A stretch of 64,000 nucleotides of DNA from Candidatus Kryptonium sp. (GTDB taxonomy: Bacteria; Bacteroidota; Ignavibacteria; Kryptoniales; Kryptoniaceae), in NCBI GenBank assembly GCA_025060635.1, contig JANXBN010000001.1, forward strand, positions 186,001 through 250,000, read 5' to 3'. Both the position numbers and the translations under genes were made by a program. The notes below the pieces were generated by a model. The model worked only from the letters and a program-made list of their open reading frames with translations. It had not been told where the DNA came from and did no database searches. Of the stretch, positions 1-64,000 are shown piece by piece (position 1 is the first letter of the stretch; each line of letters opens with the position of its first letter).

Positions 1-1
1 T

Positions 2-145
2 TCAAGTGAATACTATACCCTTCACAAATACATCTGGGCAAGTGGGCGACCAAGGAGTGGATATTTCAACAACTATCAAGAAACAGTAAACTATGTTGAT
101 AAAATAATGGAAAAATACACCAAGTATAAAAAACTGCTAAAATAA
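2..145 (+). CDS. C-terminal end of an unidentified protein (partial)
   Basis: An open frame enters from the left edge and ends in TAA at 143-145, giving 47 residues rich in Tyr, Lys and Asn. Its last part looks helical (VDKIMEKYTKYKK). A strong intrinsic terminator lies 25 bases downstream, as expected for the real end of a transcript. I do not recognise the family, and the rest of the gene is outside the window. Confidence 0.6.
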   Translation, partial: SSEYYTLHKYIWASGRPRSGYFNNYQETVNYVDKIMEKYTKYKKLLK

Positions 146-170
146 ATCCCGGGCCAGGATCAATTTAACT

Positions 171-202
171 AAGGGCGAGTAAAGTTAATTTTACTCGCCC
201 TT
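171..202 (+). terminator. Intrinsic terminator of the partial gene at the left edge
   Basis: Perfect 13-bp stem (171-183 pairing with 190-202, aagggcgagtaaa) with a 6-base loop. It is followed by a T-rich stretch. It sits just after the stop codon at 145. Confidence 0.75.
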
Positions 203-252
203 GATTTTAAAACAATGTATTTAAACTAAAACAGAACCGTTTCAAAAAATAT

Positions 253-627
253 CTACCACTGCAATACTCTAAAATCATTTCCCGTATCAGGTTCTGCTAA
301 AGTGCGAATCTTTAAAAAATCATTTACTTTAAACACCCCTCTTATAACTCCAGCGGTCTTTCTTTTTATGTCCAGGATTTCTCTGGGGCTCTTTATACTT
401 CTCTACAAAATATATCGCTAAAATTTTTGAGCGTCATTGATGGTTTTCAGGTAAAGGTTCAGAAAAGAGGCGTCAATTAAACTGATGCTCATATGTCTTA
501 AGAAGATAGGGACGGAAAATCTCTCATCGTTGCTAAATCTTCGTTCGGTTGTTTTGTTCCTTTTATATTGCCACCTATATTGAGGGAAGGAATAGGTAGA
601 AAAGAAAAGTATTAGCAGGATTATAGT
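253..627 (-). pseudogene. Decayed gene for a small secreted protein, two in-frame TAG codons
   Basis: Read on the minus strand, one frame stays open from 627 to 253 except for TAG at 418-420 and TAG at 403-405. It begins with a hydrophobic, signal-peptide-like run (IILLILFFSTYSF). The segment after the second TAG ends with a coding-like C-terminus (GVIRGVFKVNDFLKIRTLAE ... NDFRVLQW) before TAG at 253-255. No start codon lies in this frame, because an in-frame TAA at 628-630 precedes it. The even residue composition across both stops argues for a recently inactivated gene rather than chance. The family is not recognised. The rest of 203-684 holds nothing else I can support. Confidence 0.45.
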
Positions 628-684
628 TTAAATTTCTCGTGGCAACCCACCACTTAATTTCTTAAACTTTTAGTTGATCATACT

Positions 685-1101
685 TTAAATATCAAGCACG
701 AATTCGGCACGCCAAATTCCATTTTCATGCCTTACGCTAAATCTGTATAGTGTCACAGCTTTGACATCAATTCTAAGATTGTGTTTCTCGCGATTGATCG
801 TTTCACCCCGAAGCTTTGCGTAGATATTTGAATCTTTAATCTTTACATCAAACTTTGAAAAGAGCAATGAATAGGCATCTTTGAAATAAATTATCTCCCC
901 CAAAAAGTCAAACAAAAGCATCTCAATTGAATCCGAATTCAAAGAAACTTCTTTTTCAATTAACGGCTCAACTGTTTGCGTGTCAACCATGACTTCACTT
1001 ACCGCAAGTCCTGAATCTTCAAAAAGTTTTTCTACTGTATTAGCCCATACTTCAACTGCGACATCAGCGATAGCTATATCTTCGTTGAATCTGAATGGCA
1101 T
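685..1101 (-). CDS. Archease
   Basis: 138 residues, the usual archease length. Archease is a small acidic metal-binding protein that activates the RNA ligase RtcB by promoting its guanylylation. Visible family features are the N-terminal 'IADVAVEVWA' segment containing the conserved Asp, the following helix (VEKLFEDSGLAV), and the C-terminal strand ending VLDI, where the last Asp helps bind metal. No rtcB lies in this window, so its partner must be elsewhere. It starts with ATG and is the last gene of the minus-strand run that begins near the tRNA gene, 18 bases after the DUF92 fusion gene. Confidence 0.85.
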   Translation of the reverse strand: MPFRFNEDIAIADVAVEVWANTVEKLFEDSGLAVSEVMVDTQTVEPLIEKEVSLNSDSIEMLLFDFLGEIIYFKDAYSLLFSKFDVKIKDSNIYAKLRGETINREKHNLRIDVKAVTLYRFSVRHENGIWRAEFVLDI

Positions 1102-1119
1102 TAGGGATGAGATTTTTGT

Positions 1120-2598
1120 TTAGATTATCATCAACACAAGTCCGGTCAGGGATCCAGAGGTTGTGCACACAAAATTAACGAAATCGTTATTGATCCATTT
1201 TTTACCACGAATTAAATCAGTAACCCCATCACAATGAAAATTTTTTTCCGTCGTCTTTGAGCAAACATTACACTTATACTGTGCTTGAATCGTTGCCCCA
1301 AGAAAACTATCAACGAAACTTCCCACCAACCCGGAGAGAACAACGATCAAAAATTTAAGCAAACCCCATTCAATCCAAAAAGAAGCACTTAAAAATATCA
1401 AGATAGAACCAACCACTCCACCAATTGTCCCTTTAAGCGAAACTCCACCAGATGTGCCCGGTTCAACAGGTTTTAAAGTTGTAATTAAGCGTGGTTTTGA
1501 AAAAAGCAGTGTCCCTATCTCAGTTGCCCATGTGTCAAATGTTGCTGCGGAGATAGAAGCAAGATATGCGTAATAAAAAATTTCATTTGGATAAAAATGG
1601 TAAATTATTGCGATAATCCCAGCAACACCGCCGTTTGCGAAAACTTGGAAAATATCACGCGTGCTTGTCTTTTCAAAAATTAGATCAAACTTCTTTTTTC
1701 TCTCTTTTCCAATTTTTGAGATCAAACTTGATAAAATAAAAAATGTAAGAATTGGCACAGTCCATTTCCATCCGCCAACACCGAAAATTATTACGGCAAG
1801 CAAGAAAGTTGCAACAGAACCATTTAAACTTAAAAATTTCAATTTATACGAGATAAACGAAATTAAAAACGCCAAAGCAAAAGCAAGCGTAAATTGATCT
1901 AATTTTTCTGCGATCACGAGCGTATGAAGCATAAAAGCTGAAGCAAACGGAATGAAAAGATTATCAAACCCATACGACCCAAGCCCTTCAACTACGCTGA
2001 CAAATAGAGCTGTTAAAATTGAAATTAAAATTATCTTCTCAACCGAAAGATTTAGAAATTCACCCCACCACAATTTTAAGTTGTTAGTTAAAGTTAAAAA
2101 AATTAACACAATCAAAAGCGAAGTAACAAACATTGCAAATGAACCTTGAACCGATTTCCTATCGCCCGTGAGATTGTAAAATTTTGGATTTTTCACACTT
2201 TCTCCAACGATAGCAGCAAAGGCATCTCCAAGTGCAAGAATTAACATTGAAATTGAAATTATCGCAGGATGATTTTTCCAAAAAGCAAGAACAAGAAGCA
2301 AAAAAGCGAGAGGATAGTAAACTGTTCCATAGGTCTGCCTTTCAACAGAATCCATACCTTTGAAAACCTTCAACTTCAAACTTAAAAAATTAACAACAAT
2401 GAAAAACAGGGCGATCGCAATAACTGGGATTGAACTTTGAAAAATTAAAGGAGTTGGGAAAACTACAAGCCCAACTGATATATGCACAACTTTTCTTGTA
2501 ACCTCTGGATCAAATTTGAGAATTTTTCTCAAAATCTCTGAAACACCGATGACACCAAAAATTACAAAAACAAGTAAAATTGCATTTATCCACTCCAA
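1120..2598 (-). CDS. Phytol kinase-like / DUF92 (VTE6-like) fusion membrane protein
   Basis: 492-residue polytopic membrane protein with two joined parts. Residues 1 to about 225 resemble the CTP-dependent polyprenol kinase family (phytol kinase VTE5, dolichol kinase, CdsA-like), including 'LALGDAFAAIVGE' and 'VVEGLGSYGFDNLFIP'. Residues about 230-492 are DUF92, the family of plant VTE6 phytyl-phosphate kinase and human TMEM19, with 'ATFDTWATEIG', 'PGTSGGVSLKG' and 'GSFVDSFLGATIQ'. Together they could phosphorylate an isoprenoid alcohol twice to the diphosphate. A short CxxC...H segment near residue 440 lies in DUF92. The start is TTG: no early ATG exists and a GGAGG lies about 7 bases upstream of it. 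Confidence 0.8.
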   Translation of the reverse strand: MEWINAILLVFVIFGVIGVSEILRKILKFDPEVTRKVVHISVGLVVFPTPLIFQSSIPVIAIALFFIVVNFLSLKLKVFKGMDSVERQTYGTVYYPLAFLLLVLAFWKNHPAIISISMLILALGDAFAAIVGESVKNPKFYNLTGDRKSVQGSFAMFVTSLLIVLIFLTLTNNLKLWWGEFLNLSVEKIILISILTALFVSVVEGLGSYGFDNLFIPFASAFMLHTLVIAEKLDQFTLAFALAFLISFISYKLKFLSLNGSVATFLLAVIIFGVGGWKWTVPILTFFILSSLISKIGKERKKKFDLIFEKTSTRDIFQVFANGGVAGIIAIIYHFYPNEIFYYAYLASISAATFDTWATEIGTLLFSKPRLITTLKPVEPGTSGGVSLKGTIGGVVGSILIFLSASFWIEWGLLKFLIVVLSGLVGSFVDSFLGATIQAQYKCNVCSKTTEKNFHCDGVTDLIRGKKWINNDFVNFVCTTSGSLTGLVLMII

Positions 2599-2625
2599 TT
2601 TACCCCTCCATTTTTGTGGGAAGTT

Positions 2626-3381
2626 TCATTCAACCCTGAAATTAAATGTTATGATGCCACTTTGTTTGACTTTTTCGTCTATTGAATTAAACTTCCAAGT
2701 TTGAAGTGCTTCAAATGCGGAGCGTTCAAATTCTGGATTTGCTTTTTCAAGCGGAAAGATCCTCTCAATAGTTCCATCTGGAAGAACGACAACTTTAAAT
2801 CTTACTATAGCTGATTCTTTTACTCCTTGTGGAAATCTCGGTAATTCACCACCAACCTTGACTCGGTTGATTTTTCCTTCCCATTCAATTTGATATGAAA
2901 GTTTTTGAGAAAGCCCCGTTCCGAAATCTCTTTTTATTTCACCAATCCCTGTTTTTCCCGTTTTAGAAACGCCGATCTCTGGTTTTATCTCTTTGCCCAA
3001 GCTTGCATCAGTTCCAATTTTGCCAACCCCAAAGCCGATCCCCTCAATTTCACCTTTTCTTTCTATAACATCAATCTTTTCTGCGAATTTATGCGGTAAA
3101 ATTTCTTCTTCAGTTAAAACAAATCTTGTTGGTAAGTTTATTTTTGGAAGATTTATAGTTCTCATAGCCATTGCCGATCTGCCCAAACCTTGAGCTCCTC
3201 CGCCCCGATTCACTGGTTGAATTTGTTCTTCAACCGGCGGAACGAAAACCACCTCTGTAAATTTAACTGTTTCTTCAACATTAACAGTGATTTTGTAAAT
3301 CAACATCAAGATGAAAATAACAAAACAAACTATCGCTGTGTAAATCGTTGCCTTTATTTGAGTTTCTCTTTCCATATTCAT
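2626..3381 (-). CDS. tonB: TonB energy transducer
   Basis: 251 residues. It has one N-terminal transmembrane helix (about 11-31), a long periplasmic linker of charged and Gly-rich sequence, and a C-terminal TonB/TolA fold from about residue 170 ('AIVRFKVVVLPDGTIERI ... FEALQTWKF'). TonB couples the inner-membrane proton-motive force, via ExbB-ExbD, to outer-membrane receptors. Its ATG overlaps the exbD stop (ATGA), which indicates translational coupling. The linker lacks the classic Pro-Lys repeats of enterobacterial TonB and is instead rich in GIGxG and EIK segments. No TonB-dependent receptor is in the window. Confidence 0.9.
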   Translation of the reverse strand: MNMERETQIKATIYTAIVCFVIFILMLIYKITVNVEETVKFTEVVFVPPVEEQIQPVNRGGGAQGLGRSAMAMRTINLPKINLPTRFVLTEEEILPHKFAEKIDVIERKGEIEGIGFGVGKIGTDASLGKEIKPEIGVSKTGKTGIGEIKRDFGTGLSQKLSYQIEWEGKINRVKVGGELPRFPQGVKESAIVRFKVVVLPDGTIERIFPLEKANPEFERSAFEALQTWKFNSIDEKVKQSGIITFNFRVE

Positions 3382-3776
3382 TTTACTTGTGTTGCAACGA
3401 CAAATCTTGTTAAGCCGGATGATTTCGCAATATCCATTACATCAATTACTTCCTGAATTGGGACATTCTTATCGGCACGAAGGACGACGAGTTTATCTGT
3501 TTTTTCACCCGCAATCTCTTTTAGCTTTAAAGATAGATTTTCCTTTAAAACTTTTTCAGCAAAAACATAGATCTCATTTCCCGCTGTCAATGTGATTATT
3601 ATGTGTCTATCGCTAATTTGCTCGCGCGTTTCAGAAACAGGCAATTGAATTCTTATTCCAGATTGAGTTATGAAAGAAGATGTTAAAAGAAAAAAGATCA
3701 ACAACTGCAAAATTATATCCGTAAGAGATGCAAAAGTGAAAATTGTAAGTGGCTTATTTCTCGTTTCAAATTTCAT
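3378..3776 (-). CDS. exbD: Biopolymer transport protein ExbD/TolR
   Basis: 132 residues, a typical ExbD length. It has a short cytoplasmic N-terminus and one transmembrane helix (about 12-34, 'FASLTDIILQLLIFFLLTSSF') carrying the conserved proton-path Asp in 'LTDI'. The periplasmic domain follows and ends with 'VIDVMDIAKSSGLTRFVVATQ'. It lies between exbB and tonB with ATGA overlaps on both sides, so the three form one translationally coupled unit. Confidence 0.93.
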   Translation of the reverse strand: MKFETRNKPLTIFTFASLTDIILQLLIFFLLTSSFITQSGIRIQLPVSETREQISDRHIIITLTAGNEIYVFAEKVLKENLSLKLKEIAGEKTDKLVVLRADKNVPIQEVIDVMDIAKSSGLTRFVVATQVK

Positions 3777-4414
3777 TTCTCCGACTTAACCTGATTTTTG
3801 AATTCTTCTGAACTCAGGATGTCTATAAATTCAGTTGTTGCAATTTCAATTTCATGGACAAGGCGATTAATTTTCGTGACAAAGTAATTATAAAATCCAT
3901 AAGCTGGGATGCCAACTATCAAGCCGTAAGCTGTGGTAAGTAGCGCTTCCCATATTCCACCAGCAAGATCAGAAGGAGAGACGATACCGCCAAGCGCTTG
4001 GATTGTCATAAAGGCATTTATCATTCCTGCAACTGTCCCAAGGAATCCAAGCAAAGGCGCAACCCCAGCTATTGTCGCAAGTATGCTTAATCTTTTCTCA
4101 AGGTTAAAAACCTCCGTTCTTCCAGCCATCTCTATCGCTTCCCGAACTTTCGCATCCCCAAAGCCGTACTTTAACAGACCCTGTTTAAATATCCTTGAAA
4201 TTGGAGTGTTATGAGTGTTGCAGTAATCTATTATCTCTGGTATGTTTCCAGATTTGATGAGTCCTTTGATACTTATTATGAACTCTTTTACATTTGCCTT
4301 TGCTTTTTTGATTGTTAGAAACTTTTCAATGATGACATAGATCATAAGAATGAGCGTGATTGAGATTAGGTGCATTACTAATCCACCTTTAATGTAAAGG
4401 TCAAGTATTCTCAT
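3773..4414 (-). CDS. exbB: MotA/TolQ/ExbB proton channel protein
   Basis: 213 residues. It has an N-terminal membrane helix (about 12-30), a cytoplasmic domain, and two further helices around 115-140 and 155-180 that hold the MotA/TolQ/ExbB signature ('LGFLGTVAGMINAFMTIQ', 'GGIWEALLTTAYGLIVGIPAYG'). It forms the proton channel with the ExbD Asp. It is first of the exbB-exbD-tonB unit and lies 17 bases downstream of the Rsm22-like gene. A TolQ role is possible from sequence alone, but the adjacent TonB favours ExbB. Confidence 0.92.
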   Translation of the reverse strand: MRILDLYIKGGLVMHLISITLILMIYVIIEKFLTIKKAKANVKEFIISIKGLIKSGNIPEIIDYCNTHNTPISRIFKQGLLKYGFGDAKVREAIEMAGRTEVFNLEKRLSILATIAGVAPLLGFLGTVAGMINAFMTIQALGGIVSPSDLAGGIWEALLTTAYGLIVGIPAYGFYNYFVTKINRLVHEIEIATTEFIDILSSEEFKNQVKSEK

Positions 4415-4431
4415 CCCTCACACCTTTTTGT

Positions 4432-5628
4432 TTAAAATCTTCCTTCGTTATTTAAAGTTTTTTCAATTTCTGTGTCAGAGATAATTTTAATTTCTTCGTC
4501 TGTCTTTTCAAAATTTTTCAAGTGAACAATTTCATATCTTTCAATCTCGTCAAAAATCTCATTTTTCGGAGAGTTCACTCTGTCAAGCTTGACACAGTGC
4601 AATCTTCCGATTTCATTACAAAGATAACAATGTTTTTTCCCTTTTTCAACGATGAGTTGACTTACGACTCTGAAATAATCTTTGAAGTTCCTTTCTCCAG
4701 CGACAAAATCAATTAAATTTATATCACGCTTGCTTGCAACTATATACGAAAATTTAAGCGACTTTCTATAGTTTCCTGAGACAAGGTCAATTTGTTGTAT
4801 GAATTCTGGGCGTTTCCATTCTATTTCGGTATGACACCAATCTTTTTCTGTTTCAAGGGCAGGGCAATTTGAATTTCTTAAACAAGGCGAGTATATATAG
4901 AAACCTTGTTTTATCATTCTATTCCTAAAGTCAAGAAGGTCACGGGATGTTATCATAAGAGCTGGTTCAATTAAAATCACAAAGCCGTCATCTTTTATTC
5001 CAGCGTTGATGAGGCGCAGTAGTTTGCTTCTCTTTTCATATGCCACTTCGTTTAAAGTGTTGGCGACCGTTATTAAGTCAAATCTTTTTTCAAACATCTC
5101 AAAGGCGTGCTCAATATCAAAAATTGCTGGCTCAATTTGTATTTTTATTGTTTGATGGTAATGAGTTTTAAGTTCGTTTATAAAGACATCAAAAATTTCT
5201 TGAAACTTTCGGATGTTTTGTTCAACTTTATCAAGCGCAACGAACTTAACTTCGGCATTTTTAAAATATCTGATGTTTTCATGCATCCAGATTATTATCC
5301 CCATTACAACGGTGCCGAGCCCTGTGCCTATATCAAGTATCTCTAATTTCTTCTTGCCTTTGAAAAATCCAGAGTGGGAAATTTCGTTAAGTGGGACATG
5401 GACTTTCAGTAGATTTGTGGTTGTAAAGTAAACGAGATAACCTTTTTGGACTTCTGGATTGCTTAGATAGTCGTAAAAGACGAATTCCTTGCGAAGGTTT
5501 TTTCTGGTGAAATACTCTGACATTGCAGAGACGATCTCACCAATCCCCTTCAGCTGGCGAGGGGAATTTAGATTAACATTTGAAACTTTTGCGAGAAAAT
5601 TTTCATAAAATTTTGGTATTTCAAGCAC
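4432..5628 (-). CDS. Rsm22/METTL17-family putative ribosomal small-subunit methyltransferase
   Basis: 398 residues. A class I methyltransferase fold is visible: 'LDIGTGLGTVVMG' at 98-110 as the SAM-binding loop, then 'VALDK' and 'ITVANTLNEV'. The Rsm22 signature follows, with 'SPCLRNSNCPAL' and 'DWCHTEIEWKRPEF', then 'KFSYIVASK'. Cys249, Cys255 and Cys265 match the spacing of the iron-sulfur ligands known in mitochondrial METTL17. A C-terminal cluster (Cys334, Cys337, Cys345) could give the fourth ligand or a second site. The role in the family is assembly or methylation of the ribosomal small subunit. The start is GTG at 5628; the nearby ATG at 5634 is out of frame. Confidence 0.8.
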   Translation of the reverse strand: MLEIPKFYENFLAKVSNVNLNSPRQLKGIGEIVSAMSEYFTRKNLRKEFVFYDYLSNPEVQKGYLVYFTTTNLLKVHVPLNEISHSGFFKGKKKLEILDIGTGLGTVVMGIIIWMHENIRYFKNAEVKFVALDKVEQNIRKFQEIFDVFINELKTHYHQTIKIQIEPAIFDIEHAFEMFEKRFDLITVANTLNEVAYEKRSKLLRLINAGIKDDGFVILIEPALMITSRDLLDFRNRMIKQGFYIYSPCLRNSNCPALETEKDWCHTEIEWKRPEFIQQIDLVSGNYRKSLKFSYIVASKRDINLIDFVAGERNFKDYFRVVSQLIVEKGKKHCYLCNEIGRLHCVKLDRVNSPKNEIFDEIERYEIVHLKNFEKTDEEIKIISDTEIEKTLNNEGRF

Positions 5629-5641
5629 GGCTCATTGAGAT

Positions 5642-6184
5642 TTACACTGTGACTTTTTGCGATAATTCATCAAGTTTCTTTAGAACTTCTTCGGTGTGTC
5701 CATCAACCTTAACTTTTCTAAATATATGTGCAATTTTCCCCTGTTCATCAATTATGAAAGTTGTCCTTTCAATACCCATAAACTTTTTGCCGTAAAGGCT
5801 TTTCTCTTTCCAGACACCATATTTTTCAAGAACTTTGTGTTTTTCGTCGCTCAAAAGCGGAAAATTAAGGTTATATTTTTCTTTGAATTTTTTATGTGAG
5901 TCCACGCTATCGGCGCTAACGCCTATAACAACAGCTCCTCTTTCAAGTATCAGATTTATATTGTCTCTGAATGAACAAGCTTCTTTTGTGCATCCTGGTG
6001 TATCATCTTTCGGATAAAAATACAGAACAACTTTTTTACCGCGAAAATCTTTTAATGAGATTTTTTCTCCTGTATCAGAGGGAAGTGTAAAATCTGGAGC
6101 TTTTTGCCCAATTTTTAGTTCGTTTGTTTTTGTAGTAGATCTATTTTTAGTTTTTGTTGTCTTAGTTTTTTTAGATTTTGCCAT
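5642..6184 (-). CDS. bcp: Bcp/PrxQ-type peroxiredoxin
   Basis: 180 residues from the chosen ATG. It is a thiol peroxidase that reduces hydroperoxides. '[11 protein letters not shown]', '[23 protein letters not shown]' (peroxidatic Cys in PxxxTxxC) and '[14 protein letters not shown]' are diagnostic. The Bcp-type resolving Cys five residues later is absent (CTKEAC has a Cys four residues on), so the recycling route may vary. A Lys/Thr-rich extension of about 25 residues precedes the fold. An in-frame TTG lies 12 bases upstream, but GGAGGG between it and the ATG is the ribosome-binding site, so the ATG at 6184 is the start. Confidence 0.9.
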
Positions 6185-6232
6185 GTTGCCCTCCAATTTG
6201 TTGTTTATTTAACTTGGATATAAAAAATTTTG

Positions 6233-6322
6233 CGGAGAGGGAGGGATTCGAACCCTCGGTACCGCTTTTGGCGGTACAACCGCTTAGCAGGCGGCTCCCT
6301 TCGGCCTCTCGGGCACCTCTCC
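6233..6322 (-). tRNA. tRNA-Ser (anticodon GCT)
   Basis: 90 nucleotides with a 7-bp acceptor stem (GGAGAGG with CCTCTCC), G discriminator and anticodon GCT (plus-strand 6286-6288). It has the long class II variable arm (GTACCGCC-AAAA-GCGGTAC) and a canonical T-loop (GGTTCGAATCC). The 3' CCA is not encoded. It reads AGC/AGU codons. Confidence 0.97.
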
Positions 6323-6505
6323 GGTTTTTGCTAATATACTAAATAAATTTTTTGAAATCAAACCTACAAAAATCCTACAAAAAATTTCTCGCCTTCTGAC
6401 TTGAAAAATTTGATGTCTATTTTTATTCAAAACCTCGCTCAAATGTTTAATATTAGCCATTCAATAAAATTCCGCTTTGTGAAATTTCAAGTGATAGTTT
6501 AGATC

Positions 6506-6538
6506 TTGAACATGGCATAGATTTTGATTATAAGTTTG
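6506..6538 (+). promoter_or_regulatory. Candidate promoter of the chemosensory operon
   Basis: TTGAAC (6506-6511), 17 bases, TATAAG (6529-6534). The second element continues as TAAGTTTG, which also fits the Bacteroidota -7 pattern TAnnTTTG. It lies about 30 bases before the first start codon of the operon. 6323-6505 otherwise shows only AT-rich sequence. Confidence 0.5.
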
Positions 6539-6566
6539 ATGCGAAAGAATAGAGAATTTAGGATAA

Positions 6567-6950
6567 ATGCAAAAAGTTATTTTATTGGTTGACGATGATG
6601 AACTTGTGAGGATAACCCTGAAAGAATTCTTGACATTGCTGGGATTGGTGGTGCTTGAGGCCAGCAATGGATCGGAAGGGATTGAAAAGGCAATCAATAA
6701 TGAATTTCATATTCTAATTGCCGATTACAGAATGCCAGATATGACAGGAATTGAAATGATTAGAGAAATTTATAAGTTCAAAAGTGATTTCAAGGTAATT
6801 GTTCTCACAGGTTTTACGAACGAGATTGGAGATGATGTTATCAAGGAGCTAAATATTTTGGCAGTTTTGCAAAAACCAGCTGAGCTCGGTGCGCTTGAAA
6901 GGTTAGTAACTCAACTTTTATCAAATCCAAAAAATAAAAAGGGGAGGTAA
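6567..6950 (+). CDS. Single-domain response regulator (CheY-like receiver)
   Basis: 127 residues forming one receiver domain. The acidic pocket is Asp9-Asp11, the phosphoacceptor is Asp53 ('IADYRMPDMTG'), the switch Thr lies in 'VIVLTG', and the conserved Lys is in 'LQKPAE'. It has no output domain, so it should act through protein contact. It is the first gene of the chemosensory operon, 2 bases before the binding-protein gene. Its partner kinase is probably the CheA encoded downstream, but it may instead serve another kinase. Confidence 0.85.
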   Translation: MQKVILLVDDDELVRITLKEFLTLLGLVVLEASNGSEGIEKAINNEFHILIADYRMPDMTGIEMIREIYKFKSDFKVIVLTGFTNEIGDDVIKELNILAVLQKPAELGALERLVTQLLSNPKNKKGR

Positions 6951-6952
6951 AA

Positions 6953-7474
6953 GTGAAGTGGGCAATTCCTATCCTGGTATTTGTGTATTCACTTGCTTTT
7001 TCCCAGAAAGCAACTCCGCTTCAATATCTCTATACGATGAAACTATTTAAACCAGATATTCAAAAAGTTGGTTTAATATGCCAGTTAAATAAACATCAAG
7101 GGCTCGTTGAAAGACTCCAGCGCTCTGCTTATTCAGTAGGAGTCAAGATTGTTATAGCAGATGTGAAGGAGCTAAAGGATGTATCTCAGCAGTTTGGAGA
7201 TTTGATAAAAAATGGTGTGGATTTCATTTGGATACTTGACGATGACGATCTATCAGCTCATCCTGTTGCGAGAGAATTTATACTTAAGAATGCACTTTTA
7301 AATAAAGTCCCCGTTGTGGTTCCAAATCCAGAATTTGTCAAAGAAGGTGGACTTTTTTCACTTGAAGTTATAGGGGAAGAAGTAAAAATTCACTTCAATA
7401 ACAGAGTTGCAAACGCTCTTAAGATAATTGTTCCAGAAAACTATAAGGAGAGGGTGCAATATGTGGTTAATTGA
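6953..7474 (+). CDS. Periplasmic ABC-type substrate-binding-like protein
   Basis: 173 residues with a GTG start preceded by GGGGAGG. An N-terminal signal peptide (about 1-17, [16 protein letters not shown]) indicates export. The mature part resembles one lobe of the ABC_sub_bind/TrpX-type fold ('[10 protein letters not shown]', '[15 protein letters not shown]', '[17 protein letters not shown]', '[17 protein letters not shown]'). Full-length family members are near 300 residues, so this is a short version. No permease or ATPase is nearby. The MCP gene overlaps its 3' end by 14 bases, suggesting that it presents a ligand or status signal to that receptor. A similar arrangement (short binding protein plus sensor) occurs in signalling operons, but the ligand is unknown. 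Confidence 0.65.
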
Positions 7475-9332
7475 AAAATTAAGTAATCTAAAGTGGCGAT
7501 ATAAAACATTCATCGGAATTGAAATAATACTTGTTGGTACAGCTCTTGTTGTTTCGTTAATCTATACGATGATACTTGGAAGGGCACTTGAGAAGCAATT
7601 TTTGAAAAGAGATGAAACGATCGTGAAAAATTTTTCAAACTCAGCAATTTATGGAATTTTGCTTCAAGATGTCAATCAGTTAAATCAATTGATTGATAGC
7701 TTCTATCAAGATGATTTTATAAAATATATCGCTGTGTATGATGTCAATGGGAAACTGCTTGCCGAGAAAAATCTTGACTTTTTAAACAGTGGGGAAAAAG
7801 GATTAAGAAACTTTAAAGAGGATATAAACTATTCCGAGCTTTCAACGGAGTCGGAAACTATCCTTGATGCCCAAGCAAAAGTTAGGCGTGGTAGTGATTT
7901 GGTTGGATATGTTAGATTTGGATTCTCAAAAGACGAAATTGCAGAGACATTATCAAAAGCTCACATGGTAAATTTAGGGTTCGTTTTATTTGCTGTTTTG
8001 TTAGGTTTGGTCTTTGGGTATTTTGTGGTTGCTATGTTTGTAAATCCGATTGATAAAATTCGCAGGGCAGCTGAGATTGTAGCACAAGGAAATGTTAATA
8101 TTGAGGTTGATGATAAATGTATAAAAAGGAATGATGAGATCGGTATTTTAGCCAGATCTTTTAACAAAATGGTTGAAAACATTAGAAATTCTATTGATCA
8201 GTTAGCGATGGAACGCGAGATAGCTGAAAGAGCCCGAGCGGAAGCGGAAGAAGCAAGAAGAAAAACACAGGAACAACAGAGATATCTTGAGGTGCAACTT
8301 CAGAAAGTTCTTGATGTGGTTAGTGCTGTCTCAAATGGTGATTTAACAAAAGAAGCGAAAGCAGAAAGAGACGACGAGGTTGGAAATCTTATTAAAGGGA
8401 TAAATAAGATGATTTTTGAGTTGCGATCTTTAATAAGGGAAATAATTGATTCAACAAGCACAGTTGCAAATTCAATATCTCAGATAAGTAGTTCAACTGA
8501 GGAAATGTCAATCGCGGTTCAGGATCAGGCGAAACAGATTGCGGAAATCGTTTCAGCAGTTGAACAGATGTCAAGAACAATAGTTGAAAATGCTCATCAG
8601 GCTGAAAAAGTGGCGGAGCTTGCTCGTGAAAGCAGTTCGTTTGCAGCTGATGGAAGCAAAGCTGTTATGGAAACAATTGAACAAATGCATCGTCTTGCTG
8701 AAGTTGTGAGAAATTCTGCTCAAAGTGTTCAAATACTTGGAAAGAGTAGTAATCAGATAGGGGAAATAATTGATGTAATTGAAGATATAGCGGATCAGAC
8801 AAATCTTCTTGCTCTTAATGCGGCAATTGAGGCAGCTCGTGCGGGTGAACAAGGACGCGGTTTTGCTGTTGTCGCTGATGAGGTCAGAAAACTAGCTGAA
8901 AGGACAATGAAAGCTACAAAAGAGATAAGCGGAATGATTAAGCAAATACAGAATGATACTAATGAAGTCGTGAAAATTATGGAATCAGGTTTAAAGGTTG
9001 CTGAGACAGGGATACATCTTGCAGATAACGCAAACCTTGCTCTCAAGCAAATAGTTCAAAAGGCAAGTGATGTTGCGAATTTAATTGGAGAGATCTCACG
9101 AGCGAATACAGAACAATCAAAGGTGAGCGAAGATATAAGTAAAAATGTTGAATCAATAAGCTCAATTGCTGAACAGACATCCGCAGGTATTCATCAAATT
9201 GCAAAAGCGGTTGAAGATCTAAGCAAACTTACGGAAAGTTTAAAGCAGATGGTTATGCGTTTTAATATCGGTGTGGAAGTAGAAAGAGAAAGTTATAGGA
9301 GTTACGCTCAGCTTAAAGGTAATGGTATTTGA
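7461..9332 (+). CDS. Methyl-accepting chemotaxis protein with two HAMP domains
   Basis: 623 residues from the ATG at 7461, which has AAGGAGAG upstream. An in-frame upstream start at 7428 has no such site. TM1 (about 17-39) and TM2 (about 168-192) flank a small periplasmic sensor domain of roughly 125 residues, Cache/PAS-like in outline. HAMP follows TM2 (about 195-250). A coiled coil rich in Ala/Glu/Arg precedes a second HAMP-like segment (about 285-325). The signalling hairpin carries '[38 protein letters not shown]', the CheA/CheW contact tip. No C-terminal CheR-tethering pentapeptide is visible (it ends LKGNGI). Confidence 0.93.
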
Positions 9333-9357
9333 AAGCAAGCTTGATTAAAGAATTTAA

Positions 9358-9391
9358 CTCACCCCTTCTCTCTGAAATGAGAAGGGGTGGG
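9358..9391. other. Stem-loop between mcp and cheW
   Basis: 11 perfect pairs (9360-9370 with 9379-9389, caccccttctc), extendable to 13 with one wobble, and an 8-base loop. No T-run follows directly, so full termination is unlikely. It could reduce read-through or stabilise the upstream mRNA. The GC-rich arms contrast with the surrounding sequence. Confidence 0.5.
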
Positions 9392-9418
9392 CAAATTTAA
9401 AAAAAATAAGGTTTAAAA

Positions 9419-9940
9419 ATGAACTTACAACGAGATATCGTAAATATGGAAAATCCCAAAGAGATACTTCAGGTTGTAAGCTTCAAAATTGGGAACGAAG
9501 AATTTGGTGTAGATATCCTCAAGGTTCGGGAGATAAATCGCCTCGTTCAAATAACACGACTTCCAAACACGCCGAATTTTATTGAAGGAGTTATGAACTT
9601 GCGAGGCAAAGTTATCCCAGTTATAAATTTGAGAAAAAGGCTTGGGCTTGGTGAAAAGAATTACGATAAAGACATAAGGATAATTGTCGTGGAGTTAAAC
9701 GACAAAACAGTTGGGTTTATTGTTGATAGCGTAAGTGAGGTTTTAAGACTTTCAAAAAGCATAATTGAACCACCACCAGAACTTATCTCTGGAATTGACA
9801 CCGAATATATAACCGGGATCGCTAAACTTGAAGATAAACTTTTACTTCTTCTTGATCTTGAAAAAATCTTAACAGCTGATGAAAAGGAAACTTTAAAAGA
9901 AGTTTACGCACAAGCAAATGAAAGTCAAAATTACACCTGA
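9419..9940 (+). CDS. cheW: Chemotaxis adaptor CheW
   Basis: 173 residues: one CheW SH3-like domain (about 12-155) linking receptors to CheA. Conserved segments include 'VSFKIGNEEFGVDILKVREI', 'TRLPNTPNFIEGVMNLRGKVIPVINLRKRLGL' and 'VGFIVDSVSEVLRL'. An alternative ATG lies at 9446 but has no better ribosome-binding site. The 3' end overlaps the FapA-like gene by 23 bases. Confidence 0.93.
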   Translation: MNLQRDIVNMENPKEILQVVSFKIGNEEFGVDILKVREINRLVQITRLPNTPNFIEGVMNLRGKVIPVINLRKRLGLGEKNYDKDIRIIVVELNDKTVGFIVDSVSEVLRLSKSIIEPPPELISGIDTEYITGIAKLEDKLLLLLDLEKILTADEKETLKEVYAQANESQNYT

Positions 9941-11240
9941 TAAGCTAAGAGCTCATCTTATTGTTGAATCAACCGATGAGTTGAAAAACATACAAGTTGA
10001 TGATCTCGTAAGATTTATTAATTCAAAAGGTGTGATTTATGGGATTAAAATTAACGAGATTCAAAATCTAGTTGAGAATCCGCAAGAAGGTGAATTTTTA
10101 ATTGCGGAGGGGAATCCACCAATTGATGGAGAGGATGGATATATATCTTTTGAATTTGATGTAAGCAAGAGAACCCTTGTTAGAAACGTCAAAGCGGGCG
10201 AGAAAATAGCTACAATTTATCCACCAACCTCTGGAGTTGATGGGATTGGGGTAAACGGAGAGGTTTTGAAAGCAAAATCTGGGAAATCGCCAAATGTCTT
10301 TTTGGGTCAAAATGTTGCTTTTTCAGATTCAGATAAATCGGTTATAGTTGCAACATCGGATGGGAATCTTGTAATCAATGAGGATGAAACAATTGAAGTT
10401 ACACCAGTTATTAAAATTAACGGAAACATTGATGTAAGTTTTGGTGAAGTTAATTTTGTTGGGACAATTATAGTTAGTGGGGATATAAAGTCCGGGTCTA
10501 AAGTCAAGGTCGGTAAAAATCTTGAAGTTTATGGAAACATTGAAGATGCAGAGGTTGAAGTGAAAGGAAATGCGCTAATAGGTGGTGGATTTATTGGCTA
10601 TGGGAAAGGACGACTTTATGTGCATGGAGATGCATCATTGCGATATATAACAAATCAAAGTCTCATCGTAGATGGGAATTTGACAATAAAAAGAGAAGCT
10701 GTTAACGCTAATATCGTATGCGGTGGGAAAATCATCGCAAAGGATGCCGTAATAATTGGGGGAACAATAATGTGTAAAGGTGAGGTAGAAGCCAAAAGCA
10801 TAGGTGGAACTGAATATTCAAGGACAGTCATAATCATCGGACGAAGAGATAAACAAATTGAAAAATTAAAAAGGGTTACAGCAGAGATAAAACGGCTTGA
10901 ATCATATCTTGAGGGAATAAAATCGGAAATATATGCACTTGCAAGATTGAAAATTGATTGGGGAGAATTGCCCGAAGATCAAGAAAAACAACTACAAAAT
11001 CTAATAAAATGGCGCGATGAGATACCTAAACGACTTTATCAACTTAATGCGATGAGAAATAATTTGCTTGATGAGATGAAAAAATCCGGCAAGGCGAAAT
11101 TGATAGTTCATGGGACGATATATAAAAACACTTGCATTGAAATAAACGGTGCAAGAGAGGAGATACTTTTTGATATGAAAAGTTCTATCTTTGAAGAGGA
11201 TATGGGGATAATTGTAAGAACTAAATTTCAAGAAGTATGA
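9918..11240 (+). CDS. FapA-family (DUF342) protein
   Basis: 440 residues. An N-terminal region (to about 150) contains 'AGEKIATIYPPTSGVDGIGVNGEVL'. The central right-handed beta-helix-like repeats typical of DUF342 follow ('GNIDVSFGEVNFVGTIIVSGDIKSGSKVKVGKNLEVYG' and related runs, about 165-305). A coiled-coil hairpin (about 310-385) and a small C-terminal domain complete it. The family includes Vibrio FapA, a cytoplasmic protein affecting polar flagellum assembly; many members are uncharacterised. Here it sits between cheW and a HEAT-repeat gene, so it may organise the signalling array or the motility apparatus. That role is inferred from position only. Confidence 0.82.
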   Translation: MKVKITPDKLRAHLIVESTDELKNIQVDDLVRFINSKGVIYGIKINEIQNLVENPQEGEFLIAEGNPPIDGEDGYISFEFDVSKRTLVRNVKAGEKIATIYPPTSGVDGIGVNGEVLKAKSGKSPNVFLGQNVAFSDSDKSVIVATSDGNLVINEDETIEVTPVIKINGNIDVSFGEVNFVGTIIVSGDIKSGSKVKVGKNLEVYGNIEDAEVEVKGNALIGGGFIGYGKGRLYVHGDASLRYITNQSLIVDGNLTIKREAVNANIVCGGKIIAKDAVIIGGTIMCKGEVEAKSIGGTEYSRTVIIIGRRDKQIEKLKRVTAEIKRLESYLEGIKSEIYALARLKIDWGELPEDQEKQLQNLIKWRDEIPKRLYQLNAMRNNLLDEMKKSGKAKLIVHGTIYKNTCIEINGAREEILFDMKSSIFEEDMGIIVRTKFQEV

Positions 11241-12520
11241 GCAAAGCTTATGAAACAATTACTGCGGGTTTAAATTCATTTGATCCTGACGAAAGGAGGC
11301 TATCGGTTGAAGCAAGTGTTAAGTTTGGTGATAGGGAAGAAATAGTTGATAAATTGCTTGAACTTTTAAACGACGAAGATAAGGGAGTCCGCGACGCTGT
11401 TGCCAATTCAATTGTCTCAATTGCAAATGAGTTTGAAACTTCAAAGAAGAGAATCATAAGTCAAATTTGCAAACTGATCCTCCGCAAAGATGTTGGCTTT
11501 AGAAATTTCTTGGTTGAGATTATTTTGAGAATTGGAAAGGACGCCATCCCAGATATTAAGCAACTTGCAAACCATGAGGATAAAGATGTCAGAAAAATTG
11601 CTATTGATATTATTGGATTTATAGGAGATGAAGACTCCGTTGATTTTTTAATGGAAAAATTAGGTGATCCTGACCCAAATGTTATAACATCAGCGATTGA
11701 AGCAATTGGTAACATCGGAGATGACAGGGCAATTGAAGTTTTGCTTGATTCTTTCTCAAAGTTTGAATTCGCACAGATTCAAATTATTGAGTCGCTTGGG
11801 AAAATTGGTGAGAAATCCAAGAATAAAAAACTTATATGCGATTTTTTGATTGAGATATTTAGAAAGTCCGAAGAACCTATTTTAAAAAGTGCTATTGTGG
11901 AAGCTCTTGGCAAAGCTGGAGACGAAAGCTATGCCGATTTTTTGATGGGGTTAGTGCATGATAAGAATATAGCTATTCAAAAAATGGCTGTAATTTCACT
12001 TATTGAAGTTTGCGCAAGGGCAAATTGCAAATTCAACGCAAACAAGTATTTTTTCAAATCATTTTTCAAGCGAGCTGTTGAGATCTTTTTTGAAACGGAT
12101 GATCTCAAATTTAAAACTAATTTTTTGGACTTTATTTCAAAATGGATTGAATTTAACGAGGTTAAAGGTTTAATAATTGCGCTTGCTGATCAAAATGAGC
12201 CGATATTTGAAAAAGTAGCTGAGATCATCAGTGTCAACGCAAAAGAGCTTATCAAATTTTCACTTGAAAATGAGGTTAAACCTGAAAACTTTATTAGTTT
12301 AGTTGAGTCTGCATTTTTAAATGCGAATAAAATCTTTGAAGATGTTGAATTCAAAAGGGCAGTGGTAGATAAATTATCGGAATTGTTTGAAATAGTTGAT
12401 ATGGATATGAAAGTTGTAATCTTAAATCTCCTTTCATCGCTTGATGCAGTTGAATATGACAAGAATTTTCAAAAGGTTCAAGATGACCCAGTTTTTAAGC
12501 TGTATTTCGGAATGGCATAA
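11237..12520 (+). CDS. HEAT-repeat protein of the chemosensory operon
   Basis: 427 residues. Residues about 10-260 consist of HEAT/PBS-type helical repeats, e.g. 'RLSVEASVKFGDREEIVDKLLELLNDEDKGVRDAV', 'VRKIAIDIIGFIGDEDSVDFLMEKLGDPDPNVITSAIEAIGNIGDDRAIEVLLDSF'. The C-terminal part remains helical but is more diverged. Such proteins are protein-binding scaffolds. It overlaps the FapA-like gene by four bases (ATGA), so the two are translationally coupled and may work as a pair. No catalytic motif is visible. Confidence 0.85.
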   Translation: MSKAYETITAGLNSFDPDERRLSVEASVKFGDREEIVDKLLELLNDEDKGVRDAVANSIVSIANEFETSKKRIISQICKLILRKDVGFRNFLVEIILRIGKDAIPDIKQLANHEDKDVRKIAIDIIGFIGDEDSVDFLMEKLGDPDPNVITSAIEAIGNIGDDRAIEVLLDSFSKFEFAQIQIIESLGKIGEKSKNKKLICDFLIEIFRKSEEPILKSAIVEALGKAGDESYADFLMGLVHDKNIAIQKMAVISLIEVCARANCKFNANKYFFKSFFKRAVEIFFETDDLKFKTNFLDFISKWIEFNEVKGLIIALADQNEPIFEKVAEIISVNAKELIKFSLENEVKPENFISLVESAFLNANKIFEDVEFKRAVVDKLSELFEIVDMDMKVVILNLLSSLDAVEYDKNFQKVQDDPVFKLYFGMA

Positions 12521-12550
12521 AGATTCAAATTAAAAACTTCAATTTCCGAG

Positions 12551-13417
12551 ATGTTGTTGACACAAAAAAATACGGAGAGTTTAAAATTAAGCGACGAAGA
12601 GTTTTTTGAGTTAAGAGATTTCATCTCACGATTAGCAGGGATATTTTTCCCTAATAGTAAAAAGTATTTCATTGAATCACGAGTTCGTCCAAGACTTGAA
12701 TCTCTTGGATTTAAAAGTTTTGCGGATTATACGAGATATTTAAAATTTTCCTCGTCCAGGGCAAATGAAATTGAAGTTTTGTTTAGATTGATAACGATAA
12801 ATGAAACCTATTTTTTCCGAGACGAGCTGCAATTTAAGGTTATTGAGGAGAAAATTTTGCCAGAGATTATAGAGACAAAGCCACAAAATGGTTTCAAAAA
12901 TTTGCGCATATGGAGCGCGGGATGTTCAACGGGAGAAGAGGCATATACGATCGCAATGATTTTTCTTGAGAAGATCAAGCCCAAATATCCAAACATCAGA
13001 GTTGAAATAGTTGGCACGGATATCAACAGCGCTGTTCTTGAAGTTGCAAAAAGGGGAATTTACAAGCAGTATTCAATCAGATTGGTTCCTGAAAATTACT
13101 TAAGAAAATACTTTAGATCTCAAAACAAGGATGAGTTCCAGTTAGTTGATGATGTCAAAAAGATGGTTCGCTTTGAACAACTCAATTTGATGGATAGGTT
13201 TCAGATGGTTATGATGAGAAATTTTGACCTTGTCTTGTTGAGAAATGTTTTAATTTATTTTGATGAAAATTCAAGGCGTGAGGTTATTTCAATGGTTTAT
13301 GATTCTATGAACAGAGGGGCTTATCTCGTTGTTGGATGTTCGGAGACATTAAGAAACTTAACGAAGGCATTTAAATTAGTTTACTTTGATAAAATGATCG
13401 CTTACAAAAAAGAATAA
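12551..13417 (+). CDS. cheR: Chemotaxis protein methyltransferase CheR
   Basis: 288 residues. The N-terminal helical CheR domain (about 15-85, with 'SRVRPRLESLGFKSFADYTRYL') is followed by the SAM-binding domain. The latter carries 'RIWSAGCSTGEEAYTIAMI', 'VGTDINSAVLEVAKRGIY' and 'LVLLRNVLIYFDENSRREV'. It methylates receptor glutamates, opposing CheB. A 30-base gap after the HEAT gene and no strong Shine-Dalgarno suggest modest translation. Confidence 0.95.
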   Translation: MLLTQKNTESLKLSDEEFFELRDFISRLAGIFFPNSKKYFIESRVRPRLESLGFKSFADYTRYLKFSSSRANEIEVLFRLITINETYFFRDELQFKVIEEKILPEIIETKPQNGFKNLRIWSAGCSTGEEAYTIAMIFLEKIKPKYPNIRVEIVGTDINSAVLEVAKRGIYKQYSIRLVPENYLRKYFRSQNKDEFQLVDDVKKMVRFEQLNLMDRFQMVMMRNFDLVLLRNVLIYFDENSRREVISMVYDSMNRGAYLVVGCSETLRNLTKAFKLVYFDKMIAYKKE

Positions 13418-13426
13418 GGTGAGGCC

Positions 13427-13795
13427 ATGCCGAAGATAATACTTGTGGTTGATGATTCGCCAACAATAAGGAAATTTGTCTCGCTTGCACTTGAAAACAT
13501 AGGTTATAAGGTTTTAACTGCATCTGATGGGATGGAAGTTTTTGAGATCTTGGCAAAAGTTGAAACGATTGATCTTATAATTACGGATATAAACATGCCC
13601 AACCTTGATGGATTTGAATTGATAAAATCTTTGCGCTCGGATGAAAGATTTAAAGATGTGCCGATAATAATATTGTCATCGCTCTCGGATGGCGAAAGTA
13701 TTGATACAGGATTGAAACTTGGCGCAAATTCTTATTTAATTAAACCATTCAATGTTAAAAGAGTTCAATACGAGGTTTCAAAATATCTAAACTAA
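13427..13795 (+). CDS. Single-domain response regulator (second receiver)
   Basis: 122 residues forming a receiver domain only. Asp9 and Asp10 give the acidic pair, Asp54 the phosphoacceptor ('IITDINMPNLDG'), Ser in 'IIILSS' the switch, and Lys in 'LIKPFN' the conserved Lys. Its sequence is near the CheY type ('VVDDSPTIRKFVSLAL'). It lies between cheR and the more canonical cheY, 16 bases before the latter. It may serve as a second output or phosphate sink. Confidence 0.9.
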   Translation: MPKIILVVDDSPTIRKFVSLALENIGYKVLTASDGMEVFEILAKVETIDLIITDINMPNLDGFELIKSLRSDERFKDVPIIILSSLSDGESIDTGLKLGANSYLIKPFNVKRVQYEVSKYLN

Positions 13796-13811
13796 TGGAG
13801 GTGAAGTTTCT

Positions 13812-14195
13812 ATGGAGGACGGAAAAATAAAATTCCTCGTCGTTGATGATTCACCAACAATGCGAAGGATCGTCATAAATGCTTTAAAGAATATCGGATA
13901 TACTGATATCGTTGAGGCTGAAGATGGCAAAGATGCGCTTGCAAAACTTTACGCTGAAAAAATTGATTTCATAATAACTGACTGGAACATGCCAAACATG
14001 ACTGGGCTTGAGCTTACGAAGGCAGTTCGTTCAAATCCAGATTTTGCTAACATTCCAATTTTGATGGTCACGACTCGCGGGATGAAAGAGGATGTCCTTG
14101 AGGCGCTTCAAGCAAGAGTAAATAACTACATAGTTAAACCCTTTACACCGCAAGTTTTGAAGGAAAAAATTGAGCAAATTTTGAAAACACTTTAA
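13812..14195 (+). CDS. cheY: Chemotaxis response regulator CheY
   Basis: 127 residues. It matches CheY closely: 'FLVVDDSPTMRRIVINALKNIGY', phosphoacceptor Asp57 in 'FIITDWNMPNMTG', switch Thr in 'ILMVTTRG', Lys in 'YIVKPFTPQVLKEKI'. It precedes cheZ by 15 bases, a classic pairing of regulator and phosphatase. AATGGAGGTG lies upstream of the start. Confidence 0.94.
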   Translation: MEDGKIKFLVVDDSPTMRRIVINALKNIGYTDIVEAEDGKDALAKLYAEKIDFIITDWNMPNMTGLELTKAVRSNPDFANIPILMVTTRGMKEDVLEALQARVNNYIVKPFTPQVLKEKIEQILKTL

Positions 14196-14210
14196 GAAGG
14201 AGGTAAACCT

Positions 14211-14999
14211 ATGGGTTTAAAAAGTTCAAATGTTGCAAAACAAGTTGATGTTATTTTAAGAGAGATAGAAGAGCTAAAAGCAATTTTTATCCTTGGACAA
14301 AGGGTGATACCATTTCTTGAAGAATTATTTAATTTTGTTAAAGAGGTTGGGCCAATGCTTGAGGAGATAAACAAATCGCTTGAGGAAAGTTCAAGTAAAA
14401 TTCCAAGGGCTTCAAGTCAGTTAAACACCGTTACGAAAACAACTGAAATGGCAACTACTGAGATACTTGATGCACTTGATGAAATGAGCTTAAAATTTGG
14501 TGAGATGAAGGGACTAATAACCTCAATGAGGAACTATTACGAAAAACAAAGAAGACTTGCACGAAAGATCGGAAAACATATCAAAAATGGAGAATTTAGC
14601 AAAGTTAACGAGCTATGGGGGAAATATTATGAGACATTGAAAAATTGTGACGGCTTTGATGATGTAATTGAAAAGCTAGTAGAGGTTAAGCAAAGCGCAG
14701 ACAACATAATGATCGCCCTTCAATTTCAAGATATAACTGCACAACAGATTTCAGCTATAAACCATTTAATCGGCTCTGTGCAAGAGAAACTGACACATCT
14801 GCTTGAACAACTTGAGAATGCTGATTTGAAAAGTTCTGGATCAAAAAATTCAGAATCCCAAAGCGAGGCGTTTAATCCAATGGCAGAATATGATAGATCC
14901 GAGATCAAACAAAAGATTGTTGATGAAATTATAGTTGAAAACAATAAAGTTACTTCACAGGAAGAAATTGACAAACTTTTCAGTGGAGAAATAAAATAA
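14211..14999 (+). CDS. cheZ: CheZ-type CheY-P phosphatase
   Basis: 262 residues, mostly helical. The segment 'ALQFQDITAQQISAINHL' aligns with the E. coli CheZ catalytic region 'DFQDLTGQ'. Asp174 and Gln178 correspond to the E. coli catalytic pair Asp143 and Gln147. The extreme C-terminus 'SQEEIDKLFSGEIK', after a Ser-rich linker, is the CheY-P-binding tail and resembles the FliM N-terminal peptide. CheZ is best known in proteobacteria, so a clear member here is of note. GAAGGAGG precedes the start. Confidence 0.85.
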   Translation: MGLKSSNVAKQVDVILREIEELKAIFILGQRVIPFLEELFNFVKEVGPMLEEINKSLEESSSKIPRASSQLNTVTKTTEMATTEILDALDEMSLKFGEMKGLITSMRNYYEKQRRLARKIGKHIKNGEFSKVNELWGKYYETLKNCDGFDDVIEKLVEVKQSADNIMIALQFQDITAQQISAINHLIGSVQEKLTHLLEQLENADLKSSGSKNSESQSEAFNPMAEYDRSEIKQKIVDEIIVENNKVTSQEEIDKLFSGEIK

Positions 15000-15013
15000 G
15001 AGAGGTTTAAACC

Positions 15014-16732
15014 ATGTCAATACCTGCGATCTTTGATGATGAGATGAAGGAAATAGTTGAAAGCTTCATCATTGAAACAAAAGAACTTCTTGATAAACTT
15101 GACAACGATCTTCTTCAAATTGAGAAAAGACCGAATGATGTGGAGCTTTTAAATTCAATTTTTAGGTATGTTCACACTATTAAGGGGACTTCTTCGTTTA
15201 TAGGTTTTGAGCAAATGAGCGAACTTGCGCATAAATTTGAGGATGTGCTAAATAAACTTCGCAAGGGCGAAATCAAACTTCGTTCAGATATAGTAGATGT
15301 GATGTTTAAATCGCATGATTTACTTAAAATTTTGCTCTCAAAGCTTGAAAATCGGGACTTTACGCCAATTGATATCAAAGATATCATCTCAAAGCTTGAA
15401 AGGATAAGCCGCGGTGAAATTTTAAGTGATGATGAAGCAGACTTTTTAAACGATCATGAAAAAGTTGAAAACAACGACAGACTTGAAAACCTTGGTGACG
15501 AAGAAACAATTCAAAAAGTTGAAGCGAAAGTTATTGATAAAACGATAAGAATTAATGTTGAACGACTTGATGAATTAATAAATCTTGTAGGTGAGCTCGT
15601 TCTTGGAAGAAATAGACTAACTCAAATAATTTCTGGGGTAATTGAAAAATTTGAGGGGGAACCAGTAGCAAGAGAGTTAATTGACACGGTTTCACAGGTG
15701 GAATACCTTGTATCGGAACTTCAGACAGTTGTAATGCGTGCAAGAATGTTGCCAATTGCAAAAGTCTTCAGCAAGTTTCCAAGAATGGTCAGGGACCTTG
15801 CTAAGGAAATGAATAAAGAAGTTGATCTTTTGATATATGGAGAGGATACGGAGGTTGATAAGTCCGTGATTGAGTATATCCACGATCCTCTTGTTCACAT
15901 CATAAGAAACGCAATTGACCATGGAATTGAACCAAAGGAGGAACGAATAAAAGTAGGTAAACCTGAAAGAGGGAAAATAATTTTAAAAGCGGAACACGAA
16001 GGAAACTACATCGTTATAACGGTTGAAGATGATGGACGAGGAATTGACCCAAACAAAATTAGAAAAAAAGCAATTGAAAAAAATTTAATAACTGAACAAG
16101 AAGCGAACTCAATAAGTGATAAAGATATTTTGAACTTTATCTTCATACCTGGCTTTAGCACCGCCAGTAAAGTCACAAATGTATCTGGGCGTGGCGTTGG
16201 ACTTGATGTGGTTAAGGCAAATATCACGAAGCTAAATGGAATTATTGATGTGCAGTCAACCCCCGGCATAGGCACTAAATTCATACTTAAACTTCCTCTA
16301 ACGCTTGCAATAATTCAGGGATTAATTGTTAAGGTATGTGACGAAATTTTCATAGTCCCGCTTTCATCTGTGATTGAGGTTGTTAGAATTGAACCTGAAC
16401 AAATTCATTCAGTTAACGGAAAAGAAATAATACGATTACGGGATTCAATTTTGCCACTTGTGAGATTGGAAAAAATTTTCAATTTGGGATCAAGTTGTTA
16501 TAAAAATGGAAATCTATATGTCGTCGTTGTTGGGTTAGCTGAAAAAAAACTTGGGCTTGTTGTTGATGCTTTGATAGGACAAAAAGAGGTTGTGATAAAG
16601 TCGCTTGGTTCATATTTAAAAAATGTAAAAGGCATCGCAGGCGCTACGATCCTTGGGGATGGATCGGTGAAACTTATTATTGATATCGCTCAAATTTTCA
16701 AAATGTTAACGGAGAAATTTTTAATTTTGTAG
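15014..16732 (+). CDS. cheA: Chemotaxis histidine kinase CheA (no P2 domain)
   Basis: 572 residues. P1/HPt domain 1-110 with phosphorylated His54 ('YVHTIKGTSSFIGF'). A short acidic linker (about 125-175) stands where the CheY-binding P2 domain would be. P3 dimerisation (about 175-240, 'IRINVERLDELINLVGELVLGRNRL') is followed by P4 ATPase with N-box 'HIIRNAIDHGIE', G1 'VEDDGRGID' and G2 'GRGVGLDVVKANI'. The P5 CheW-like domain starts near 430. It phosphorylates the operon's CheY and CheB. The absence of P2 is inferred from length and the low-complexity linker. Confidence 0.95.
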   Translation: MSIPAIFDDEMKEIVESFIIETKELLDKLDNDLLQIEKRPNDVELLNSIFRYVHTIKGTSSFIGFEQMSELAHKFEDVLNKLRKGEIKLRSDIVDVMFKSHDLLKILLSKLENRDFTPIDIKDIISKLERISRGEILSDDEADFLNDHEKVENNDRLENLGDEETIQKVEAKVIDKTIRINVERLDELINLVGELVLGRNRLTQIISGVIEKFEGEPVARELIDTVSQVEYLVSELQTVVMRARMLPIAKVFSKFPRMVRDLAKEMNKEVDLLIYGEDTEVDKSVIEYIHDPLVHIIRNAIDHGIEPKEERIKVGKPERGKIILKAEHEGNYIVITVEDDGRGIDPNKIRKKAIEKNLITEQEANSISDKDILNFIFIPGFSTASKVTNVSGRGVGLDVVKANITKLNGIIDVQSTPGIGTKFILKLPLTLAIIQGLIVKVCDEIFIVPLSSVIEVVRIEPEQIHSVNGKEIIRLRDSILPLVRLEKIFNLGSSCYKNGNLYVVVVGLAEKKLGLVVDALIGQKEVVIKSLGSYLKNVKGIAGATILGDGSVKLIIDIAQIFKMLTEKFLIL

Positions 16733-16774
16733 TTTGAAGGTTCCAAAAACATTGAAAAAATTTTGCGAATAAAT

Positions 16775-17839
16775 ATGATTTCGAATGATGAAATAAAGGT
16801 TCTTGTTGTTGACGATTCCGCTTTCATGAGACAATTGCTTTCAATGATGCTGGAGTCGGACCCGCAAATAAAGGTTGTTGCAACCGCAAGAGATGGGGCA
16901 GAGGGAATTGAAAAGATAAAAACTTTAAAACCTGATCTCGTCACTCTTGATGTTGAGATGCCACGAATGGATGGATTATCTGCATTAAAAATTATAATGA
17001 GAGAATGCCCAGTTCCTGTTTTGATAGTTAGCTCTTTGACGACTGAAGGTGCCGAGATAACACTTGAAGCACTTAAACTTGGTGCTATTGATTTCATACC
17101 GAAACAGCTTTCATATGTTTCATCTGATATAGCAAGGATAAAATCTGAACTGATTCAAAAAGTAAAATCAATCGTGAAAAGTAAGTATATTCGTCGTAAA
17201 ATCTATGGGTTCAAGGTTGAGCAACAAAAAGAGCTTGTTTTTAAATCCGTTAAAAGAAACTTTGAAGTTGTCGCAATCGGTGTTTCAACAGGTGGACCGA
17301 TTGCGCTTCAAGAGGTTTTGTCAAAGATTCCAGAAAATTTCCCCGTTGGAATTGTCATAGCTCAACATATGCCACCGAACTTCACGAAACTGCTTGCCGA
17401 GAGATTGAACTCAATAAGCAAAATTGAGGTCAAAGAAGCACAAACAGGTGATGTGGTCCAACCAAAACTTGCATTGATAGCACAGGGTGGGAAAAATTTA
17501 ATCTTTGAAAAATCTTCATATGGAAAGATCGTTAAAATCACAGATAAACCTGATACACTTTATAAACCTTCTGTTGATGTTATGATGGAATCAGCTTCTG
17601 AGGTTTTTGGTGATAAAGTCCTTGGAGTGATAATGACGGGAATGGGAAAAGATGGAGTTGAAGGACTGAAAAAAGTTAAGCAAAAAGGTGGGTATATAAT
17701 TGCACAAAACGAAGATACTTGCGTAGTTTATGGTATGCCAAGAGCTGTCGTTGATGCTGGCATCGCTGATAGTGTGCTCCCACTTGATAAAATCGGCGAG
17801 GCAATCGCTGAAATTATTAAAGGTACAAACAATTTTTAG
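16775..17839 (+). CDS. cheB: Chemotaxis response regulator protein-glutamate methylesterase CheB
   Basis: 354 residues from the ATG at 16775; an in-frame TTG 12 bases upstream is less likely. The receiver domain (1-120) has phosphoacceptor Asp59 ('LVTLDVEMPRMDG'). The methylesterase domain (about 165-350) has Ser in 'GVSTGGPIALQ', His in 'IAQHMPP' and Asp in 'MTGMGKDGVEG'. It removes receptor methyl groups. It is the last gene of the operon. 17840-17893, between it and the convergent methyltransferase gene, shows no clear terminator. Confidence 0.96.
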   Translation: MISNDEIKVLVVDDSAFMRQLLSMMLESDPQIKVVATARDGAEGIEKIKTLKPDLVTLDVEMPRMDGLSALKIIMRECPVPVLIVSSLTTEGAEITLEALKLGAIDFIPKQLSYVSSDIARIKSELIQKVKSIVKSKYIRRKIYGFKVEQQKELVFKSVKRNFEVVAIGVSTGGPIALQEVLSKIPENFPVGIVIAQHMPPNFTKLLAERLNSISKIEVKEAQTGDVVQPKLALIAQGGKNLIFEKSSYGKIVKITDKPDTLYKPSVDVMMESASEVFGDKVLGVIMTGMGKDGVEGLKKVKQKGGYIIAQNEDTCVVYGMPRAVVDAGIADSVLPLDKIGEAIAEIIKGTNNF

Positions 17840-17893
17840 GTTTGCTTATACATATCTCATCCCGAAAGTAAATGCGCAAAATTTCCGAAAAAT

Positions 17894-18493
17894 TTAAACT
17901 TTGGCTCGTTTAACACCAACTATTAACTTTACAATTCCATCATATATATCTTCAACTTTTTCAATTGAAAAACCAGATTTAACTGCCAACTCAACAGTTT
18001 GACGATTTATGTTCTCGCCGAAGATTGAAGTTATTTTATTTCCAATGTCAAAAACTTTTGAGATTATTTTTCCATTTGGTCTCACATGTTCAAGCAAGAT
18101 CAATTTCCCTCCAGATTTTAAAACTCTTAAGATCTCATTAAAACCTCCTTCGGGATCTTTAACTTCGCAAAATACAAAAGTTGCGAAAACAACATCAAAT
18201 GTTTCACTTTTAAATGGTAATGTTTCAACTTCTGAACAAACGAAATAAACCTTCTTTTCGTGCTTTTCCGCCCTCTTGATTGCCTTTTTTATCATTCCGA
18301 ATTTTGGTTCAATACAGACAATTTCTTTCCCATCTGGATAAACAGGTATGTTTAACCCAGTTCCAGCCCCAATCTCAAGAATTTTATCTCCGCTGACGAG
18401 GTTTAAAATTTTTCTTCTCAATCTTTGCAAACCAAGTTTTTCAACTGGGGACATCAAAAGATCGTAAACAAATGGAAAAATTTTTAAAGCCAT
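17894..18493 (-). CDS. Class I SAM-dependent methyltransferase
   Basis: 199 residues. Methyltransf_11/UbiE-like fold with 'KILEIGAGTGLNIPVYP' (motif I), 'CIEPKFGMIKKA', 'LPFKSETFDVVFATFVFCEV' and 'LKSGGKLILLEHVRP'. The sequence is close to phospholipid N-methyltransferase-like and UbiE-like enzymes, but the substrate cannot be read from it. It overlaps the epimerase gene by 10 bases and ends the minus-strand operon that starts with the cupin gene. Confidence 0.85.
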   Translation of the reverse strand: MALKIFPFVYDLLMSPVEKLGLQRLRRKILNLVSGDKILEIGAGTGLNIPVYPDGKEIVCIEPKFGMIKKAIKRAEKHEKKVYFVCSEVETLPFKSETFDVVFATFVFCEVKDPEGGFNEILRVLKSGGKLILLEHVRPNGKIISKVFDIGNKITSIFGENINRQTVELAVKSGFSIEKVEDIYDGIVKLIVGVKRAKV

Positions 18494-19461
18494 TTATTTT
18501 CAAAATACCATTTTATTGTCCTTTGCATTCCTTCTTCAAGTGAAACCTTGGGATTGTAGCCGAGTTCTCTTTTAGCTTTTTCAATTGAGCAAGCCCAATT
18601 TTTTTGTCTTAGGTCTTTTATTTTTTCAATGTTCAAAGGAGACGCCTTGTCTTGTAGCTTGTAGATCATTTCAGACAAAAATGATACAAAATATAGAATC
18701 GGCTCTGGAATTTTCACACGCAAAACTTTTTTGCCGATTGCTTTTAAAACAGCGTTTTCAATCTCTCTCCAAGTGTAAATTTCTTCGCTTGAAATAAAAT
18801 AAATCTCACCTGTTGCCCTTTCACTCTCACCTGCAAGAATGAAACCATCCACGAGATCAGAAACATAAACCAAACTTAAAATTTGCTCATCGGGCAAAAC
18901 CGCAGGCAAAAACCCAAACTTAACATATTTAAAAAATTCAAATGTGTATGTATCACGAGGACCGTAAACGGAAGGAGGGCGAATTATGGTAATAGGTAAT
19001 TTTTCTTTATATGAAAGAGCAACCTTCTCCGCTTCCGCCTTGCTTTTACCATATGAAGTTATAGGTTTGTAATCTCTAGTTTCATCAACAGGGATAGAAT
19101 CCTCACCTGGACCAACCGCCGCTAAACTGCTTGCTAATATAAATTTTTTCAAACCTTTATTTTCAAGACATGCTTCCAACAAGTTTTTCGTCGTTTCAAC
19201 ATTGCCGCGGTAATAGTCATGATAGTTCCTACCTTTTGTGACGCCAGCAATATGATAAATATAGTCAACATCTTTGACCGCTTTTTTCAAAAAATCAAAA
19301 TCAAACAAACTGCCCTTTAAAATTTCAACATCTTTTTCGGCAAGCCATCTTAAATTGCTTGTGTCTCTGACGATACATTTAACTTCATAACCACGCTTTA
19401 AAAGTTCGTCAACAAGATGGCTTCCTATGAAACCTGTCCCACCCGTGACAAGTGCTTTCAT
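18484..19461 (-). CDS. Extended SDR, NAD-dependent epimerase/dehydratase family
   Basis: 325 residues. Rossmann motif 'VTGGTGFIGSHL' at 5-16, 'DVDYIYHIAGVTKG', catalytic 'YGKSKAEAEK' (YxxxK) and 'IIRPPSVYGPRD'. These mark an extended short-chain dehydrogenase of the dihydroflavonol reductase / 3-beta-HSD-like or sugar epimerase group. The C-terminal domain (from about 200) determines substrate and is not diagnostic here. It lies between the DUF3108 and methyltransferase genes. Confidence 0.88.
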   Translation of the reverse strand: MKALVTGGTGFIGSHLVDELLKRGYEVKCIVRDTSNLRWLAEKDVEILKGSLFDFDFLKKAVKDVDYIYHIAGVTKGRNYHDYYRGNVETTKNLLEACLENKGLKKFILASSLAAVGPGEDSIPVDETRDYKPITSYGKSKAEAEKVALSYKEKLPITIIRPPSVYGPRDTYTFEFFKYVKFGFLPAVLPDEQILSLVYVSDLVDGFILAGESERATGEIYFISSEEIYTWREIENAVLKAIGKKVLRVKIPEPILYFVSFLSEMIYKLQDKASPLNIEKIKDLRQKNWACSIEKAKRELGYNPKVSLEEGMQRTIKWYFENKWL

Positions 19462-19476
19462 TTTTGAATTTCCCCT

Positions 19477-20256
19477 TTACTTTTTGTCAGCGATTTGTGG
19501 AGGTTGCCAATTTTTTCGTTCCCATCTAACGAGCTCAATTCTCACATTTCCGACGGATGTTTTAAAATATCCCTTTATAGGAATTCTTGCTGAATCATCT
19601 GAATAATACGCAATAAAATCGCCAGTCACGCCTGCTATTTCCTCTGCGACAAACGGAATAAAACCACTTACTTTCTTTGTGATAACTGTTGAATTTAAAA
19701 ACTTAATACTTGCGTTCTCCTTCGGGAAACTTACATTAACATCTTTGACATTAAATTGAATCAAAATTGGAATTGTAAGATTTTCACCCGATCCGAGAAG
19801 CATTCTCGTCAAATAAAATGAAGTAATCCCGTTGTAATAGCTTCTCTCCTCCTTTTCAGATACCTCAATAACTTCGCCAGTTTGGACATCTTTTTGCGTG
19901 GCAATTATCTTGTTGTTTTTCCTCTCAAAAATCGTCACGATTTTTCTTCCTTTTTTGGTCTCATAGATCAAAAATTTCGCATCAAGAAGTGAGTCAATTC
20001 TAAATTCGCTTTCAAAACCATAGTGAATGTTTATAAAGAAAAGCCAGGGATTTGAATCCATCTGAAATCGTGCTTTTATGCGATTTCCATTTGTTTCCGT
20101 CCATACTTTTATGCTTCCAAGATTTATGAAGCCCCAATACCCGTGATATTCAAGATATTCGTTTTCAAATTTAAAATCGTTTTTGGGGATCGCCTTCGCA
20201 ACGAAGTAAAAAATTATCAAAAGTGCTATCGGCAGAATTAGAAAAATTCGTCTCAT
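19477..20256 (-). CDS. DUF3108 domain secreted protein
   Basis: 259 residues from ATG 20256, one base after the stop of the upstream M1 peptidase. An in-frame TTG 12 bases upstream lies inside that gene. An N-terminal membrane anchor or signal (about 3-22, IFLILPIALLIIFYFVAKAI) precedes a beta-rich domain with DUF3108 features ('GYWGFINLGSIKVW', 'FYLTRMLLGSG', 'GDFIAYYSDDSARIPIKGYF'). Family members are envelope proteins of unknown function. The tight link to the peptidase suggests an envelope role. Confidence 0.75.
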   Translation of the reverse strand: MRRIFLILPIALLIIFYFVAKAIPKNDFKFENEYLEYHGYWGFINLGSIKVWTETNGNRIKARFQMDSNPWLFFINIHYGFESEFRIDSLLDAKFLIYETKKGRKIVTIFERKNNKIIATQKDVQTGEVIEVSEKEERSYYNGITSFYLTRMLLGSGENLTIPILIQFNVKDVNVSFPKENASIKFLNSTVITKKVSGFIPFVAEEIAGVTGDFIAYYSDDSARIPIKGYFKTSVGNVRIELVRWERKNWQPPQIADKK

Positions 20257-20257
20257 T

Positions 20258-23200
20258 TTATCTTTCAACTTTTATTTCAAGAGCCCATCTAAATTTTGGT
20301 GCTTCACCAGTGCGTCCAACTGGGAAAACCACACTTATGTTCAATCGGTTGAATGAATTAATTAAATTTTCTGCAACCGATGGAATAAATATAAGTGGTC
20401 GGAGATTGATTTCAAAGCCATAGTCATACGCTAATGAACCGATCTTTTCTATTTCCTCAAATCTTGGTATTTGTGAAATTAACGATGTTTCTTTTGCCCA
20501 TTTAAAAATCGCAATATCGTAAAAGATTGATAAATGAAAAGTTTGAGATTTTAAAAACACCAAGTCAAAATTAACAGCGCTGCCTCTTGTGATCCAAATA
20601 TCAAATATATCAAAATAACCGCGCAAGTTTAAGCCACCTTTCAAAAATAAGTTTGTTCTTCTTGAAAATTTCTCATCAATAAGATAAATCATTCTAAACG
20701 ACTGGTTGAAAAATTGCTCATGCGGGCTTGCGGTGAAATAAAATTTTTCCTGTTCCGGTGGTTGTCCATATGAGTTTACGAAAAAGAAACGAAGCGAATG
20801 CTCAAGCGTTTGTAAGATCGTCCTTTGTTTTAGCTCAACTGAAATGTTGGTGAAATTTTTAGCGCTATTTGCTGTCGTTGTTTTAAAGAATAAATTTCCA
20901 AGTAAAAATGTCCTGCTAATTTGTGTGTTCGCTGAAAGTTTGAAACCAACTGAGTTAAAATTTCCGCTTTCCCATTTTAAATTAAAAAATGGCAACTTCT
21001 CCTCAACAAGTGAAGCATGTTCAAAGAAAATAGACAGATTATAAAACGGTGGAATTGTAAGATACAAAGGTCTTATGCTCTTGAAGATTTCAAAGTAAAA
21101 TTTTTTTACCCCGTGGATTTTTAAAAATTCAATTCCAAATCCACTCAACCTTCCAAGCACAGGCAAGGTGTTGTTGGTATAACTTAACATGTAATCAAAA
21201 TTTTTCGTCTTTGTGTTGAACCATAAACCGAGTTTCGTTTCGTAATAATCAAAAAGATAAGCACCATTTGCGAAAAATCCCGGTCTTATCCCATCTCTCT
21301 GGGCAAACCAAATTGAAGGTCTTACGCTGAACCAATACTTTTCAAGCGGTGGATTCAAATGTGTCTGCTCAAAGAATTTAAATTGAATTTTATTTAAAAT
21401 TCCTGTTCTATTGTTCAACCTGTTTATATCTCTTAACCTCAACCTGCTGTCAATTTCAACCATCTTCACTTTTTTATCAAAGGAAATCTCAAGCTCATAG
21501 CTCGGATTAACCCAAAACCAAGGCGGAAGTACAATTGCGTCAGGTTCTTGTTTTGCTTTGAGCTGAATGTCAAGTGGTATTATCACTTTTTGGTAGGTTC
21601 CATCTTCAAAGTAAATGTAAAGGTCAACGGGCATGACTATTTGCCCACGATTGCGAAGTTTAACTTTGATTTTGTATTTTTTCAAACCATTTTCGGTTGT
21701 CCATTTTCCGGAGAAATTTTCAATTGAATAATCACATTTTCTTGTCGTTTTAAGCCATTGATCAAAAAACCAGTCAAGTTTCATCCCGCTTACTTTTTCA
21801 GCTGTCCTTTCAAAATCTTTTGTAGTTGGATGCTTAAAAACCCACTCTTTAAAAAACTCTTTCATTATTTTATCAAAAACGCTATCGCCAACGACATATT
21901 CAAGCATTTCAAAAACTGAAGCGCCTTTCCCATAAACAGCGTTCGTGTATGTAATTGGTTCACGGAAGAAATCAGAATGTAGAAGGACAGGTTCTTCATA
22001 TCCGAGATTGGAAAACCTTATATAGTTTCTATATCCTCCGTAAATGTCTAAATTCGGTCTTAACATTTTATCAATTCCAACGAAATCGCTCCATTTTTCA
22101 CCGAGAAAATTTTTAAAAATTCTTGGTGTCACGAAACTTGCCCCGCCTTCGTCTATCCAAGCTTCTTTTGTTTCATTATTTCCAATTAATCCATAAAACC
22201 AGATATGTCCAATTTCGTGAGCGAGAATTCCAATCATACTTGTTCTCCCGCGCCTTCCAGTAATCATAATAAGCGTTGGATATTCCATACCTCCATCTCC
22301 GGCTTGTGCAACTGTGAAAGTTTTGTATGGATATTTGTAAAACCATTCGCTGTAAAGTTTTATTATCTCTTTCGTAAATTTCCCCGTCTCACGCCAGAGC
22401 ATATATACATCAGGTTGATAAAGCAAGTGAATTATAATAGTATCGTTTTCAAGTTGAAGCCAAGTTATTTCGTGAATGTAATCTCTATCAGCGACCCAAG
22501 CAAAATCGTGGACTTTTTCAGCTTTGAAGTGCCAAGTTTTAAATTTTGATCCCGAATTCTTTTTCCATTGGCTTGGGAAGATCACTGTATCAACTGCGCC
22601 GAGTTCATATCCACACATAACCTCGTTTGGATTTTGAATTACCCCAGTTGCTCCGACGAGATAATCTGCCGGAAGAGTTATTTTCACATCAAAACTTCCC
22701 CATACTCCGTAAAATTCACGCTCAATGTATTGATTCACATGCCAACCTTCAAAATCATATTCACAGATTTTAGGATACCATTGAGCCATGCTATAGTCAA
22801 CTCCCTCGCGATTATCTCTACCATTTCTTCTTGTTTGTTTTGGTATTTGCGATTCAAACTCCATTTCAAGTTTAACAGAACTTCCGGGGACGAGAGGTTT
22901 TTTAAGCTTTGCTTTTAAAACCGTATCAAAAATTTCAAATTCAATTTCTTCATCGTTTGCTTTAAGGGATTTAACATTTGTCCAGCCGTATTCCTCTGGC
23001 TTCAATGTTCTAATTCTTTCACCAAGCCCATTTCTTATAACATCACCGCGAACTTGCATAGAGCTTCCTGGCTTGAAAGCGTTTAAATATAAATGGTAAA
23101 AAATTTCATATAAAGTGTCGGGAGAATTGTTGTGATAAACTGCTACCTGTTTTCCGATGAGTTTATGAGTTTTCGTGTCAAGAAAAACATCCATGACATA

Positions 23201-23293
23201 ATCAACGCGTTGCTGAAAATATCCAACTCTCTGAGAAAACAAAAAGCTCGGGAGAAGTAGAAAAATAAATAAGAAGCGAAAAATTATTCCCAT
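20258..23293 (-). CDS. M1-family aminopeptidase with beta-barrel-like C-terminal half
   Basis: 1011 residues with an N-terminal signal peptide (about 1-20, FRFLFIFLLLPSFLFSQ). The gluzincin domain holds the zinc site His359-Glu360-x-x-His363 and Glu382 ('HEIGH ... WIDEGG'), and the 'GDGGMEYPT' loop matches the M1 GxMEN region in degenerate form. A beta domain ends near residue 615. From about 625 to the end the sequence is alternating aromatic/polar strands ('WFSVRPSIWFAQRDG', 'TNLFLKGGLNLRGYFDIF', 'FRWALEIKVER') resembling an Omp85-like outer-membrane barrel. If so, the peptidase is tethered to the outer membrane. It overlaps the aldo/keto reductase gene by 10 bases. Confidence 0.85.
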   Translation of the reverse strand: MGIIFRFLFIFLLLPSFLFSQRVGYFQQRVDYVMDVFLDTKTHKLIGKQVAVYHNNSPDTLYEIFYHLYLNAFKPGSSMQVRGDVIRNGLGERIRTLKPEEYGWTNVKSLKANDEEIEFEIFDTVLKAKLKKPLVPGSSVKLEMEFESQIPKQTRRNGRDNREGVDYSMAQWYPKICEYDFEGWHVNQYIEREFYGVWGSFDVKITLPADYLVGATGVIQNPNEVMCGYELGAVDTVIFPSQWKKNSGSKFKTWHFKAEKVHDFAWVADRDYIHEITWLQLENDTIIIHLLYQPDVYMLWRETGKFTKEIIKLYSEWFYKYPYKTFTVAQAGDGGMEYPTLIMITGRRGRTSMIGILAHEIGHIWFYGLIGNNETKEAWIDEGGASFVTPRIFKNFLGEKWSDFVGIDKMLRPNLDIYGGYRNYIRFSNLGYEEPVLLHSDFFREPITYTNAVYGKGASVFEMLEYVVGDSVFDKIMKEFFKEWVFKHPTTKDFERTAEKVSGMKLDWFFDQWLKTTRKCDYSIENFSGKWTTENGLKKYKIKVKLRNRGQIVMPVDLYIYFEDGTYQKVIIPLDIQLKAKQEPDAIVLPPWFWVNPSYELEISFDKKVKMVEIDSRLRLRDINRLNNRTGILNKIQFKFFEQTHLNPPLEKYWFSVRPSIWFAQRDGIRPGFFANGAYLFDYYETKLGLWFNTKTKNFDYMLSYTNNTLPVLGRLSGFGIEFLKIHGVKKFYFEIFKSIRPLYLTIPPFYNLSIFFEHASLVEEKLPFFNLKWESGNFNSVGFKLSANTQISRTFLLGNLFFKTTTANSAKNFTNISVELKQRTILQTLEHSLRFFFVNSYGQPPEQEKFYFTASPHEQFFNQSFRMIYLIDEKFSRRTNLFLKGGLNLRGYFDIFDIWITRGSAVNFDLVFLKSQTFHLSIFYDIAIFKWAKETSLISQIPRFEEIEKIGSLAYDYGFEINLRPLIFIPSVAENLINSFNRLNISVVFPVGRTGEAPKFRWALEIKVER

Positions 23294-24261
23294 GTGAAGG
23301 CTTCTCTTATCTTTTGGATTTCCTCGTCGGTGAGTTTAAAAGTCGCAGCTTTTGCGTTTTCCTCAACTTGTTCTGGATTTCTTGCGCCAACGATCGCAGT
23401 TGTTATACCAGTTTGTGAAAATGTCCAATTTATTACAAGTTGGGCGACAGTAACATTTCGTTCTTTTGCTATCGGTTTTATCTTTTCAAGAGCATCAAGG
23501 ACTTTCTTTCTGTTTTCTGGCAGAAACCAAAATTGTCTCTTTCGTAGATCTCCGCTCTTAAATTCTGTCTCCATTGTTATTTTACCTGTTAAAAGTCCTT
23601 GCTCAAGCGGGCTGTAAGCAAGGATTGAAATTTTATTTTCAACGCAAAGCGGAACAAGTTCCTTTTCAATAGAGCGATCTAACAAGCTGTATTTTACTTG
23701 ATTGCTTTCAACTCTCATATATTTTAGGGTTTCCTTCATTAGGTTAGCATCAAAGTTGCTGACTCCAAACGCTCTTATTTTCCCTTGCTCTTGAAGGCGC
23801 GTTAGAGCTTCAAGTGATTCATCAATTGGGGTTGTTTTATCGGGCCAGTGAATTTGGTAAATGTCAATGAAGTCGGTATTAAGTCGTCTCAAACTTCTTT
23901 CACATTCTTCAATTATTGAATTTTTTCGTGCATTTTTGTAAACATAATATCTTTTCCCGTTGAAGTATGTATCAAAGAAAAACTCACCTTCGTCGGTATC
24001 CCATCTTAAACCACATTTTGTTGCTATAATAACTTCGTTTCGTTTTCCTTTGATCGCTTTCCCGACAATTTCTTCACCTAATCCGAATCCGTAGACTGGC
24101 GCAGTGTCAATACAATTCATTCCAACTTCAATTGCTTTTTGGATCGCTTTTACAGAGAGCTCTTCGTCAGTTCCACCCCAGTACCAACCGCCGATTGCCC
24201 AACCTCCGAAAGTTATGACAGGGATTTTAATTTCTGTTTGTCCGAATTGTCTGTATTCCAT
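23284..24261 (-). CDS. Aldo/keto reductase
   Basis: 325 residues from ATG 24261; an in-frame extension upstream overlaps the cupin gene and is rejected. Catalytic tetrad Asp52, Tyr57, Lys82 and His138 is intact ('CIDTAPVYGFGLGEE', 'IATKCG', 'YQIHWPD'). The C-terminal 'AIVGARNPEQVEENAKA' binds NADP(H). It reduces aldehydes or ketones; the physiological substrate is unknown. It starts 7 bases after the cupin stop. Confidence 0.93.
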   Translation of the reverse strand: MEYRQFGQTEIKIPVITFGGWAIGGWYWGGTDEELSVKAIQKAIEVGMNCIDTAPVYGFGLGEEIVGKAIKGKRNEVIIATKCGLRWDTDEGEFFFDTYFNGKRYYVYKNARKNSIIEECERSLRRLNTDFIDIYQIHWPDKTTPIDESLEALTRLQEQGKIRAFGVSNFDANLMKETLKYMRVESNQVKYSLLDRSIEKELVPLCVENKISILAYSPLEQGLLTGKITMETEFKSGDLRKRQFWFLPENRKKVLDALEKIKPIAKERNVTVAQLVINWTFSQTGITTAIVGARNPEQVEENAKAATFKLTDEEIQKIREAFTWE

Positions 24262-24268
24262 TTTTTTA

Positions 24269-24589
24269 TCACGCTTTTGTTTTTGATATGTTATATCCGT
24301 AAAGCCAATAGGCGATTTCATTACTTTTGTTTCTAACTGAATGAACTGCACCACGAGGAATGAACCACTCATCACCTGGATTTAGCTCTGTCACTTCACC
24401 ATCGCATTCAATTTCAATTGAGACATTTAATGGCGTGACAAGTTCATCTGTGTCATGCACGAAGTTTTCCCATCTTTGTCCAGGCGGATCAATCCACACA
24501 TCGCTTGTGAAACCTCGTTCATTCCATTCTTTTTCTATTTCTTCTTTTTCTTTCCCAAGCCATTTGCCTCTTTCAATAAATAATGGCAT
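24269..24589 (-). CDS. Small cupin-domain protein
   Basis: 106 residues. A cupin barrel is visible in 'GQRWENFVHDTDELVTPLNVSIEIECDGEVTELNPGDEWFIPRGAVHSVRNKS'. The usual two metal-ligand motifs are partial: the His in 'NFVHDTDEL' and the His in 'GAVHSVRN' remain, so metal binding is plausible. It begins the minus-strand operon running to 17894. Function is not assignable beyond fold. Confidence 0.8.
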   Translation of the reverse strand: MPLFIERGKWLGKEKEEIEKEWNERGFTSDVWIDPPGQRWENFVHDTDELVTPLNVSIEIECDGEVTELNPGDEWFIPRGAVHSVRNKSNEIAYWLYGYNISKTKA

Positions 24590-24692
24590 AAGCTTGGTGA
24601 AATTTTGTTTTTGTTAAAAATTTAAAGGTTATGACGATACAAAAGCAACTTTACCGCGTGTTGATTTATTTTTAAGACATGGTTAAATTTAA

Positions 24693-26093
24693 ATGAGTTT
24701 CCACCCAAGGTTTACAAACAAACTTGAGACCGTCATGCAAAGTGAATATAGGAAATATCTTGAGACGGCAAAGAAGGTATTTCAGGAGAACAAAACTTTA
24801 ACTCTCGTAAGCCAGGGGAAGGATGGTAAAGTTTGGGCTGGGAAAGTTTATTTCGCCGAGGAAGATGGATATATTTATGTCGCTCTTGAGAAGGGGAAAA
24901 ACTATAAAAACATCATTGAAAATCCTCGCGTGTTTTTCGTCATTGAGCGCGGTGTCCCGGATAAATTTATTCAGGGCGAAGGCATTGCTGAAATGCTTGG
25001 GGACATAACGGAGCGATCGGAGAGAAGCATAATTTTCAGAAAAGCTATTGAACTTGTTGTTTACGCAAAGAAAATCCCAGGTGTTACGCTATTTAGAATA
25101 AGACCAACCAAACTTTACATCTCTGATTTTACTGAGGAATGGAAACCGAGAGCGGAAATTGAGTTCACAGACGAGGTGATGAAACTTTTCCAAACAGAAT
25201 TGAAAACAAAATTTAATTTTTTCAAAGTTGCGTTTAAAGCTTTAAGACCATTTGCTTTCCCTGCAACAATTGCTCCAGTTTTACTTGGAACTTTCATAAG
25301 CCCGCATGTTTCAATTCCGCTGTTTATTCTTGTTTTCATAGGTCTTATACTTGCTCACTCCGCTGTGAATGTTTTAAGTGATTACTTTGACTATGTTAGA
25401 GGAGTAGATACATGGCGCGTGCTTGGCTCAAGCAGGGTGCTTGTTGATGGGTTGATGAAACCGAAACATCATCTTTTGCTTGGGGTTGTTTTGCTTATTT
25501 TATCACTTGCGATTGGTTTTTATTTTGTATTTGCCGTTGACTATAGAGTTTTATATTTCATAATCCCAGGTTTGATCCTTGGAATTTTTTACACTGCTCC
25601 ACCACTTGGATTTAAATACAGAGCGCTTGGGGATTTGGCAGTTTTCCTTGCTTTCGGACCTATCATGACGCTTGGTGTTTATTTTATCCAAGCTCGGGAA
25701 ATCTCGTGGCTTCCTGTTATCCTTTCAATCCCAATTGGTTTATTAACAACTGCAATTTTACACGGAAATAATTTTAGGGACATAAAAGAAGACATTGAAG
25801 CTGGATATAAAACTCTTGCGGGCATCATTGGGGCTAAAGCATCAAGTTATTATTACACTGTGCTCGTTTTGCTTGCATATTTATTGACAGTTTATTTTGT
25901 TTTCAAAAACTTTTTGCCAACCGCTGCTGTTATTTCATTCATAAGCTTGCCGATTGCCATAAAAAATATAAAAGTATCTTTCAATCAGGCGCTTGTGAAT
26001 TTCACTTTTCTTGATCTGTTAACAGCCAAGCTTCAGCTTTATTTCTCGTCTTTGTTGATAATTGGGATAATTTTGGAGAGATTTTTGATTTAA
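24693..26093 (+). CDS. Split-barrel flavin-binding domain fused to MenA-type prenyltransferase
   Basis: 466 residues in two parts. Residues about 10-150 form a pyridoxamine-5'-phosphate-oxidase-like split barrel ('TLTLVSQGKDGKVWAGKVYFAEEDGYIYVALEKGKNYKNIIENPRVFFVI'). Residues about 185-466 are a UbiA-superfamily membrane prenyltransferase with Asn226-xxx-Asp230-xx-Asp233 ('NVLSDYFD') and the second Asp pair Asp363/Asp367 in 'NNFRDIKEDIEAGYKTLA', which is close to MenA (dihydroxynaphthoate polyprenyltransferase). The barrel could bind FMN, F420 or haem near a quinone product. The fusion is uninterrupted in one frame. The CDP-alcohol phosphotransferase gene follows by 28 bases. Confidence 0.85.
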   Translation: MSFHPRFTNKLETVMQSEYRKYLETAKKVFQENKTLTLVSQGKDGKVWAGKVYFAEEDGYIYVALEKGKNYKNIIENPRVFFVIERGVPDKFIQGEGIAEMLGDITERSERSIIFRKAIELVVYAKKIPGVTLFRIRPTKLYISDFTEEWKPRAEIEFTDEVMKLFQTELKTKFNFFKVAFKALRPFAFPATIAPVLLGTFISPHVSIPLFILVFIGLILAHSAVNVLSDYFDYVRGVDTWRVLGSSRVLVDGLMKPKHHLLLGVVLLILSLAIGFYFVFAVDYRVLYFIIPGLILGIFYTAPPLGFKYRALGDLAVFLAFGPIMTLGVYFIQAREISWLPVILSIPIGLLTTAILHGNNFRDIKEDIEAGYKTLAGIIGAKASSYYYTVLVLLAYLLTVYFVFKNFLPTAAVISFISLPIAIKNIKVSFNQALVNFTFLDLLTAKLQLYFSSLLIIGIILERFLI

Positions 26094-26121
26094 TTTTAAA
26101 AATCAAATTACAGCTTCCGCA

Positions 26122-26655
26122 ATGAAGTCCGTGTTAAGTTTAAAACTTGCAGCGGACATCTTGACAACTTTGAGATTTTTTATCGGGCTCTACATAATCA
26201 GATTTTCTAGTTTTGAAGTGAAAGATGGAGTGATATCGGCTTCGCTTTTTTTGTGGGTTGCTTGGGTGACAGATCTTCTTGATGGTTCAATCGCACGACT
26301 TGAACCGAGAAAAATTCAAACTTGGATTGGTAGGCATGATTTAACTGCCGATGTCACCGTTGCATTTGGAAGTTGGTTGTTTTTAACGCTTTCAGGTTTA
26401 ATTAGTCCGTTTATTGGCTTTGGCTATATTTTGTTGAGTGCGTTTTTGTTGTTGTATTTCAAATCTGAACATCTTGCGTGGGGGTTACAAGCACCGCCAT
26501 ATGGTATGATGATTTTAACAGCTTTGAAATATGCACCAGAATATGGCGCGTTGCTTATCGTCTGGATTATAATTGTTGTGATCGTAACTTGGCCAAGGTT
26601 TCCGAAGTACACATTGCCCGAATTTTTAAGAGGAATGAGAGCATTGTTCAAGTGA
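26122..26655 (+). CDS. CDP-alcohol phosphatidyltransferase-family membrane protein
   Basis: 177 residues with about five membrane helices. The CDP-alcohol phosphotransferase signature reads 'DLLDGSIARLEPRKIQTWIGRHDLTAD' (about 54-80). The first D-xx-DG-xx-AR part is perfect. The Gly-to-third-Asp spacing is one residue shorter than the consensus G-x3-D-x3-D, so catalytic competence is slightly uncertain. It would transfer a phosphoalcohol from CDP-diacylglycerol or a similar donor. It follows the UbiA fusion gene closely and may share a membrane-lipid or quinone role. Its end overlaps lutC (opposite strand) by 8 bases. Confidence 0.75.
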   Translation: MKSVLSLKLAADILTTLRFFIGLYIIRFSSFEVKDGVISASLFLWVAWVTDLLDGSIARLEPRKIQTWIGRHDLTADVTVAFGSWLFLTLSGLISPFIGFGYILLSAFLLLYFKSEHLAWGLQAPPYGMMILTALKYAPEYGALLIVWIIIVVIVTWPRFPKYTLPEFLRGMRALFK

Positions 26656-27259
26656 GAATTATGTAAACTTTTTGAGGTCCGTGGACTCCACGAACGAGCA
26701 CCTTTTCAATATCTGCTGTCCGACTCGGTCCAGTGATAAGGAAAATTGAATCAAAATTTCCATCAATTCGTTTAACAAGCTCCTCAAATGTTGAGATTAT
26801 CTGAGTTTTATTTGCGATAACAATATGTATCCTTGGCAGTAAGACGGCGGATTTAAATTTATTTTCTCTGTGAATAAATACTATAGTTCCCGTCTCCGCA
26901 ATTAGAAAGTCGCACCCTGTAATTGAAGCATCAACATCAGCAAGCTGTTTTTCTGAGTGTGGTTGGGTTATTATTTGGCTAACTTGTAAATCTTTGATCT
27001 TCTCATCTATGCTTTTTTCAAAGTTTTCGGCGAAAATTTTTTGGATATTTTCCGATGAAATTATTTCCGAAAGCTTTTTATAGATTTCCTTGGGCTTTGC
27101 TTCTATGAGATTTCCGCCAACCCTTTCAAATTCAAATTTAAATCTTTCCACGCTCTCACTTGAAGCAGGGGTTTGATCTGTTTCAATTTCGGGCAACGGT
27201 GTTTTGTTAATTTGATAAGTTTTTAAAGTTTGTATTATTTGCTTTCTTGCCTCCTCCAT
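26648..27259 (-). CDS. lutC: LutC/YkgG-type LUD-domain protein
   Basis: 203 residues of one LUD domain, with 'ADVDASITGCDFLIAETGTIVFIHRENKFKSAVLLPRIHIVIANKTQII' and the C-terminal 'SIFLITGPSRTADIEKVLVRGVHGPQKVYIIL'. It is the third subunit of the LutABC L-lactate oxidation complex. Its start overlaps the end of lutB by 25 bases. Confidence 0.92.
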   Translation of the reverse strand: MEEARKQIIQTLKTYQINKTPLPEIETDQTPASSESVERFKFEFERVGGNLIEAKPKEIYKKLSEIISSENIQKIFAENFEKSIDEKIKDLQVSQIITQPHSEKQLADVDASITGCDFLIAETGTIVFIHRENKFKSAVLLPRIHIVIANKTQIISTFEELVKRIDGNFDSIFLITGPSRTADIEKVLVRGVHGPQKVYIILT

Positions 27260-28620
27260 ATTTCTCTAAATGATTTTGGTGCTATTTCAGGGAAAGTTCT
27301 CCATTTAGACCAATTTTTTAACTCTGGTTTTATTCCAATTTTGCGAATGTATCTTAAAATCTTCGCTCCAAATTCATAAAGTTTATGATTTTTCATCCCA
27401 ATGAGCCAAAGTTTGAAGATTAATTTCTCAATCCAAGGTGAGAAATCTTGTTCAACTGCTTTGTGTCTAAGCCAAAGCAGAAGGTGATGAATTTCTATCT
27501 TAACTGGACAAATTTCGTGACATTTTCCACATAAAGATGAAGCGAAAGGCAAAATTAAAGCTTCATCAAACGCAAATTGAACAGGAGTTAACACAGAACC
27601 GATTGGACCTGGATATATTGAGCCATAGGCATGACCTCCAACTCTTTGATAAATCGGACAAGCAAGCATGCAGGCGCCACATTTTATGCAGTAAAGTGCT
27701 TGTTTTAATTTTTCCGACCTCAACAAATTAGTTCTGCCATTGTCAACCAAAATGACATAAATTTCTTCAGGGGAATCAGGTTTCTTGTTTCTCGGTGCAT
27801 TTATAATTGAAACATAACTTGTGAACCTTTGGGCGGTTGCACTTCTGCCAAGGATTTTGAAAAAGATCGTCAAATCAACAAGCCGTGGGATCACCTTTTC
27901 AATTCCAGCGATGACAATGTGAACCTTTGGAAGCGTCGTGCTTAAGCCAGCGTTTCCCTCGTTTTCTACTATGACAATTGAGCCGGTTTCAGCAACGAGG
28001 AAATTTGCGCCAGATATACCAAGGTCAGCATTTAAAAATTTTTCTCTTAAAAATCTTCTTGCTATTTTCGTTAGGTTTTCAGGTTCATTTGTAAAATCAA
28101 CACCGAGTTTCTCCGCAAACAATTTCCCAATTTCATCTCTTGATTTATGCATTGCTGGAGCTGTAATATGAGAGGGCATTTCATTCGCAAGTTGAACTAT
28201 GAATTCGCCAAGATCGGTTTCAACGGTTTCAATTCCTTTTTCCTCAAGAAATTCCCTTAATCCAATTTCTTCAGTCACCATTGATTTGGATTTAACACAT
28301 AACTTTGCGTTGATCCTTCTTGCTATATCAATTACATAACTTCTTGCCTCAGCTGCATCTTTAGCCCATAGAATTTTTATTCCATTTTCAGTTGCTTTTT
28401 TCTCAAAGTTTTCAAGATAATATGCAAGATTCTCAATTGTGTGTTTTCTTATGTTGTGCGCTTTTTCTCGCAGTTCCTCCCAATTCGTAAGTTCCGATAC
28501 GACCTCAATTCTCTTTGAAAGCGTATGAGTGATCGCGCGATTTAAATTTTTCCTTAAAGTTTGATTGGTAAGAGCCCACAACACATTTTCCTTGAATTTT
28601 GTCAAATCATGGTTCCGCAT
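27235..28620 (-). CDS. lutB: LutB iron-sulfur lactate utilisation protein
   Basis: 461 residues. The N-terminal LUD domain (about 60-290, 'FLVAETGSIVIVENEGNAGLSTTLPKVHIVIAGIEKVIP') is followed by two [4Fe-4S] ferredoxin-type motifs, 'CIKCGACMLACPIYQ' and 'CGKCHEICPVKI'. A C-terminal DUF3390 region comes last. It carries electrons in lactate oxidation to pyruvate. It lies between lutA and lutC on one strand. Confidence 0.94.
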   Translation of the reverse strand: MRNHDLTKFKENVLWALTNQTLRKNLNRAITHTLSKRIEVVSELTNWEELREKAHNIRKHTIENLAYYLENFEKKATENGIKILWAKDAAEARSYVIDIARRINAKLCVKSKSMVTEEIGLREFLEEKGIETVETDLGEFIVQLANEMPSHITAPAMHKSRDEIGKLFAEKLGVDFTNEPENLTKIARRFLREKFLNADLGISGANFLVAETGSIVIVENEGNAGLSTTLPKVHIVIAGIEKVIPRLVDLTIFFKILGRSATAQRFTSYVSIINAPRNKKPDSPEEIYVILVDNGRTNLLRSEKLKQALYCIKCGACMLACPIYQRVGGHAYGSIYPGPIGSVLTPVQFAFDEALILPFASSLCGKCHEICPVKIEIHHLLLWLRHKAVEQDFSPWIEKLIFKLWLIGMKNHKLYEFGAKILRYIRKIGIKPELKNWSKWRTFPEIAPKSFREIWRRQESK

Positions 28621-28630
28621 ATGATTTAAG

Positions 28631-29335
28631 CTAAAAGTTTGCTAAAATTTGTGCTATGTGAATTGTTTTAATGTTAATTTTATTTTTCCTTGCGTAGCCG
28701 TCAATGTGCATTAGGCAACTTTGATCTGTTGATGTTATAAATTCAGCTCCGGAGTTCAAAGCATAATTTAGTTTATACTTTGCCATATCAATTGATATCT
28801 CTGGGAACTTGATTGAAAAAGTGCCACCGAAACCGCAACAATCTTCAGAATTTTCCATCTCAATTAATTTTAATTTTTTAACATTCCTTAAAAGAATTCT
28901 TGGCTCTTCTTTGATCCCGAGTTCCCTCAGCGCATGGCATGAGTCGTGGTATGTAACTTTATGATCAAATTCAGCACCAGTTGAGTCAATTTTCATAATT
29001 TTTACGAGAAACTCGGTCAATTCAAAAGTTTTTTGCGCAATGTTTTTAAGTTCATCTTCGTTTAAAAGCTCTGGATAAAAAATCTTAATCATACTCGTGC
29101 ATGATCCGGATGGGGAAACGATATAGTCAAAGTTTGAAAAAATTTTGACAAATTTTATGGCAAGCGACTTTGCTTCCTTCCAATATCCTGTGTTGAAAGC
29201 CGGTTGCCCACAGCAGGTTTGTTCAAGTGGATAATCAAATTTTATTCCAAATTTTTTCAAAATTTTTACAGTTGCAACTCCAACTTCGGGGTAGAATTGG
29301 TCAATATAACACGGGATAAAAAGTGCAACCTTCAT
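28631..29335 (-). CDS. lutA: LutA cysteine-rich (CCG-domain) lactate utilisation protein
   Basis: 234 residues with two CCG domains: 'CCGQPAFNTGYW' in the first and 'CCGFGGTFSIKFPEIS' in the second. 'YHDSCHALRELG' lies between them. These cysteines bind iron-sulfur clusters in this family, which includes GlpC and HdrB. It is the first gene of lutABC; the promoter must lie in 29336-29500, where I see no convincing minus-strand boxes. Confidence 0.93.
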   Translation of the reverse strand: MKVALFIPCYIDQFYPEVGVATVKILKKFGIKFDYPLEQTCCGQPAFNTGYWKEAKSLAIKFVKIFSNFDYIVSPSGSCTSMIKIFYPELLNEDELKNIAQKTFELTEFLVKIMKIDSTGAEFDHKVTYHDSCHALRELGIKEEPRILLRNVKKLKLIEMENSEDCCGFGGTFSIKFPEISIDMAKYKLNYALNSGAEFITSTDQSCLMHIDGYARKNKINIKTIHIAQILANF

Positions 29336-29504
29336 TGAGAAAATCTATTTTCTTTTTCGCCTAAAAATAATAACATCGGAACTGATAAACAAGTTGATCG
29401 GGTTTCTGACAACTTTTCCAAAGCGCTGGGAGATTGATGTTTTAAACTTATTGCAAAACCGAGGTTTTTAAGCAAGATTCAATCCTCCGATGTCAAATTG
29501 TCAC

Positions 29505-29533
29505 TTGACAAAGACCGAAAATTTTGTTATATT
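29505..29533 (+). promoter_or_regulatory. Consensus sigma70-type promoter of the sulfur/redox locus
   Basis: TTGACA (29505-29510), exactly 17 bases, then TATATT (29528-29533). It is 35 bases before the ATG of the first arsR gene. It is the best promoter match seen in the window. Confidence 0.75.
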
Positions 29534-29549
29534 TATATTGCAATATAAA
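29532..29549. promoter_or_regulatory. 18-bp perfect palindrome overlapping the -10 box (putative ArsR operator)
   Basis: tttatattgcaatataaa is self-complementary over all 18 bases. It begins inside the -10 hexamer and covers the expected transcription start. AT-rich inverted repeats of this size at such a position are typical ArsR-family operators. Repressor binding here would block RNA polymerase. Confidence 0.65.
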
Positions 29550-29568
29550 GATATTTGAATGTATTTAT

Positions 29569-29868
29569 ATGAATCTGAAAAAGATAAAAGATGCTGATTT
29601 CACAGAGGAAGCCGAGATATTAAAAATTCTCGGGCATCCGACGAGGTTGAAAATCGTATGTGGACTGATTGAGCAAGGGTTGTGTGTGAGTGATATTGGC
29701 GATTGCCTCGGAGAGCCACAGCCGAAGATCTCTCAACATCTTGCTTTACTTAGAGCGAAGGGAATTGTTAAAGCGGAGAGAGAGGGAGTAAACATAAGAT
29801 ACAAGGTTGTGCATCCTCTCGTGCTGAAAATCGCTAAAATCTTGGAGCGGGAAAAATTAAATGATTAA
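29569..29868 (+). CDS. ArsR/SmtB-family regulator with three cysteines
   Basis: 99 residues from ATG 29569. An in-frame TTG at 29524 lies upstream of the palindrome, within the promoter, and is rejected. Winged helix-turn-helix: 'ILGHPTRLKIVCGLIEQGLCVSDIGDCLGEPQPKISQHLALLRAKGIV' with recognition helix 'QPKISQHLALLR'. Cys31, Cys39 and Cys46 cluster around helices alpha2-alpha3. Cys31 is placed like the first sensing Cys of the persulfide sensors SqrR/BigR, but no C-terminal Cys partner exists. The arsenic-type CVC motif is absent. It probably represses its own operon and responds to a thiol-reactive sulfur or metal(loid) signal. Confidence 0.88.
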   Translation: MNLKKIKDADFTEEAEILKILGHPTRLKIVCGLIEQGLCVSDIGDCLGEPQPKISQHLALLRAKGIVKAEREGVNIRYKVVHPLVLKIAKILEREKLND

Positions 29869-29873
29869 AAGCA

Positions 29874-30161
29874 ATGTCCGTTCAAAAAGTAAATGAATTC
29901 TCTAAAGTTGCTGAAATGTTGAGAGTTATTGGACATCCAGTCCGACTGAAAATAATTAGTGAGTTAATTGAATCGGAGAAAACTGTGTCTGAATTGTGGC
30001 ATTTGATTGGTCAGTCCCAATCTTTAGTTTCTCAGCACTTGGCTGTTTTAAGGCACAGCGGGATAATAAAAAGTGTTCGCAGAGGGAACACCGTCTACTA
30101 TTCAGTGATAAATCCAACCGTCATTAAAATTTTAAAACTAATTCAAAAACAAACTAACTAA
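29874..30161 (+). CDS. Second ArsR-family regulator, cysteine-free
   Basis: 95 residues starting 6 bases after the first arsR. Winged helix-turn-helix with 'VIGHPVRLKIISELIESEKTVSELWHLIGQSQSLVSQHLAVLRHSGII' and wing 'VRRGNTVYYSVI'. It contains no cysteine at all, so it cannot sense through thiols. It may form a heterodimer with the first regulator or act constitutively. Tandem origin is likely, but the two sequences have diverged strongly. Confidence 0.88.
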   Translation: MSVQKVNEFSKVAEMLRVIGHPVRLKIISELIESEKTVSELWHLIGQSQSLVSQHLAVLRHSGIIKSVRRGNTVYYSVINPTVIKILKLIQKQTN

Positions 30162-30174
30162 GGAGGAACAAGTT

Positions 30175-30849
30175 ATGTTTCTTGATGCAGACGATAGGGA
30201 AGAATTAAAAAGAAGATTTGAGGAAAATTTAGTTAACAAAGTTCGTTTGATCCATTTCACACGGGAACTTGATTGCCAGTATTGCAGGGAAACGAAACAA
30301 TTACTAACTGAACTTGCCGAGCTTTCGGATAAAATTCAACTTGAGATTTATAACTTCTATACCGATACAGACAAAGTTGAACAATTCAAAATAGATAAAG
30401 TTCCTGCGACAGTTATCGCAAGCGAGGACAAGGATTATGGAATTAGATATTTCGGAATCCCATCTGGTTATGAATTTGCTTCGCTTTTATCAGATATTGA
30501 AATGGTATCAAGAGGGGTTTCAGGTTTAAGTCAGAGAAGCATTGAAAAGATAAAAGAGATTGATGTTCCAGTTCATATTCAGGTCTTCGTGACGCCTACT
30601 TGTCCATATTGCCCAAGCGCTGTTCATCTTGCGCACCAACTTGCCATGGAAAATGATCTTATTACTGCAGATATGATTGAAGCAATAGAATTCCCAGATC
30701 TTGCTGAAAAATATATGGTTATGGGAGTTCCGAAGGTAGTTATGAATGATATCTATTATTTTGAAGGGGCTTTGCCAGAGAGGCATTATGTTGACAAGGT
30801 TCTTGAAGCGGCAAGAAAAACGAAAGAATCTATAAAACAACAAAATTAA
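30175..30849 (+). CDS. Protein disulfide oxidoreductase with two thioredoxin folds (PDO-like)
   Basis: 224 residues in two thioredoxin/glutaredoxin-like halves. The first active site is Cys34-Gln-Tyr-Cys37, the second Cys143-Pro-Tyr-Cys146 ('TPTCPYCPSAVHLAHQLA'). Cis-Pro loops 'KVPATVI' and 'GVPKVVM' follow. This is the PDO architecture of thermophilic archaea and bacteria, which forms or reduces cytoplasmic disulfides. A strong AAGGAGG precedes the start. It should draw electrons from a flavoprotein such as the one encoded next. Confidence 0.92.
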   Translation: MFLDADDREELKRRFEENLVNKVRLIHFTRELDCQYCRETKQLLTELAELSDKIQLEIYNFYTDTDKVEQFKIDKVPATVIASEDKDYGIRYFGIPSGYEFASLLSDIEMVSRGVSGLSQRSIEKIKEIDVPVHIQVFVTPTCPYCPSAVHLAHQLAMENDLITADMIEAIEFPDLAEKYMVMGVPKVVMNDIYYFEGALPERHYVDKVLEAARKTKESIKQQN

Positions 30850-30858
30850 GCACTTAAA

Positions 30859-32220
30859 ATGAAAGAGCGACTTGTTGTAATCGGTGGTGTTGCTGCAGGT
30901 ATGAGTGCAGCAAGCAGGGCGAGGAGATTAAGACCTGATGTTGAGATAACTGTTTTTGAAAAGAGCGGTTTTGTTTCCTATGGCTCTTGTGGTTTGCCAT
31001 ATTTTGTTTCAGATGTAATTAAATCGCATGAAAACTTAGTTGTATATGACGCAAAGTTTTTCAAGGAGAAAAGAAACATTAATGTTTTTCTCCATCATGA
31101 AGTTTTGAAGATCTTTCCAGCTAAAAGAACGATTCTCGTAAGAAATCTTGAAAACGGACAAGAATTTGAAGTTGGTTATGATAAACTTGTGATCGCAACG
31201 GGAGCTCGGGCAGTTAAACCAAACATAAGTGGAGTTGAATTAAAGGGTATTTTCACAATTAGATTTCTTGAGGATGGAATTGCGATAAAAAACTTTATAA
31301 AAGAAAATTCGCCGAAAAAAGCTTTAATCGTTGGAGCTGGTTATATCGGAATGGAAATGGCTGAAGCACTTGGCTCGCTTGGAATGGATGTCACAATTGT
31401 TGAACAGATGCCGAATATACTTGGGAATATGGATGATGAGATAAATGAAATCGTTGAACAAGAACTTATGAAGAATGGTGTGAAGCTTTTAAAATCTGTT
31501 TCTGTGAAAGAGTTTGTTGGAGAAAACGGATATGTTAAAAACGCTGTTTTGAGCGATGGTCAAATTGTTGGATCTGATCTTGTCGTAATCGGTGCTGGAA
31601 TAAGACCAAATTCTGAAATAGCCAAGGAAGCTGGGATAGAGCTTGGAAGAACCGGAGCAATTGCAGTGAATCAAAGAATGGAAACGAACATACCTGGAAT
31701 TTATTCAGCTGGTGATTGTGCTGAAGCATTTCATCTTGTTTTAAATCGCCCAGTTTATATACCGCTTGGAACAACGGCAAATAAACAAGGTAAAGTCGCA
31801 GGTGAAAACGCAGTTGGTGGAAACGCAATTTTCAAAGGTATTGTAGGGACTGCTGTTTTTAAGGTTTTTGATCTTGAGGTAGCAAGAACTGGATTATCTG
31901 AAAAACAAGCAAAAGCTGAGGGATTTGATTATGTTTCAACTGTAATTGAGCATGGTTCAAGGGCACACTATTATCCAGGTGGTAGCAAGATAAGGGTTAA
32001 GCTAATTGCAGATAGGAAAACTGGACATTTGCTTGGTGCTGAAATGGTTGGAAGAGATGGGGTCGCTAAAAGAATAGATGTCCTCGCAACTGCTCTTCAT
32101 GCAAAGCTTACTATTGAGGAAATTGGCTATCTTGACTTAAGCTATGCACCGCCATTTGCTCCGGTATGGGATCCGATTTTGATCGCCGCAAATGACCTTG
32201 AAAAGAAAATAAAAAGTTAA
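30859..32220 (+). CDS. CoA-disulfide reductase-like FAD/NAD(P)H oxidoreductase
   Basis: 453 residues. FAD motif 'VVIGGVAAGMSAASRARR', single redox Cys44 in 'SYGSCGLPYFVSD', NAD(P) motif 'LIVGAGYIGMEMAEALG', FAD-binding 'GIYSAGDCAE', and a C-terminal dimerisation domain. This is the CoA-disulfide reductase / NADH oxidase / NAD(P)H:sulfur oxidoreductase group using one Cys with CoA. It lacks the C-terminal rhodanese found in CoADR-RHD proteins, though a separate rhodanese lies downstream in the locus. Likely roles are polysulfide or persulfide reduction, or thiol recycling. Confidence 0.9.
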   Translation: MKERLVVIGGVAAGMSAASRARRLRPDVEITVFEKSGFVSYGSCGLPYFVSDVIKSHENLVVYDAKFFKEKRNINVFLHHEVLKIFPAKRTILVRNLENGQEFEVGYDKLVIATGARAVKPNISGVELKGIFTIRFLEDGIAIKNFIKENSPKKALIVGAGYIGMEMAEALGSLGMDVTIVEQMPNILGNMDDEINEIVEQELMKNGVKLLKSVSVKEFVGENGYVKNAVLSDGQIVGSDLVVIGAGIRPNSEIAKEAGIELGRTGAIAVNQRMETNIPGIYSAGDCAEAFHLVLNRPVYIPLGTTANKQGKVAGENAVGGNAIFKGIVGTAVFKVFDLEVARTGLSEKQAKAEGFDYVSTVIEHGSRAHYYPGGSKIRVKLIADRKTGHLLGAEMVGRDGVAKRIDVLATALHAKLTIEEIGYLDLSYAPPFAPVWDPILIAANDLEKKIKS

Positions 32221-32226
32221 AAGGAT

Positions 32227-32475
32227 ATGGAGCAGAAACAACCTAAGGTTATCATTTTCACGACACCAACTTGTCCTTGGTGCAGAGCAGCAAAACAGTA
32301 TTTTATGCAGAAAAAGATAAAATTTACAGAAGTTGATGTCACCAAAGATCAACGAGCTGCAAGAGACTTAATTCGCCTTACCGGTCAAACTGGTGTCCCG
32401 GTTATTTTGATAAATAATCGTCCTGTCGTTGGATTTGATCGAGCTAAAATTGATCAATTGCTTGGTTTGAAATAA
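32227..32475 (+). CDS. Glutaredoxin-family protein (NrdH/YruB-like)
   Basis: 82 residues. Active site Cys16-Pro-Trp-Cys19 in 'TPTCPWCRAAKQYF', cis-Pro in 'TGVPVILINNRPVVGFD'. It is a small cytoplasmic dithiol carrier. It begins 6 bases after the flavoprotein stop, so the pair may form a reductase-carrier system. Confidence 0.92.
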   Translation: MEQKQPKVIIFTTPTCPWCRAAKQYFMQKKIKFTEVDVTKDQRAARDLIRLTGQTGVPVILINNRPVVGFDRAKIDQLLGLK

Positions 32476-32504
32476 ATAAAAACAAAATTTCTTAGGAGTG
32501 AAAA

Positions 32505-32780
32505 ATGAGAATCAAACCGCTTGATGATAGGGTCCTTGTTGAACCGCTTGAAGAGGTAGAATCAAAAACCAAATCTGGAATCATCATTCCAGATACTGCA
32601 AAAGAAAAGCCGAGAATCGGGATTGTGGTTGCCGTTGGAACTGATGAGGATTTACGATCAAAGGTGAAAGAAGGTGATAAAATTTTATTCGCAAAGTATG
32701 GCGGTGAAGAGATTGAAATGGATGGTAAAGAATACAGAATAATCTCAAGGAGCGACATTTTAGCGGTGATTGAAGATTAA
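32505..32780 (+). CDS. groES: GroES co-chaperonin, without groEL nearby
   Basis: 91 residues. Full GroES fold: 'IKPLDDRVLVEPLEE', mobile loop 'TKSGIIIPDTA' and C-terminal 'YRIISRSDILAVIE'. It caps the GroEL ring. groEL is absent here, which is unusual because the two are normally an operon. A GGAGTG site precedes the ATG and an intrinsic terminator follows. It may be a second groES copy devoted to stress from reactive sulfur. Confidence 0.95.
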   Translation: MRIKPLDDRVLVEPLEEVESKTKSGIIIPDTAKEKPRIGIVVAVGTDEDLRSKVKEGDKILFAKYGGEEIEMDGKEYRIISRSDILAVIED

Positions 32781-32790
32781 ACTCTTTTTG

Positions 32791-32824
32791 ATCCCGGGGC
32801 ACTTTGCCCTTGGGATTTTTCATT
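32791..32824 (+). terminator. Intrinsic terminator after groES
   Basis: Interrupted stem: atccc with gggat outside and gggc with gccc inside, then TTTTT. It ends the first transcription unit of the sulfur/redox locus, about 11 bases after the groES stop. Confidence 0.7.
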
Positions 32825-32863
32825 AAATCTGAATCTTTTTTGAAAAGAGAGATTTTAGAGATC

Positions 32864-33229
32864 ATGAAAATAGCGATTCCAACAGATGATGGCGAACATA
32901 TTTCTGATGCATTTGGACACGCACATTATTTTTTGATAACTGATGAAACAGAAAAAGAAATAGAATTGCGACATAATCCTAAAGCTCACGAAGGACATCA
33001 TCACAGACATTCGCATAACACCAAGGAAAAACAAGCAAGGATCAATGCTATATCTGAATCTTTAAAAGATGTTGAGGTGATAATAACTTCCCATATAGGT
33101 AAGCCGATGATGGAGAAGATGCTTGCTGATGGAAAAGTTATTTACATTTCGCCGAAAGGACTAAAAATTTCACAGGTTCTGAATTTATATCTCAACGGAA
33201 GTTTGAAAAGAATTTCAACTTTAACTTAA
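32864..33229 (+). CDS. NifX/NifB-type dinitrogenase iron-molybdenum cofactor family protein
   Basis: 121 residues from ATG 32864; an in-frame ATG at 32804 lies in the terminator and is rejected. 'MKIAIPTDDGEHISDAFGHAHYFLI' and 'VEVIITSHIGKPMMEKMLADGKVIY' mark the NifX/NafY/MTH1175 fold. A His-rich insertion (HEGHHHRHSH) lies near residue 45 and could bind metal. No nif gene is near, so a nitrogenase role is unlikely. Such proteins occur beside sulfur and metal redox genes. Confidence 0.85.
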   Translation: MKIAIPTDDGEHISDAFGHAHYFLITDETEKEIELRHNPKAHEGHHHRHSHNTKEKQARINAISESLKDVEVIITSHIGKPMMEKMLADGKVIYISPKGLKISQVLNLYLNGSLKRISTLT

Positions 33230-33256
33230 ACACAACAATAAAAGAGGATCGCAACT

Positions 33257-34459
33257 GTGACGAAAATACTTATACTTGGTGGTTCTTTCGCAGGATTAAC
33301 GGCAGCGTTTGATTTGAAGCGAAAGCTCAAAGATCAAGCTCAAATAACCGTAATTTCAAAGTCAAAAGATTTCGTCTTCATACCTTCTTTAATTTGGTTG
33401 CCTTTTGGTTGGAGAAAACCTGATGATATTTCGTTTGAAATTAAACCCGTGCTTGAAAAGAAAGGAATTAATTTTGTCCACGCTGAAGCGACAAAAATAA
33501 TTCCAGAGAAAAATCAAGTTGAAACAACTGCTGGAACATATGATTATGATTTTCTCTTGATAGCAACTGGACCCGATCTTAAATTTGAAGAAGTTGAAGG
33601 ACTTGGACCACATGGTGGACATACGACATCAGTTTGTACGATTGATCACGCACTTCATGCTGGAAAGAAATGGGAAGAGTTAGTTAAAGAACCTGGTCCA
33701 ATTGTGATTGGAGCAACACAGAAGGCAAGTTGCTTTGGTGCTGCGTATGAATATGTTTTCAATATTGAATATGCAGCGAGAAAAGCTGGCATAAGAGATA
33801 AAGTAGATATTACATTCGTTACCGCTGAACCATTTCTTGCAAACTTTGGAATTGGTGGAGTCGGTAGCTCGCAGAAGATGACCGAATTCTTTTTCAAGAA
33901 GCTTAAAATTCGTGGAATTACAAATGTCGCAATTGAAAAGATAACTGAGGACAAAATATATCTCTCAAATGGTGAGGTATTACCGTATAAATACGCAATG
34001 ATAATCCCGCCGTTCCTTGGTGTGAAAGCGATCCGTGATTCAGGAATTGGAAATGAATCTGGATTTATACCTGTTGACGATACATATAAACATGTGGACT
34101 ATGATAACATCTATGCAGCTGGTGTAGCGGTTGCAGTTAAATATCCAGAGCCAACCCCAATCCCGATCGGAGTTCCAAAAACTGGTTATATGTCTGAAGT
34201 TATGGCACGAGTTGCAGTTGATAACATTGTTTCGCGGGTTCTTGGTACTGGTCATATGAGGAAACTTCCATTTGCCGATATAGCACCGCTTTGTGTAATG
34301 GACGCAGGAAATATGGGTGTTCTTTTCGTTGCAAGTAGGGTTTTTAAGCCAAGGAAATATCATATTCTTTTCCCAGGTCCATGGTCGCATTGGATTAAGG
34401 TATGGTTTGAGAAATATTATCTTTGGAAGATGAAAAATGGATATTCCCAATTGCCATAA
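33257..34459 (+). CDS. sqr: Sulfide:quinone oxidoreductase
   Basis: 400 residues, GTG start. FAD motif 'ILGGSFAGLTAAFDL'. Three cysteines, Cys127 ('TSVCTIDHA'), Cys159 ('KASCFGAAYE') and Cys346 ('APLCVMDAG'), match the spacing of the redox and polysulfide-binding cysteines of SQR. A C-terminal amphipathic segment rich in Trp and Tyr (HWIKVWFEKYYLWKM) would anchor it to the membrane for quinone access. It oxidises sulfide to polysulfide or a persulfide while reducing (mena)quinone. The closest alternative, flavocytochrome c dehydrogenase, lacks this full Cys triad with a membrane tail. Confidence 0.9.
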   Translation: MTKILILGGSFAGLTAAFDLKRKLKDQAQITVISKSKDFVFIPSLIWLPFGWRKPDDISFEIKPVLEKKGINFVHAEATKIIPEKNQVETTAGTYDYDFLLIATGPDLKFEEVEGLGPHGGHTTSVCTIDHALHAGKKWEELVKEPGPIVIGATQKASCFGAAYEYVFNIEYAARKAGIRDKVDITFVTAEPFLANFGIGGVGSSQKMTEFFFKKLKIRGITNVAIEKITEDKIYLSNGEVLPYKYAMIIPPFLGVKAIRDSGIGNESGFIPVDDTYKHVDYDNIYAAGVAVAVKYPEPTPIPIGVPKTGYMSEVMARVAVDNIVSRVLGTGHMRKLPFADIAPLCVMDAGNMGVLFVASRVFKPRKYHILFPGPWSHWIKVWFEKYYLWKMKNGYSQLP

Positions 34460-34583
34460 AGCCCATTGAATTTCAAGAAAAATTTATGTATCTTTGATAG
34501 CGTTGTTTTCGTGAAACATTTGCAAATTTTGCATTGTTTTTAAAATTGAATGGTTTTGTAAAACTTAAAGATGGAGGTAAGAA

Positions 34584-34832
34584 TTGATCACGACACCTGT
34601 AAATAAGCAAAAGGCAAAGGTAATTGGAATGATTATAACCGATTGCCCGAATTGCAAGAATCAGATTTTTCTTGAAAAGCAAAGTGTAAAACTTTGCCCG
34701 TATTGTGAAGCAGAAGTTCACTTAGATATTGAAAACATTGATGTTCGTGTCTGGGCAATTGTCCCTGAAAGACCATCGCGCAGAAGAAGGAGAAGAAGTA
34801 AAACAGAAGACATTGATCTTTTAACAAACTAA
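34584..34832 (+). CDS. Small zinc-ribbon protein with Arg-rich tail
   Basis: 82 residues. TTG start with GGAGGT five bases upstream; the in-frame ATG at 34629 has no comparable site. Two CxxC pairs, 'CPNCKNQIF' and 'CPYCEAEV', form a zinc ribbon. A run of arginines (SRRRRRRSK) follows, suggesting nucleic acid or acidic partner binding. Function unknown. Confidence 0.7.
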   Translation: MITTPVNKQKAKVIGMIITDCPNCKNQIFLEKQSVKLCPYCEAEVHLDIENIDVRVWAIVPERPSRRRRRRSKTEDIDLLTN

Positions 34833-34847
34833 TTTTGAGAGGTCATC

Positions 34848-35057
34848 ATGAAGGTAAACGAAGCAACATGGGATAGGATTTTGAGAGTAATCATAGGACT
34901 GTTTCTCCTTTCGTTTCTGTTTTGGATGGAGGGAAGTTCAAAATACTGGGGACTAATCGGGCTTGTTCCACTTATAACAGGACTTATTGGTTATTGTCCA
35001 GCTTACTCACTTTTTAAAATCTCTACTCGTAGGGAAACCCAAAGCTCGGGGAGTTAA
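34848..35057 (+). CDS. DUF2892 inner-membrane protein
   Basis: 69 residues. 'EATWDRILRVIIGLFLLSFLFWM' and 'GLIGLVPLITGLIGYCPAYSLFKIST' match the DUF2892 two-helix membrane domain. In YgaP this domain is fused to a rhodanese and may pass sulfur species. Here it is a separate protein, with a lone rhodanese elsewhere in the locus. A terminator follows. Confidence 0.88.
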   Translation: MKVNEATWDRILRVIIGLFLLSFLFWMEGSSKYWGLIGLVPLITGLIGYCPAYSLFKISTRRETQSSGS

Positions 35058-35063
35058 ATTTTT

Positions 35064-35091
35064 AAGCCCCGATTTCAATCGGGGCTTTTTT
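35064..35091 (+). terminator. Intrinsic terminator after the DUF2892 gene
   Basis: Stem aagccccgatt (35064-35074) with aatcggggctt (35077-35087), followed by TTTTTT. It divides the locus into a second and third transcription unit. Confidence 0.85.
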
Positions 35092-35115
35092 GTAAAATTA
35101 AAACGGTCTTAAATA

Positions 35116-35508
35116 ATGATTGTGGTTTATATTCTTGCTGGTGTAATTTTATTTTTTGTTTTGGTGAATTTAAGCATCGTTTTACGAGCGAAGTTGAAAA
35201 AAGGTAAATATGTTCCGGAAATTGGCGGTGAAATTGGCAAGGCAATTAAAAATGGCCAAAGAGTAATACTTTATTTTTACAGTCCTACTTGTTCTGCTTG
35301 TAAAGTGCAAACCCCTATAATTGATAAACTCATTAACTCCGCAAGTAGCAAGACAAAAATTTTTAAAATTGATGTAAGCAAGGATGTAAATGTCGCTTTG
35401 AAACTTGGTGTTATGGGAACTCCTTCAACTGTTGTAATTGAAAATTCAAAGATCAAAGAATTTTTTGTGGGTGTTAAATCTGAAAACATATTAAGGAGGT
35501 TCCTATGA
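35116..35508 (+). CDS. Membrane-anchored thioredoxin-like protein
   Basis: 130 residues. One N-terminal membrane helix (about 3-23), then a thioredoxin fold with Cys59-Ser-Ala-Cys62 ('YFYSPTCSACKVQTP') and cis-Pro in 'VMGTPSTVVI'. Topology is not certain: the basic residues just after the helix (RAKLKKGK) favour a cytoplasmic catalytic domain. It overlaps the DUF302 gene by four bases (ATGA). Confidence 0.85.
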   Translation: MIVVYILAGVILFFVLVNLSIVLRAKLKKGKYVPEIGGEIGKAIKNGQRVILYFYSPTCSACKVQTPIIDKLINSASSKTKIFKIDVSKDVNVALKLGVMGTPSTVVIENSKIKEFFVGVKSENILRRFL

Positions 35509-35888
35509 AATACGGGATCTCAAAAGTTGTAAATCTTTCTTATGAAGAAGCAGTTAACAAAGTCACTGAAGAACTCAAAAAAGAAGGCTTCGGTGTTCTA
35601 ACAACAATTGATGTTAAAGAGACATTGAAGAAAAAACTTGATGTTGATTTTGACAAATATATTATCCTTGGTGCTTGTAATCCTCCATACGCATATAAAG
35701 CTTTGCAAGCTGAATATGACCTTGGTTTAATACTTCCATGCAATGTTGTGGTTTATGAAAGAGATGGAAAGGTGACTGTATCTGCATTTGATCCGATGGT
35801 GATGGCACAAATGATTGATAATCCAAAACTAAAAGAAATTGCACAAGAAGTTCGTGAAAAACTTGAGAGAGTTATTGAAAATGTTTAA
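35505..35888 (+). CDS. DUF302 domain protein
   Basis: 127 residues. 'YEEAVNKVTEELKKEGFGVLTTIDVKETLKKKL', 'YIILGACNPPYAYKAL' and 'LILPCNVVVYE' identify DUF302. Members are small soluble proteins often found near sulfur-oxidation and thioredoxin genes; two conserved Cys (GACNP, LPCNV) are present. Biochemical function is not established. Translationally coupled to the thioredoxin gene. Confidence 0.9.
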   Translation: MKYGISKVVNLSYEEAVNKVTEELKKEGFGVLTTIDVKETLKKKLDVDFDKYIILGACNPPYAYKALQAEYDLGLILPCNVVVYERDGKVTVSAFDPMVMAQMIDNPKLKEIAQEVREKLERVIENV

Positions 35889-36465
35889 AAATAAAAGCGT
35901 GAAACCGAAAATGAAGAAGAATATAATTGGAATTCTGATTTTAATCTTGGCAGTTGGTTATCTTGGCTATACTTTTATAAAATCATCAAATTCTGATGAT
36001 AGTTATTCAACGATCACACCTGCCTTTGCTAATGTGCCTTCAAATGATAGACCAGCTCCTAACTTTGAACTGCCCGATGTAAATGGAAAGAAAGTAAGAT
36101 TATCCGATTTCAAAGGAAAAATTATAATTCTTGACTTCTGGGCTACATGGTGTCCGCCGTGTAGAGCTGAGATACCTGGATTTATTGAACTTTATAACAA
36201 GTATAAAGACAAGGGAGTTGTGGTAATTGGAATTTCTCTTGACGAAGGTGGTGTTAAGGATGTTGTGCCATTTATGAAAGAGTTTGGAATTAATTACCCG
36301 ATTCTAATTGGCAATTTCAAAGTCACACAAGATTATGGCGGAATTCGTGGAATACCAACAACATTTGTAATAGATAGAAAAGGCAATATAAGAGCGAAGT
36401 ATGTTGGTTATCGTCCAAAGGAAGTTTTTGAAAGAGATATAATAATGCTTTTAAATGAAAAGTGA
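35881..36465 (+). CDS. TlpA/ResA-type thiol-disulfide oxidoreductase
   Basis: 194 residues from ATG 35881, which overlaps the DUF302 stop by 8 bases; an upstream in-frame TTG (35839) is unlikely. A membrane anchor (about 14-33) leads to a periplasmic thioredoxin-like domain with 'APNFELPDVNGKKVRLSDFKGKIIILDFWATWCPPCRAEIP' (Cys91, Cys94). It would reduce periplasmic disulfides, for instance in haem-binding CxxCH sites such as that of the DUF3365 protein encoded nearby. Confidence 0.92.
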   Translation: MFKNKSVKPKMKKNIIGILILILAVGYLGYTFIKSSNSDDSYSTITPAFANVPSNDRPAPNFELPDVNGKKVRLSDFKGKIIILDFWATWCPPCRAEIPGFIELYNKYKDKGVVVIGISLDEGGVKDVVPFMKEFGINYPILIGNFKVTQDYGGIRGIPTTFVIDRKGNIRAKYVGYRPKEVFERDIIMLLNEK

Positions 36466-36658
36466 AGTAACCAAATCGGTTCGTTTAACTTTTCATGAAG
36501 TTAAAGAGGAAGTAAAGAATTGCCCAAGGTGTGGCAGTGAGATGCTTTTTATCAGGAGATGTTGTGGAGATAATGAAGTTTGGCGATGTGAAAAATGTGA
36601 ATATGTTGAGAAAGAGTTAAGTCAAAATATATGGTATTATTATATCTGGGCAAAATAA
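36455..36658 (+). CDS. Small zinc-ribbon protein
   Basis: 67 residues. 'CPRCGSEM' and 'CEKCEYVEKE' form a zinc ribbon with an intervening 'RRCCGDNEVW'. It overlaps the tlpA-like gene by 11 bases. Function unknown; it differs from the Arg-tailed ribbon at 34584. Confidence 0.7.
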   Translation: MKSEVTKSVRLTFHEVKEEVKNCPRCGSEMLFIRRCCGDNEVWRCEKCEYVEKELSQNIWYYYIWAK

Positions 36659-36674
36659 ACTTTGGGAATTAACA

Positions 36675-36839
36675 ATGATTGCTGGGATAATTGGTGCGTT
36701 AATTGGTGGAGTTTTGGGATTTTTTATAGGTAGGTATTTTTCAAAGATCGGCGGTATGTGTCCGCTCTTATGTAATCCAAAGATAAGCACAATATACTTT
36801 GCGTTACTTGGTTTTTTGCTCACATATAACAAATTTTAA
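36675..36839 (+). CDS. 54-residue membrane protein related to DUF6132
   Basis: A short frame starting at ATG 36675 with two membrane helices (about 2-19 and 38-52). Between them is 'GGMCPLLCNPKISTIYFALLGFLL'. The same CP-x(n)-NP/DP-x-xSTxYxA pattern occurs in the protein at 39072, so the two are paralogues. The cytoplasmic or periplasmic Cys pair could carry sulfur or a metal. It lies 16 bases after the zinc-ribbon gene. Confidence 0.65.
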   Translation: MIAGIIGALIGGVLGFFIGRYFSKIGGMCPLLCNPKISTIYFALLGFLLTYNKF

Positions 36840-36861
36840 AAACAAGCAAAGGAGATAAACA

Positions 36862-37308
36862 ATGGCAAAAGTTGAAGTCAAATTCGTTGACGGCATGACT
36901 TTTATTGGGAAAGGGGAATCAAATCATTGGGTTGTTATGGATAGTGCTGAAAGTGTTGGTGGGACCAATGCGGGAACGAGACCTATGGAACTTGTTTTAA
37001 TTGCGCTTGGTGGCTGTAGTGGTATGGATGTCGTTAGCATCTTGAAGAAAAAAAGAGTTAAGTTTGATAAATTTGAAATGAAAATAAGTGGAGAAAGAGC
37101 AGAGGAGCATCCAAAGGTTTATACGAAAGTTGATGTTGAGTATATAATCTATGGGAGAGGAATAAATCCTAAGGATGTTGAACATGCGATTGAACTTTCG
37201 CAGACAAAGTATTGTTCCGTTTCCGCAATACTTAAAAAATCTGGTGCTCAAGTAAATTATACTTATAAAATAATTCAACCAGAAACGGAGGTGGTTAAAA
37301 ATGAATAA
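36862..37308 (+). CDS. OsmC/Ohr-family protein
   Basis: 148 residues. 'PMELVLIALGGCSGMDVVSILKKKR' and 'AIELSQTKYCSVSAILKKSG' carry the two conserved redox cysteines of OsmC-type peroxidases. They reduce organic hydroperoxides and, in some members, persulfides. AAAGGAGAT precedes the ATG. Its stop overlaps the next gene by 8 bases. Confidence 0.92.
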   Translation: MAKVEVKFVDGMTFIGKGESNHWVVMDSAESVGGTNAGTRPMELVLIALGGCSGMDVVSILKKKRVKFDKFEMKISGERAEEHPKVYTKVDVEYIIYGRGINPKDVEHAIELSQTKYCSVSAILKKSGAQVNYTYKIIQPETEVVKNE

Positions 37309-37873
37309 AATGCTGTTGTTCATAATTTTGTTATTTTCCTTTCTTTTCCAAACTGACGAAAAAACTCAAAAAGCAATTGAACTCGCAAGAAAGATTTCAA
37401 ATGAGCTTGTTGACTCAGTCAGGACAGTTTTGTTTAATGAGCTTGGCAAAGGTGGCTATGTTGGTGCGATAAAAGCATGTTCAAATCTTGCACAAGAAAT
37501 AATAAAAGCTCATCAAGAAAAGTATGGAGTGTATGTAAGACGAGTAAGCGATAAATATAGAACCAAGCTTGACAAGCCAGACGATTACGAAGCCAAGATT
37601 TTGAAGAATCTTGAAGAACTTAACCAAAGAAATGAACTACCCCAGGAATATTATGAAGTTGTCACTGAAAAAGGCAAGAAGTATTTGAGATATTTCAAAC
37701 CTTTGATCGTCCAGCCGATGTGTTTGAATTGTCATGGGACGGATGAATTTATCAAAAAGGAAATAAAAGATTTTTTGAAGGAAAAATATCCAGAAGATAA
37801 GGCAACAGGTTATAAAGCAGGGGATTTCAGAGGTGCGGTGAGCGTTAAAATTAAATTAAGCGAGTCAAAGTAA
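37301..37873 (+). CDS. DUF3365 (Tll0287-like) secreted haem protein
   Basis: 190 residues with a signal peptide (about 1-17). The DUF3365 domain contains 'VQPMCLNCHGTDEFI', a c-type haem-binding site (Cys141, Cys144, His145), and 'YPEDKATGYKAGDFRGAVSVKI'. The family (PAS-like fold) senses redox or ligands or carries electrons in the periplasm. The upstream TlpA-type protein could keep its cysteines reduced for haem attachment. Confidence 0.88.
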   Translation: MNKMLLFIILLFSFLFQTDEKTQKAIELARKISNELVDSVRTVLFNELGKGGYVGAIKACSNLAQEIIKAHQEKYGVYVRRVSDKYRTKLDKPDDYEAKILKNLEELNQRNELPQEYYEVVTEKGKKYLRYFKPLIVQPMCLNCHGTDEFIKKEIKDFLKEKYPEDKATGYKAGDFRGAVSVKIKLSESK

Positions 37874-37877
37874 ATCT

Positions 37878-38444
37878 ATGCATAAGTTCAACCCAGAAAA
37901 TGCGCACCGACTTCTTGATGATGAGAGACGAAAAATTCTTCCACCTGAGGAAATTTTAATTTCAAGCGGACTAAAAGAGGGCATGACCATAGTTGATGTT
38001 GGTTGCGGAAGTGGTTATTTCACAATTCCAGCTTCAAAAATAGTGGGCAAAAATGGCAAAGTTTATGCAATTGATGTTCAAGAAGAAATGATAAAGAAAT
38101 TAAGGCAAAATAATTTACCAGATAATGTAACTTCAATTCTTGCTGAAAATGATTATGAATTTCCGATAGATGATGAAATAAGCGATTTCACATTTCTTGG
38201 ATTTGTTGCTCATGAAAACGAGGACATTGAAAGGTTTTTAAGTGAAGTTAGAAGGATAACGAAAACCGGAGGAAAGATTGTTATTCTTGAATGGAAGAAA
38301 CAACATGAGGAGAACGGTCCGCCTTATGAGGAAAGGATCTCTCAAGATGTTCTTTTGGCCTTGCTGGAGAAACTTAACCTTTCAATCGTTGAACATAGCG
38401 AAATAAATCAATCGCACTACAAGATAATTTCTGTTAAGAAATGA
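37878..38444 (+). CDS. Class I SAM-dependent methyltransferase
   Basis: 188 residues. 'IVDVGCGSGYFTIPASKIVGKNGKVYAIDVQEEMI' (motif I and acidic loop), 'DFTFLGFVAHE' and 'KTGGKIVILEWKK' give the fold. The opening 'HKFNPENAHRLLDDERRKILPPEEIL' recurs in methyltransferases found with arsenic and sulfur genes. Substrate is unknown; thiol or sulfide methylation is a possibility suggested only by context. Confidence 0.88.
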   Translation: MHKFNPENAHRLLDDERRKILPPEEILISSGLKEGMTIVDVGCGSGYFTIPASKIVGKNGKVYAIDVQEEMIKKLRQNNLPDNVTSILAENDYEFPIDDEISDFTFLGFVAHENEDIERFLSEVRRITKTGGKIVILEWKKQHEENGPPYEERISQDVLLALLEKLNLSIVEHSEINQSHYKIISVKK

Positions 38445-38848
38445 AAAATTTCTCCAAATTTTTGATCTTAATTTTATTTGCGGTTTATTTTTCAAGTTGT
38501 GCTGTAAAGTTAGTCCAACAAAAACCAAGCATTTATACTGATATTACTCCAATTGAAGCCCAGAGAAAGATAGAGCAAAACAAAAAGGTCTTGATTCTTG
38601 ATGTTCGCACGAAGGAGGAATTTTCGGAGTGGCATCTTAAAAATGCCGTAAACATCCCTGTTCAGGAGCTTGAGGGAAGATTGGATGAGTTGGAAAAATA
38701 TAAAGATTTTGAAATTATCGTTTATTGTAAGGGTGGCGTTAGAAGTAAAATGGCTGGTGAAATTTTAGTTAAAAATGGATTTAAATATGTTTACAATCTT
38801 TCTGGTGGTATCAATGAATGGAAAAAACAATTTGAGGCAAAGCAATGA
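38441..38848 (+). CDS. Lipoprotein rhodanese
   Basis: 135 residues. Signal peptide with a lipobox-like 'YFSSC' at Cys20, then one rhodanese domain with 'VLILDVRTKEEFSEWHLKNAVNIP' and active-site loop 'VYCKGGVRS' (Cys96). It would move sulfane sulfur in the periplasm. It overlaps the methyltransferase and DUF1858 genes by four bases each. Confidence 0.9.
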   Translation: MKNFSKFLILILFAVYFSSCAVKLVQQKPSIYTDITPIEAQRKIEQNKKVLILDVRTKEEFSEWHLKNAVNIPVQELEGRLDELEKYKDFEIIVYCKGGVRSKMAGEILVKNGFKYVYNLSGGINEWKKQFEAKQ

Positions 38849-39075
38849 AGAAGATTACAAAAGATATAACGATTGAAGATCTTGTTACCGAATTTCCTGA
38901 ATCTGTTGGTTTCCTGATGAAAAAAGGTATTAAATGTATCGTCTGTGGTGAGCCAATTTGGGGAACATTGGAGCAGGCGATAAAAGACAAAGGGAAAGAG
39001 AACGAGATGGAACAAATAATTGATGAGTTAAATGAAGTGCTCGGTTTAAAAGAAAAGGAGGAACAGCAAAAGTGA
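38845..39075 (+). CDS. DUF1858 domain protein
   Basis: 76 residues. 'ITKDITIEDLVTEFPESVGFLMKKGIKCIVCGEPIWGTLEQAIKDKG' is a full DUF1858 domain with Cys31 and Cys34. The family is related to the N-terminal region of ScdA/Ric iron-sulfur repair proteins and to hybrid-cluster-associated small proteins. It could ferry iron, sulfur or persulfide. Confidence 0.9.
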   Translation: MKKITKDITIEDLVTEFPESVGFLMKKGIKCIVCGEPIWGTLEQAIKDKGKENEMEQIIDELNEVLGLKEKEEQQK

Positions 39076-39263
39076 ATAAAATAAAGTTTATACTTCCATT
39101 GGTAGGTGCAATTGCTGGTTATGCTTATTACTATTTTATCGGCTGTAGGGTTGAAACCTGTCCCATTACAAGCGATCCATATCTTTCAACGCTCTATGGA
39201 GCCATTACTGGGCTCGGGGTTTATTGGACATTCTTTTCTGAAAAAAAGAAACAGGACAGTTAA
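39072..39263 (+). CDS. DUF6132-type small membrane protein
   Basis: 63 residues, GTG start overlapping the previous stop by four bases; AAAGGAGG lies upstream. Two membrane helices (about 5-23 and 41-56) surround 'GCRVETCPITSDPYLSTLYGAI'. A conserved Cys triad faces one side of the membrane. Paralogue of the gene at 36675. Confidence 0.8.
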   Translation: MNKIKFILPLVGAIAGYAYYYFIGCRVETCPITSDPYLSTLYGAITGLGVYWTFFSEKKKQDS

Positions 39264-39267
39264 CAAA

Positions 39268-39531
39268 ATGGCAGTTGCACTTCAAGTTAGTTTATATCCA
39301 TTAAGGCAAATGGACATAATAGAACCAATTAACAATGTAATTGATATTTTTAAATCATATGGACTTGAAACGCATGTCGGTTCAATGAGCACGCTCGTTT
39401 ACGGTGAAGATGAGTTGGTTTTTAAAGCACTACAAGATGCATATAAAAAAGCTTCTGAATTTGGTGAATTTGTTATGGTCGCAACATTTTCAAACGCGTG
39501 TCCATTGCCTTTGAGATTTGATATAAGATGA
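39268..39531 (+). CDS. YkoF/MTH1187-like thiamine- or HMP-binding domain protein
   Basis: 87 residues from ATG 39268, 4 bases after the previous stop. 'VALQVSLYPLRQMDIIEPINNVIDIFKSYGLETHVGSMSTLVYGEDELVFKALQDAY' and 'MVATFSNACPL' match the YkoF-type fold, which binds thiamine or its pyrimidine. Thiamine biosynthesis needs persulfide sulfur, a possible link to the locus. It is the last gene of this run. Confidence 0.75.
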   Translation: MAVALQVSLYPLRQMDIIEPINNVIDIFKSYGLETHVGSMSTLVYGEDELVFKALQDAYKKASEFGEFVMVATFSNACPLPLRFDIR

Positions 39532-39610
39532 AGTAATCAACGAAGAATTAGCCTTTTTTTATTTTACCAGAGTTGTTACTTTATCTTATTTTGTAAGAGC
39601 GAACTTATCT

Positions 39611-40615
39611 TTACCATAGTCCAATTCCATCGGGTTCCTTGCCGGTTCCGATGGTTTTCACAACTTTTCCAGCTTTAATGTCAATTACGCTTACGATATC
39701 AGCGTTAGAATTTGCTACATAAATTATGTTATCGCGTCCGATTGCTATACCGATGGGAACGGGGCTATCTCCGAAGGCTGATCCGAACAATCTTCCTGTT
39801 TTTTCTACATCTGATTTCTCCGCTGTCTTTATTCGCTTTAAAATTTCCTTGCTTTTGGCATCAACAATTGTGATTTCACCACTTCTTGCGGATGATATAA
39901 CTGCGTATTTCCCATCTTTTGAAAACTTAACACGAATTGGGAAACCCTCAACTTTAAATTTTAGTTTAACCTCGAGAGTTTTCGCATCAATCACAGCGAC
40001 GCTATCTTCAGCTCGGTTCGTGACCCATATTTCGGCTCCATCTGGAGAGACATCAATTCCTTCGCTACCTCTTCCGGTTGATATGTTCTTGACAAGTTTC
40101 ATTTCTTTTAAATCAATTACGCTCATGGAGCCAGAGCCAATGTTTGCAACGAAACATCTGGATTTGTCAGCGGAAAGAGCAAGCATGTGTGAAACCTCTT
40201 GCTCTGTCTTGACAGAAGCAACGATCTTTTCATTTTTAACATCAACTATGATTATTGATTTATTTGTTTCTGCCGTGATTATAACCTTTTCATTATCAAT
40301 CCATTCAATTCCATGTGGTCTGCGAAAGTCGCCAAGATTTATAGTTTTTTCAACTGTTAATTTCTCAAGATTGTAAAGCGTGAGCGAATTCCCTGGTTTT
40401 TCTCTTGTTCCGTAATTTGTTATGACAGCATATTTTCTATTTGGTGAAATTGCAACCTCGTGCGGTCCTTCTCCCGTTTGAAATTGAGTTATCAACTTAT
40501 CTGTCTTCAGATCAAAAATCATTGCAGTGTTGTCAAACTTGTTAAGGACAATTAAATTTTGCGATAGGGAAAAAGAAATATGGAAAATTAAGACAAAAAT
40601 TGATTTTTTAAACAT
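39611..40615 (-). CDS. Secreted YVTN-type beta-propeller protein
   Basis: 334 residues with a signal peptide (about 1-18). Seven-bladed propeller repeats are visible, such as 'AIISNNRKYAVITNYG'-like units, 'SRCFVANIGSGSMSVIDLKEMKLVKNIS' and 'NIIYVANSNADIVSVIDIKAGKVVKTIGTGKEPDGIG'. These NHL/YVTN propellers bind proteins or polysaccharides outside the cell; surface layer and nitrous-oxide-reductase-like folds are distant relatives. No catalytic residues are recognisable. It is transcribed alone, convergent with the sulfur locus. Confidence 0.85.
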   Translation of the reverse strand: MFKKSIFVLIFHISFSLSQNLIVLNKFDNTAMIFDLKTDKLITQFQTGEGPHEVAISPNRKYAVITNYGTREKPGNSLTLYNLEKLTVEKTINLGDFRRPHGIEWIDNEKVIITAETNKSIIIVDVKNEKIVASVKTEQEVSHMLALSADKSRCFVANIGSGSMSVIDLKEMKLVKNISTGRGSEGIDVSPDGAEIWVTNRAEDSVAVIDAKTLEVKLKFKVEGFPIRVKFSKDGKYAVISSARSGEITIVDAKSKEILKRIKTAEKSDVEKTGRLFGSAFGDSPVPIGIAIGRDNIIYVANSNADIVSVIDIKAGKVVKTIGTGKEPDGIGLW

Positions 40616-40690
40616 AGTCGGCTTTGATTTGTTTTTAACTTATTGCGATTGTTAGACTTTTATGGGCTTATACAAAATTAATTGAGAGTC

Positions 40691-41151
40691 GTGAAAACAA
40701 AAAATTTAGCTTTGGCTTTAACCCTGTTTTATTTCGTTTTGGTTGGTTGTTCAGGTGATAAGTTAATTTAATGTCCGAATTCGGGTGTAATCGCAAGACA
40801 GGGGTCAATTGGTCTTTTATCTTCACATCTTGCTTTGAAACTTCCATTAAAAGAAGAGCGAGATTAGTTTTGGGTTTCAGAAAAACATATTTTGATACTA
40901 TCACCAGTTTATTTTTAAGCAGACTTTCCCAATAAGTTTTTATAATGCTTTTGTAAAGTTCGTTGTTATACCTAATGGCGTCAGTTATTATGAATAGTTT
41001 TTTTATCTAAACCGTGATTTTCACGATGTATTTGAATAGCTCTTTGTAAACCTATAATAGAGGTGCTTTAAGCGCTGGGCTTGAAAATCTATATGACGCG
41101 TTTGCTTCTATGATGGTTGATTCAATAGCTATCAATGTCCTGAGAGATTAG
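40691..41151 (+). pseudogene. Decayed lipoprotein gene with several stops and frameshifts
   Basis: A GTG start at 40691 gives a clear lipoprotein signal peptide (KNLALALTLFYFVLVGCSG, lipobox LVGC) that stops at 40771 after 26 residues. Coding-like fragments follow in changing frames: 'GVIARQGSIGLLSSHLALKLPLKEERD' (stop near 40867), 'YNAFVKFVVIPNGVSYYE' and 'SAGLENLYDAFASMMVDSIAINVLRD' ending in TAG at 41149-41151. The pieces stay in order on one strand, which suggests one ruined gene. I do not recognise the family. It accounts for most of the 546-base gap 40616-41161. Confidence 0.45.
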
Positions 41152-41161
41152 GTCTAAAAAT

Positions 41162-41848
41162 TCATTTAGAATTTGCAAGATTTTTTAATTTTTCCAAGTT
41201 TAAAACAGTGATTTTTCTTCCCTTAACTTCAATCAACCCATCATCCTGCAATTTTCTTAACGCTCTTGAAAGTGTCTCAATGACTGTTCCAAGATATGAA
41301 GCAAGCATTGATCTTGAAATGTTAAGCGTTATTTCAATTTTTTCTCTATTTGTGCGTTGTTTTTCGTACTCCTCCAGCAAATAAGTTGCCAGTCGCTGTG
41401 GGACATCTTTTGAAGTTAGCGTCTCAATCTGTTGTGTTAATTCTCTTAATCTCTTTGCGAAACCTTGGAGAATTTTAAGTGAAATTTTGGGATTCTTTAC
41501 GAATAGTTGTAAAAACTTTTCTTTTGGTATAAATAGCAATGTTGACTCTTCAAGTGCTTCGCAGTTTGAATCGTATGTCTTTCCATCAAAAAGTGGAATT
41601 TCAGCGACGAGATTAAACGGCTCAACTATTTGCAAGGTTATATCTCTGCCGTCAGGAGTTAGCTTAAAGATTCGTACGACACCTTTCAGAAGTATATAAA
41701 AACCAAGGTAAGGATCTCCTTCGGAGAAAATGATTTCTTTTTTTGAAAATTTCTTCAACTGGGATATCTGAGTAAACTTGCGAAGCTCGTCAGTTGATAA
41801 TTCAGAGAAGAGAGGAATTTGTTTTATTGTGTCATGATCTGGATTCAT
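41162..41848 (-). CDS. Crp/Fnr-family transcriptional regulator
   Basis: 228 residues. Cyclic-nucleotide-binding-type beta-roll (about 10-125, 'KEIIFSEGDPYLGFYILLKGVVRIFK') and a C-terminal winged helix ('ISRSMLASYLGTVIETLSRALRKLQDDGLIEVKGRKI'). The N-terminal cysteine cluster of FNR is absent, so it is not an iron-sulfur oxygen sensor of that type. The ligand is unknown. It ends the minus-strand run below the GH15-like gene, 6 bases downstream of it, so it may belong to that operon. Confidence 0.92.
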   Translation of the reverse strand: MNPDHDTIKQIPLFSELSTDELRKFTQISQLKKFSKKEIIFSEGDPYLGFYILLKGVVRIFKLTPDGRDITLQIVEPFNLVAEIPLFDGKTYDSNCEALEESTLLFIPKEKFLQLFVKNPKISLKILQGFAKRLRELTQQIETLTSKDVPQRLATYLLEEYEKQRTNREKIEITLNISRSMLASYLGTVIETLSRALRKLQDDGLIEVKGRKITVLNLEKLKNLANSK

Positions 41849-41854
41849 TTAAAT

Positions 41855-44167
41855 TCACCGTTTGATTTCAAGGAGTGCAAGTATATACGCACCTGCACCG
41901 AAACCAACCATCGGATATTGACCTTGATAATCAGAATTCCATTCATCGTAAAGCTCAGCGATAAGGTTATAGTTTAAATTTGACTGGGAAGTTATCCAAT
42001 CAATAAGTTGTTCTGCTTCTTTTTTGAACCCTGATTTATGCATTGCTGCTGCGACCCTTAAATCAATGAAAATCCATTCTTGCCTATCGTACCAATCGCC
42101 ATTGTTAACTCTGAAGAATCCAAATCTATTTTTAATTTTGAGATTCTTTATTATCGCTTCTATTGTTTTCTTTGCAATTTCGCTGTTTGACGGGATCAGG
42201 TCAAAGTTTATTGCTTCAACCACGCTTGCGTCAAAGTATTCAAAATCAGATTCATCTTTCGCTTCAATCGTTCCTTTTATAACTCCGTTTTTATCAACGA
42301 AATTTTTTAGAAAAGATTTAAGAATTGAATCAGCAAAAGAATTGTAAAATTTTTCAGCGGTCTTATCTTTCAAAAATCCCGCGAGCTCTGCGATTGATCT
42401 TAAACCTTTAATTCCTGCAATAGTGGTATATGCATAGTGTTTTCCAGGAAGATGTCTTTCCCAAGGACCTGATTCAGCACGAATAACTCCGTATTTATCA
42501 ATTGAAGCAATTAAAACATCTGCGATTTTTGTTGTCAAAGTATCCCAATACATAACTGCAAAGTCAAGATCGCCTGATTTTTCAACATAATTCTTGAAAG
42601 TCCAAAGGAAAAGTCCAAATCCGTCAAGTTCTATATTCGGTCCATCTTCGTTATGGTCTGACTCTTCAATTCCAGCTCCATAGTATTTGCAAACGGTTAT
42701 CTTGTAATCTTTTTTAACTCCGTAATCTTTTCCGTCCTTGTGTATATAGTTTTTGTAAAATCCAGCTTTTGCTTTAAGCATGAATTCAAGAGCTGATTTC
42801 GCTTCTTCAAGATATCCAAGTTCAATCAGGGCGTTTATTGCATAAACTCCGTCGCGAACCCAAGTATATGTCCATTCCCCAGGTGGAAGTGAGGCGAGAA
42901 TTTGTCCATACGGACTTCCTTCTTCCCGACATTGTGCCATTTTTATTACAGCAAGCGATTGTCTGAACAGTTCGTTTTCTTTCTTCGTCAATTTTAACTT
43001 AAACTTCGCCTTTGATATAAAACTTTCCCAAAATTTTATTTCATCTTCAACTATATTATCGTTGTCGGCAAGTTTTGAAAATTTTTCTATTTCTTCGCTC
43101 GTTCTTGAAGGATCAAAAGTTATAAATACTCTCTTCTCAATTTCTCCACCCGTCCCATCGCTTCGTTTCACTGTTTTTGTCTTAACGATTTTTTTAATTG
43201 GTGAAGTTTGGAGATCAAATACATTGCTTAAATCATCTTCTGATTTTATTTCTCCTTGAATTGTATTTGCTCTGAAATAAATTTTACTTTGCTTGTATTT
43301 TTTATTGATTTTGCAGATTGCGACCATTACAGGTGCATCAATTTGAAATGGGGCAAAGTAATAAGTTTGAATTCCAAGTTTTTTGTAGTTCGCAAAAATT
43401 ATGTTCGTTCCGTTTATATAACCAATTTCATCTTCAGAGATCTTTGATAAATCATATTTTTTCCCATTAAGTTCAACGATGAAGTTTGCATCATTTATCA
43501 AATTTCTCGTGAAGTTGTTGGGGGATATGACTTTGTAGATATGTTCATACATTGATGCAATTTGATGTCGTTCAACATTATAAACTATCGCTGTGAATCC
43601 GTTGCTTGAAACAAGTGCTTTTGCGGAACGATGTGGTTTTGTGTTTTCTTTCAATTTGATGTCAAAATCTTTTTTCAAAATCAAGCCAATTGGACCTTTG
43701 AAAATTCCACCATCAAATCCGAAATCGCAAACTCTTACCGCAAGGACATTTCCCTTCGTTTTCAGTAAACCTTTTGGTATTGGATATGCTCGTAAGGTGG
43801 TCCATTCAGTTCTTCGCTCGGGCGGAAATTTTCCTGTCTCACCAATTTTTACACCGTTTAGATATGTTTCATCTGCGTCGTCTATGCTTCCAAGCAAAAA
43901 AATTAAATCTTCTTTTAAAAGATTTGATGGGACATCAAAGTGTAATCTATACCAAACAAAACCATCGTAGTTTGCGAAACCTTGGCTTTCAAAAGTTGCT
44001 GGAACTTTTATCTTAGCCCATTGTGAATCATCAAAATCTGGAGCGATCCATTTTAGATCATCACCTGTTTTAAAAAGCCATTCACCAGCAAGGTTTAGCT
44101 TTAGCTTGAAATCTTGAGCCGAAAGAATTGAAACGAAAAGCACCGAAAAAATTAAGAATTTTTTCAC
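41855..44167 (-). CDS. GH15-like glycoside hydrolase with N-terminal beta-sandwich
   Basis: 770 residues, GTG start coupled to the stop of the esterase gene (GTGA). Signal peptide (about 1-17). A galactose-binding-like beta-sandwich (about 20-165, 'GEWLFKTGDD ... WAKIKVPATFESQGF ... VWYRLHFDVP') is followed by a linker domain. An (alpha/alpha)6 barrel of glucoamylase type follows from about 375 ('GEWTYTWVRDGVYAINALIELGY', 'ESGPWERHLPGKHYAYTTIAGIKGL', 'YDASVVEAIN'-like region). It probably cleaves alpha-linked glucose polymers or a related glycan outside the cytoplasm. Exact substrate cannot be read. Confidence 0.82.
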   Translation of the reverse strand: MKKFLIFSVLFVSILSAQDFKLKLNLAGEWLFKTGDDLKWIAPDFDDSQWAKIKVPATFESQGFANYDGFVWYRLHFDVPSNLLKEDLIFLLGSIDDADETYLNGVKIGETGKFPPERRTEWTTLRAYPIPKGLLKTKGNVLAVRVCDFGFDGGIFKGPIGLILKKDFDIKLKENTKPHRSAKALVSSNGFTAIVYNVERHQIASMYEHIYKVISPNNFTRNLINDANFIVELNGKKYDLSKISEDEIGYINGTNIIFANYKKLGIQTYYFAPFQIDAPVMVAICKINKKYKQSKIYFRANTIQGEIKSEDDLSNVFDLQTSPIKKIVKTKTVKRSDGTGGEIEKRVFITFDPSRTSEEIEKFSKLADNDNIVEDEIKFWESFISKAKFKLKLTKKENELFRQSLAVIKMAQCREEGSPYGQILASLPPGEWTYTWVRDGVYAINALIELGYLEEAKSALEFMLKAKAGFYKNYIHKDGKDYGVKKDYKITVCKYYGAGIEESDHNEDGPNIELDGFGLFLWTFKNYVEKSGDLDFAVMYWDTLTTKIADVLIASIDKYGVIRAESGPWERHLPGKHYAYTTIAGIKGLRSIAELAGFLKDKTAEKFYNSFADSILKSFLKNFVDKNGVIKGTIEAKDESDFEYFDASVVEAINFDLIPSNSEIAKKTIEAIIKNLKIKNRFGFFRVNNGDWYDRQEWIFIDLRVAAAMHKSGFKKEAEQLIDWITSQSNLNYNLIAELYDEWNSDYQGQYPMVGFGAGAYILALLEIKR

Positions 44168-45861
44168 TGTGTTTTTAATCTTTCTTTAATTTTCACATAT
44201 TTGCTTTTGTAGAAGTTATTTGAGTGAAAGATTAAATTTTCGGTGAAGTGAGAAAACCAAAAATCGCGGTTGTGCTCGCCAGGATAGATTTTGAACTCGT
44301 GTCTTGCTCCTTTGCTTTTCAATATCTCGTGCATTTTCAAATTTCCATCTTTAAGCCAATCCTTATCCCCAACATAGAAAAATATGTATAAACTATCAAA
44401 ATGTTGCTTTGTTAATTCCTGTGCGATTGATGTTGGTTGAATTGAGCGCCAGTAAATTGAATCGCCAGCGTGAATGTAAGTTCTATTTTTCACCCTTTCA
44501 AATGGGACATCAAGAGCTCCCATCATACTGCCAATAGATATGAACTTATCAAAGTATTTCAAGCCAATCCGCATTGCTCCACCTCCACCCATTGAGACAC
44601 CATCAATTGCTCGTGTTTCACGATATGGTATCGTGCGAAAAGTGGCATCAACATAATTTATTAGGTCCTCAACTATATATTGTTCATACATTCTTTTCTT
44701 ATCCTTTGAATTCACATAAAATGATGTGTCAGCGTCGGGCATGATTATTATCATTTCAACTATTTTACCGATGTTGATCAAACTATCAACGATTAAATTG
44801 ATGTTATCGTATTTCCAGGACTCATCGCTTCCGCCGTATCCGTGCAATAAATATAAAACAGGATAACGCTTGCCAAGGTCAATATCATAACTTGGTGGAA
44901 GATAAACATAAAGATTTCTTTCCTCTTGGAGCCATCGTGAATAGAACTTTGTTCTGAAAAATCTGCTTCTGTTCCCAATTTCAATCAAAGCTCCATTTTC
45001 AATCTTGAAATATCTCACCTGTTCATCGCTGAATTTAACAAGTCCAAGTGTATCTTTGATCAAACGAACATAATCCGCAACGAGGATGCTGTCATTTTCA
45101 GGTGAATGATAAACTTTGAAATCAACATAACCAATTGAGTATCTGTTTTCAGTTAGAAAATTGCTGATTTGTCCCATTTCCCTTTTCCAAATCGTATAAA
45201 CTTTTTCGTCTTCTCTAAAAGTTGGGCTTATGAAGGCAAGATATGAAGCGAATTTTCCAGTTGTCAGGAGCGTGTCCATGATTTTAACTGTTAAGAAGAC
45301 AGCGTTGTATTCATCTGGTTTTGCCATTTTTTTATTTTCACCTCTCATTCGCCAAAGTTCATCTCTTGAGACGATCAAGATCGGTCCTTCATAGATTCCG
45401 CCACCAAATCCAAGGTCTTCAACTCGTATGGCTATTACATTGTCCTCATCATACTTTATCAAGTCATTTGGGATAAAGTAAAATCTTTCCTGTGTCCAGC
45501 CTCTTGTAATACCTATTAGTTCACCATTGAAATAAACTTTGTCATTGTCATCAATTTTGCCAAGATAAAGATAAATTTTTTTGTCTTTAAACGATGAAGG
45601 TATTTTGACATGTTTTCTATACCATGCGACGCCGTCAAAGTTGTAGCCTTGTTTTTCCCACTGCGAAGGGACTTGAATCTCAACCCAACCGAATTCGTCT
45701 ATTTTCACATCGCTCCATTCTTTATTATCACCAATTCTGAAAAGCCACTTTCCAGATAATTCAATCCGCTCGGTGCTATGTTTATTGTTTACCTTTTGGT
45801 TTGTATTTCCTCCGCAACCCCAAACAAACAAAAAGATTAATGCAGTTAGAAGAATTCTCAT
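44164..45861 (-). CDS. Lipoprotein esterase (EstD/esterase-D fold) with N-terminal beta-sandwich
   Basis: 565 residues. Lipoprotein signal ('FLFVWGCGG', Cys about 16), then a galactose-binding-like sandwich (about 30-160) closely resembling that of the GH15-like neighbour ('GKWLFRIGDNKEWSDV ... IQVPSQWEKQGYNFDGVAWYRKHV'). A nuclear-transport-factor-like middle segment follows, then an alpha/beta-hydrolase (about 305-560) with Ser in 'AIDGVSMGGGGAM', Asp in 'FYVGDKDWL' and His in 'YPGEHNRDFW'. It likely removes acyl groups from a polysaccharide that the hydrolase then degrades. Confidence 0.85.
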   Translation of the reverse strand: MRILLTALIFLFVWGCGGNTNQKVNNKHSTERIELSGKWLFRIGDNKEWSDVKIDEFGWVEIQVPSQWEKQGYNFDGVAWYRKHVKIPSSFKDKKIYLYLGKIDDNDKVYFNGELIGITRGWTQERFYFIPNDLIKYDEDNVIAIRVEDLGFGGGIYEGPILIVSRDELWRMRGENKKMAKPDEYNAVFLTVKIMDTLLTTGKFASYLAFISPTFREDEKVYTIWKREMGQISNFLTENRYSIGYVDFKVYHSPENDSILVADYVRLIKDTLGLVKFSDEQVRYFKIENGALIEIGNRSRFFRTKFYSRWLQEERNLYVYLPPSYDIDLGKRYPVLYLLHGYGGSDESWKYDNINLIVDSLINIGKIVEMIIIMPDADTSFYVNSKDKKRMYEQYIVEDLINYVDATFRTIPYRETRAIDGVSMGGGGAMRIGLKYFDKFISIGSMMGALDVPFERVKNRTYIHAGDSIYWRSIQPTSIAQELTKQHFDSLYIFFYVGDKDWLKDGNLKMHEILKSKGARHEFKIYPGEHNRDFWFSHFTENLIFHSNNFYKSKYVKIKERLKTQ

Positions 45862-46679
45862 GTTTTCAACTCGCTCTCTTTTATTTTTTTGATTGTTTCT
45901 TTGATTAAAAGTGAAAATTCATTTTTAACTTTTTGTGCTACTTCTGTAACTTCCTCGTGCGAAAGTTTCGTTGGGCTTATTCCAGCTGCGTAGTTTGTTA
46001 TGCATGAAATTCCGAGAACCCTCATTCCAAGATAATTTGCTGTTATAACTTCTGGAACAGTTGACATCCCAACCGCATCAGCTCCGATCTTTTTTAGCAT
46101 TTCAACTTCTGCCGGTGTTTCATAGTTTGGACCGCGAACACTACAGTAAACTCCCTCACGCACGGGCAAGGAAAGATCAATCCCGGTTTTTATTGCTATC
46201 TTGCGCAGATTTTCATCGTAAGCTGGTTTGTTAAATCTTGTATCAGCTCGGAAGATTTTTAGTGGATTGAGGAACATAAAATTTATATGATCGGCGATAA
46301 CCATCAGATCACCAGGTTTAAAATTTTTATTTAACCCACCCGCTGCATTTGTCACAATTAAAATTCTCGTCCCAAGCTCATATGCCACAAGAACAGGATA
46401 AATGACATTTTCAATTTTTCCAGATTCGTAAAAATGAATTCTTCCTTGAAATCCGAGGACATTCACATCTTTAAGTTTACCAAAGACCAAATTTCCAGCG
46501 TGTCCTTCAACTGTTGAAATTGGATAATTTGGGATATCAACGGTTTTAATTTTTATCTTGTCCTCAAACTCTTCTGCAAGATCCCCAAGCCCTGAACCAA
46601 GGATTATTGCTATTTCTGGTTTGAAGTCATTTGTTTTTATCCTGATGGAGTTCACGCTTTCTTTTACTTTTTCAAACAT
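45858..46679 (-). CDS. punA: Purine nucleoside phosphorylase
   Basis: 273 residues from ATG 46679, 8 bases inside the end of the upstream gene; a TTG 15 bases farther upstream is less likely. 'EIAIILGSGLGDLAEEF', 'VLGFQGRIHFYES', 'VTNAAGGLN' and 'VRGPNYETPAEVEMLKKIGADAVGMSTVPEV' identify the trimeric PNP-I / MTAP class. It splits inosine and guanosine with phosphate for purine salvage. It overlaps the esterase start by four bases. Confidence 0.95.
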   Translation of the reverse strand: MFEKVKESVNSIRIKTNDFKPEIAIILGSGLGDLAEEFEDKIKIKTVDIPNYPISTVEGHAGNLVFGKLKDVNVLGFQGRIHFYESGKIENVIYPVLVAYELGTRILIVTNAAGGLNKNFKPGDLMVIADHINFMFLNPLKIFRADTRFNKPAYDENLRKIAIKTGIDLSLPVREGVYCSVRGPNYETPAEVEMLKKIGADAVGMSTVPEVITANYLGMRVLGISCITNYAAGISPTKLSHEEVTEVAQKVKNEFSLLIKETIKKIKESELKT

Positions 46680-47616
46680 TTTCAATCTTTCCAATTTTTT
46701 TCTGGAGTAAGTATAAAGCGATTAATCCGAGCAAGACAGCAAACCAAAGCGTTGCAAATCTAATTATTATCGTAATTGCAACAGCAATCTCTTTCGGAAC
46801 TTGGTTTAGGACTAAAAGAGCCGTCATGCTTCCTTCCGTTGGTCCAAGTCCGCCCGGCAACATTGAGATAGCACCAGCAATTGTGGAGAAAGAATAAATA
46901 AAAGTTGCGAGATCAAGTGAAACATCTATTGAATACGCATAAATCACGAGGTAAAAACCTACGCATTCAAAAAACCATGATAGAATTGAGATCAAAATCA
47001 TTGGAACTAAAATTCTAAAATCGGATAATTCAATTGCATTGTTATAAGCAGTGTTAACTTTAGCTGTAAATCTATCGCCGAAAACTTTTCTTGTCTTCTC
47101 AATTAAGAAATGGACGATTTCTTTTTTACTAAATATGAAAATCCCAGTGATTACCGCAAATCCAACGCTAACAACAATTTCTCTGCCATAGTTGAAATAG
47201 AGAGAACCATAAAGAGCAAGAATTACAAAAGCTATGAAATCGTTTATTCTTTCAAACACGACAATTGGGGCGGAGCGTGAAAGCGGGACATTATCCGTGA
47301 TTTTTAAAAGATATGATTTTAAAGCTTCTCCGAATTTTCCAGGGGTTATTGACATCGTGAGACCGCTTAAGAAGATGAGAAAATTTTTAGAGGTTGAAAT
47401 TTTTATACCGAGCTTCTTTAGATAAAATTCCCAGCGAAAAAAGCGCACGAGATAATTTAATAGCGAAAGAATTAAAGCGGGAATTATAAAAAACCATTTA
47501 AAATTTTTGAAGCTCACGATGAGCTTATTTAGGTCAGCGTAAATCGTTAGGAGAGCAAGGATTAAAATACTGATTAAAATTGCTGTGAGAATTTTCTTGT
47601 GAAGATTTTTAATCAT
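46672..47616 (-). CDS. Lysylphosphatidylglycerol synthase transmembrane-region / UPF0104 flippase-like protein
   Basis: 314 residues with about eight membrane helices. 'RFFRWEFYLKKLGI', 'SGLTMSITPGKFGEALKSYLL' and 'SMLPGGLGPTEGSMTALLVLNQVP' are typical of the YbhN/AglD/MprF N-terminal family. Members move lipid intermediates across membranes. The substrate is unknown here. It overlaps Maf and PNP genes by 8 bases each. Confidence 0.87.
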   Translation of the reverse strand: MIKNLHKKILTAILISILILALLTIYADLNKLIVSFKNFKWFFIIPALILSLLNYLVRFFRWEFYLKKLGIKISTSKNFLIFLSGLTMSITPGKFGEALKSYLLKITDNVPLSRSAPIVVFERINDFIAFVILALYGSLYFNYGREIVVSVGFAVITGIFIFSKKEIVHFLIEKTRKVFGDRFTAKVNTAYNNAIELSDFRILVPMILISILSWFFECVGFYLVIYAYSIDVSLDLATFIYSFSTIAGAISMLPGGLGPTEGSMTALLVLNQVPKEIAVAITIIIRFATLWFAVLLGLIALYLLQKKIGKIENV

Positions 47617-48196
47617 CTGATAAAAACTTTTTCATTGCAAGGTAAAATTTTGTAAGCGGGAATCCGACGACATTGTAGAAACATCCATTTATTTTTTCAA
47701 CAAACACAGCGCCGTAATCATCTTGAATTCCATAAGCACCTGCTTTATCAAGAGGTGAACCAGTTGCGACATATTCTTCAATTTCTTCTTCATCTATTTC
47801 CCTAAATTTAACATCCGTGACTTCAAAATCTGAATAAATTTTATTCGTTTTTGTGTCAAGAATTGTGAAGCCGGTATAAACTTTATGGGTTTTACCAGAC
47901 AATTTTCTTAACATATTTTTAGCATCTTCCGAATCCTTGGGTTTATTGATAATTTCACCGTCAAGAACCACTATCGTATCAGCTGAAATGATCAAGGCGT
48001 CGTTGTAATTTTTTGCCACTTCAATTGCTTTTTTCCTTGAAAGGGTAAGGACATATGCTTCAGGTGGTAGTGAATGAATTGAGTTTTCATCAACTCCACT
48101 TGGGTGCACGATGAAGTTTAAACCGATTTGTTTCAAGAGGATTTGTCTCCTGGGCGACGCTGAAGCAAGAACGACGAGTTTATTTATTTTTAGCAT
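47609..48196 (-). CDS. maf: Maf-type nucleoside triphosphate pyrophosphatase
   Basis: 195 residues. 'VLASASPRRQILLKQIGL', 'SADTIVVLDGEIINKPKD', 'KTHKVYTGF' and 'LDKAGAYGIQDDYGAVFVEKINGCFYNVVGFPL' are diagnostic. It hydrolyses non-canonical nucleotides such as m5UTP and pseudo-UTP (or dTTP/UTP), and belongs to the house-cleaning set. First gene of the maf-flippase-PNP run. Confidence 0.96.
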   Translation of the reverse strand: MLKINKLVVLASASPRRQILLKQIGLNFIVHPSGVDENSIHSLPPEAYVLTLSRKKAIEVAKNYNDALIISADTIVVLDGEIINKPKDSEDAKNMLRKLSGKTHKVYTGFTILDTKTNKIYSDFEVTDVKFREIDEEEIEEYVATGSPLDKAGAYGIQDDYGAVFVEKINGCFYNVVGFPLTKFYLAMKKFLSDD

Positions 48197-48218
48197 GTTT
48201 TCAGGTATAGTTTATTAA

Positions 48219-48246
48219 TAAAAAATCCCGACACGAGGTCGGGATT
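48219..48246 (-). terminator. Intrinsic terminator of the small secreted protein gene
   Basis: Nine-base-pair stem (48224-48232 with 48238-48246, aatcccgac) with a 5-base loop. On the minus strand it is followed by six T residues. It lies 45 bases after the stop at 48292. Confidence 0.85.
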
Positions 48247-48291
48247 AAAATTAAAAAATGAAAATGTTAAATTCAATTCAAGGAATTGGGA

Positions 48292-48684
48292 TTATCTAAA
48301 CATCGCTTTTATGCTTCCCCAAGTTCTTTTGACACTTGATACTCTGTGAAGGACAGTTATAGGTCCAACATAGAATGAACCATTATTTCTTACAACTTGC
48401 AATCTGTAAGCGTAGATGTTGCCCGTTTGCTTAAACGCCGACGCATCAACATATTCATAAACTGAATTATTTCCTTTAGGATTTATCTCAGCAAGCTTTG
48501 TAAATTCATTTATCTGGTTTACGCTTCTTTCGAGTATGAACTTTTGAACCCCTGTTTCATCAGATGTTTTCCATCTAACTATGATGTTATCGTTCTGGCT
48601 TTGTGCAGTGAAGTATTCAACCACCGAGTTAGCTAATGCAAACACGAATGCAAAAATTAATAATAGAAAAAGTGCGATTTTCAT
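48292..48684 (-). CDS. Small secreted fibronectin type III-like protein
   Basis: 130 residues. Signal peptide (about 1-19, ALFLLLIFAFVFALANS). The mature domain 'YFTAQSQNDNIIVRWKTSDETGVQKFILERSVNQINEFTKLAEI' and 'YEYVDASA ... YAYRLQVV' has the pattern of FnIII-like modules common in FCB-group secreted proteins. It has its own terminator, so it is monocistronic. It could be a sorted or surface-associated product, but no sorting tail is visible. Confidence 0.7.
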   Translation of the reverse strand: MKIALFLLLIFAFVFALANSVVEYFTAQSQNDNIIVRWKTSDETGVQKFILERSVNQINEFTKLAEINPKGNNSVYEYVDASAFKQTGNIYAYRLQVVRNNGSFYVGPITVLHRVSSVKRTWGSIKAMFR

Positions 48685-48819
48685 AAATCACTTTTAATTT
48701 GTTTTTCAAATCAAAGTTAATAACATTTTTGCACAAAATCAAGTGATGTTAAGCACATTTGGGAGTGTTCGCAAATAAAATCGCAAGAGAATGTCTCTAC
48801 ATTATGCTTTTCGTTAAAT

Positions 48820-48848
48820 TTGAAATTTTCATAATAAAATCGTAAAAT
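48820..48848 (+). promoter_or_regulatory. Candidate promoter of the 48869-49940 gene pair
   Basis: TTGAAA (48820-48825), 17 bases, TAAAAT (48843-48848), about 20 bases before the ATG. AAAGGAAG at 48857-48864 serves as ribosome-binding site. Confidence 0.5.
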
Positions 48849-48868
48849 TTGCAAAAAAAGGAAGTTTT

Positions 48869-49126
48869 ATGACCACAAAAGCTCCATCTCCGATTAAGGA
48901 ATTTCCCGCCGATAGCCCGGAGAAAATCGCATACTCAAGCGTTGAAAACATACCTGCCGAAGAACCAAATGATATAAATCGCCTTGGATACCATGTTTGG
49001 CTTTATTTAACGGGGAAAGTTGAATCGCTGGAAATGGCGGTAAAGATGGCAAGGGCAAGATTACATATATCAGAAGAAGAGGCGATAAAAATTATAAAGG
49101 AGCGGTTAAAAGAAAAGGGATTTTAA
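48869..49126 (+). CDS. Small protein of unknown function
   Basis: 85 residues, ATG with a good Shine-Dalgarno. The N-terminal half is Pro/Glu-rich and probably flexible. The C-terminal half is helical ('VESLEMAVKMARARLHISEEEAIKIIKERLKEKGF'). I do not recognise the family. It precedes the SDR gene by 28 bases. Confidence 0.65.
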   Translation: MTTKAPSPIKEFPADSPEKIAYSSVENIPAEEPNDINRLGYHVWLYLTGKVESLEMAVKMARARLHISEEEAIKIIKERLKEKGF

Positions 49127-49154
49127 AATATTTTAAATTAAACTGGAGAAAGAA

Positions 49155-49940
49155 ATGAAAAAGTGGGCTCTAATTCTTGGTTCATCAAGCGGTTTCGGAG
49201 CTGCCACTGCGATTGAACTTTCAAAAAATGGATACAACATCTTTGGAGTTCACCTTGATAGGGCTACTACTATGCCAAATGTTGAAAGAGTAATAAATCA
49301 AATAAAAGAAAACGGAGTTGAGGTTGAATTTTTTAATGTCAATGCTGCTGATCATGAAAAAAGGAGAGAAGTTATTGATGCAATTGAGAAAAAATTTGCA
49401 GGGGAGCCATCAATCATAAAAGTTGTTCTTCATTCGCTCGCCTTTGGAACATTGAGACCATATATTTCAGAAAATCCAGATGAACAAATTACGCCTAAAC
49501 AAATGGAAATGACGCTTGATGTAATGGCGAACAGTTTGGTTTACTGGGTTCAAGATTTATTTCATCGCAAGTTGATCGGGAAAGGCACGAGAATTTTTGC
49601 CATGACAAGTGAAGGTTCAACAAGGGTTTGGGCATATTATGGACCTGTATCCGCAGCAAAAGCTGCGCTTGAATCCCACATAAGGCAACTTGCTTATGAA
49701 CTTGCGAAATATGGTATAACAGTTAATGGAATAAGAGCCGGGGTCACAGATACGCCTGCCTTGAGGAAAATTCCAGGAAACGAGAAAATGATAGAATACA
49801 CTCTTAAAAGAAATCCGTCCGGTAGATTAACAACACCTGAAGATGTCGCAAAGGCGATTGTCCATTTAAGTCATGAAGATATGCATTGGGTTACGGGAAA
49901 TATCATCGGTGTTGATGGTGGAGAGTTTATCGCTGGATAG
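49155..49940 (+). CDS. Short-chain dehydrogenase/reductase, enoyl-ACP reductase-like
   Basis: 261 residues. Nucleotide motif 'LGSSSGFGAATAIELSKNGY', 'SLAFGTLRPY', catalytic 'AYYGPVSAAKAALESH' (Tyr...Lys) and 'GITVNGIRAGVTDTPALRKIPGNEKM'. The 'SLAF' segment and the long substrate loop resemble FabI/FabL enoyl-ACP reductases, the last step of fatty acid elongation. A 3-oxoacyl reductase role cannot be excluded. A strong terminator follows. Confidence 0.82.
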   Translation: MKKWALILGSSSGFGAATAIELSKNGYNIFGVHLDRATTMPNVERVINQIKENGVEVEFFNVNAADHEKRREVIDAIEKKFAGEPSIIKVVLHSLAFGTLRPYISENPDEQITPKQMEMTLDVMANSLVYWVQDLFHRKLIGKGTRIFAMTSEGSTRVWAYYGPVSAAKAALESHIRQLAYELAKYGITVNGIRAGVTDTPALRKIPGNEKMIEYTLKRNPSGRLTTPEDVAKAIVHLSHEDMHWVTGNIIGVDGGEFIAG

Positions 49941-49947
49941 TTTAATT

Positions 49948-49973
49948 AGGCGGGCACAAAGCCCGCCTTTTTT
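49948..49973 (+). terminator. Intrinsic terminator after the SDR gene
   Basis: Eight-base-pair GC-rich stem (aggcgggc with gcccgcct), loop acaaa, then TTTTTT. It begins 8 bases after the SDR stop and separates it from the convergent efflux operon. Confidence 0.9.
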
Positions 49974-50265
49974 ATATCATCTGTTCAACATTCAAAACAA
50001 AAGCATGCAATCCTTCATCTTCAAATCTATTGTTCAAAAATTTCACTTCGTTTAAAAGGCTGTCCAACTTTTCATCCGGGATGACAGTTAATATAATTGT
50101 GTTGATTTCTGGCCATACATGTGTTCCGAAATGAGGTACTCCTTTATCTGAACCTCTTCCGTAAACATTATTTATCTGCGTGAAACCGCGAATGTTTAGT
50201 TTATCAAGAATTTCTACAATTTCTCCTTCAATCGCTTGATTAAAAATAAGCATTACAAGTTTCAT
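49972..50265 (-). CDS. PII-like protein linked to RND transporter (PG0541-like)
   Basis: 97 residues. 'LVMLIFNQAIEGEIVEILDKLNIRGFTQINNVYGRGSDKGVPHFGTHVWPEINTIILTVI' has the ferredoxin-like fold and loop placement of PII-like signalling proteins. Relatives lie directly downstream of RND pumps in Bacteroidota. It overlaps the pump gene by four bases (ATGA). It might monitor an adenine nucleotide or metal for transport control. Confidence 0.75.
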   Translation of the reverse strand: MKLVMLIFNQAIEGEIVEILDKLNIRGFTQINNVYGRGSDKGVPHFGTHVWPEINTIILTVIPDEKLDSLLNEVKFLNNRFEDEGLHAFVLNVEQMI

Positions 50266-53200
50266 TTGACATTTATCCTTTTTTGTTCAAAGATTGAATA
50301 TATAGTTGGAACGAGCACAAGTGTGATCAATGTTGAAAATGAAAGACCGCCAAGTACTGTTATCCCAAGAGCACGCCATAATTCAGAGCCTTCTCCTTTA
50401 AAAACTGCAAGCGGCAAGGTTCCAAGAATTGTCGTAAGCGTTGTCATTAAGACAGGGCGCAATCGTGTTTTACCAGCTGTTATTATAGCATCGTAAAGTT
50501 TATATCCACGGGCTCTTAAAAGATTTGTATAGTCAACGAGAACAATGGCATTGTTAACAACTATTCCAACAAGAATTATCAAACCCATAAAAGCTGTAAG
50601 ACCAAACGGAACTCCAAAAACAAGCAAACCTAAAACAACACCAGTGAACGCAAATGGAACTGCAAACATTATTACAAAAGGATGAAGTAGTGATTCAAAT
50701 TGAGCAGCCATTATAATGTATGTTAATATCACACCGAGAATCAGAACTTGGAAAAGATCTCGGAAAGATTTTGCTTGTTCTTCAACTTGACCCGCAAATC
50801 TTATCTCAACACCTGGTGGTATATCAATTTTTGAAATTCGCTCTTGCAAATCTCTTGTGACATCACCCAATGCTCTACCCTCAACATTTGCTCCAACTGT
50901 TATAATTCGCTGTCTGTCTCTGTGTTGAATTTCAATTGGAGAATAAGCCTCATAAATTCTTGCGACATCCTTTATCTTAATCACATTTCCGGAAATAGTG
51001 CGAACTGGAATTTCACTAATATACGAAATGCTATTTCTCAAGTCAGCGCCTGGCTGAATCGTTATATCGTATTCATCTCCGAGTTCTTTGTAAGTGGTTG
51101 CTTTAAGTCCATAGATGCTTGATCTAATTGTGCTTGCGATGATTGTTGTGTTAAGTCCGAGGGCGGAAGCTTTTTGTTTATCAATTTCAATCCTTATCTC
51201 TGGTGAGAGTCCACTTCTTCCGACCAGGACATCTTTTGCACCGGGGATTTTTTCAAGTTCTTCTCTAATTTTTTCCGCAACTTGTGCTGTTAAGTTTAAA
51301 TCAAAACCTACGACTTCAACCGTTAGAGGTTTTCCGCCACCGAAAAGCACCGCTTGAAAATCGGAGCCACGAGAGATTTCAAGTTTCTCAATTCCTGGGA
51401 TTAGCTCCGCTTTTTTTCTAAGTTTTTCAGCAATTTCTTCAATAGAAACACCTCTTTCCTTTAATGGAACTAACCTTGCACCAACCGTTACGACATTGTT
51501 TCCTTCAACTTGTCCAGTTATCGTTGCGAAACCTTGCTCTGTTGTTCCAGCTCTCATGAAAATATATCGTCGCCACTTTTCAGGTATCTCTTCAAGCATA
51601 ATCTTTTGCAATTGTTCCCCGACCTTTATCGTTTCATCAATTCGTGTTCCAATAGGTAATTGAGCAATTATTTGAATTTGCCCAGTATCGCTTGCTGGGA
51701 AAAAGTCAAAACCAACGAATCTAAATAACACAAATGAACCGAGAAACACAAACAAAGCAACGGACACAACTAAAATTTTATGCTTTAGAACCCAAGTTAT
51801 GGTCTTTTCGTAAAAGTTTTCTATTGCCTGAAACCATCTTTCGCTTTTATCAAAGAGATTGGAAAGCAATTTGCTCTTTATTCTTTCTTGTTTCTTGAGC
51901 CATTTTGAGGAAAGCGTTGGCGTTAAAGTCAGCGAAGCGATTAATGAAGTTAAAACCATCACGGTCACGAGGATTCCAAGCTCTCTAAACAAAAATCCGG
52001 CAACTCCAGTTAAAAACGCAAGCGGTAGAAATACAGCCACATTTGTAAGTGATGATGCTGAAATTGCAAGCCCAATTTCATTTGCAGCTATGACAGAAGC
52101 TACTTTTGGGTTTTCGCCACGCTCAATATGTCGTGTTATGTTTTCAAGAACAACTATAGCGTTGTCAACAACAATTCCTATAGCGATTGCAAGGGATGCA
52201 AGTGAGATTAAATTTATTGTTCCGCCAATTAGATATAAAGTGATGAAAGCAACTACAAGTGAGAAGGGGATCGTTAAAATTACTATCAAACTTGCCCTTA
52301 TCTTTCTTAGAAACAGAATGACGACAAGTATAACAAATATCGCACCATAAGAAACTGCATTGAGCAGGTTATTGATTGAATTTTTGATGAACTCAGAAGA
52401 GTCAAAAGCTATGTTAAGTTTTACATCTCTCGGTAGAGTTTTTTCAATTTCGGAAAGTGCTTTTTTAACTGCATCAACTACCTCAATTGTGTTCGCGGTT
52501 GCTTGCTTTTGAATGAAAAGTAAAACTCCTGGTTCATTATTTATTTTGACATATACGGTTTGCTCTTTTATCGTATCAATGACATCTGCAACATCTCTTA
52601 AATAAACGAGAGCACCTTGGTAATTACCAATCACAGCTGATTTGATTTCATCTATTGATTTAAATTCACCAGGAACTCGGACGCTGTATTCCTTCATTCC
52701 AACTTTAATTACACCTGCTGGCAAGGAAAAGTTTTCTGCGTTAAGTATTTGTGCTATCTGCGGAATTGTTAAGTTATAAGCCTCAAGTTTCTTCGGATCA
52801 ACTTTAACTAAAATTTCGCGCTGAGGTCCACCAACCGAAAATACTGAGCCAACTCCGGGAACTTGTCTTAATGGTTGAGCTATCTTGTCTTCTATGATTT
52901 TGTTGATCCCAGGATAGCTTTCGTTTGAGTTTATGCCGATTAACATGATCGGAAAAGTTGATGTGCTGAACTTAAAAATTGATGGTTCCTGAGCATCGTC
53001 AGGTAATCTTCTCTTTACCCTATCTATTGCGTCCCTTACATCATTTGTTGCTTCTGCGATGTTGGTTCCCCATCTGAAGTTTATAGTTATGATTGAAATG
53101 TTATCTTTTGAGCTTGATGTGACTTTTGTGACATTGTTTATCGTGCTAACTTCATCCTCAATGAGTTTCGTTACCTTTTGCTCTACATCTTCTGCTGAAG

Positions 53201-53360
53201 CGCCTGGATAAATCGTGACGACGCTTACCGCTGGTGGTTCAAGCTTTGGAAGCAGATCTATAGCAAGACGCGAAAGGGCGAAAGCCCCTAAAACTGCAAG
53301 GGCTATGTAAAACATTATAGTGCTAACGGGTCTATTTACAGATAATTTTGGTAAGCTCAT
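50262..53360 (-). CDS. RND efflux transporter, inner-membrane subunit (HAE1/AcrB type)
   Basis: 1032 residues with the 12-helix RND layout and two large periplasmic domains. 'LLPKLEPPAVSVVTIYPGASAEDVEQKVTKLIED' near the N-terminus, 'ASLAIAIGIVVDNAIVVLENI' in helix 4 (proton-relay Asp) and 'GLIILVGIVVNNAIVLVDY' in helix 10 are typical. A hydrophobe/amphiphile or multidrug role is likely. A CzcA-like metal role is less likely, because helix 4 lacks the usual DxxxD-E pattern. Operon order is tetR-tolC-mfp-rnd-PII. Confidence 0.94.
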   Translation of the reverse strand: MSLPKLSVNRPVSTIMFYIALAVLGAFALSRLAIDLLPKLEPPAVSVVTIYPGASAEDVEQKVTKLIEDEVSTINNVTKVTSSSKDNISIITINFRWGTNIAEATNDVRDAIDRVKRRLPDDAQEPSIFKFSTSTFPIMLIGINSNESYPGINKIIEDKIAQPLRQVPGVGSVFSVGGPQREILVKVDPKKLEAYNLTIPQIAQILNAENFSLPAGVIKVGMKEYSVRVPGEFKSIDEIKSAVIGNYQGALVYLRDVADVIDTIKEQTVYVKINNEPGVLLFIQKQATANTIEVVDAVKKALSEIEKTLPRDVKLNIAFDSSEFIKNSINNLLNAVSYGAIFVILVVILFLRKIRASLIVILTIPFSLVVAFITLYLIGGTINLISLASLAIAIGIVVDNAIVVLENITRHIERGENPKVASVIAANEIGLAISASSLTNVAVFLPLAFLTGVAGFLFRELGILVTVMVLTSLIASLTLTPTLSSKWLKKQERIKSKLLSNLFDKSERWFQAIENFYEKTITWVLKHKILVVSVALFVFLGSFVLFRFVGFDFFPASDTGQIQIIAQLPIGTRIDETIKVGEQLQKIMLEEIPEKWRRYIFMRAGTTEQGFATITGQVEGNNVVTVGARLVPLKERGVSIEEIAEKLRKKAELIPGIEKLEISRGSDFQAVLFGGGKPLTVEVVGFDLNLTAQVAEKIREELEKIPGAKDVLVGRSGLSPEIRIEIDKQKASALGLNTTIIASTIRSSIYGLKATTYKELGDEYDITIQPGADLRNSISYISEIPVRTISGNVIKIKDVARIYEAYSPIEIQHRDRQRIITVGANVEGRALGDVTRDLQERISKIDIPPGVEIRFAGQVEEQAKSFRDLFQVLILGVILTYIIMAAQFESLLHPFVIMFAVPFAFTGVVLGLLVFGVPFGLTAFMGLIILVGIVVNNAIVLVDYTNLLRARGYKLYDAIITAGKTRLRPVLMTTLTTILGTLPLAVFKGEGSELWRALGITVLGGLSFSTLITLVLVPTIYSIFEQKRINVK

Positions 53361-53380
53361 CTTTTGAACCTCCTGAATTT

Positions 53381-54421
53381 TTATTCAAATATTTTTAATT
53401 TTGTCCCATCTGAAAGTTTGGTTTGCCCAGATATCACAACTAATTCATTTTCGGAAACACCACTTAACACTTCAACTTCGCCATTAAACTTTTTCCCAAT
53501 TGTTATATTCCTTCTTACGGCAACATCTTTGTTAGCAACGAAGACATAGTTCACATTTGAACCAGGTAGAGGAACAACTGCGGATTCTGGGATAATGATC
53601 CCTTGACCGCGACCAACTTTTATTCTAACTCTTGCGAACATACCAGGTCTCAATAGAAGTTGAGAGTTTGGGACTTCAATTTCAGCGGTAAATGTCCTTG
53701 TGATTGCACTTACAGCGGGATTCTTCTGAACAACTTTCCCGATAAAAATTCTGTCTGGATATGCATCAATCACAACTTCAGCGGATTGATTTAGTTTTAT
53801 CAGCGGAAAATCTTTTTCAGCGATGTTTAATTTAATTTTCACGAGATCCATTCGCATAAGCGTAATTATACCTGGACTTCCACCTCCAGTTGGCACAAGC
53901 GTGAAAACTTCGCCTTCGTTCATTAGCTTTTCTGTCACTATTCCATCAAATGGCGCGCGGATTTGCGTGTTTGAAAGCATAAGTTCATATGAAGCCTTCG
54001 CAGCTTCATAATTTGCCTTTGCTCTTTCAAGTTGTTGTTCTGGGATTGAACCAGCTTCAAAAAGCGATTTCATTCTTTTATAATCAGATTCGGCAAGTTC
54101 AAACTGTATTTTTGCTTGTGTTAGCTGTTGGGTGTTCATTTGAACAAGAATTTGTCCCTCTCTCACGAAATCACCTTCCTTTACATAAATCTTTTCAATC
54201 GTTCCAGACATTTGTGCCCCAACTCTGGCTTTTTGATAAGGTTCAACTGTTCCAGCATATTCAAGCACAATATCATAATCTCGTTTTATCGCCTTTGCGA
54301 CCTTAACAGGGACTGCTTCATCAATAGGATCATTTGTCTTTTGGTTTTCATTTTTTGAAGCGCAACCATGTATGATTGTTAACATTGTTATTAAAAAAGT
54401 GCCTAATAGAATTTTCTTCAT
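53381..54421 (-). CDS. RND efflux periplasmic adaptor (membrane fusion protein), lipoprotein
   Basis: 346 residues. Lipobox near Cys20 ('TIIHGCAS'). Lipoyl-like halves 'EPYQKARVGAQMSGTIEKIYVKEGDFVREGQILVQMN' and 'IRAPFDGIVTEKLMNEGEVF' flank an alpha-hairpin (about 95-145). Beta-barrel and membrane-proximal domains follow. It bridges the RND pump and TolC. It lies 20 bases before the pump gene and overlaps tolC by four bases. Confidence 0.94.
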   Translation of the reverse strand: MKKILLGTFLITMLTIIHGCASKNENQKTNDPIDEAVPVKVAKAIKRDYDIVLEYAGTVEPYQKARVGAQMSGTIEKIYVKEGDFVREGQILVQMNTQQLTQAKIQFELAESDYKRMKSLFEAGSIPEQQLERAKANYEAAKASYELMLSNTQIRAPFDGIVTEKLMNEGEVFTLVPTGGGSPGIITLMRMDLVKIKLNIAEKDFPLIKLNQSAEVVIDAYPDRIFIGKVVQKNPAVSAITRTFTAEIEVPNSQLLLRPGMFARVRIKVGRGQGIIIPESAVVPLPGSNVNYVFVANKDVAVRRNITIGKKFNGEVEVLSGVSENELVVISGQTKLSDGTKLKIFE

Positions 54422-55746
54422 CTCTCCTCCAAATAGTTTGTTTTACCTGTTAATCTCTCAAGATCGCTCAGAGCAGTTAGATAATCGTAGATCGCCTGCT
54501 GGTAATTCAATCGCGCTTGCGCAAGATTTACCTCTGCATTGCTTACTTCAAGTTGTGTTCCAGCACCACTTTCAAATCTTTTTCTTGCTATTCTATAACC
54601 GAGTTCAGCAAGCTCAACAGCTTTCCTTTGAGCTTCAATTCTTTTTTTAGATTGCTCAATTTTGTATATGGTATTTTTCAATTCGTTTTCAAGTGCTTGT
54701 TTAGTGAAAATTAATCTTTCCATTGATTGCTGTAGCGATGTTTTTGCTTGTCCAATTCTGGCCTGAGTTCCGAAACCTCTGAAAATAGGAATTTGAATTT
54801 GCAATCCAACAAATGTCGTTCTTATCCATCTATACCGATTAAAGTTGAAATCATTTGCTTGCGCTTGGTATTGAAAATTCCCTATGAAGAAAAGCGAGGG
54901 AAGATGTCCAGATAATTCAAGTGAGACAATATCCTTTGAAAGATCAACTTGGTATTCTACTTGTTTTAGTTCAGGATTGTGTTCAAGTAGGTCTTTAAAC
55001 AATTGAGTGTAATCAATATCCTCAAAATTGTCAGCCTTCAATTCACCCATCACATCTATGTCTTCTTTGACATCAATTCCGATCACAAGTTTGAGAGCAT
55101 TTTTCGCAAGCTCAAGATTATTTTCCGATTGAATGAGCAGTGGTTGTAAGTTTTGATATTGAACTTGTGCGTTAATGTAATCATATTCAGAAGCAACACC
55201 TTGACGATACATTTTTTCAACATTTTTCAAATTGTCTTCAGCAAGTTCAATTCTCATTTGAGTTATTTTAAGGGCTTCTTTTGCAAGTAAGACAGCGTAG
55301 AAAGCTTTTTTGACATCACTTATCGTTTTAAGATACGCGCTTTTGTAAGTTTGCTCGGCAATCATTCGTCCTTTGTTTGCCGTTTTTATACTTGCGTAAA
55401 CAGCCCATGAAAAAATGGGCATTTGAAGATTGAGCGAACCAATGTAGGAATTATCAAATCCTATCTCAATTACTCCACCGGTTAGTCTTCCAAATGGTGA
55501 ATCGGGTGGAAGAAACAACACTGGCTTTTTCAAATATCTTGAATAACTTCCAGAAGCACTAATTTGCGGGATCAAAGCAGATCGCGCTTCTACAAGTTTC
55601 TCATCTGACTTGACAAGCTCAAGTCGTGCAATTTTCACTTGGTTGTTATTTTCAAGTGCGATTTTTATCGCATCATCAATAGTTAATATCTTTGATTGCG
55701 CCAACAAAAAAGCGGGGAAAATAAGTAAAAATATCAGTCGCTTCAT
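54418..55746 (-). CDS. TolC-family outer-membrane efflux protein
   Basis: 442 residues with signal peptide (about 1-16). Two structural repeats of coiled helices, 'ALENNNQVKIARLELVKSDEKLVEARSALIPQISASGSY' in the first and 'LLEHNPELKQVEYQVDLSKDIVSLELSGHLPSLFFIGNF' in the second, are typical. The C-terminal helix 'NAEVNLAQARLNYQQAIYDYLTALSDLERLTG' is highly characteristic. It provides the outer-membrane channel for this pump. Confidence 0.95.
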   Translation of the reverse strand: MKRLIFLLIFPAFLLAQSKILTIDDAIKIALENNNQVKIARLELVKSDEKLVEARSALIPQISASGSYSRYLKKPVLFLPPDSPFGRLTGGVIEIGFDNSYIGSLNLQMPIFSWAVYASIKTANKGRMIAEQTYKSAYLKTISDVKKAFYAVLLAKEALKITQMRIELAEDNLKNVEKMYRQGVASEYDYINAQVQYQNLQPLLIQSENNLELAKNALKLVIGIDVKEDIDVMGELKADNFEDIDYTQLFKDLLEHNPELKQVEYQVDLSKDIVSLELSGHLPSLFFIGNFQYQAQANDFNFNRYRWIRTTFVGLQIQIPIFRGFGTQARIGQAKTSLQQSMERLIFTKQALENELKNTIYKIEQSKKRIEAQRKAVELAELGYRIARKRFESGAGTQLEVSNAEVNLAQARLNYQQAIYDYLTALSDLERLTGKTNYLEER

Positions 55747-55759
55747 GTTTTTGTCTTAT

Positions 55760-56380
55760 TTATTTTTTTGAGATTCCGTCAAAAATTATTGTAAGAATCG
55801 TATCAACCATTTCCTCGGGTTTCATATCAATTCCGTTTTCGGTTAGACAGCCGTAAATTATGTCTCTTAACATTCCGTTAAAAGCTATTATGACGATGTT
55901 TGGGTTTATGTTTTTCAATTTCCCAGTTTTTATATCTGCCTTGATGATATCAGTAAGCGTTTTTGAGATTTGATGAAGTCGTTCCATGACATAATTTTTC
56001 GTCGTTTCCTTTTCTTCAGCTTCCATCTGCATGATTGCCTGCATCATCACAAGGAAGGAATATCGGTTTTCAATTAAAAAGAAATGAACAAGTTTTAAAG
56101 CATATGTTCTTAATTTCTCTTTAGCATCACCTTTGTGAGCTCGTGCTTCATCTGCAAACGATTGAACCTTGTCAAATAGGCTTTTCAAGATCTCATCAAA
56201 AAGTTGTTTCTTGCTTGAAAAGTAGAAATAGATAGCACCTTTGCTAAACTGTGCGTGTTCTGCTATTTCCTCAATCGTCGTGTCCTTGTATCCCTTTTTG
56301 CCGAACAAGTAGAGCGCTGACTCAATTATTTCCTGTTTGTGTCGTTCTCTTATTATTTCACGCCTTTTTGACTTTGACAT
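55760..56380 (-). CDS. TetR-family transcriptional regulator of the efflux operon
   Basis: 206 residues. N-terminal helix-turn-helix 'IIESALYLFGKKGYKDTTIEEIAEHAQFSKGAIYFYFSSKKQLFDEIL'. The helical ligand domain resembles AcrR/FadR-like regulators. It is the first gene of the operon, 13 bases before tolC, and is preceded by repeated TTTGAC boxes that overlap its promoter. It should repress the whole pump operon until a pump substrate binds. Confidence 0.93.
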   Translation of the reverse strand: MSKSKRREIIRERHKQEIIESALYLFGKKGYKDTTIEEIAEHAQFSKGAIYFYFSSKKQLFDEILKSLFDKVQSFADEARAHKGDAKEKLRTYALKLVHFFLIENRYSFLVMMQAIMQMEAEEKETTKNYVMERLHQISKTLTDIIKADIKTGKLKNINPNIVIIAFNGMLRDIIYGCLTENGIDMKPEEMVDTILTIIFDGISKK

Positions 56381-56409
56381 TTTAAGATTTTTTAAGTTTT
56401 AACTGACTA

Positions 56410-56438
56410 AATATAATACATTTTGACCGAAAAGTCAA
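56410..56438 (-). promoter_or_regulatory. Promoter of the tetR-efflux operon
   Basis: On the minus strand: TTGACT (56438-56433), 17 bases, TATATT (56415-56410), about 30 bases before the tetR ATG. The -35 and spacer are covered by the inverted repeat at 56422-56439. Confidence 0.65.
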
Positions 56439-56466
56439 ATTTTGACTAACTATGTTTAAATTTGAC
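56422..56466. promoter_or_regulatory. TTTGAC operator array between tetR and mnmE
   Basis: TTTGAC occurs at 56422, 56441 and 56461 in one orientation, spaced 19 and 20 bases, close to two helical turns. GTCAAA at 56434 forms an inverted repeat with the first copy (TTTGAC-6-GTCAAA). The inverted pair overlaps the tetR promoter, so it is the most likely TetR operator. The additional copies may allow cooperative binding. Confidence 0.55.
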
Positions 56467-56590
56467 TCATTAGTTTAACAAAGCGAGGCTGCGATATACT
56501 TTGGCGCTGGCAAATCTTGTCTCTTTTTGATTTTAAAGGACTAATTTTTTAAATTGAAATAAACCAATCAAACTTTTTACTCCAGGAGAA

Positions 56591-57985
56591 ATGAAATATC
56601 TTGAGGATACAATCGCTGCGATTTCAACAGCGATTGGGGAAGCAGGAATTTCTGTTATAAGGATAAGTGGAAAGGACGCGATAAAGATTGCAGATAAAGT
56701 TTTCAGAGGTAAGAGAAAACTTGAGGAAGTTAAATCTCACACTGCACATTATGGAAGCTTGGTTGACTTAAGTGGGAAAGTAGTTGACTATGTGGTTGCA
56801 ACTGTTTTTAGGGCGCCTCACTCATATACTGGTGAGGATGTCGTTGAGATAAGTTGTCATGGTGGGATCTTTGTTACGAGGAAAGTCCTTGAAGCAATTC
56901 TTGAAGCTGGAGCGCGCCTCGCTCAACCGGGCGAGTTCACAAAGAGAGCTTTTTTGAATGGTAAAATTGATTTATCTCAAGCAGAGGCGATAGCTGATTT
57001 GATTCGGTCGGCGACAGATCTTGCTTATCAGAGTTCACTTTCTCAACTTGAGGGTTCGCTTTCACGAAAGATAAAAAAGATGCGTGAGGAATTGATAAAT
57101 CTATGTTCGCTTGTTGAGCTTGAACTTGATTTTGCAGATGAGGATCTTGAATTCGTTGACAAACCAGAACTTGCCAGCAAGATCAGAAGCGCTATATCTG
57201 AAATTGAAGAATTGATAGAGACTTTCAAATATGGTAAAATTTATCGTGAGGGAATAAAGGTCGTCATCGCAGGGAAACCAAATGCTGGAAAATCAAGTTT
57301 ACTAAATGCGCTGTTAAATGAAAACAGGGCGATCGTCAGCGATATACCAGGAACGACGAGAGACATAATTGAGGAAAGTTTAAACATAGATGGCGTTCTT
57401 TTCAGAGTTATAGATACAGCAGGTTTAAGGGAAACATACGATGTAATTGAACAAGAAGGAGTTAGAAGAGCGGAAGAACAGTTGAAAAAATCGGATATGA
57501 TCTTGCTTGTAATAGATTCAACTGATGAGATCAATGAAAGTGATATGCGACTTTATCACAGGGTTTTAAATCTTGCAGCAAATGAAGCGAGAAAATGCAT
57601 AGTTGTATTTAACAAAGTTGATCTTTTAAATGGCAAAGGACTTCAGACGGAAAAAATGTTTGAAGATTTTCCTGTTGTTCATATATCCGCTTTAACAGGA
57701 CATGGACTTGATAAGCTTAAAAAAATTATGGTTGAGCAATCTTTCCTTGGGACGAACAGGACAGATGCAAGCGTTGTTGTTACCAATGTAAGACATCGTG
57801 ATGCTCTTGTAAAGGCGAAGCAAAGTTTGCTTTACGCTCTCAAATCGCTTGAAGAAGGAATGAGTGGAGATCTTGTTGCGGTGGATTTAAGATCCGCTTT
57901 AAATCACCTTGGTGAGATAATTGGAGAAGTCACAACAGATGACATTTTAAACAACATTTTCTCAAAGTTTTGTATCGGTAAATAA
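56591..57985 (+). CDS. mnmE: tRNA modification GTPase MnmE (TrmE)
   Basis: 464 residues. N-terminal tetrahydrofolate-binding domain ('TIAAISTAIGEAGISVIRISG'), helical domain, inserted G domain with Walker A 'GKPNAGKS' (228-235), 'DTAG', 'NKVD', and the C-terminal 'CIGK' motif with the catalytic Cys. With MnmG it installs the carboxymethylaminomethyl group on U34 of tRNA. AGGAGA precedes the ATG. It heads the mnmE-mnmG-rsmG run. Confidence 0.97.
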   Translation: MKYLEDTIAAISTAIGEAGISVIRISGKDAIKIADKVFRGKRKLEEVKSHTAHYGSLVDLSGKVVDYVVATVFRAPHSYTGEDVVEISCHGGIFVTRKVLEAILEAGARLAQPGEFTKRAFLNGKIDLSQAEAIADLIRSATDLAYQSSLSQLEGSLSRKIKKMREELINLCSLVELELDFADEDLEFVDKPELASKIRSAISEIEELIETFKYGKIYREGIKVVIAGKPNAGKSSLLNALLNENRAIVSDIPGTTRDIIEESLNIDGVLFRVIDTAGLRETYDVIEQEGVRRAEEQLKKSDMILLVIDSTDEINESDMRLYHRVLNLAANEARKCIVVFNKVDLLNGKGLQTEKMFEDFPVVHISALTGHGLDKLKKIMVEQSFLGTNRTDASVVVTNVRHRDALVKAKQSLLYALKSLEEGMSGDLVAVDLRSALNHLGEIIGEVTTDDILNNIFSKFCIGK

Positions 57986-57990
57986 AAAAG

Positions 57991-58006
57991 TGTTTCACGT
58001 GAAACA
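57991..58006. promoter_or_regulatory. parS: parS site (ParB-binding), copy 1
   Basis: tgtttcacgtgaaaca, a perfect 16-bp palindrome identical to the conserved bacterial parS consensus. It lies in the mnmE-mnmG gap, 6 bases after the mnmE stop. Confidence 0.93.
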
Positions 58007-58035
58007 TTTTGAAAACAAATTTTTCAAAAGAAGCG

Positions 58036-59925
58036 ATGATAATAAATCCAACCATAGATGAAATTTACGATGTCATAGTCGTCGGTGGCGGTCATGCTGG
58101 AATAGAAGCAGCTCTTGCTTCCGCAAGAATGGGAATGAAAACACTCCTGATGACCATGGATATAACTGCTATAGGGCGAATGTCCTGCAATCCAGCAGTT
58201 GGCGGAACCGCTAAGGGACATTTAGTAAGGGAAATTGACGCTCTCGGCGGAGAAATAGGTAAGATCGCAGATGCAACAGCAATTCAGTATAGAGTTTTAA
58301 ATAAGTCCAAAGGTCCTGCGGTATGGTCATTAAGGACTCAGAACGATCGCGAAATGTATTCAATAGAAGCAAGAAAGAGGGTAGAAGCACAAGAAGGACT
58401 TGATATAATGCAAGATGTCGTGACGGATATCTTTGTAGAAAATGGCAAAGTTGTCGGAGTTAGAACAGGACTTGATATTAAAATCGCTTGCAAGGCTTTG
58501 ATAATTGCAGCAGGTACATTTTTAAATGGTAAGATGTATACTGGACTTATTAGTAGAGTTGGAGGAAGATTTGGAGAACCTGCAGCGACCGGGCTCACCG
58601 AATCTTTAGAGAAACTTGGATTCGTAAGTGGAAGGTTGAAAACAGGAACTCCACCAAGGATAGATGCAAGAACAGTTGATTATTCAAAAGTTCAAGTTGA
58701 ACCTGGTGATCCTGATGCTGAACCATTTTCGTTTCAAACGAAGGAAATCATTAAAGACCAAATCCCTTGTTATTTAACTTATACGAACGAAGAAACTCAT
58801 AAAATTCTTGAAAAAGGTTTTGTTCGTTCTCCACTTTTCACAGGGCTTATAAAAGGTAGAGGTCCGAGATACTGCCCATCAATTGAAGACAAAGTTTATC
58901 GCTTTAGAGATAAAGAAAGACATCAAATTTTCCTTGAGCCAGAGGGAAGAGATACGCATGTTATGTATGTCAATGGTTTCTCAACAAGTTTGCCTGTTGA
59001 AATTCAACTTGAAGGTTTAAAATCAATACCTGGGCTTGAAAATGTAAAAATGCTTCGCCCTGGATATGCCGTTGAATATGACTTCTTCCCACCTCATCAA
59101 TTGAAATTGACGCTTGAAACAAAACTTGTTGAGGGACTTTACTTTGCTGGACAAATAAACGGGACTTCCGGCTACGAAGAAGCAGCTGCGCAGGGGATAA
59201 TCGCTGGAATAAACGCAGCTCTTAAAATCAAAGGTGAAGGTGAGTTTATCCTCAAGCGTAGCGAAGCTTACATCGGAGTTTTAATTGATGACTTGATAAA
59301 TAAAGGGACAGATGAGCCTTATAGAATGTTTACATCAAGAGCTGAATACAGATTGATGTTGAGACAAGATAATGCGGATAGACGGTTGATGAAATATGGT
59401 TATAAGTTTGGTCTTATCCCGTCAGATGTTTATCAAAGATTGCTTGAAAAAGAGGAAATGATCAAAGAAGCGCTTTACTTTATCAAGAACAGAAGCGTCA
59501 AACCATCTGAAGTCAATTCCTATCTTGAGAGGATAGGTTCAAAACAGCTTGAACAAAATGAAAAGCTTGAGCAAATAATAAAAAGACCTGAAGTGAATAT
59601 ATCTGAACTTTTTGAGCTTGAGGCATTTAAATCCGACACCATCTTGCAAAAAGTTTTGAGAAGGAAAGATGTTTTGCGACAAGTTGAAATTGAAATAAAA
59701 TACGAAGGATACATTCAAAGACAGCTTGAGGAAATAGAGAAATTTGAAAAATACGAATCAATGGAGATTCCAGAGGATTTTGATTATACAAAGGTAAAAT
59801 CGCTTTCGGCGGAAGGGAGAGAAAAATTAATGAAGGTAAGGCCAAGGTCTATAGGTCAAGCCTCGCGAATTTCAGGTGTTTCGCCAGCTGACATTTCAGT
59901 GTTGATGGTCTATTTGAAAGGTTAA
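58036..59925 (+). CDS. mnmG: tRNA uridine-5-carboxymethylaminomethyl modification enzyme MnmG (GidA)
   Basis: 629 residues from ATG 58036; an in-frame TTG at 58009 would add 9 residues beginning right after parS. FAD motif '[19 protein letters not shown]', '[26 protein letters not shown]', 'PPRID', '[23 protein letters not shown]' and the C-terminal helical domain ending '[14 protein letters not shown]' are all present. It forms the tRNA-U34 modifying complex with MnmE. Confidence 0.97.
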
Positions 59926-59928
59926 AAG

Positions 59929-59944
59929 TGTTTCACGTGAAACA
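59929..59944. promoter_or_regulatory. parS: parS site (ParB-binding), copy 2
   Basis: Same 16-bp palindrome as at 57991, beginning 4 bases after the mnmG stop. The flanks also match the first copy (aaaag before, tttt after), so the identity extends over about 25 bases. Confidence 0.93.
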
Positions 59945-59982
59945 TTTTTGGTTTGAGATTTAAGTTAAAAACCGTTGCACCG

Positions 59983-60705
59983 ATGGAATTTGATGAATTC
60001 ATAAGTATTTGCAAATTGAATGGATTGGAAATTGGCGCAGTTGAATCTGAACTCTTAAAGGAATATGTCTCTTTGTTAAGATATTGGAACGAGAAAGTAA
60101 ATTTAATCTCAAGGAAAGAAAGCGACATCTGGGGGAGGCATATACTCCATTGCATTTCACCTCTGTTTAAATTTGAAATTAAGGAAGGTTCTACGATACT
60201 TGATTTAGGAACAGGTGGCGGATTGCCAGGCATACCATGGGCAATTTTAAAGAGGAACTCAAACTTCGTCCTATTAGATGGGACAAGAAAAAAAATTGAA
60301 GCAGTAAGTGATATTGTAAAGAATCTCGGGCTTAAAAATGTAAAAACAATTTGGGGAAGAGCAGAAGAAATTTCTAAACTAAACGAGTTCAAGGGTAAAT
60401 TTGACTACGTCCTATGTAGAGCTGTTGCTGAGTTAAAGAAACTCGTAAGGTGGTCTATAGAATTTTTAAAATTTGAAAATTTCCCAGAAAAAATCTTGGA
60501 AAAAATAGAGTCAAAGCGTTATCTTCACACAGGTTATTTGCTCGCTTTTAAAGGAGGAGATGTTGAAAAAGAAATTAACGATGCTATGAAAACATCGCTC
60601 GTTTGTAATGTTGAAGTTTTTGACTTGGACTTTAACGGAGCTGAAAAAGTAGGTTTTGAAGATAAAAAAATTGTCTTGTTAAGATTAAGAACAAAAAAGG
60701 TATAA
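59983..60705 (+). CDS. rsmG: 16S rRNA m7G527 methyltransferase RsmG (GidB)
   Basis: 240 residues from ATG 59983; an in-frame TTG at 59953 has no ribosome-binding site either. '[19 protein letters not shown]', '[10 protein letters not shown]', SAM loop '[18 protein letters not shown]' and '[13 protein letters not shown]' are diagnostic. It methylates G527 in 16S rRNA. The 'WGRHILHC' segment replaces the common 'RHILDS' but keeps the fold. One base separates its stop from murQ. Confidence 0.94.
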
Positions 60706-60706
60706 A

Positions 60707-61648
60707 ATGGCAAAATCCGGCAAAGAGCTATTTGATGAACTTTTAAATTTAACAACCGAGCAAAGAAATCCTGCAAGCATGGAAATTGATTCAAAGTCAA
60801 CTATTGAGATTTTAAAAATCATCAACGACGAAGATAAAAAAGTTCCCTATGCCGTTGAGAAAGAGATACCTTATATCGCACAAGCAGTTGAACTTGTCGT
60901 CCAAGCATTTAAACAAGGCGGAAGATTAATTTATGTTGGCGCTGGAACAAGTGGACGGCTCGGAATTTTGGACGCAGCCGAGTGTCCACCGACATTCGGT
61001 ACAGATCCTGAAATGGTTCAAGGTATAATTGCTGGAGGTCCGGAAGCTGTTTTCAGAGCTCAGGAAGGAGCAGAGGATAGAGAAGAAGATGGAGCAAGGG
61101 ACATAGAAGCAAAAAATGTTAACGAGAAAGATGTCGTCTGTGGAATAGCAGCAAGCCGAAGAACCCCATATGTCGTTGGAGCGGTTAGAAGAGCAAAAGA
61201 ACTCGGTGCAAAAACAATTTTCATAACAACAAATCCACGAAATCAATTTAACTATCCATTTGTTGATGTAGCCATATGTCCTGAAGTTGGGCCAGAGGTA
61301 ATTATGGGCTCAACGCGAATGAAATCAGGAACAGCACAAAAATTGATTTTAAATATGATCTCTACAACTGCTATGATCCGTCTCGGAAAGGTTTATGAAA
61401 ATTTGATGGTTGATCTTCAAATGACAAGTGAGAAGTTAAAAGAAAGAGCGAAAAGAGTTGTCATGATTGTTACGGGTGTTGATTATGAAACAGCGGAGAG
61501 ATACTTAAAAGAAGCTGGTGGACATGCAAAAACCGCCATAGTTATGATAAAAACTGGCTGTTCAGCACAAGAAGCCCGAGAGAGATTGAGAAAAGCGGAT
61601 GGATTTGTAAGAGCTGCAATTGAAGGAAAAACTTTGATAAAAATTTAG
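60707..61648 (+). CDS. murQ: N-acetylmuramic acid 6-phosphate etherase MurQ
   Basis: 313 residues of one SIS domain plus a C-terminal helical part. '[20 protein letters not shown]', '[24 protein letters not shown]', '[24 protein letters not shown]' and '[30 protein letters not shown]' are highly conserved. It cleaves the lactyl ether of MurNAc-6-phosphate during peptidoglycan recycling. No MurK or MurP gene is near. Confidence 0.96.
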
Positions 61649-61653
61649 CAGCG

Positions 61654-64000
61654 ATGGACTTAATAGAGAGAATTTTCAAAATAGATAAGTTTGAAAAATT
61701 AGATAGATTTTTGAGCGAAAGCGAGGATAATCAAATAAATTTGAAAAATGTCGCCGGTTCTTTTTTCAGTTTCGTTGTGGCACACCTATATCGTGTTTTA
61801 AATGAAAAGGTTATCGTCCTTGTTCAAGATGAAGAATTTGGGCGCAAGATCGCGGACGATTTGAATTTTATTATCGGTGATGACAAAGTTTTTGAATTCA
61901 TCCCAGATGAAGATATGCTTGCTGATGATATTGATGTTTTGAAAGTGAAATTTGCTTATGAATATGCTCGTGGAGAGAAAATTATCATTCTTTCTGTAAA
62001 ACAAGTTGATGAGGAAGTTCCTATAAGTAAAGATTTTAACACTTTTTCCTTGCCAATTTCAGTTGGGGAGAAAATAAATTACGAGCATTTTGTTTCCTTT
62101 CTCGCTAAAAGTGGCTTTGAGAAAAAGAAATATGTTGAGTCAAGAGGAGATTACAGCACAAGGGGAAGCATAATTGATGTTTTCGGGTTTATAGGCGAAT
62201 ATCCTATAAGAGTTGAATTTTTAGACGATGAAATCGCATCAATAAGGGAATTTGATATTTTCACTCAAAGATCTCTGCGCAATCTGAATCGTACGATCAT
62301 AGTTCCGAAAATTAGGAACGCAAATGTTGAGATGATTAAGGTTTCAAAATTATTAGATGGTTCTATTTGCGTTGTTGAAGATAAAAATCTTGTGGTTCAA
62401 GCAATTGATGAAAACATATTTGACGAGATCAGATGTAGAAAACTTATCAATATCTTACGACTTGAAGCTGGGGATTTAAGCGAAAATGTTATTGATTTTT
62501 CCTCAAAGGCACAGCCATTTTTCAACAGCAGTATGACCCTTTTTTCAGATGAAGTTTCAAGGTTGCTTAAAAATGGTTTTGAGGTTTATCTCCTTTGTGA
62601 TGGAAAAGATCAGATGGAAAGAATGAGAGATCTTGTTGAGGAGACAATGGGATTTGATGAAGCGATGAAGGTTCGTTTTATGGAAAAATCGTTAAATTTG
62701 GGCTTTATTCTCACAAAAGATAGAATTGCTGTTTTCACAGAGCATGAGATTTTTAACAGGATAAAAGCGAGAAATTTCCTGAAATACCGAAAATTTAAGG
62801 GGATAACGCTTCACGAGCTTGATATGTTAAAGATTGGCGATTTCGTCGTTCATGTTGATTATGGAATCGGTAAATTTGCAGGGCTCCAAAAGATTAAGAT
62901 AAACGGGGTTGAGCAGGAAGCAGTCCGACTTGAGTATGCCGATGATGGAGTTCTGTATGTGAATTTAAATTACATCAACAGGATAAAAAAGTATCGTGGT
63001 GAGGAAGGTGTTGTTCCAAAGCTAAATAAACTCGGCTCAGCGGAGTGGGAAAGGCTCAAAGAAAGAACAAAAGATAGCATAAAAAAAGTCGCAAGGGATC
63101 TGATATGGCTTTATGCAAAGAGAAGTTATGTGAAAGGTTTTAAATTCTCCCCCGATAATTACTTACAGAAAGAGATGGAAGCATCTTTTATTTACGAAGA
63201 TACTCCTGACCAACGAAGGGCAACAATTGAAGTTAAGCAAGACATGGAAAGCGAGAAACCGATGGATAGATTAATTTGTGGAGATGTTGGATTTGGGAAA
63301 ACTGAAGTTGCTATTAGAGCTTCCTTTAAAGCTGTTCTTGACAAAAAGCAAGTTGCGGTTTTGGTCCCCACGACAATTCTTGCACATCAACATTATAAGA
63401 CATTTACAGAAAGATTAAAAAACTATCCAGTGAGGATAGAGGTCATTTCAAGATTGATCCCAAAAGCAAAACAAGTGAAAATAGTTGAAGAACTTTCAAG
63501 AGGTGAAATTGATATTATTATCGGGACACATAGGTTGCTTTCAAATGATATCAGGTTTAAGGATCTTGGCTTATTGATTATTGATGAAGAACATAGATTT
63601 GGGGTTGAAGCGAAGGAAAAATTAAGGAAGATGAAGGTTAATGTTGACACTTTAACTTTAAGTGCTACTCCGATTCCGAGGACACTGTATTTTTCACTTA
63701 TGGGTGCAAGAGATATGTCAATAATTAATACACCACCTCCAAATCGGCTTCCGATAATTACAAAAATAATAACTTTGGATTCACCAAAATTTAGAGATAT
63801 CGTGAAGAATGCAATTTACTATGAGGTAAGCAGAGGAGGACAAGTTTATTTCGTGGTTGATAAAATTGCTGAGATTGAGGATATTGCAAAATTTTTGAAG
63901 GAAATCGTCCCAGAGTTAAAGTTTGATGTTGTTCACGGGAAAATGAAACCATCCGCAATTGAAAGGGTGATGTTGAAATTTCTTGAGCAGAAGTTTGACA
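61654..64000 (+). CDS. mfd: Transcription-repair coupling factor Mfd (5' part, runs off the window)
   Basis: 782 codons are visible from ATG 61654. The UvrB-homology region (about 1-240) comes first. The RNA-polymerase-interacting CarD-like domain (about 385-450) carries 'IGDFVVHVDYGIGKFAGLQKI'. The helicase domain has 'EKPMDRLICGDVGFGKTEVAIRA' (Walker A, about 543-550), 'DEEH' at 644-647 and 'TLSATPIPRTLYFSLMGARDMSIINTPP'. The remaining RecA-like and UvrA-binding C-terminal regions lie past the edge. It removes stalled RNA polymerase and recruits excision repair. It begins 5 bases after the murQ stop. Confidence 0.96.
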   Translation, partial: MDLIERIFKIDKFEKLDRFLSESEDNQINLKNVAGSFFSFVVAHLYRVLNEKVIVLVQDEEFGRKIADDLNFIIGDDKVFEFIPDEDMLADDIDVLKVKFAYEYARGEKIIILSVKQVDEEVPISKDFNTFSLPISVGEKINYEHFVSFLAKSGFEKKKYVESRGDYSTRGSIIDVFGFIGEYPIRVEFLDDEIASIREFDIFTQRSLRNLNRTIIVPKIRNANVEMIKVSKLLDGSICVVEDKNLVVQAIDENIFDEIRCRKLINILRLEAGDLSENVIDFSSKAQPFFNSSMTLFSDEVSRLLKNGFEVYLLCDGKDQMERMRDLVEETMGFDEAMKVRFMEKSLNLGFILTKDRIAVFTEHEIFNRIKARNFLKYRKFKGITLHELDMLKIGDFVVHVDYGIGKFAGLQKIKINGVEQEAVRLEYADDGVLYVNLNYINRIKKYRGEEGVVPKLNKLGSAEWERLKERTKDSIKKVARDLIWLYAKRSYVKGFKFSPDNYLQKEMEASFIYEDTPDQRRATIEVKQDMESEKPMDRLICGDVGFGKTEVAIRASFKAVLDKKQVAVLVPTTILAHQHYKTFTERLKNYPVRIEVISRLIPKAKQVKIVEELSRGEIDIIIGTHRLLSNDIRFKDLGLLIIDEEHRFGVEAKEKLRKMKVNVDTLTLSATPIPRTLYFSLMGARDMSIINTPPPNRLPIITKIITLDSPKFRDIVKNAIYYEVSRGGQVYFVVDKIAEIEDIAKFLKEIVPELKFDVVHGKMKPSAIERVMLKFLEQKFD

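Follow-up and report, generated by a model that had tools for sequence, protein, structure and literature searches.

A conserved fusion of a PNPOx-type split barrel and a UBIAD1/MenA-type prenyltransferase in Candidatus Kryptonia and other Bacteroidota

We describe a gene of Candidatus Kryptonium sp. that encodes a PNPOx-type split barrel and a UbiA-superfamily prenyltransferase in one polypeptide (Table 1), a conserved new architecture made of known parts that occurs full length in 15 genomes from four Bacteroidota families (Ca. Kryptonia and the families designated here f16, f34, and f64). Among solved structures, the nearest match to the prenyltransferase domain in sequence searches is human UBIAD1. 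We tentatively suggest that the protein may be a membrane-bound reductive prenyltransferase, in which the barrel would reduce a naphthoquinone and the UbiA domain would prenylate it.

Table 1. Coordinates of the fusion gene, its domains and motifs, and the following gene in the window (the entire 64,000-nucleotide stretch of DNA that was analyzed)
Feature	Positions	Strand	Basis
Two-domain protein gene	24735..26093	+	452 aa counted from conserved start
PNPOx-type split-barrel domain, residues 24-157 of the 466-aa ORF	24762..25163	+	Pfam, PDB profile matches, conservation
GKNYKNIIENP segment	24894..24926	+	Conserved in fused and stand-alone barrels
Variable linker between domains	25164..25232	+	1 of 23 positions invariant in 15 fusions
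UBIAD1/MenA-type UbiA prenyltransferase domain	25233..26090	+	Pfam UbiA, PDB match, one clade
First Asp-rich motif NVLSDYFDYVRGVD	25368..25409	+	Alignment
FYTAPPLGFKYRALGDL segment, typical of MenA/UBIAD1-type enzymes	25587..25637	+	Alignment
Second Asp-rich motif NNFRDIKED	25767..25793	+	Alignment
CDP-alcohol phosphatidyltransferase family gene, next after fusion	26122..26655	+	Pfam

One reading frame in four families

The window sits on contig C1 of a 2.5-Mb genome, the named close relatives of which are Candidatus Kryptonia, Candidatus Chrysopegis kryptomonas, and Candidatus Kryptonium thompsonii. The listed ORF (24693-26093, + strand) has 466 codons and is uninterrupted by a stop. Since the ATG at 24735 is the common start of five aligned Kryptonia relatives and the 14 codons upstream of it are without conservation in that alignment, the true start is probably 24735 rather than 24693.

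A preliminary description of this DNA had read a PNPOx-like barrel as continuous with a UbiA enzyme and had named a sequencing error joining two frames as one objection to that reading. Our searches for the same two-domain architecture, carried out within Bacteroidota (395 genomes) and within the class of the host (391 genomes), bear out the continuity. The N-domain query matched 17 genomes of the phylum, 6 of them with a fusion (our own genome included), and an 11-row profile matched 41 genomes of the class, 14 of which carry a fusion (6 in Ca. Kryptonia, i.e., f1, 4 in f16, and 4 in f64); the remaining 27 class matches are stand-alone barrels or fragments found in f7 and f14. Two further fused genomes come from f34, which belongs to another class. 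Besides the 15 full-length copies, two fusions are cut by contig ends (G005 and G368), and of the six same-genus genomes, five have it complete, whereas the sixth (G005) has a fragment at a contig edge. An artifact of sequencing or assembly would thus have to recur as a continuous two-domain ORF in each of 15 genomes from four families, with different flanks; no point in its favor was found, we assign it practically no probability, and it is regarded as ruled out. No relative was found on plasmids or in the viral contigs scanned. No paper on the fusion was among the matches listed in our literature search, the scope of which excluded most subscription journals and all preprints.

Across the 15 fusions, 70 of 133 positions (53%) are invariant in the N-terminal core versus 109 of 280 (39%) in the UbiA domain, and mean identity between f1 and the other families is 70-75% for the N-domain versus 57% for the UbiA domain. 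Being more conserved than the enzyme to which it is joined, the N-domain would hardly be vestigial or a mere passenger.

The N-terminal domain is a split barrel with a predicted flavin site

The assignment of the N-terminal domain to the split-barrel family, also made in the preliminary description, is supported by Pfam and by profile matches in the PDB. In hmmscan against Pfam, PNPOx_N matched residues 24-142 with an E value of 8.9e-6 and 26.5 bits, just below the 28.1 cut-off; in the search of its own genome, the same barrel scored 29.8 bits and exceeded that cut-off. PNPOx_N was unreported at E 0.001 in three of the six other fusions scanned. When the N-domain was compared with the PDB by phmmer, 1rfe and 3ec6 were retrieved (E 0.003). 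With a profile that combined six fused barrels and five stand-alone ones, we retrieved 3ec6 (E 4.9e-4), 1rfe (0.0018), and 3tgv (0.0064), weak matches that are consistent with those from Pfam and phmmer. The proteins so matched (E 5e-4 to 0.006) are General stress protein 26, Rv2991, and the haem-binding HutZ (0.0064); among the rows without significance are Ddn (0.53), an FMN-binding protein related to PNPOx (0.24), and unrelated proteins such as Rho kinases (E 0.40-0.45).

In fused and stand-alone barrels alike, Trp and Pro are invariant at the end of the domain, and the GKNYKN segment follows the pattern G-N-N. The Lys/Arg-Asn of GKNYKNIIENP would correspond to the FMN-phosphate region of PNPOx-type barrels, with a putative role in cofactor binding. 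AlphaFold2 models built with four close sequences each had a mean pLDDT of 41.4 for the whole protein and 42.0 for the N-domain, and were unusable for judging a pocket. Judged by title, each of the 50 Foldseek rows listed for the low-confidence N-domain model was either a barrel-type protein or a flavin/haem/F420 protein, and no row had E < 0.001.

The cofactor had been given as flavin, F420, or haem, and our data narrow this toward the first. CofD, the product of the F420 synthesis gene cofD, was detected in 0 of 17 genomes by a search that in its control scored above cut-off in 3 of 14 known genomes; F420 appears unlikely on this basis and was dropped. We also dropped haem, which is an unlikely cofactor given that the N-terminal core has no invariant His, Cys, or Met among the 15 fusions (Tyr lay outside this haem-ligand test); the window protein is, in fact, without any cysteine. 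FMN or FAD is the choice left, and the barrel is predicted to bind flavin.

The prenyltransferase domain resembles human UBIAD1

Both Asp-rich motifs could be located in MenA form, as the preliminary description had it, within a domain that Pfam UbiA matches over residues 193-423 (E 4.6e-36, 124.8 bits, above the 34.2 cut-off). In the first of these motifs, N, D, D, G, and D are invariant in 11 of 11 alignment rows. The leading NCBIfam models for the window protein are all MenA-type, and every one is below its cut-off; TIGR00751 (menA) scored 101.6 bits against a cut-off of 102.15, i.e., 0.55 under, and the fusions of G121 (102.9), G044 (126.5), and G552 (117.7) exceeded it. In a PDB search, human UBIAD1 (8djk) was the best and only match to the UbiA domain (E 3.5e-35), whereas the canonical MenA from G044 matched it with E 1.9e-18, which corresponds to 125 bits for the fusion domain versus 70 bits for canonical MenA. 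When five fused and six non-fused relatives were combined in a profile, UBIAD1 was matched at 1.3e-57, and chlorophyll synthase and digeranylgeranylglyceryl phosphate synthase only near 1e-7.

In a maximum-likelihood tree of 58 rows, the 15 fusion UbiA domains form one clade (support 100/99), with MenA-like proteins of f14 beside it (90/71), and with E. coli MenA and the canonical MenA of f16 placed away from it. UBIAD1 is a long, unplaced branch in this tree, although its similarity to the fusion domain is the highest. Inside the clade, f34 joins f16 and f64 (99/96) despite belonging to another class, which suggests horizontal transfer.

The fusion occurs alongside different sets of quinone genes

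We looked for a separate menA and for men or mqn genes, as had been proposed. Our own genome encodes five UbiA proteins, the other four being of the haem O synthase, TIGR01475/MqnP, geranylgeranylglycerol-phosphate, and decaprenyl-phosphate phosphoribosyltransferase types. It also encodes two MqnA/MqnD-family proteins and an MqnE above its cut-off, and no MenD above cut-off (a weak match is a TPP enzyme). With these mqn-type genes present and a domain that is more UBIAD1-like than a canonical MenA, a reading of the gene as simply the organism's MenA is not supported. The idea that it is the sole menaquinone prenyltransferase of Kryptonia was dropped for the same MqnP-type enzyme, beside which, judging from gene content, the fusion is an extra enzyme.

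The other families differ. MenD was found above cut-off in none of 17 further genomes, those of f16, f34, and f64 included, and MqnA/MqnD searches covered our own genome, f34, and three f16 genomes (G044, G289, and G368). The f34 set of UbiA proteins consists of a haem O synthase, an MqnP-type enzyme, and the fusion, with three MqnA/D-family proteins in each of the two genomes. In f16, the set comprises a haem O synthase-like protein, a canonical MenA, a second MenA-like protein, a phosphoribosyltransferase-like protein, and the fusion, and no MqnA/D scored above cut-off in the three genomes searched. The four f16 genomes (G044, G289, G368, and G668) thus have a canonical MenA-type enzyme yet no MenD, which, with MqnA/MqnD in 0 of 3, would point to either quinone salvage or an undetected route. 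In the four f64 genomes, only a haem O synthase-like protein, a phosphoribosyltransferase-like protein, and the fusion were found, which leaves the fusion as the one quinone-type prenyltransferase detected there, again with no MenD. Given these differing sets, the fusion tracks no single head-group route.

Gene neighborhoods

A CDP-alcohol phosphatidyltransferase gene follows the fusion in the window and in all five Kryptonia relatives mapped, and the two genes are probably co-transcribed in Kryptonia; no biosynthetic cluster surrounds the fusion gene there. Converging on this operon is a lactate-utilization-type operon of LUD-domain/LutB-like and Cys-rich-domain genes (26648-29335, - strand). 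In both f34 genomes, a chorismate synthase gene lies 13-19 bases downstream of the fusion in the same direction, and in f16, a 4-hydroxyphenylpyruvate dioxygenase-like gene lies ~4 kb away.

We also examined 26 loci, 25 of which have a stand-alone barrel; a UbiA neighbor is present in 4 of these 25 and absent in 21, with only about 1.5 kb of flank in 14 of the 26 loci. In f44 and f56, four genomes encode the barrel separately, directly upstream of a UBIAD1-like gene. The idea that these split operons represent the unfused ancestor is weakened by the tree, in which their UbiA genes do not group with the fusion.

Two other arrangements were observed. Three f44 genomes have three tandem UbiA-like genes in a cluster that also contains a YCII-domain gene and a stand-alone barrel of the PNPOx type (L140:9760-14265; L139:1-4126; L141:6024-10382), with a TetR regulator next in two of the three and with one UbiA-like protein lacking a Pfam match; this is possibly an unrecognized prenylation operon. 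In f7 (L174, L175, L176, and L177), the stand-alone barrel lies between L-aspartate-oxidase-like and aminotransferase-like genes (named by eye).

Proposed function and alternative explanations

We propose that the split barrel would bind FMN (or FAD) and reduce an incoming naphthoquinone, either menadione-like or an oxidized naphthoate intermediate, to the hydroquinone, to which the UBIAD1/MenA-type domain would then attach a polyprenyl chain with Mg2+, yielding a menaquinone-type lipid. In Kryptonia and f34, the fusion would act beside the head-group route rather than replacing it, most likely in salvage or remodeling, and in f64 it may alone be responsible for tailing the quinone. We infer from relatives that the barrel binds flavin and acts as a reductase, which acceptor is used, and that the two steps are coupled. 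One study of UBIAD1 reports no MK-4 without DTT and takes this to mean that reduction of menadione has to come first (PMC4398444), and another reports reduction of menadione to menadiol by the split-barrel Ddn and two homologues (PMC3567243); from these two findings, we propose the flavin barrel as the supplier of hydroquinone.

Several observations count in favor of a reductive prenyltransferase: the split-barrel membership of the N-domain together with the UBIAD1 likeness of its partner, the higher conservation of the N-domain, the lack of CofD and of an invariant haem ligand (which favors flavin), the position of the fusion as sole quinone-type prenyltransferase found in f64, its place ahead of chorismate synthase in f34, and the f44/f56 barrel genes upstream of UBIAD1-like genes. 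Counting against it are a PNPOx_N score below cut-off in the window protein, the lack of a PNPOx_N match at E 0.001 in half of the other fusions scanned, the presence of HutZ among the profile matches, the 21 stand-alone barrel loci without a UbiA neighbor, the split-operon UbiA genes outside the fusion clade, and the futalosine genes of Kryptonia (MqnA/D-family, MqnE, and MqnP-type), with which salvage is not required. On balance, we consider the reductive prenyltransferase a serious possibility, albeit one that falls short of being probable.

The fusion could instead be an ordinary dihydroxynaphthoate-type polyprenyltransferase that substitutes for MenA or MqnP, with the barrel as a minor accessory, e.g., one that keeps the acceptor reduced or protected from oxygen. 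The TIGR00751 scores, which exceed the cut-off in three fusions and approach it in the window protein, and the lack of any other such enzyme in f64 speak for this explanation, which we nevertheless find rather doubtful, as Kryptonia and f34 have a separate MqnP-type enzyme, f16 has a canonical MenA, and a supply of DHNA via the MenD route is unsupported in f16 and f64. PNPOx-type barrels commonly dimerize, and this habit, together with the HutZ match, would fit a barrel that is not redox-active and controls the prenyltransferase as a dimerization, ligand-sensing, or haem-sensing domain. We hold such a role to be distinctly unlikely, because no His, Cys, or Met is invariant in the core and because the N-domain surpasses the enzyme half in conservation, which in our judgment exceeds what a dimerization module usually needs. 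Still less probable is an acceptor other than a respiratory quinone, such as a homogentisate-type compound or a secondary-metabolite precursor: the dioxygenase-like gene near the f16 fusion and the co-occurrence of other quinone-type prenyltransferases in three of the four families would agree with it, but the Kryptonia gene is outside any biosynthetic cluster, UBIAD1, its nearest solved relative, is a naphthoquinone enzyme, and f64 has no other such enzyme that we could find.

A more specific form of the reductive prenyltransferase, which we rate as unlikely, is a bacterial vitamin K salvage synthase. It would pick up an oxidized naphthoquinone nucleus, whether environmental or released by turnover, and would use flavin to reduce it before re-tailing it. 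Animals make MK-4 from menadione in a similar way; here, the reductase would be part of the same polypeptide. Since neither MenD nor another quinone-type prenyltransferase was seen in f64, tailed respiratory quinone would there come from the fusion alone, and these bacteria would be vitamin K auxotrophs. Ca. Kryptonia is a lineage of high-temperature springs, and the conspicuous nutritional deficiencies reported for its genomes (PMC4737851) fit salvage but do not show it. The conserved fusion names a candidate source of the electrons that reduce the UBIAD1 acceptor, and a thermophilic fusion protein offers a system for probing the electron source of UBIAD1-type prenylation. If the proposal is true, the fusion would serve as a bacterial model for UBIAD1 and, in bacteria whose quinone pathways are incomplete, as a genomic marker of quinone salvage.

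Comparison with known systems

UBIAD1, the human vitamin K2/MK-4 synthase (PDB 8djk and 8djm), aligns across the whole UbiA domain of the fusion and shares its YxALGD and ILHxNNxRD segments, but has no barrel. It contains a CxxC motif to which its authors assign a redox role, in contrast to the cysteine-free window protein. MenA (1,4-dihydroxy-2-naphthoate polyprenyltransferase) resembles the fusion in its top NCBIfam models and in the form of its Asp-rich motifs, whereas the fusion has an additional N-terminal domain, branches apart from E. coli MenA and the canonical MenA of f16, and is found beside MqnP-type or canonical MenA enzymes. Ddn/Fqr and PNPOx-type split barrels are the counterparts of the N-domain, with General stress protein 26, Rv2991, and HutZ as its profile matches; the Ddn match itself is non-significant, and Ddn uses F420, for which none of the 17 genomes searched here has the synthesis gene cofD. 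Finally, IspH-UbiA fusions likewise have a redox domain N-terminal to a UbiA domain and are read by their authors as a Rosetta stone protein. IspH, however, is an iron-sulfur enzyme that feeds prenyl donors, whereas the flavin-type barrel described here could act on the acceptor.
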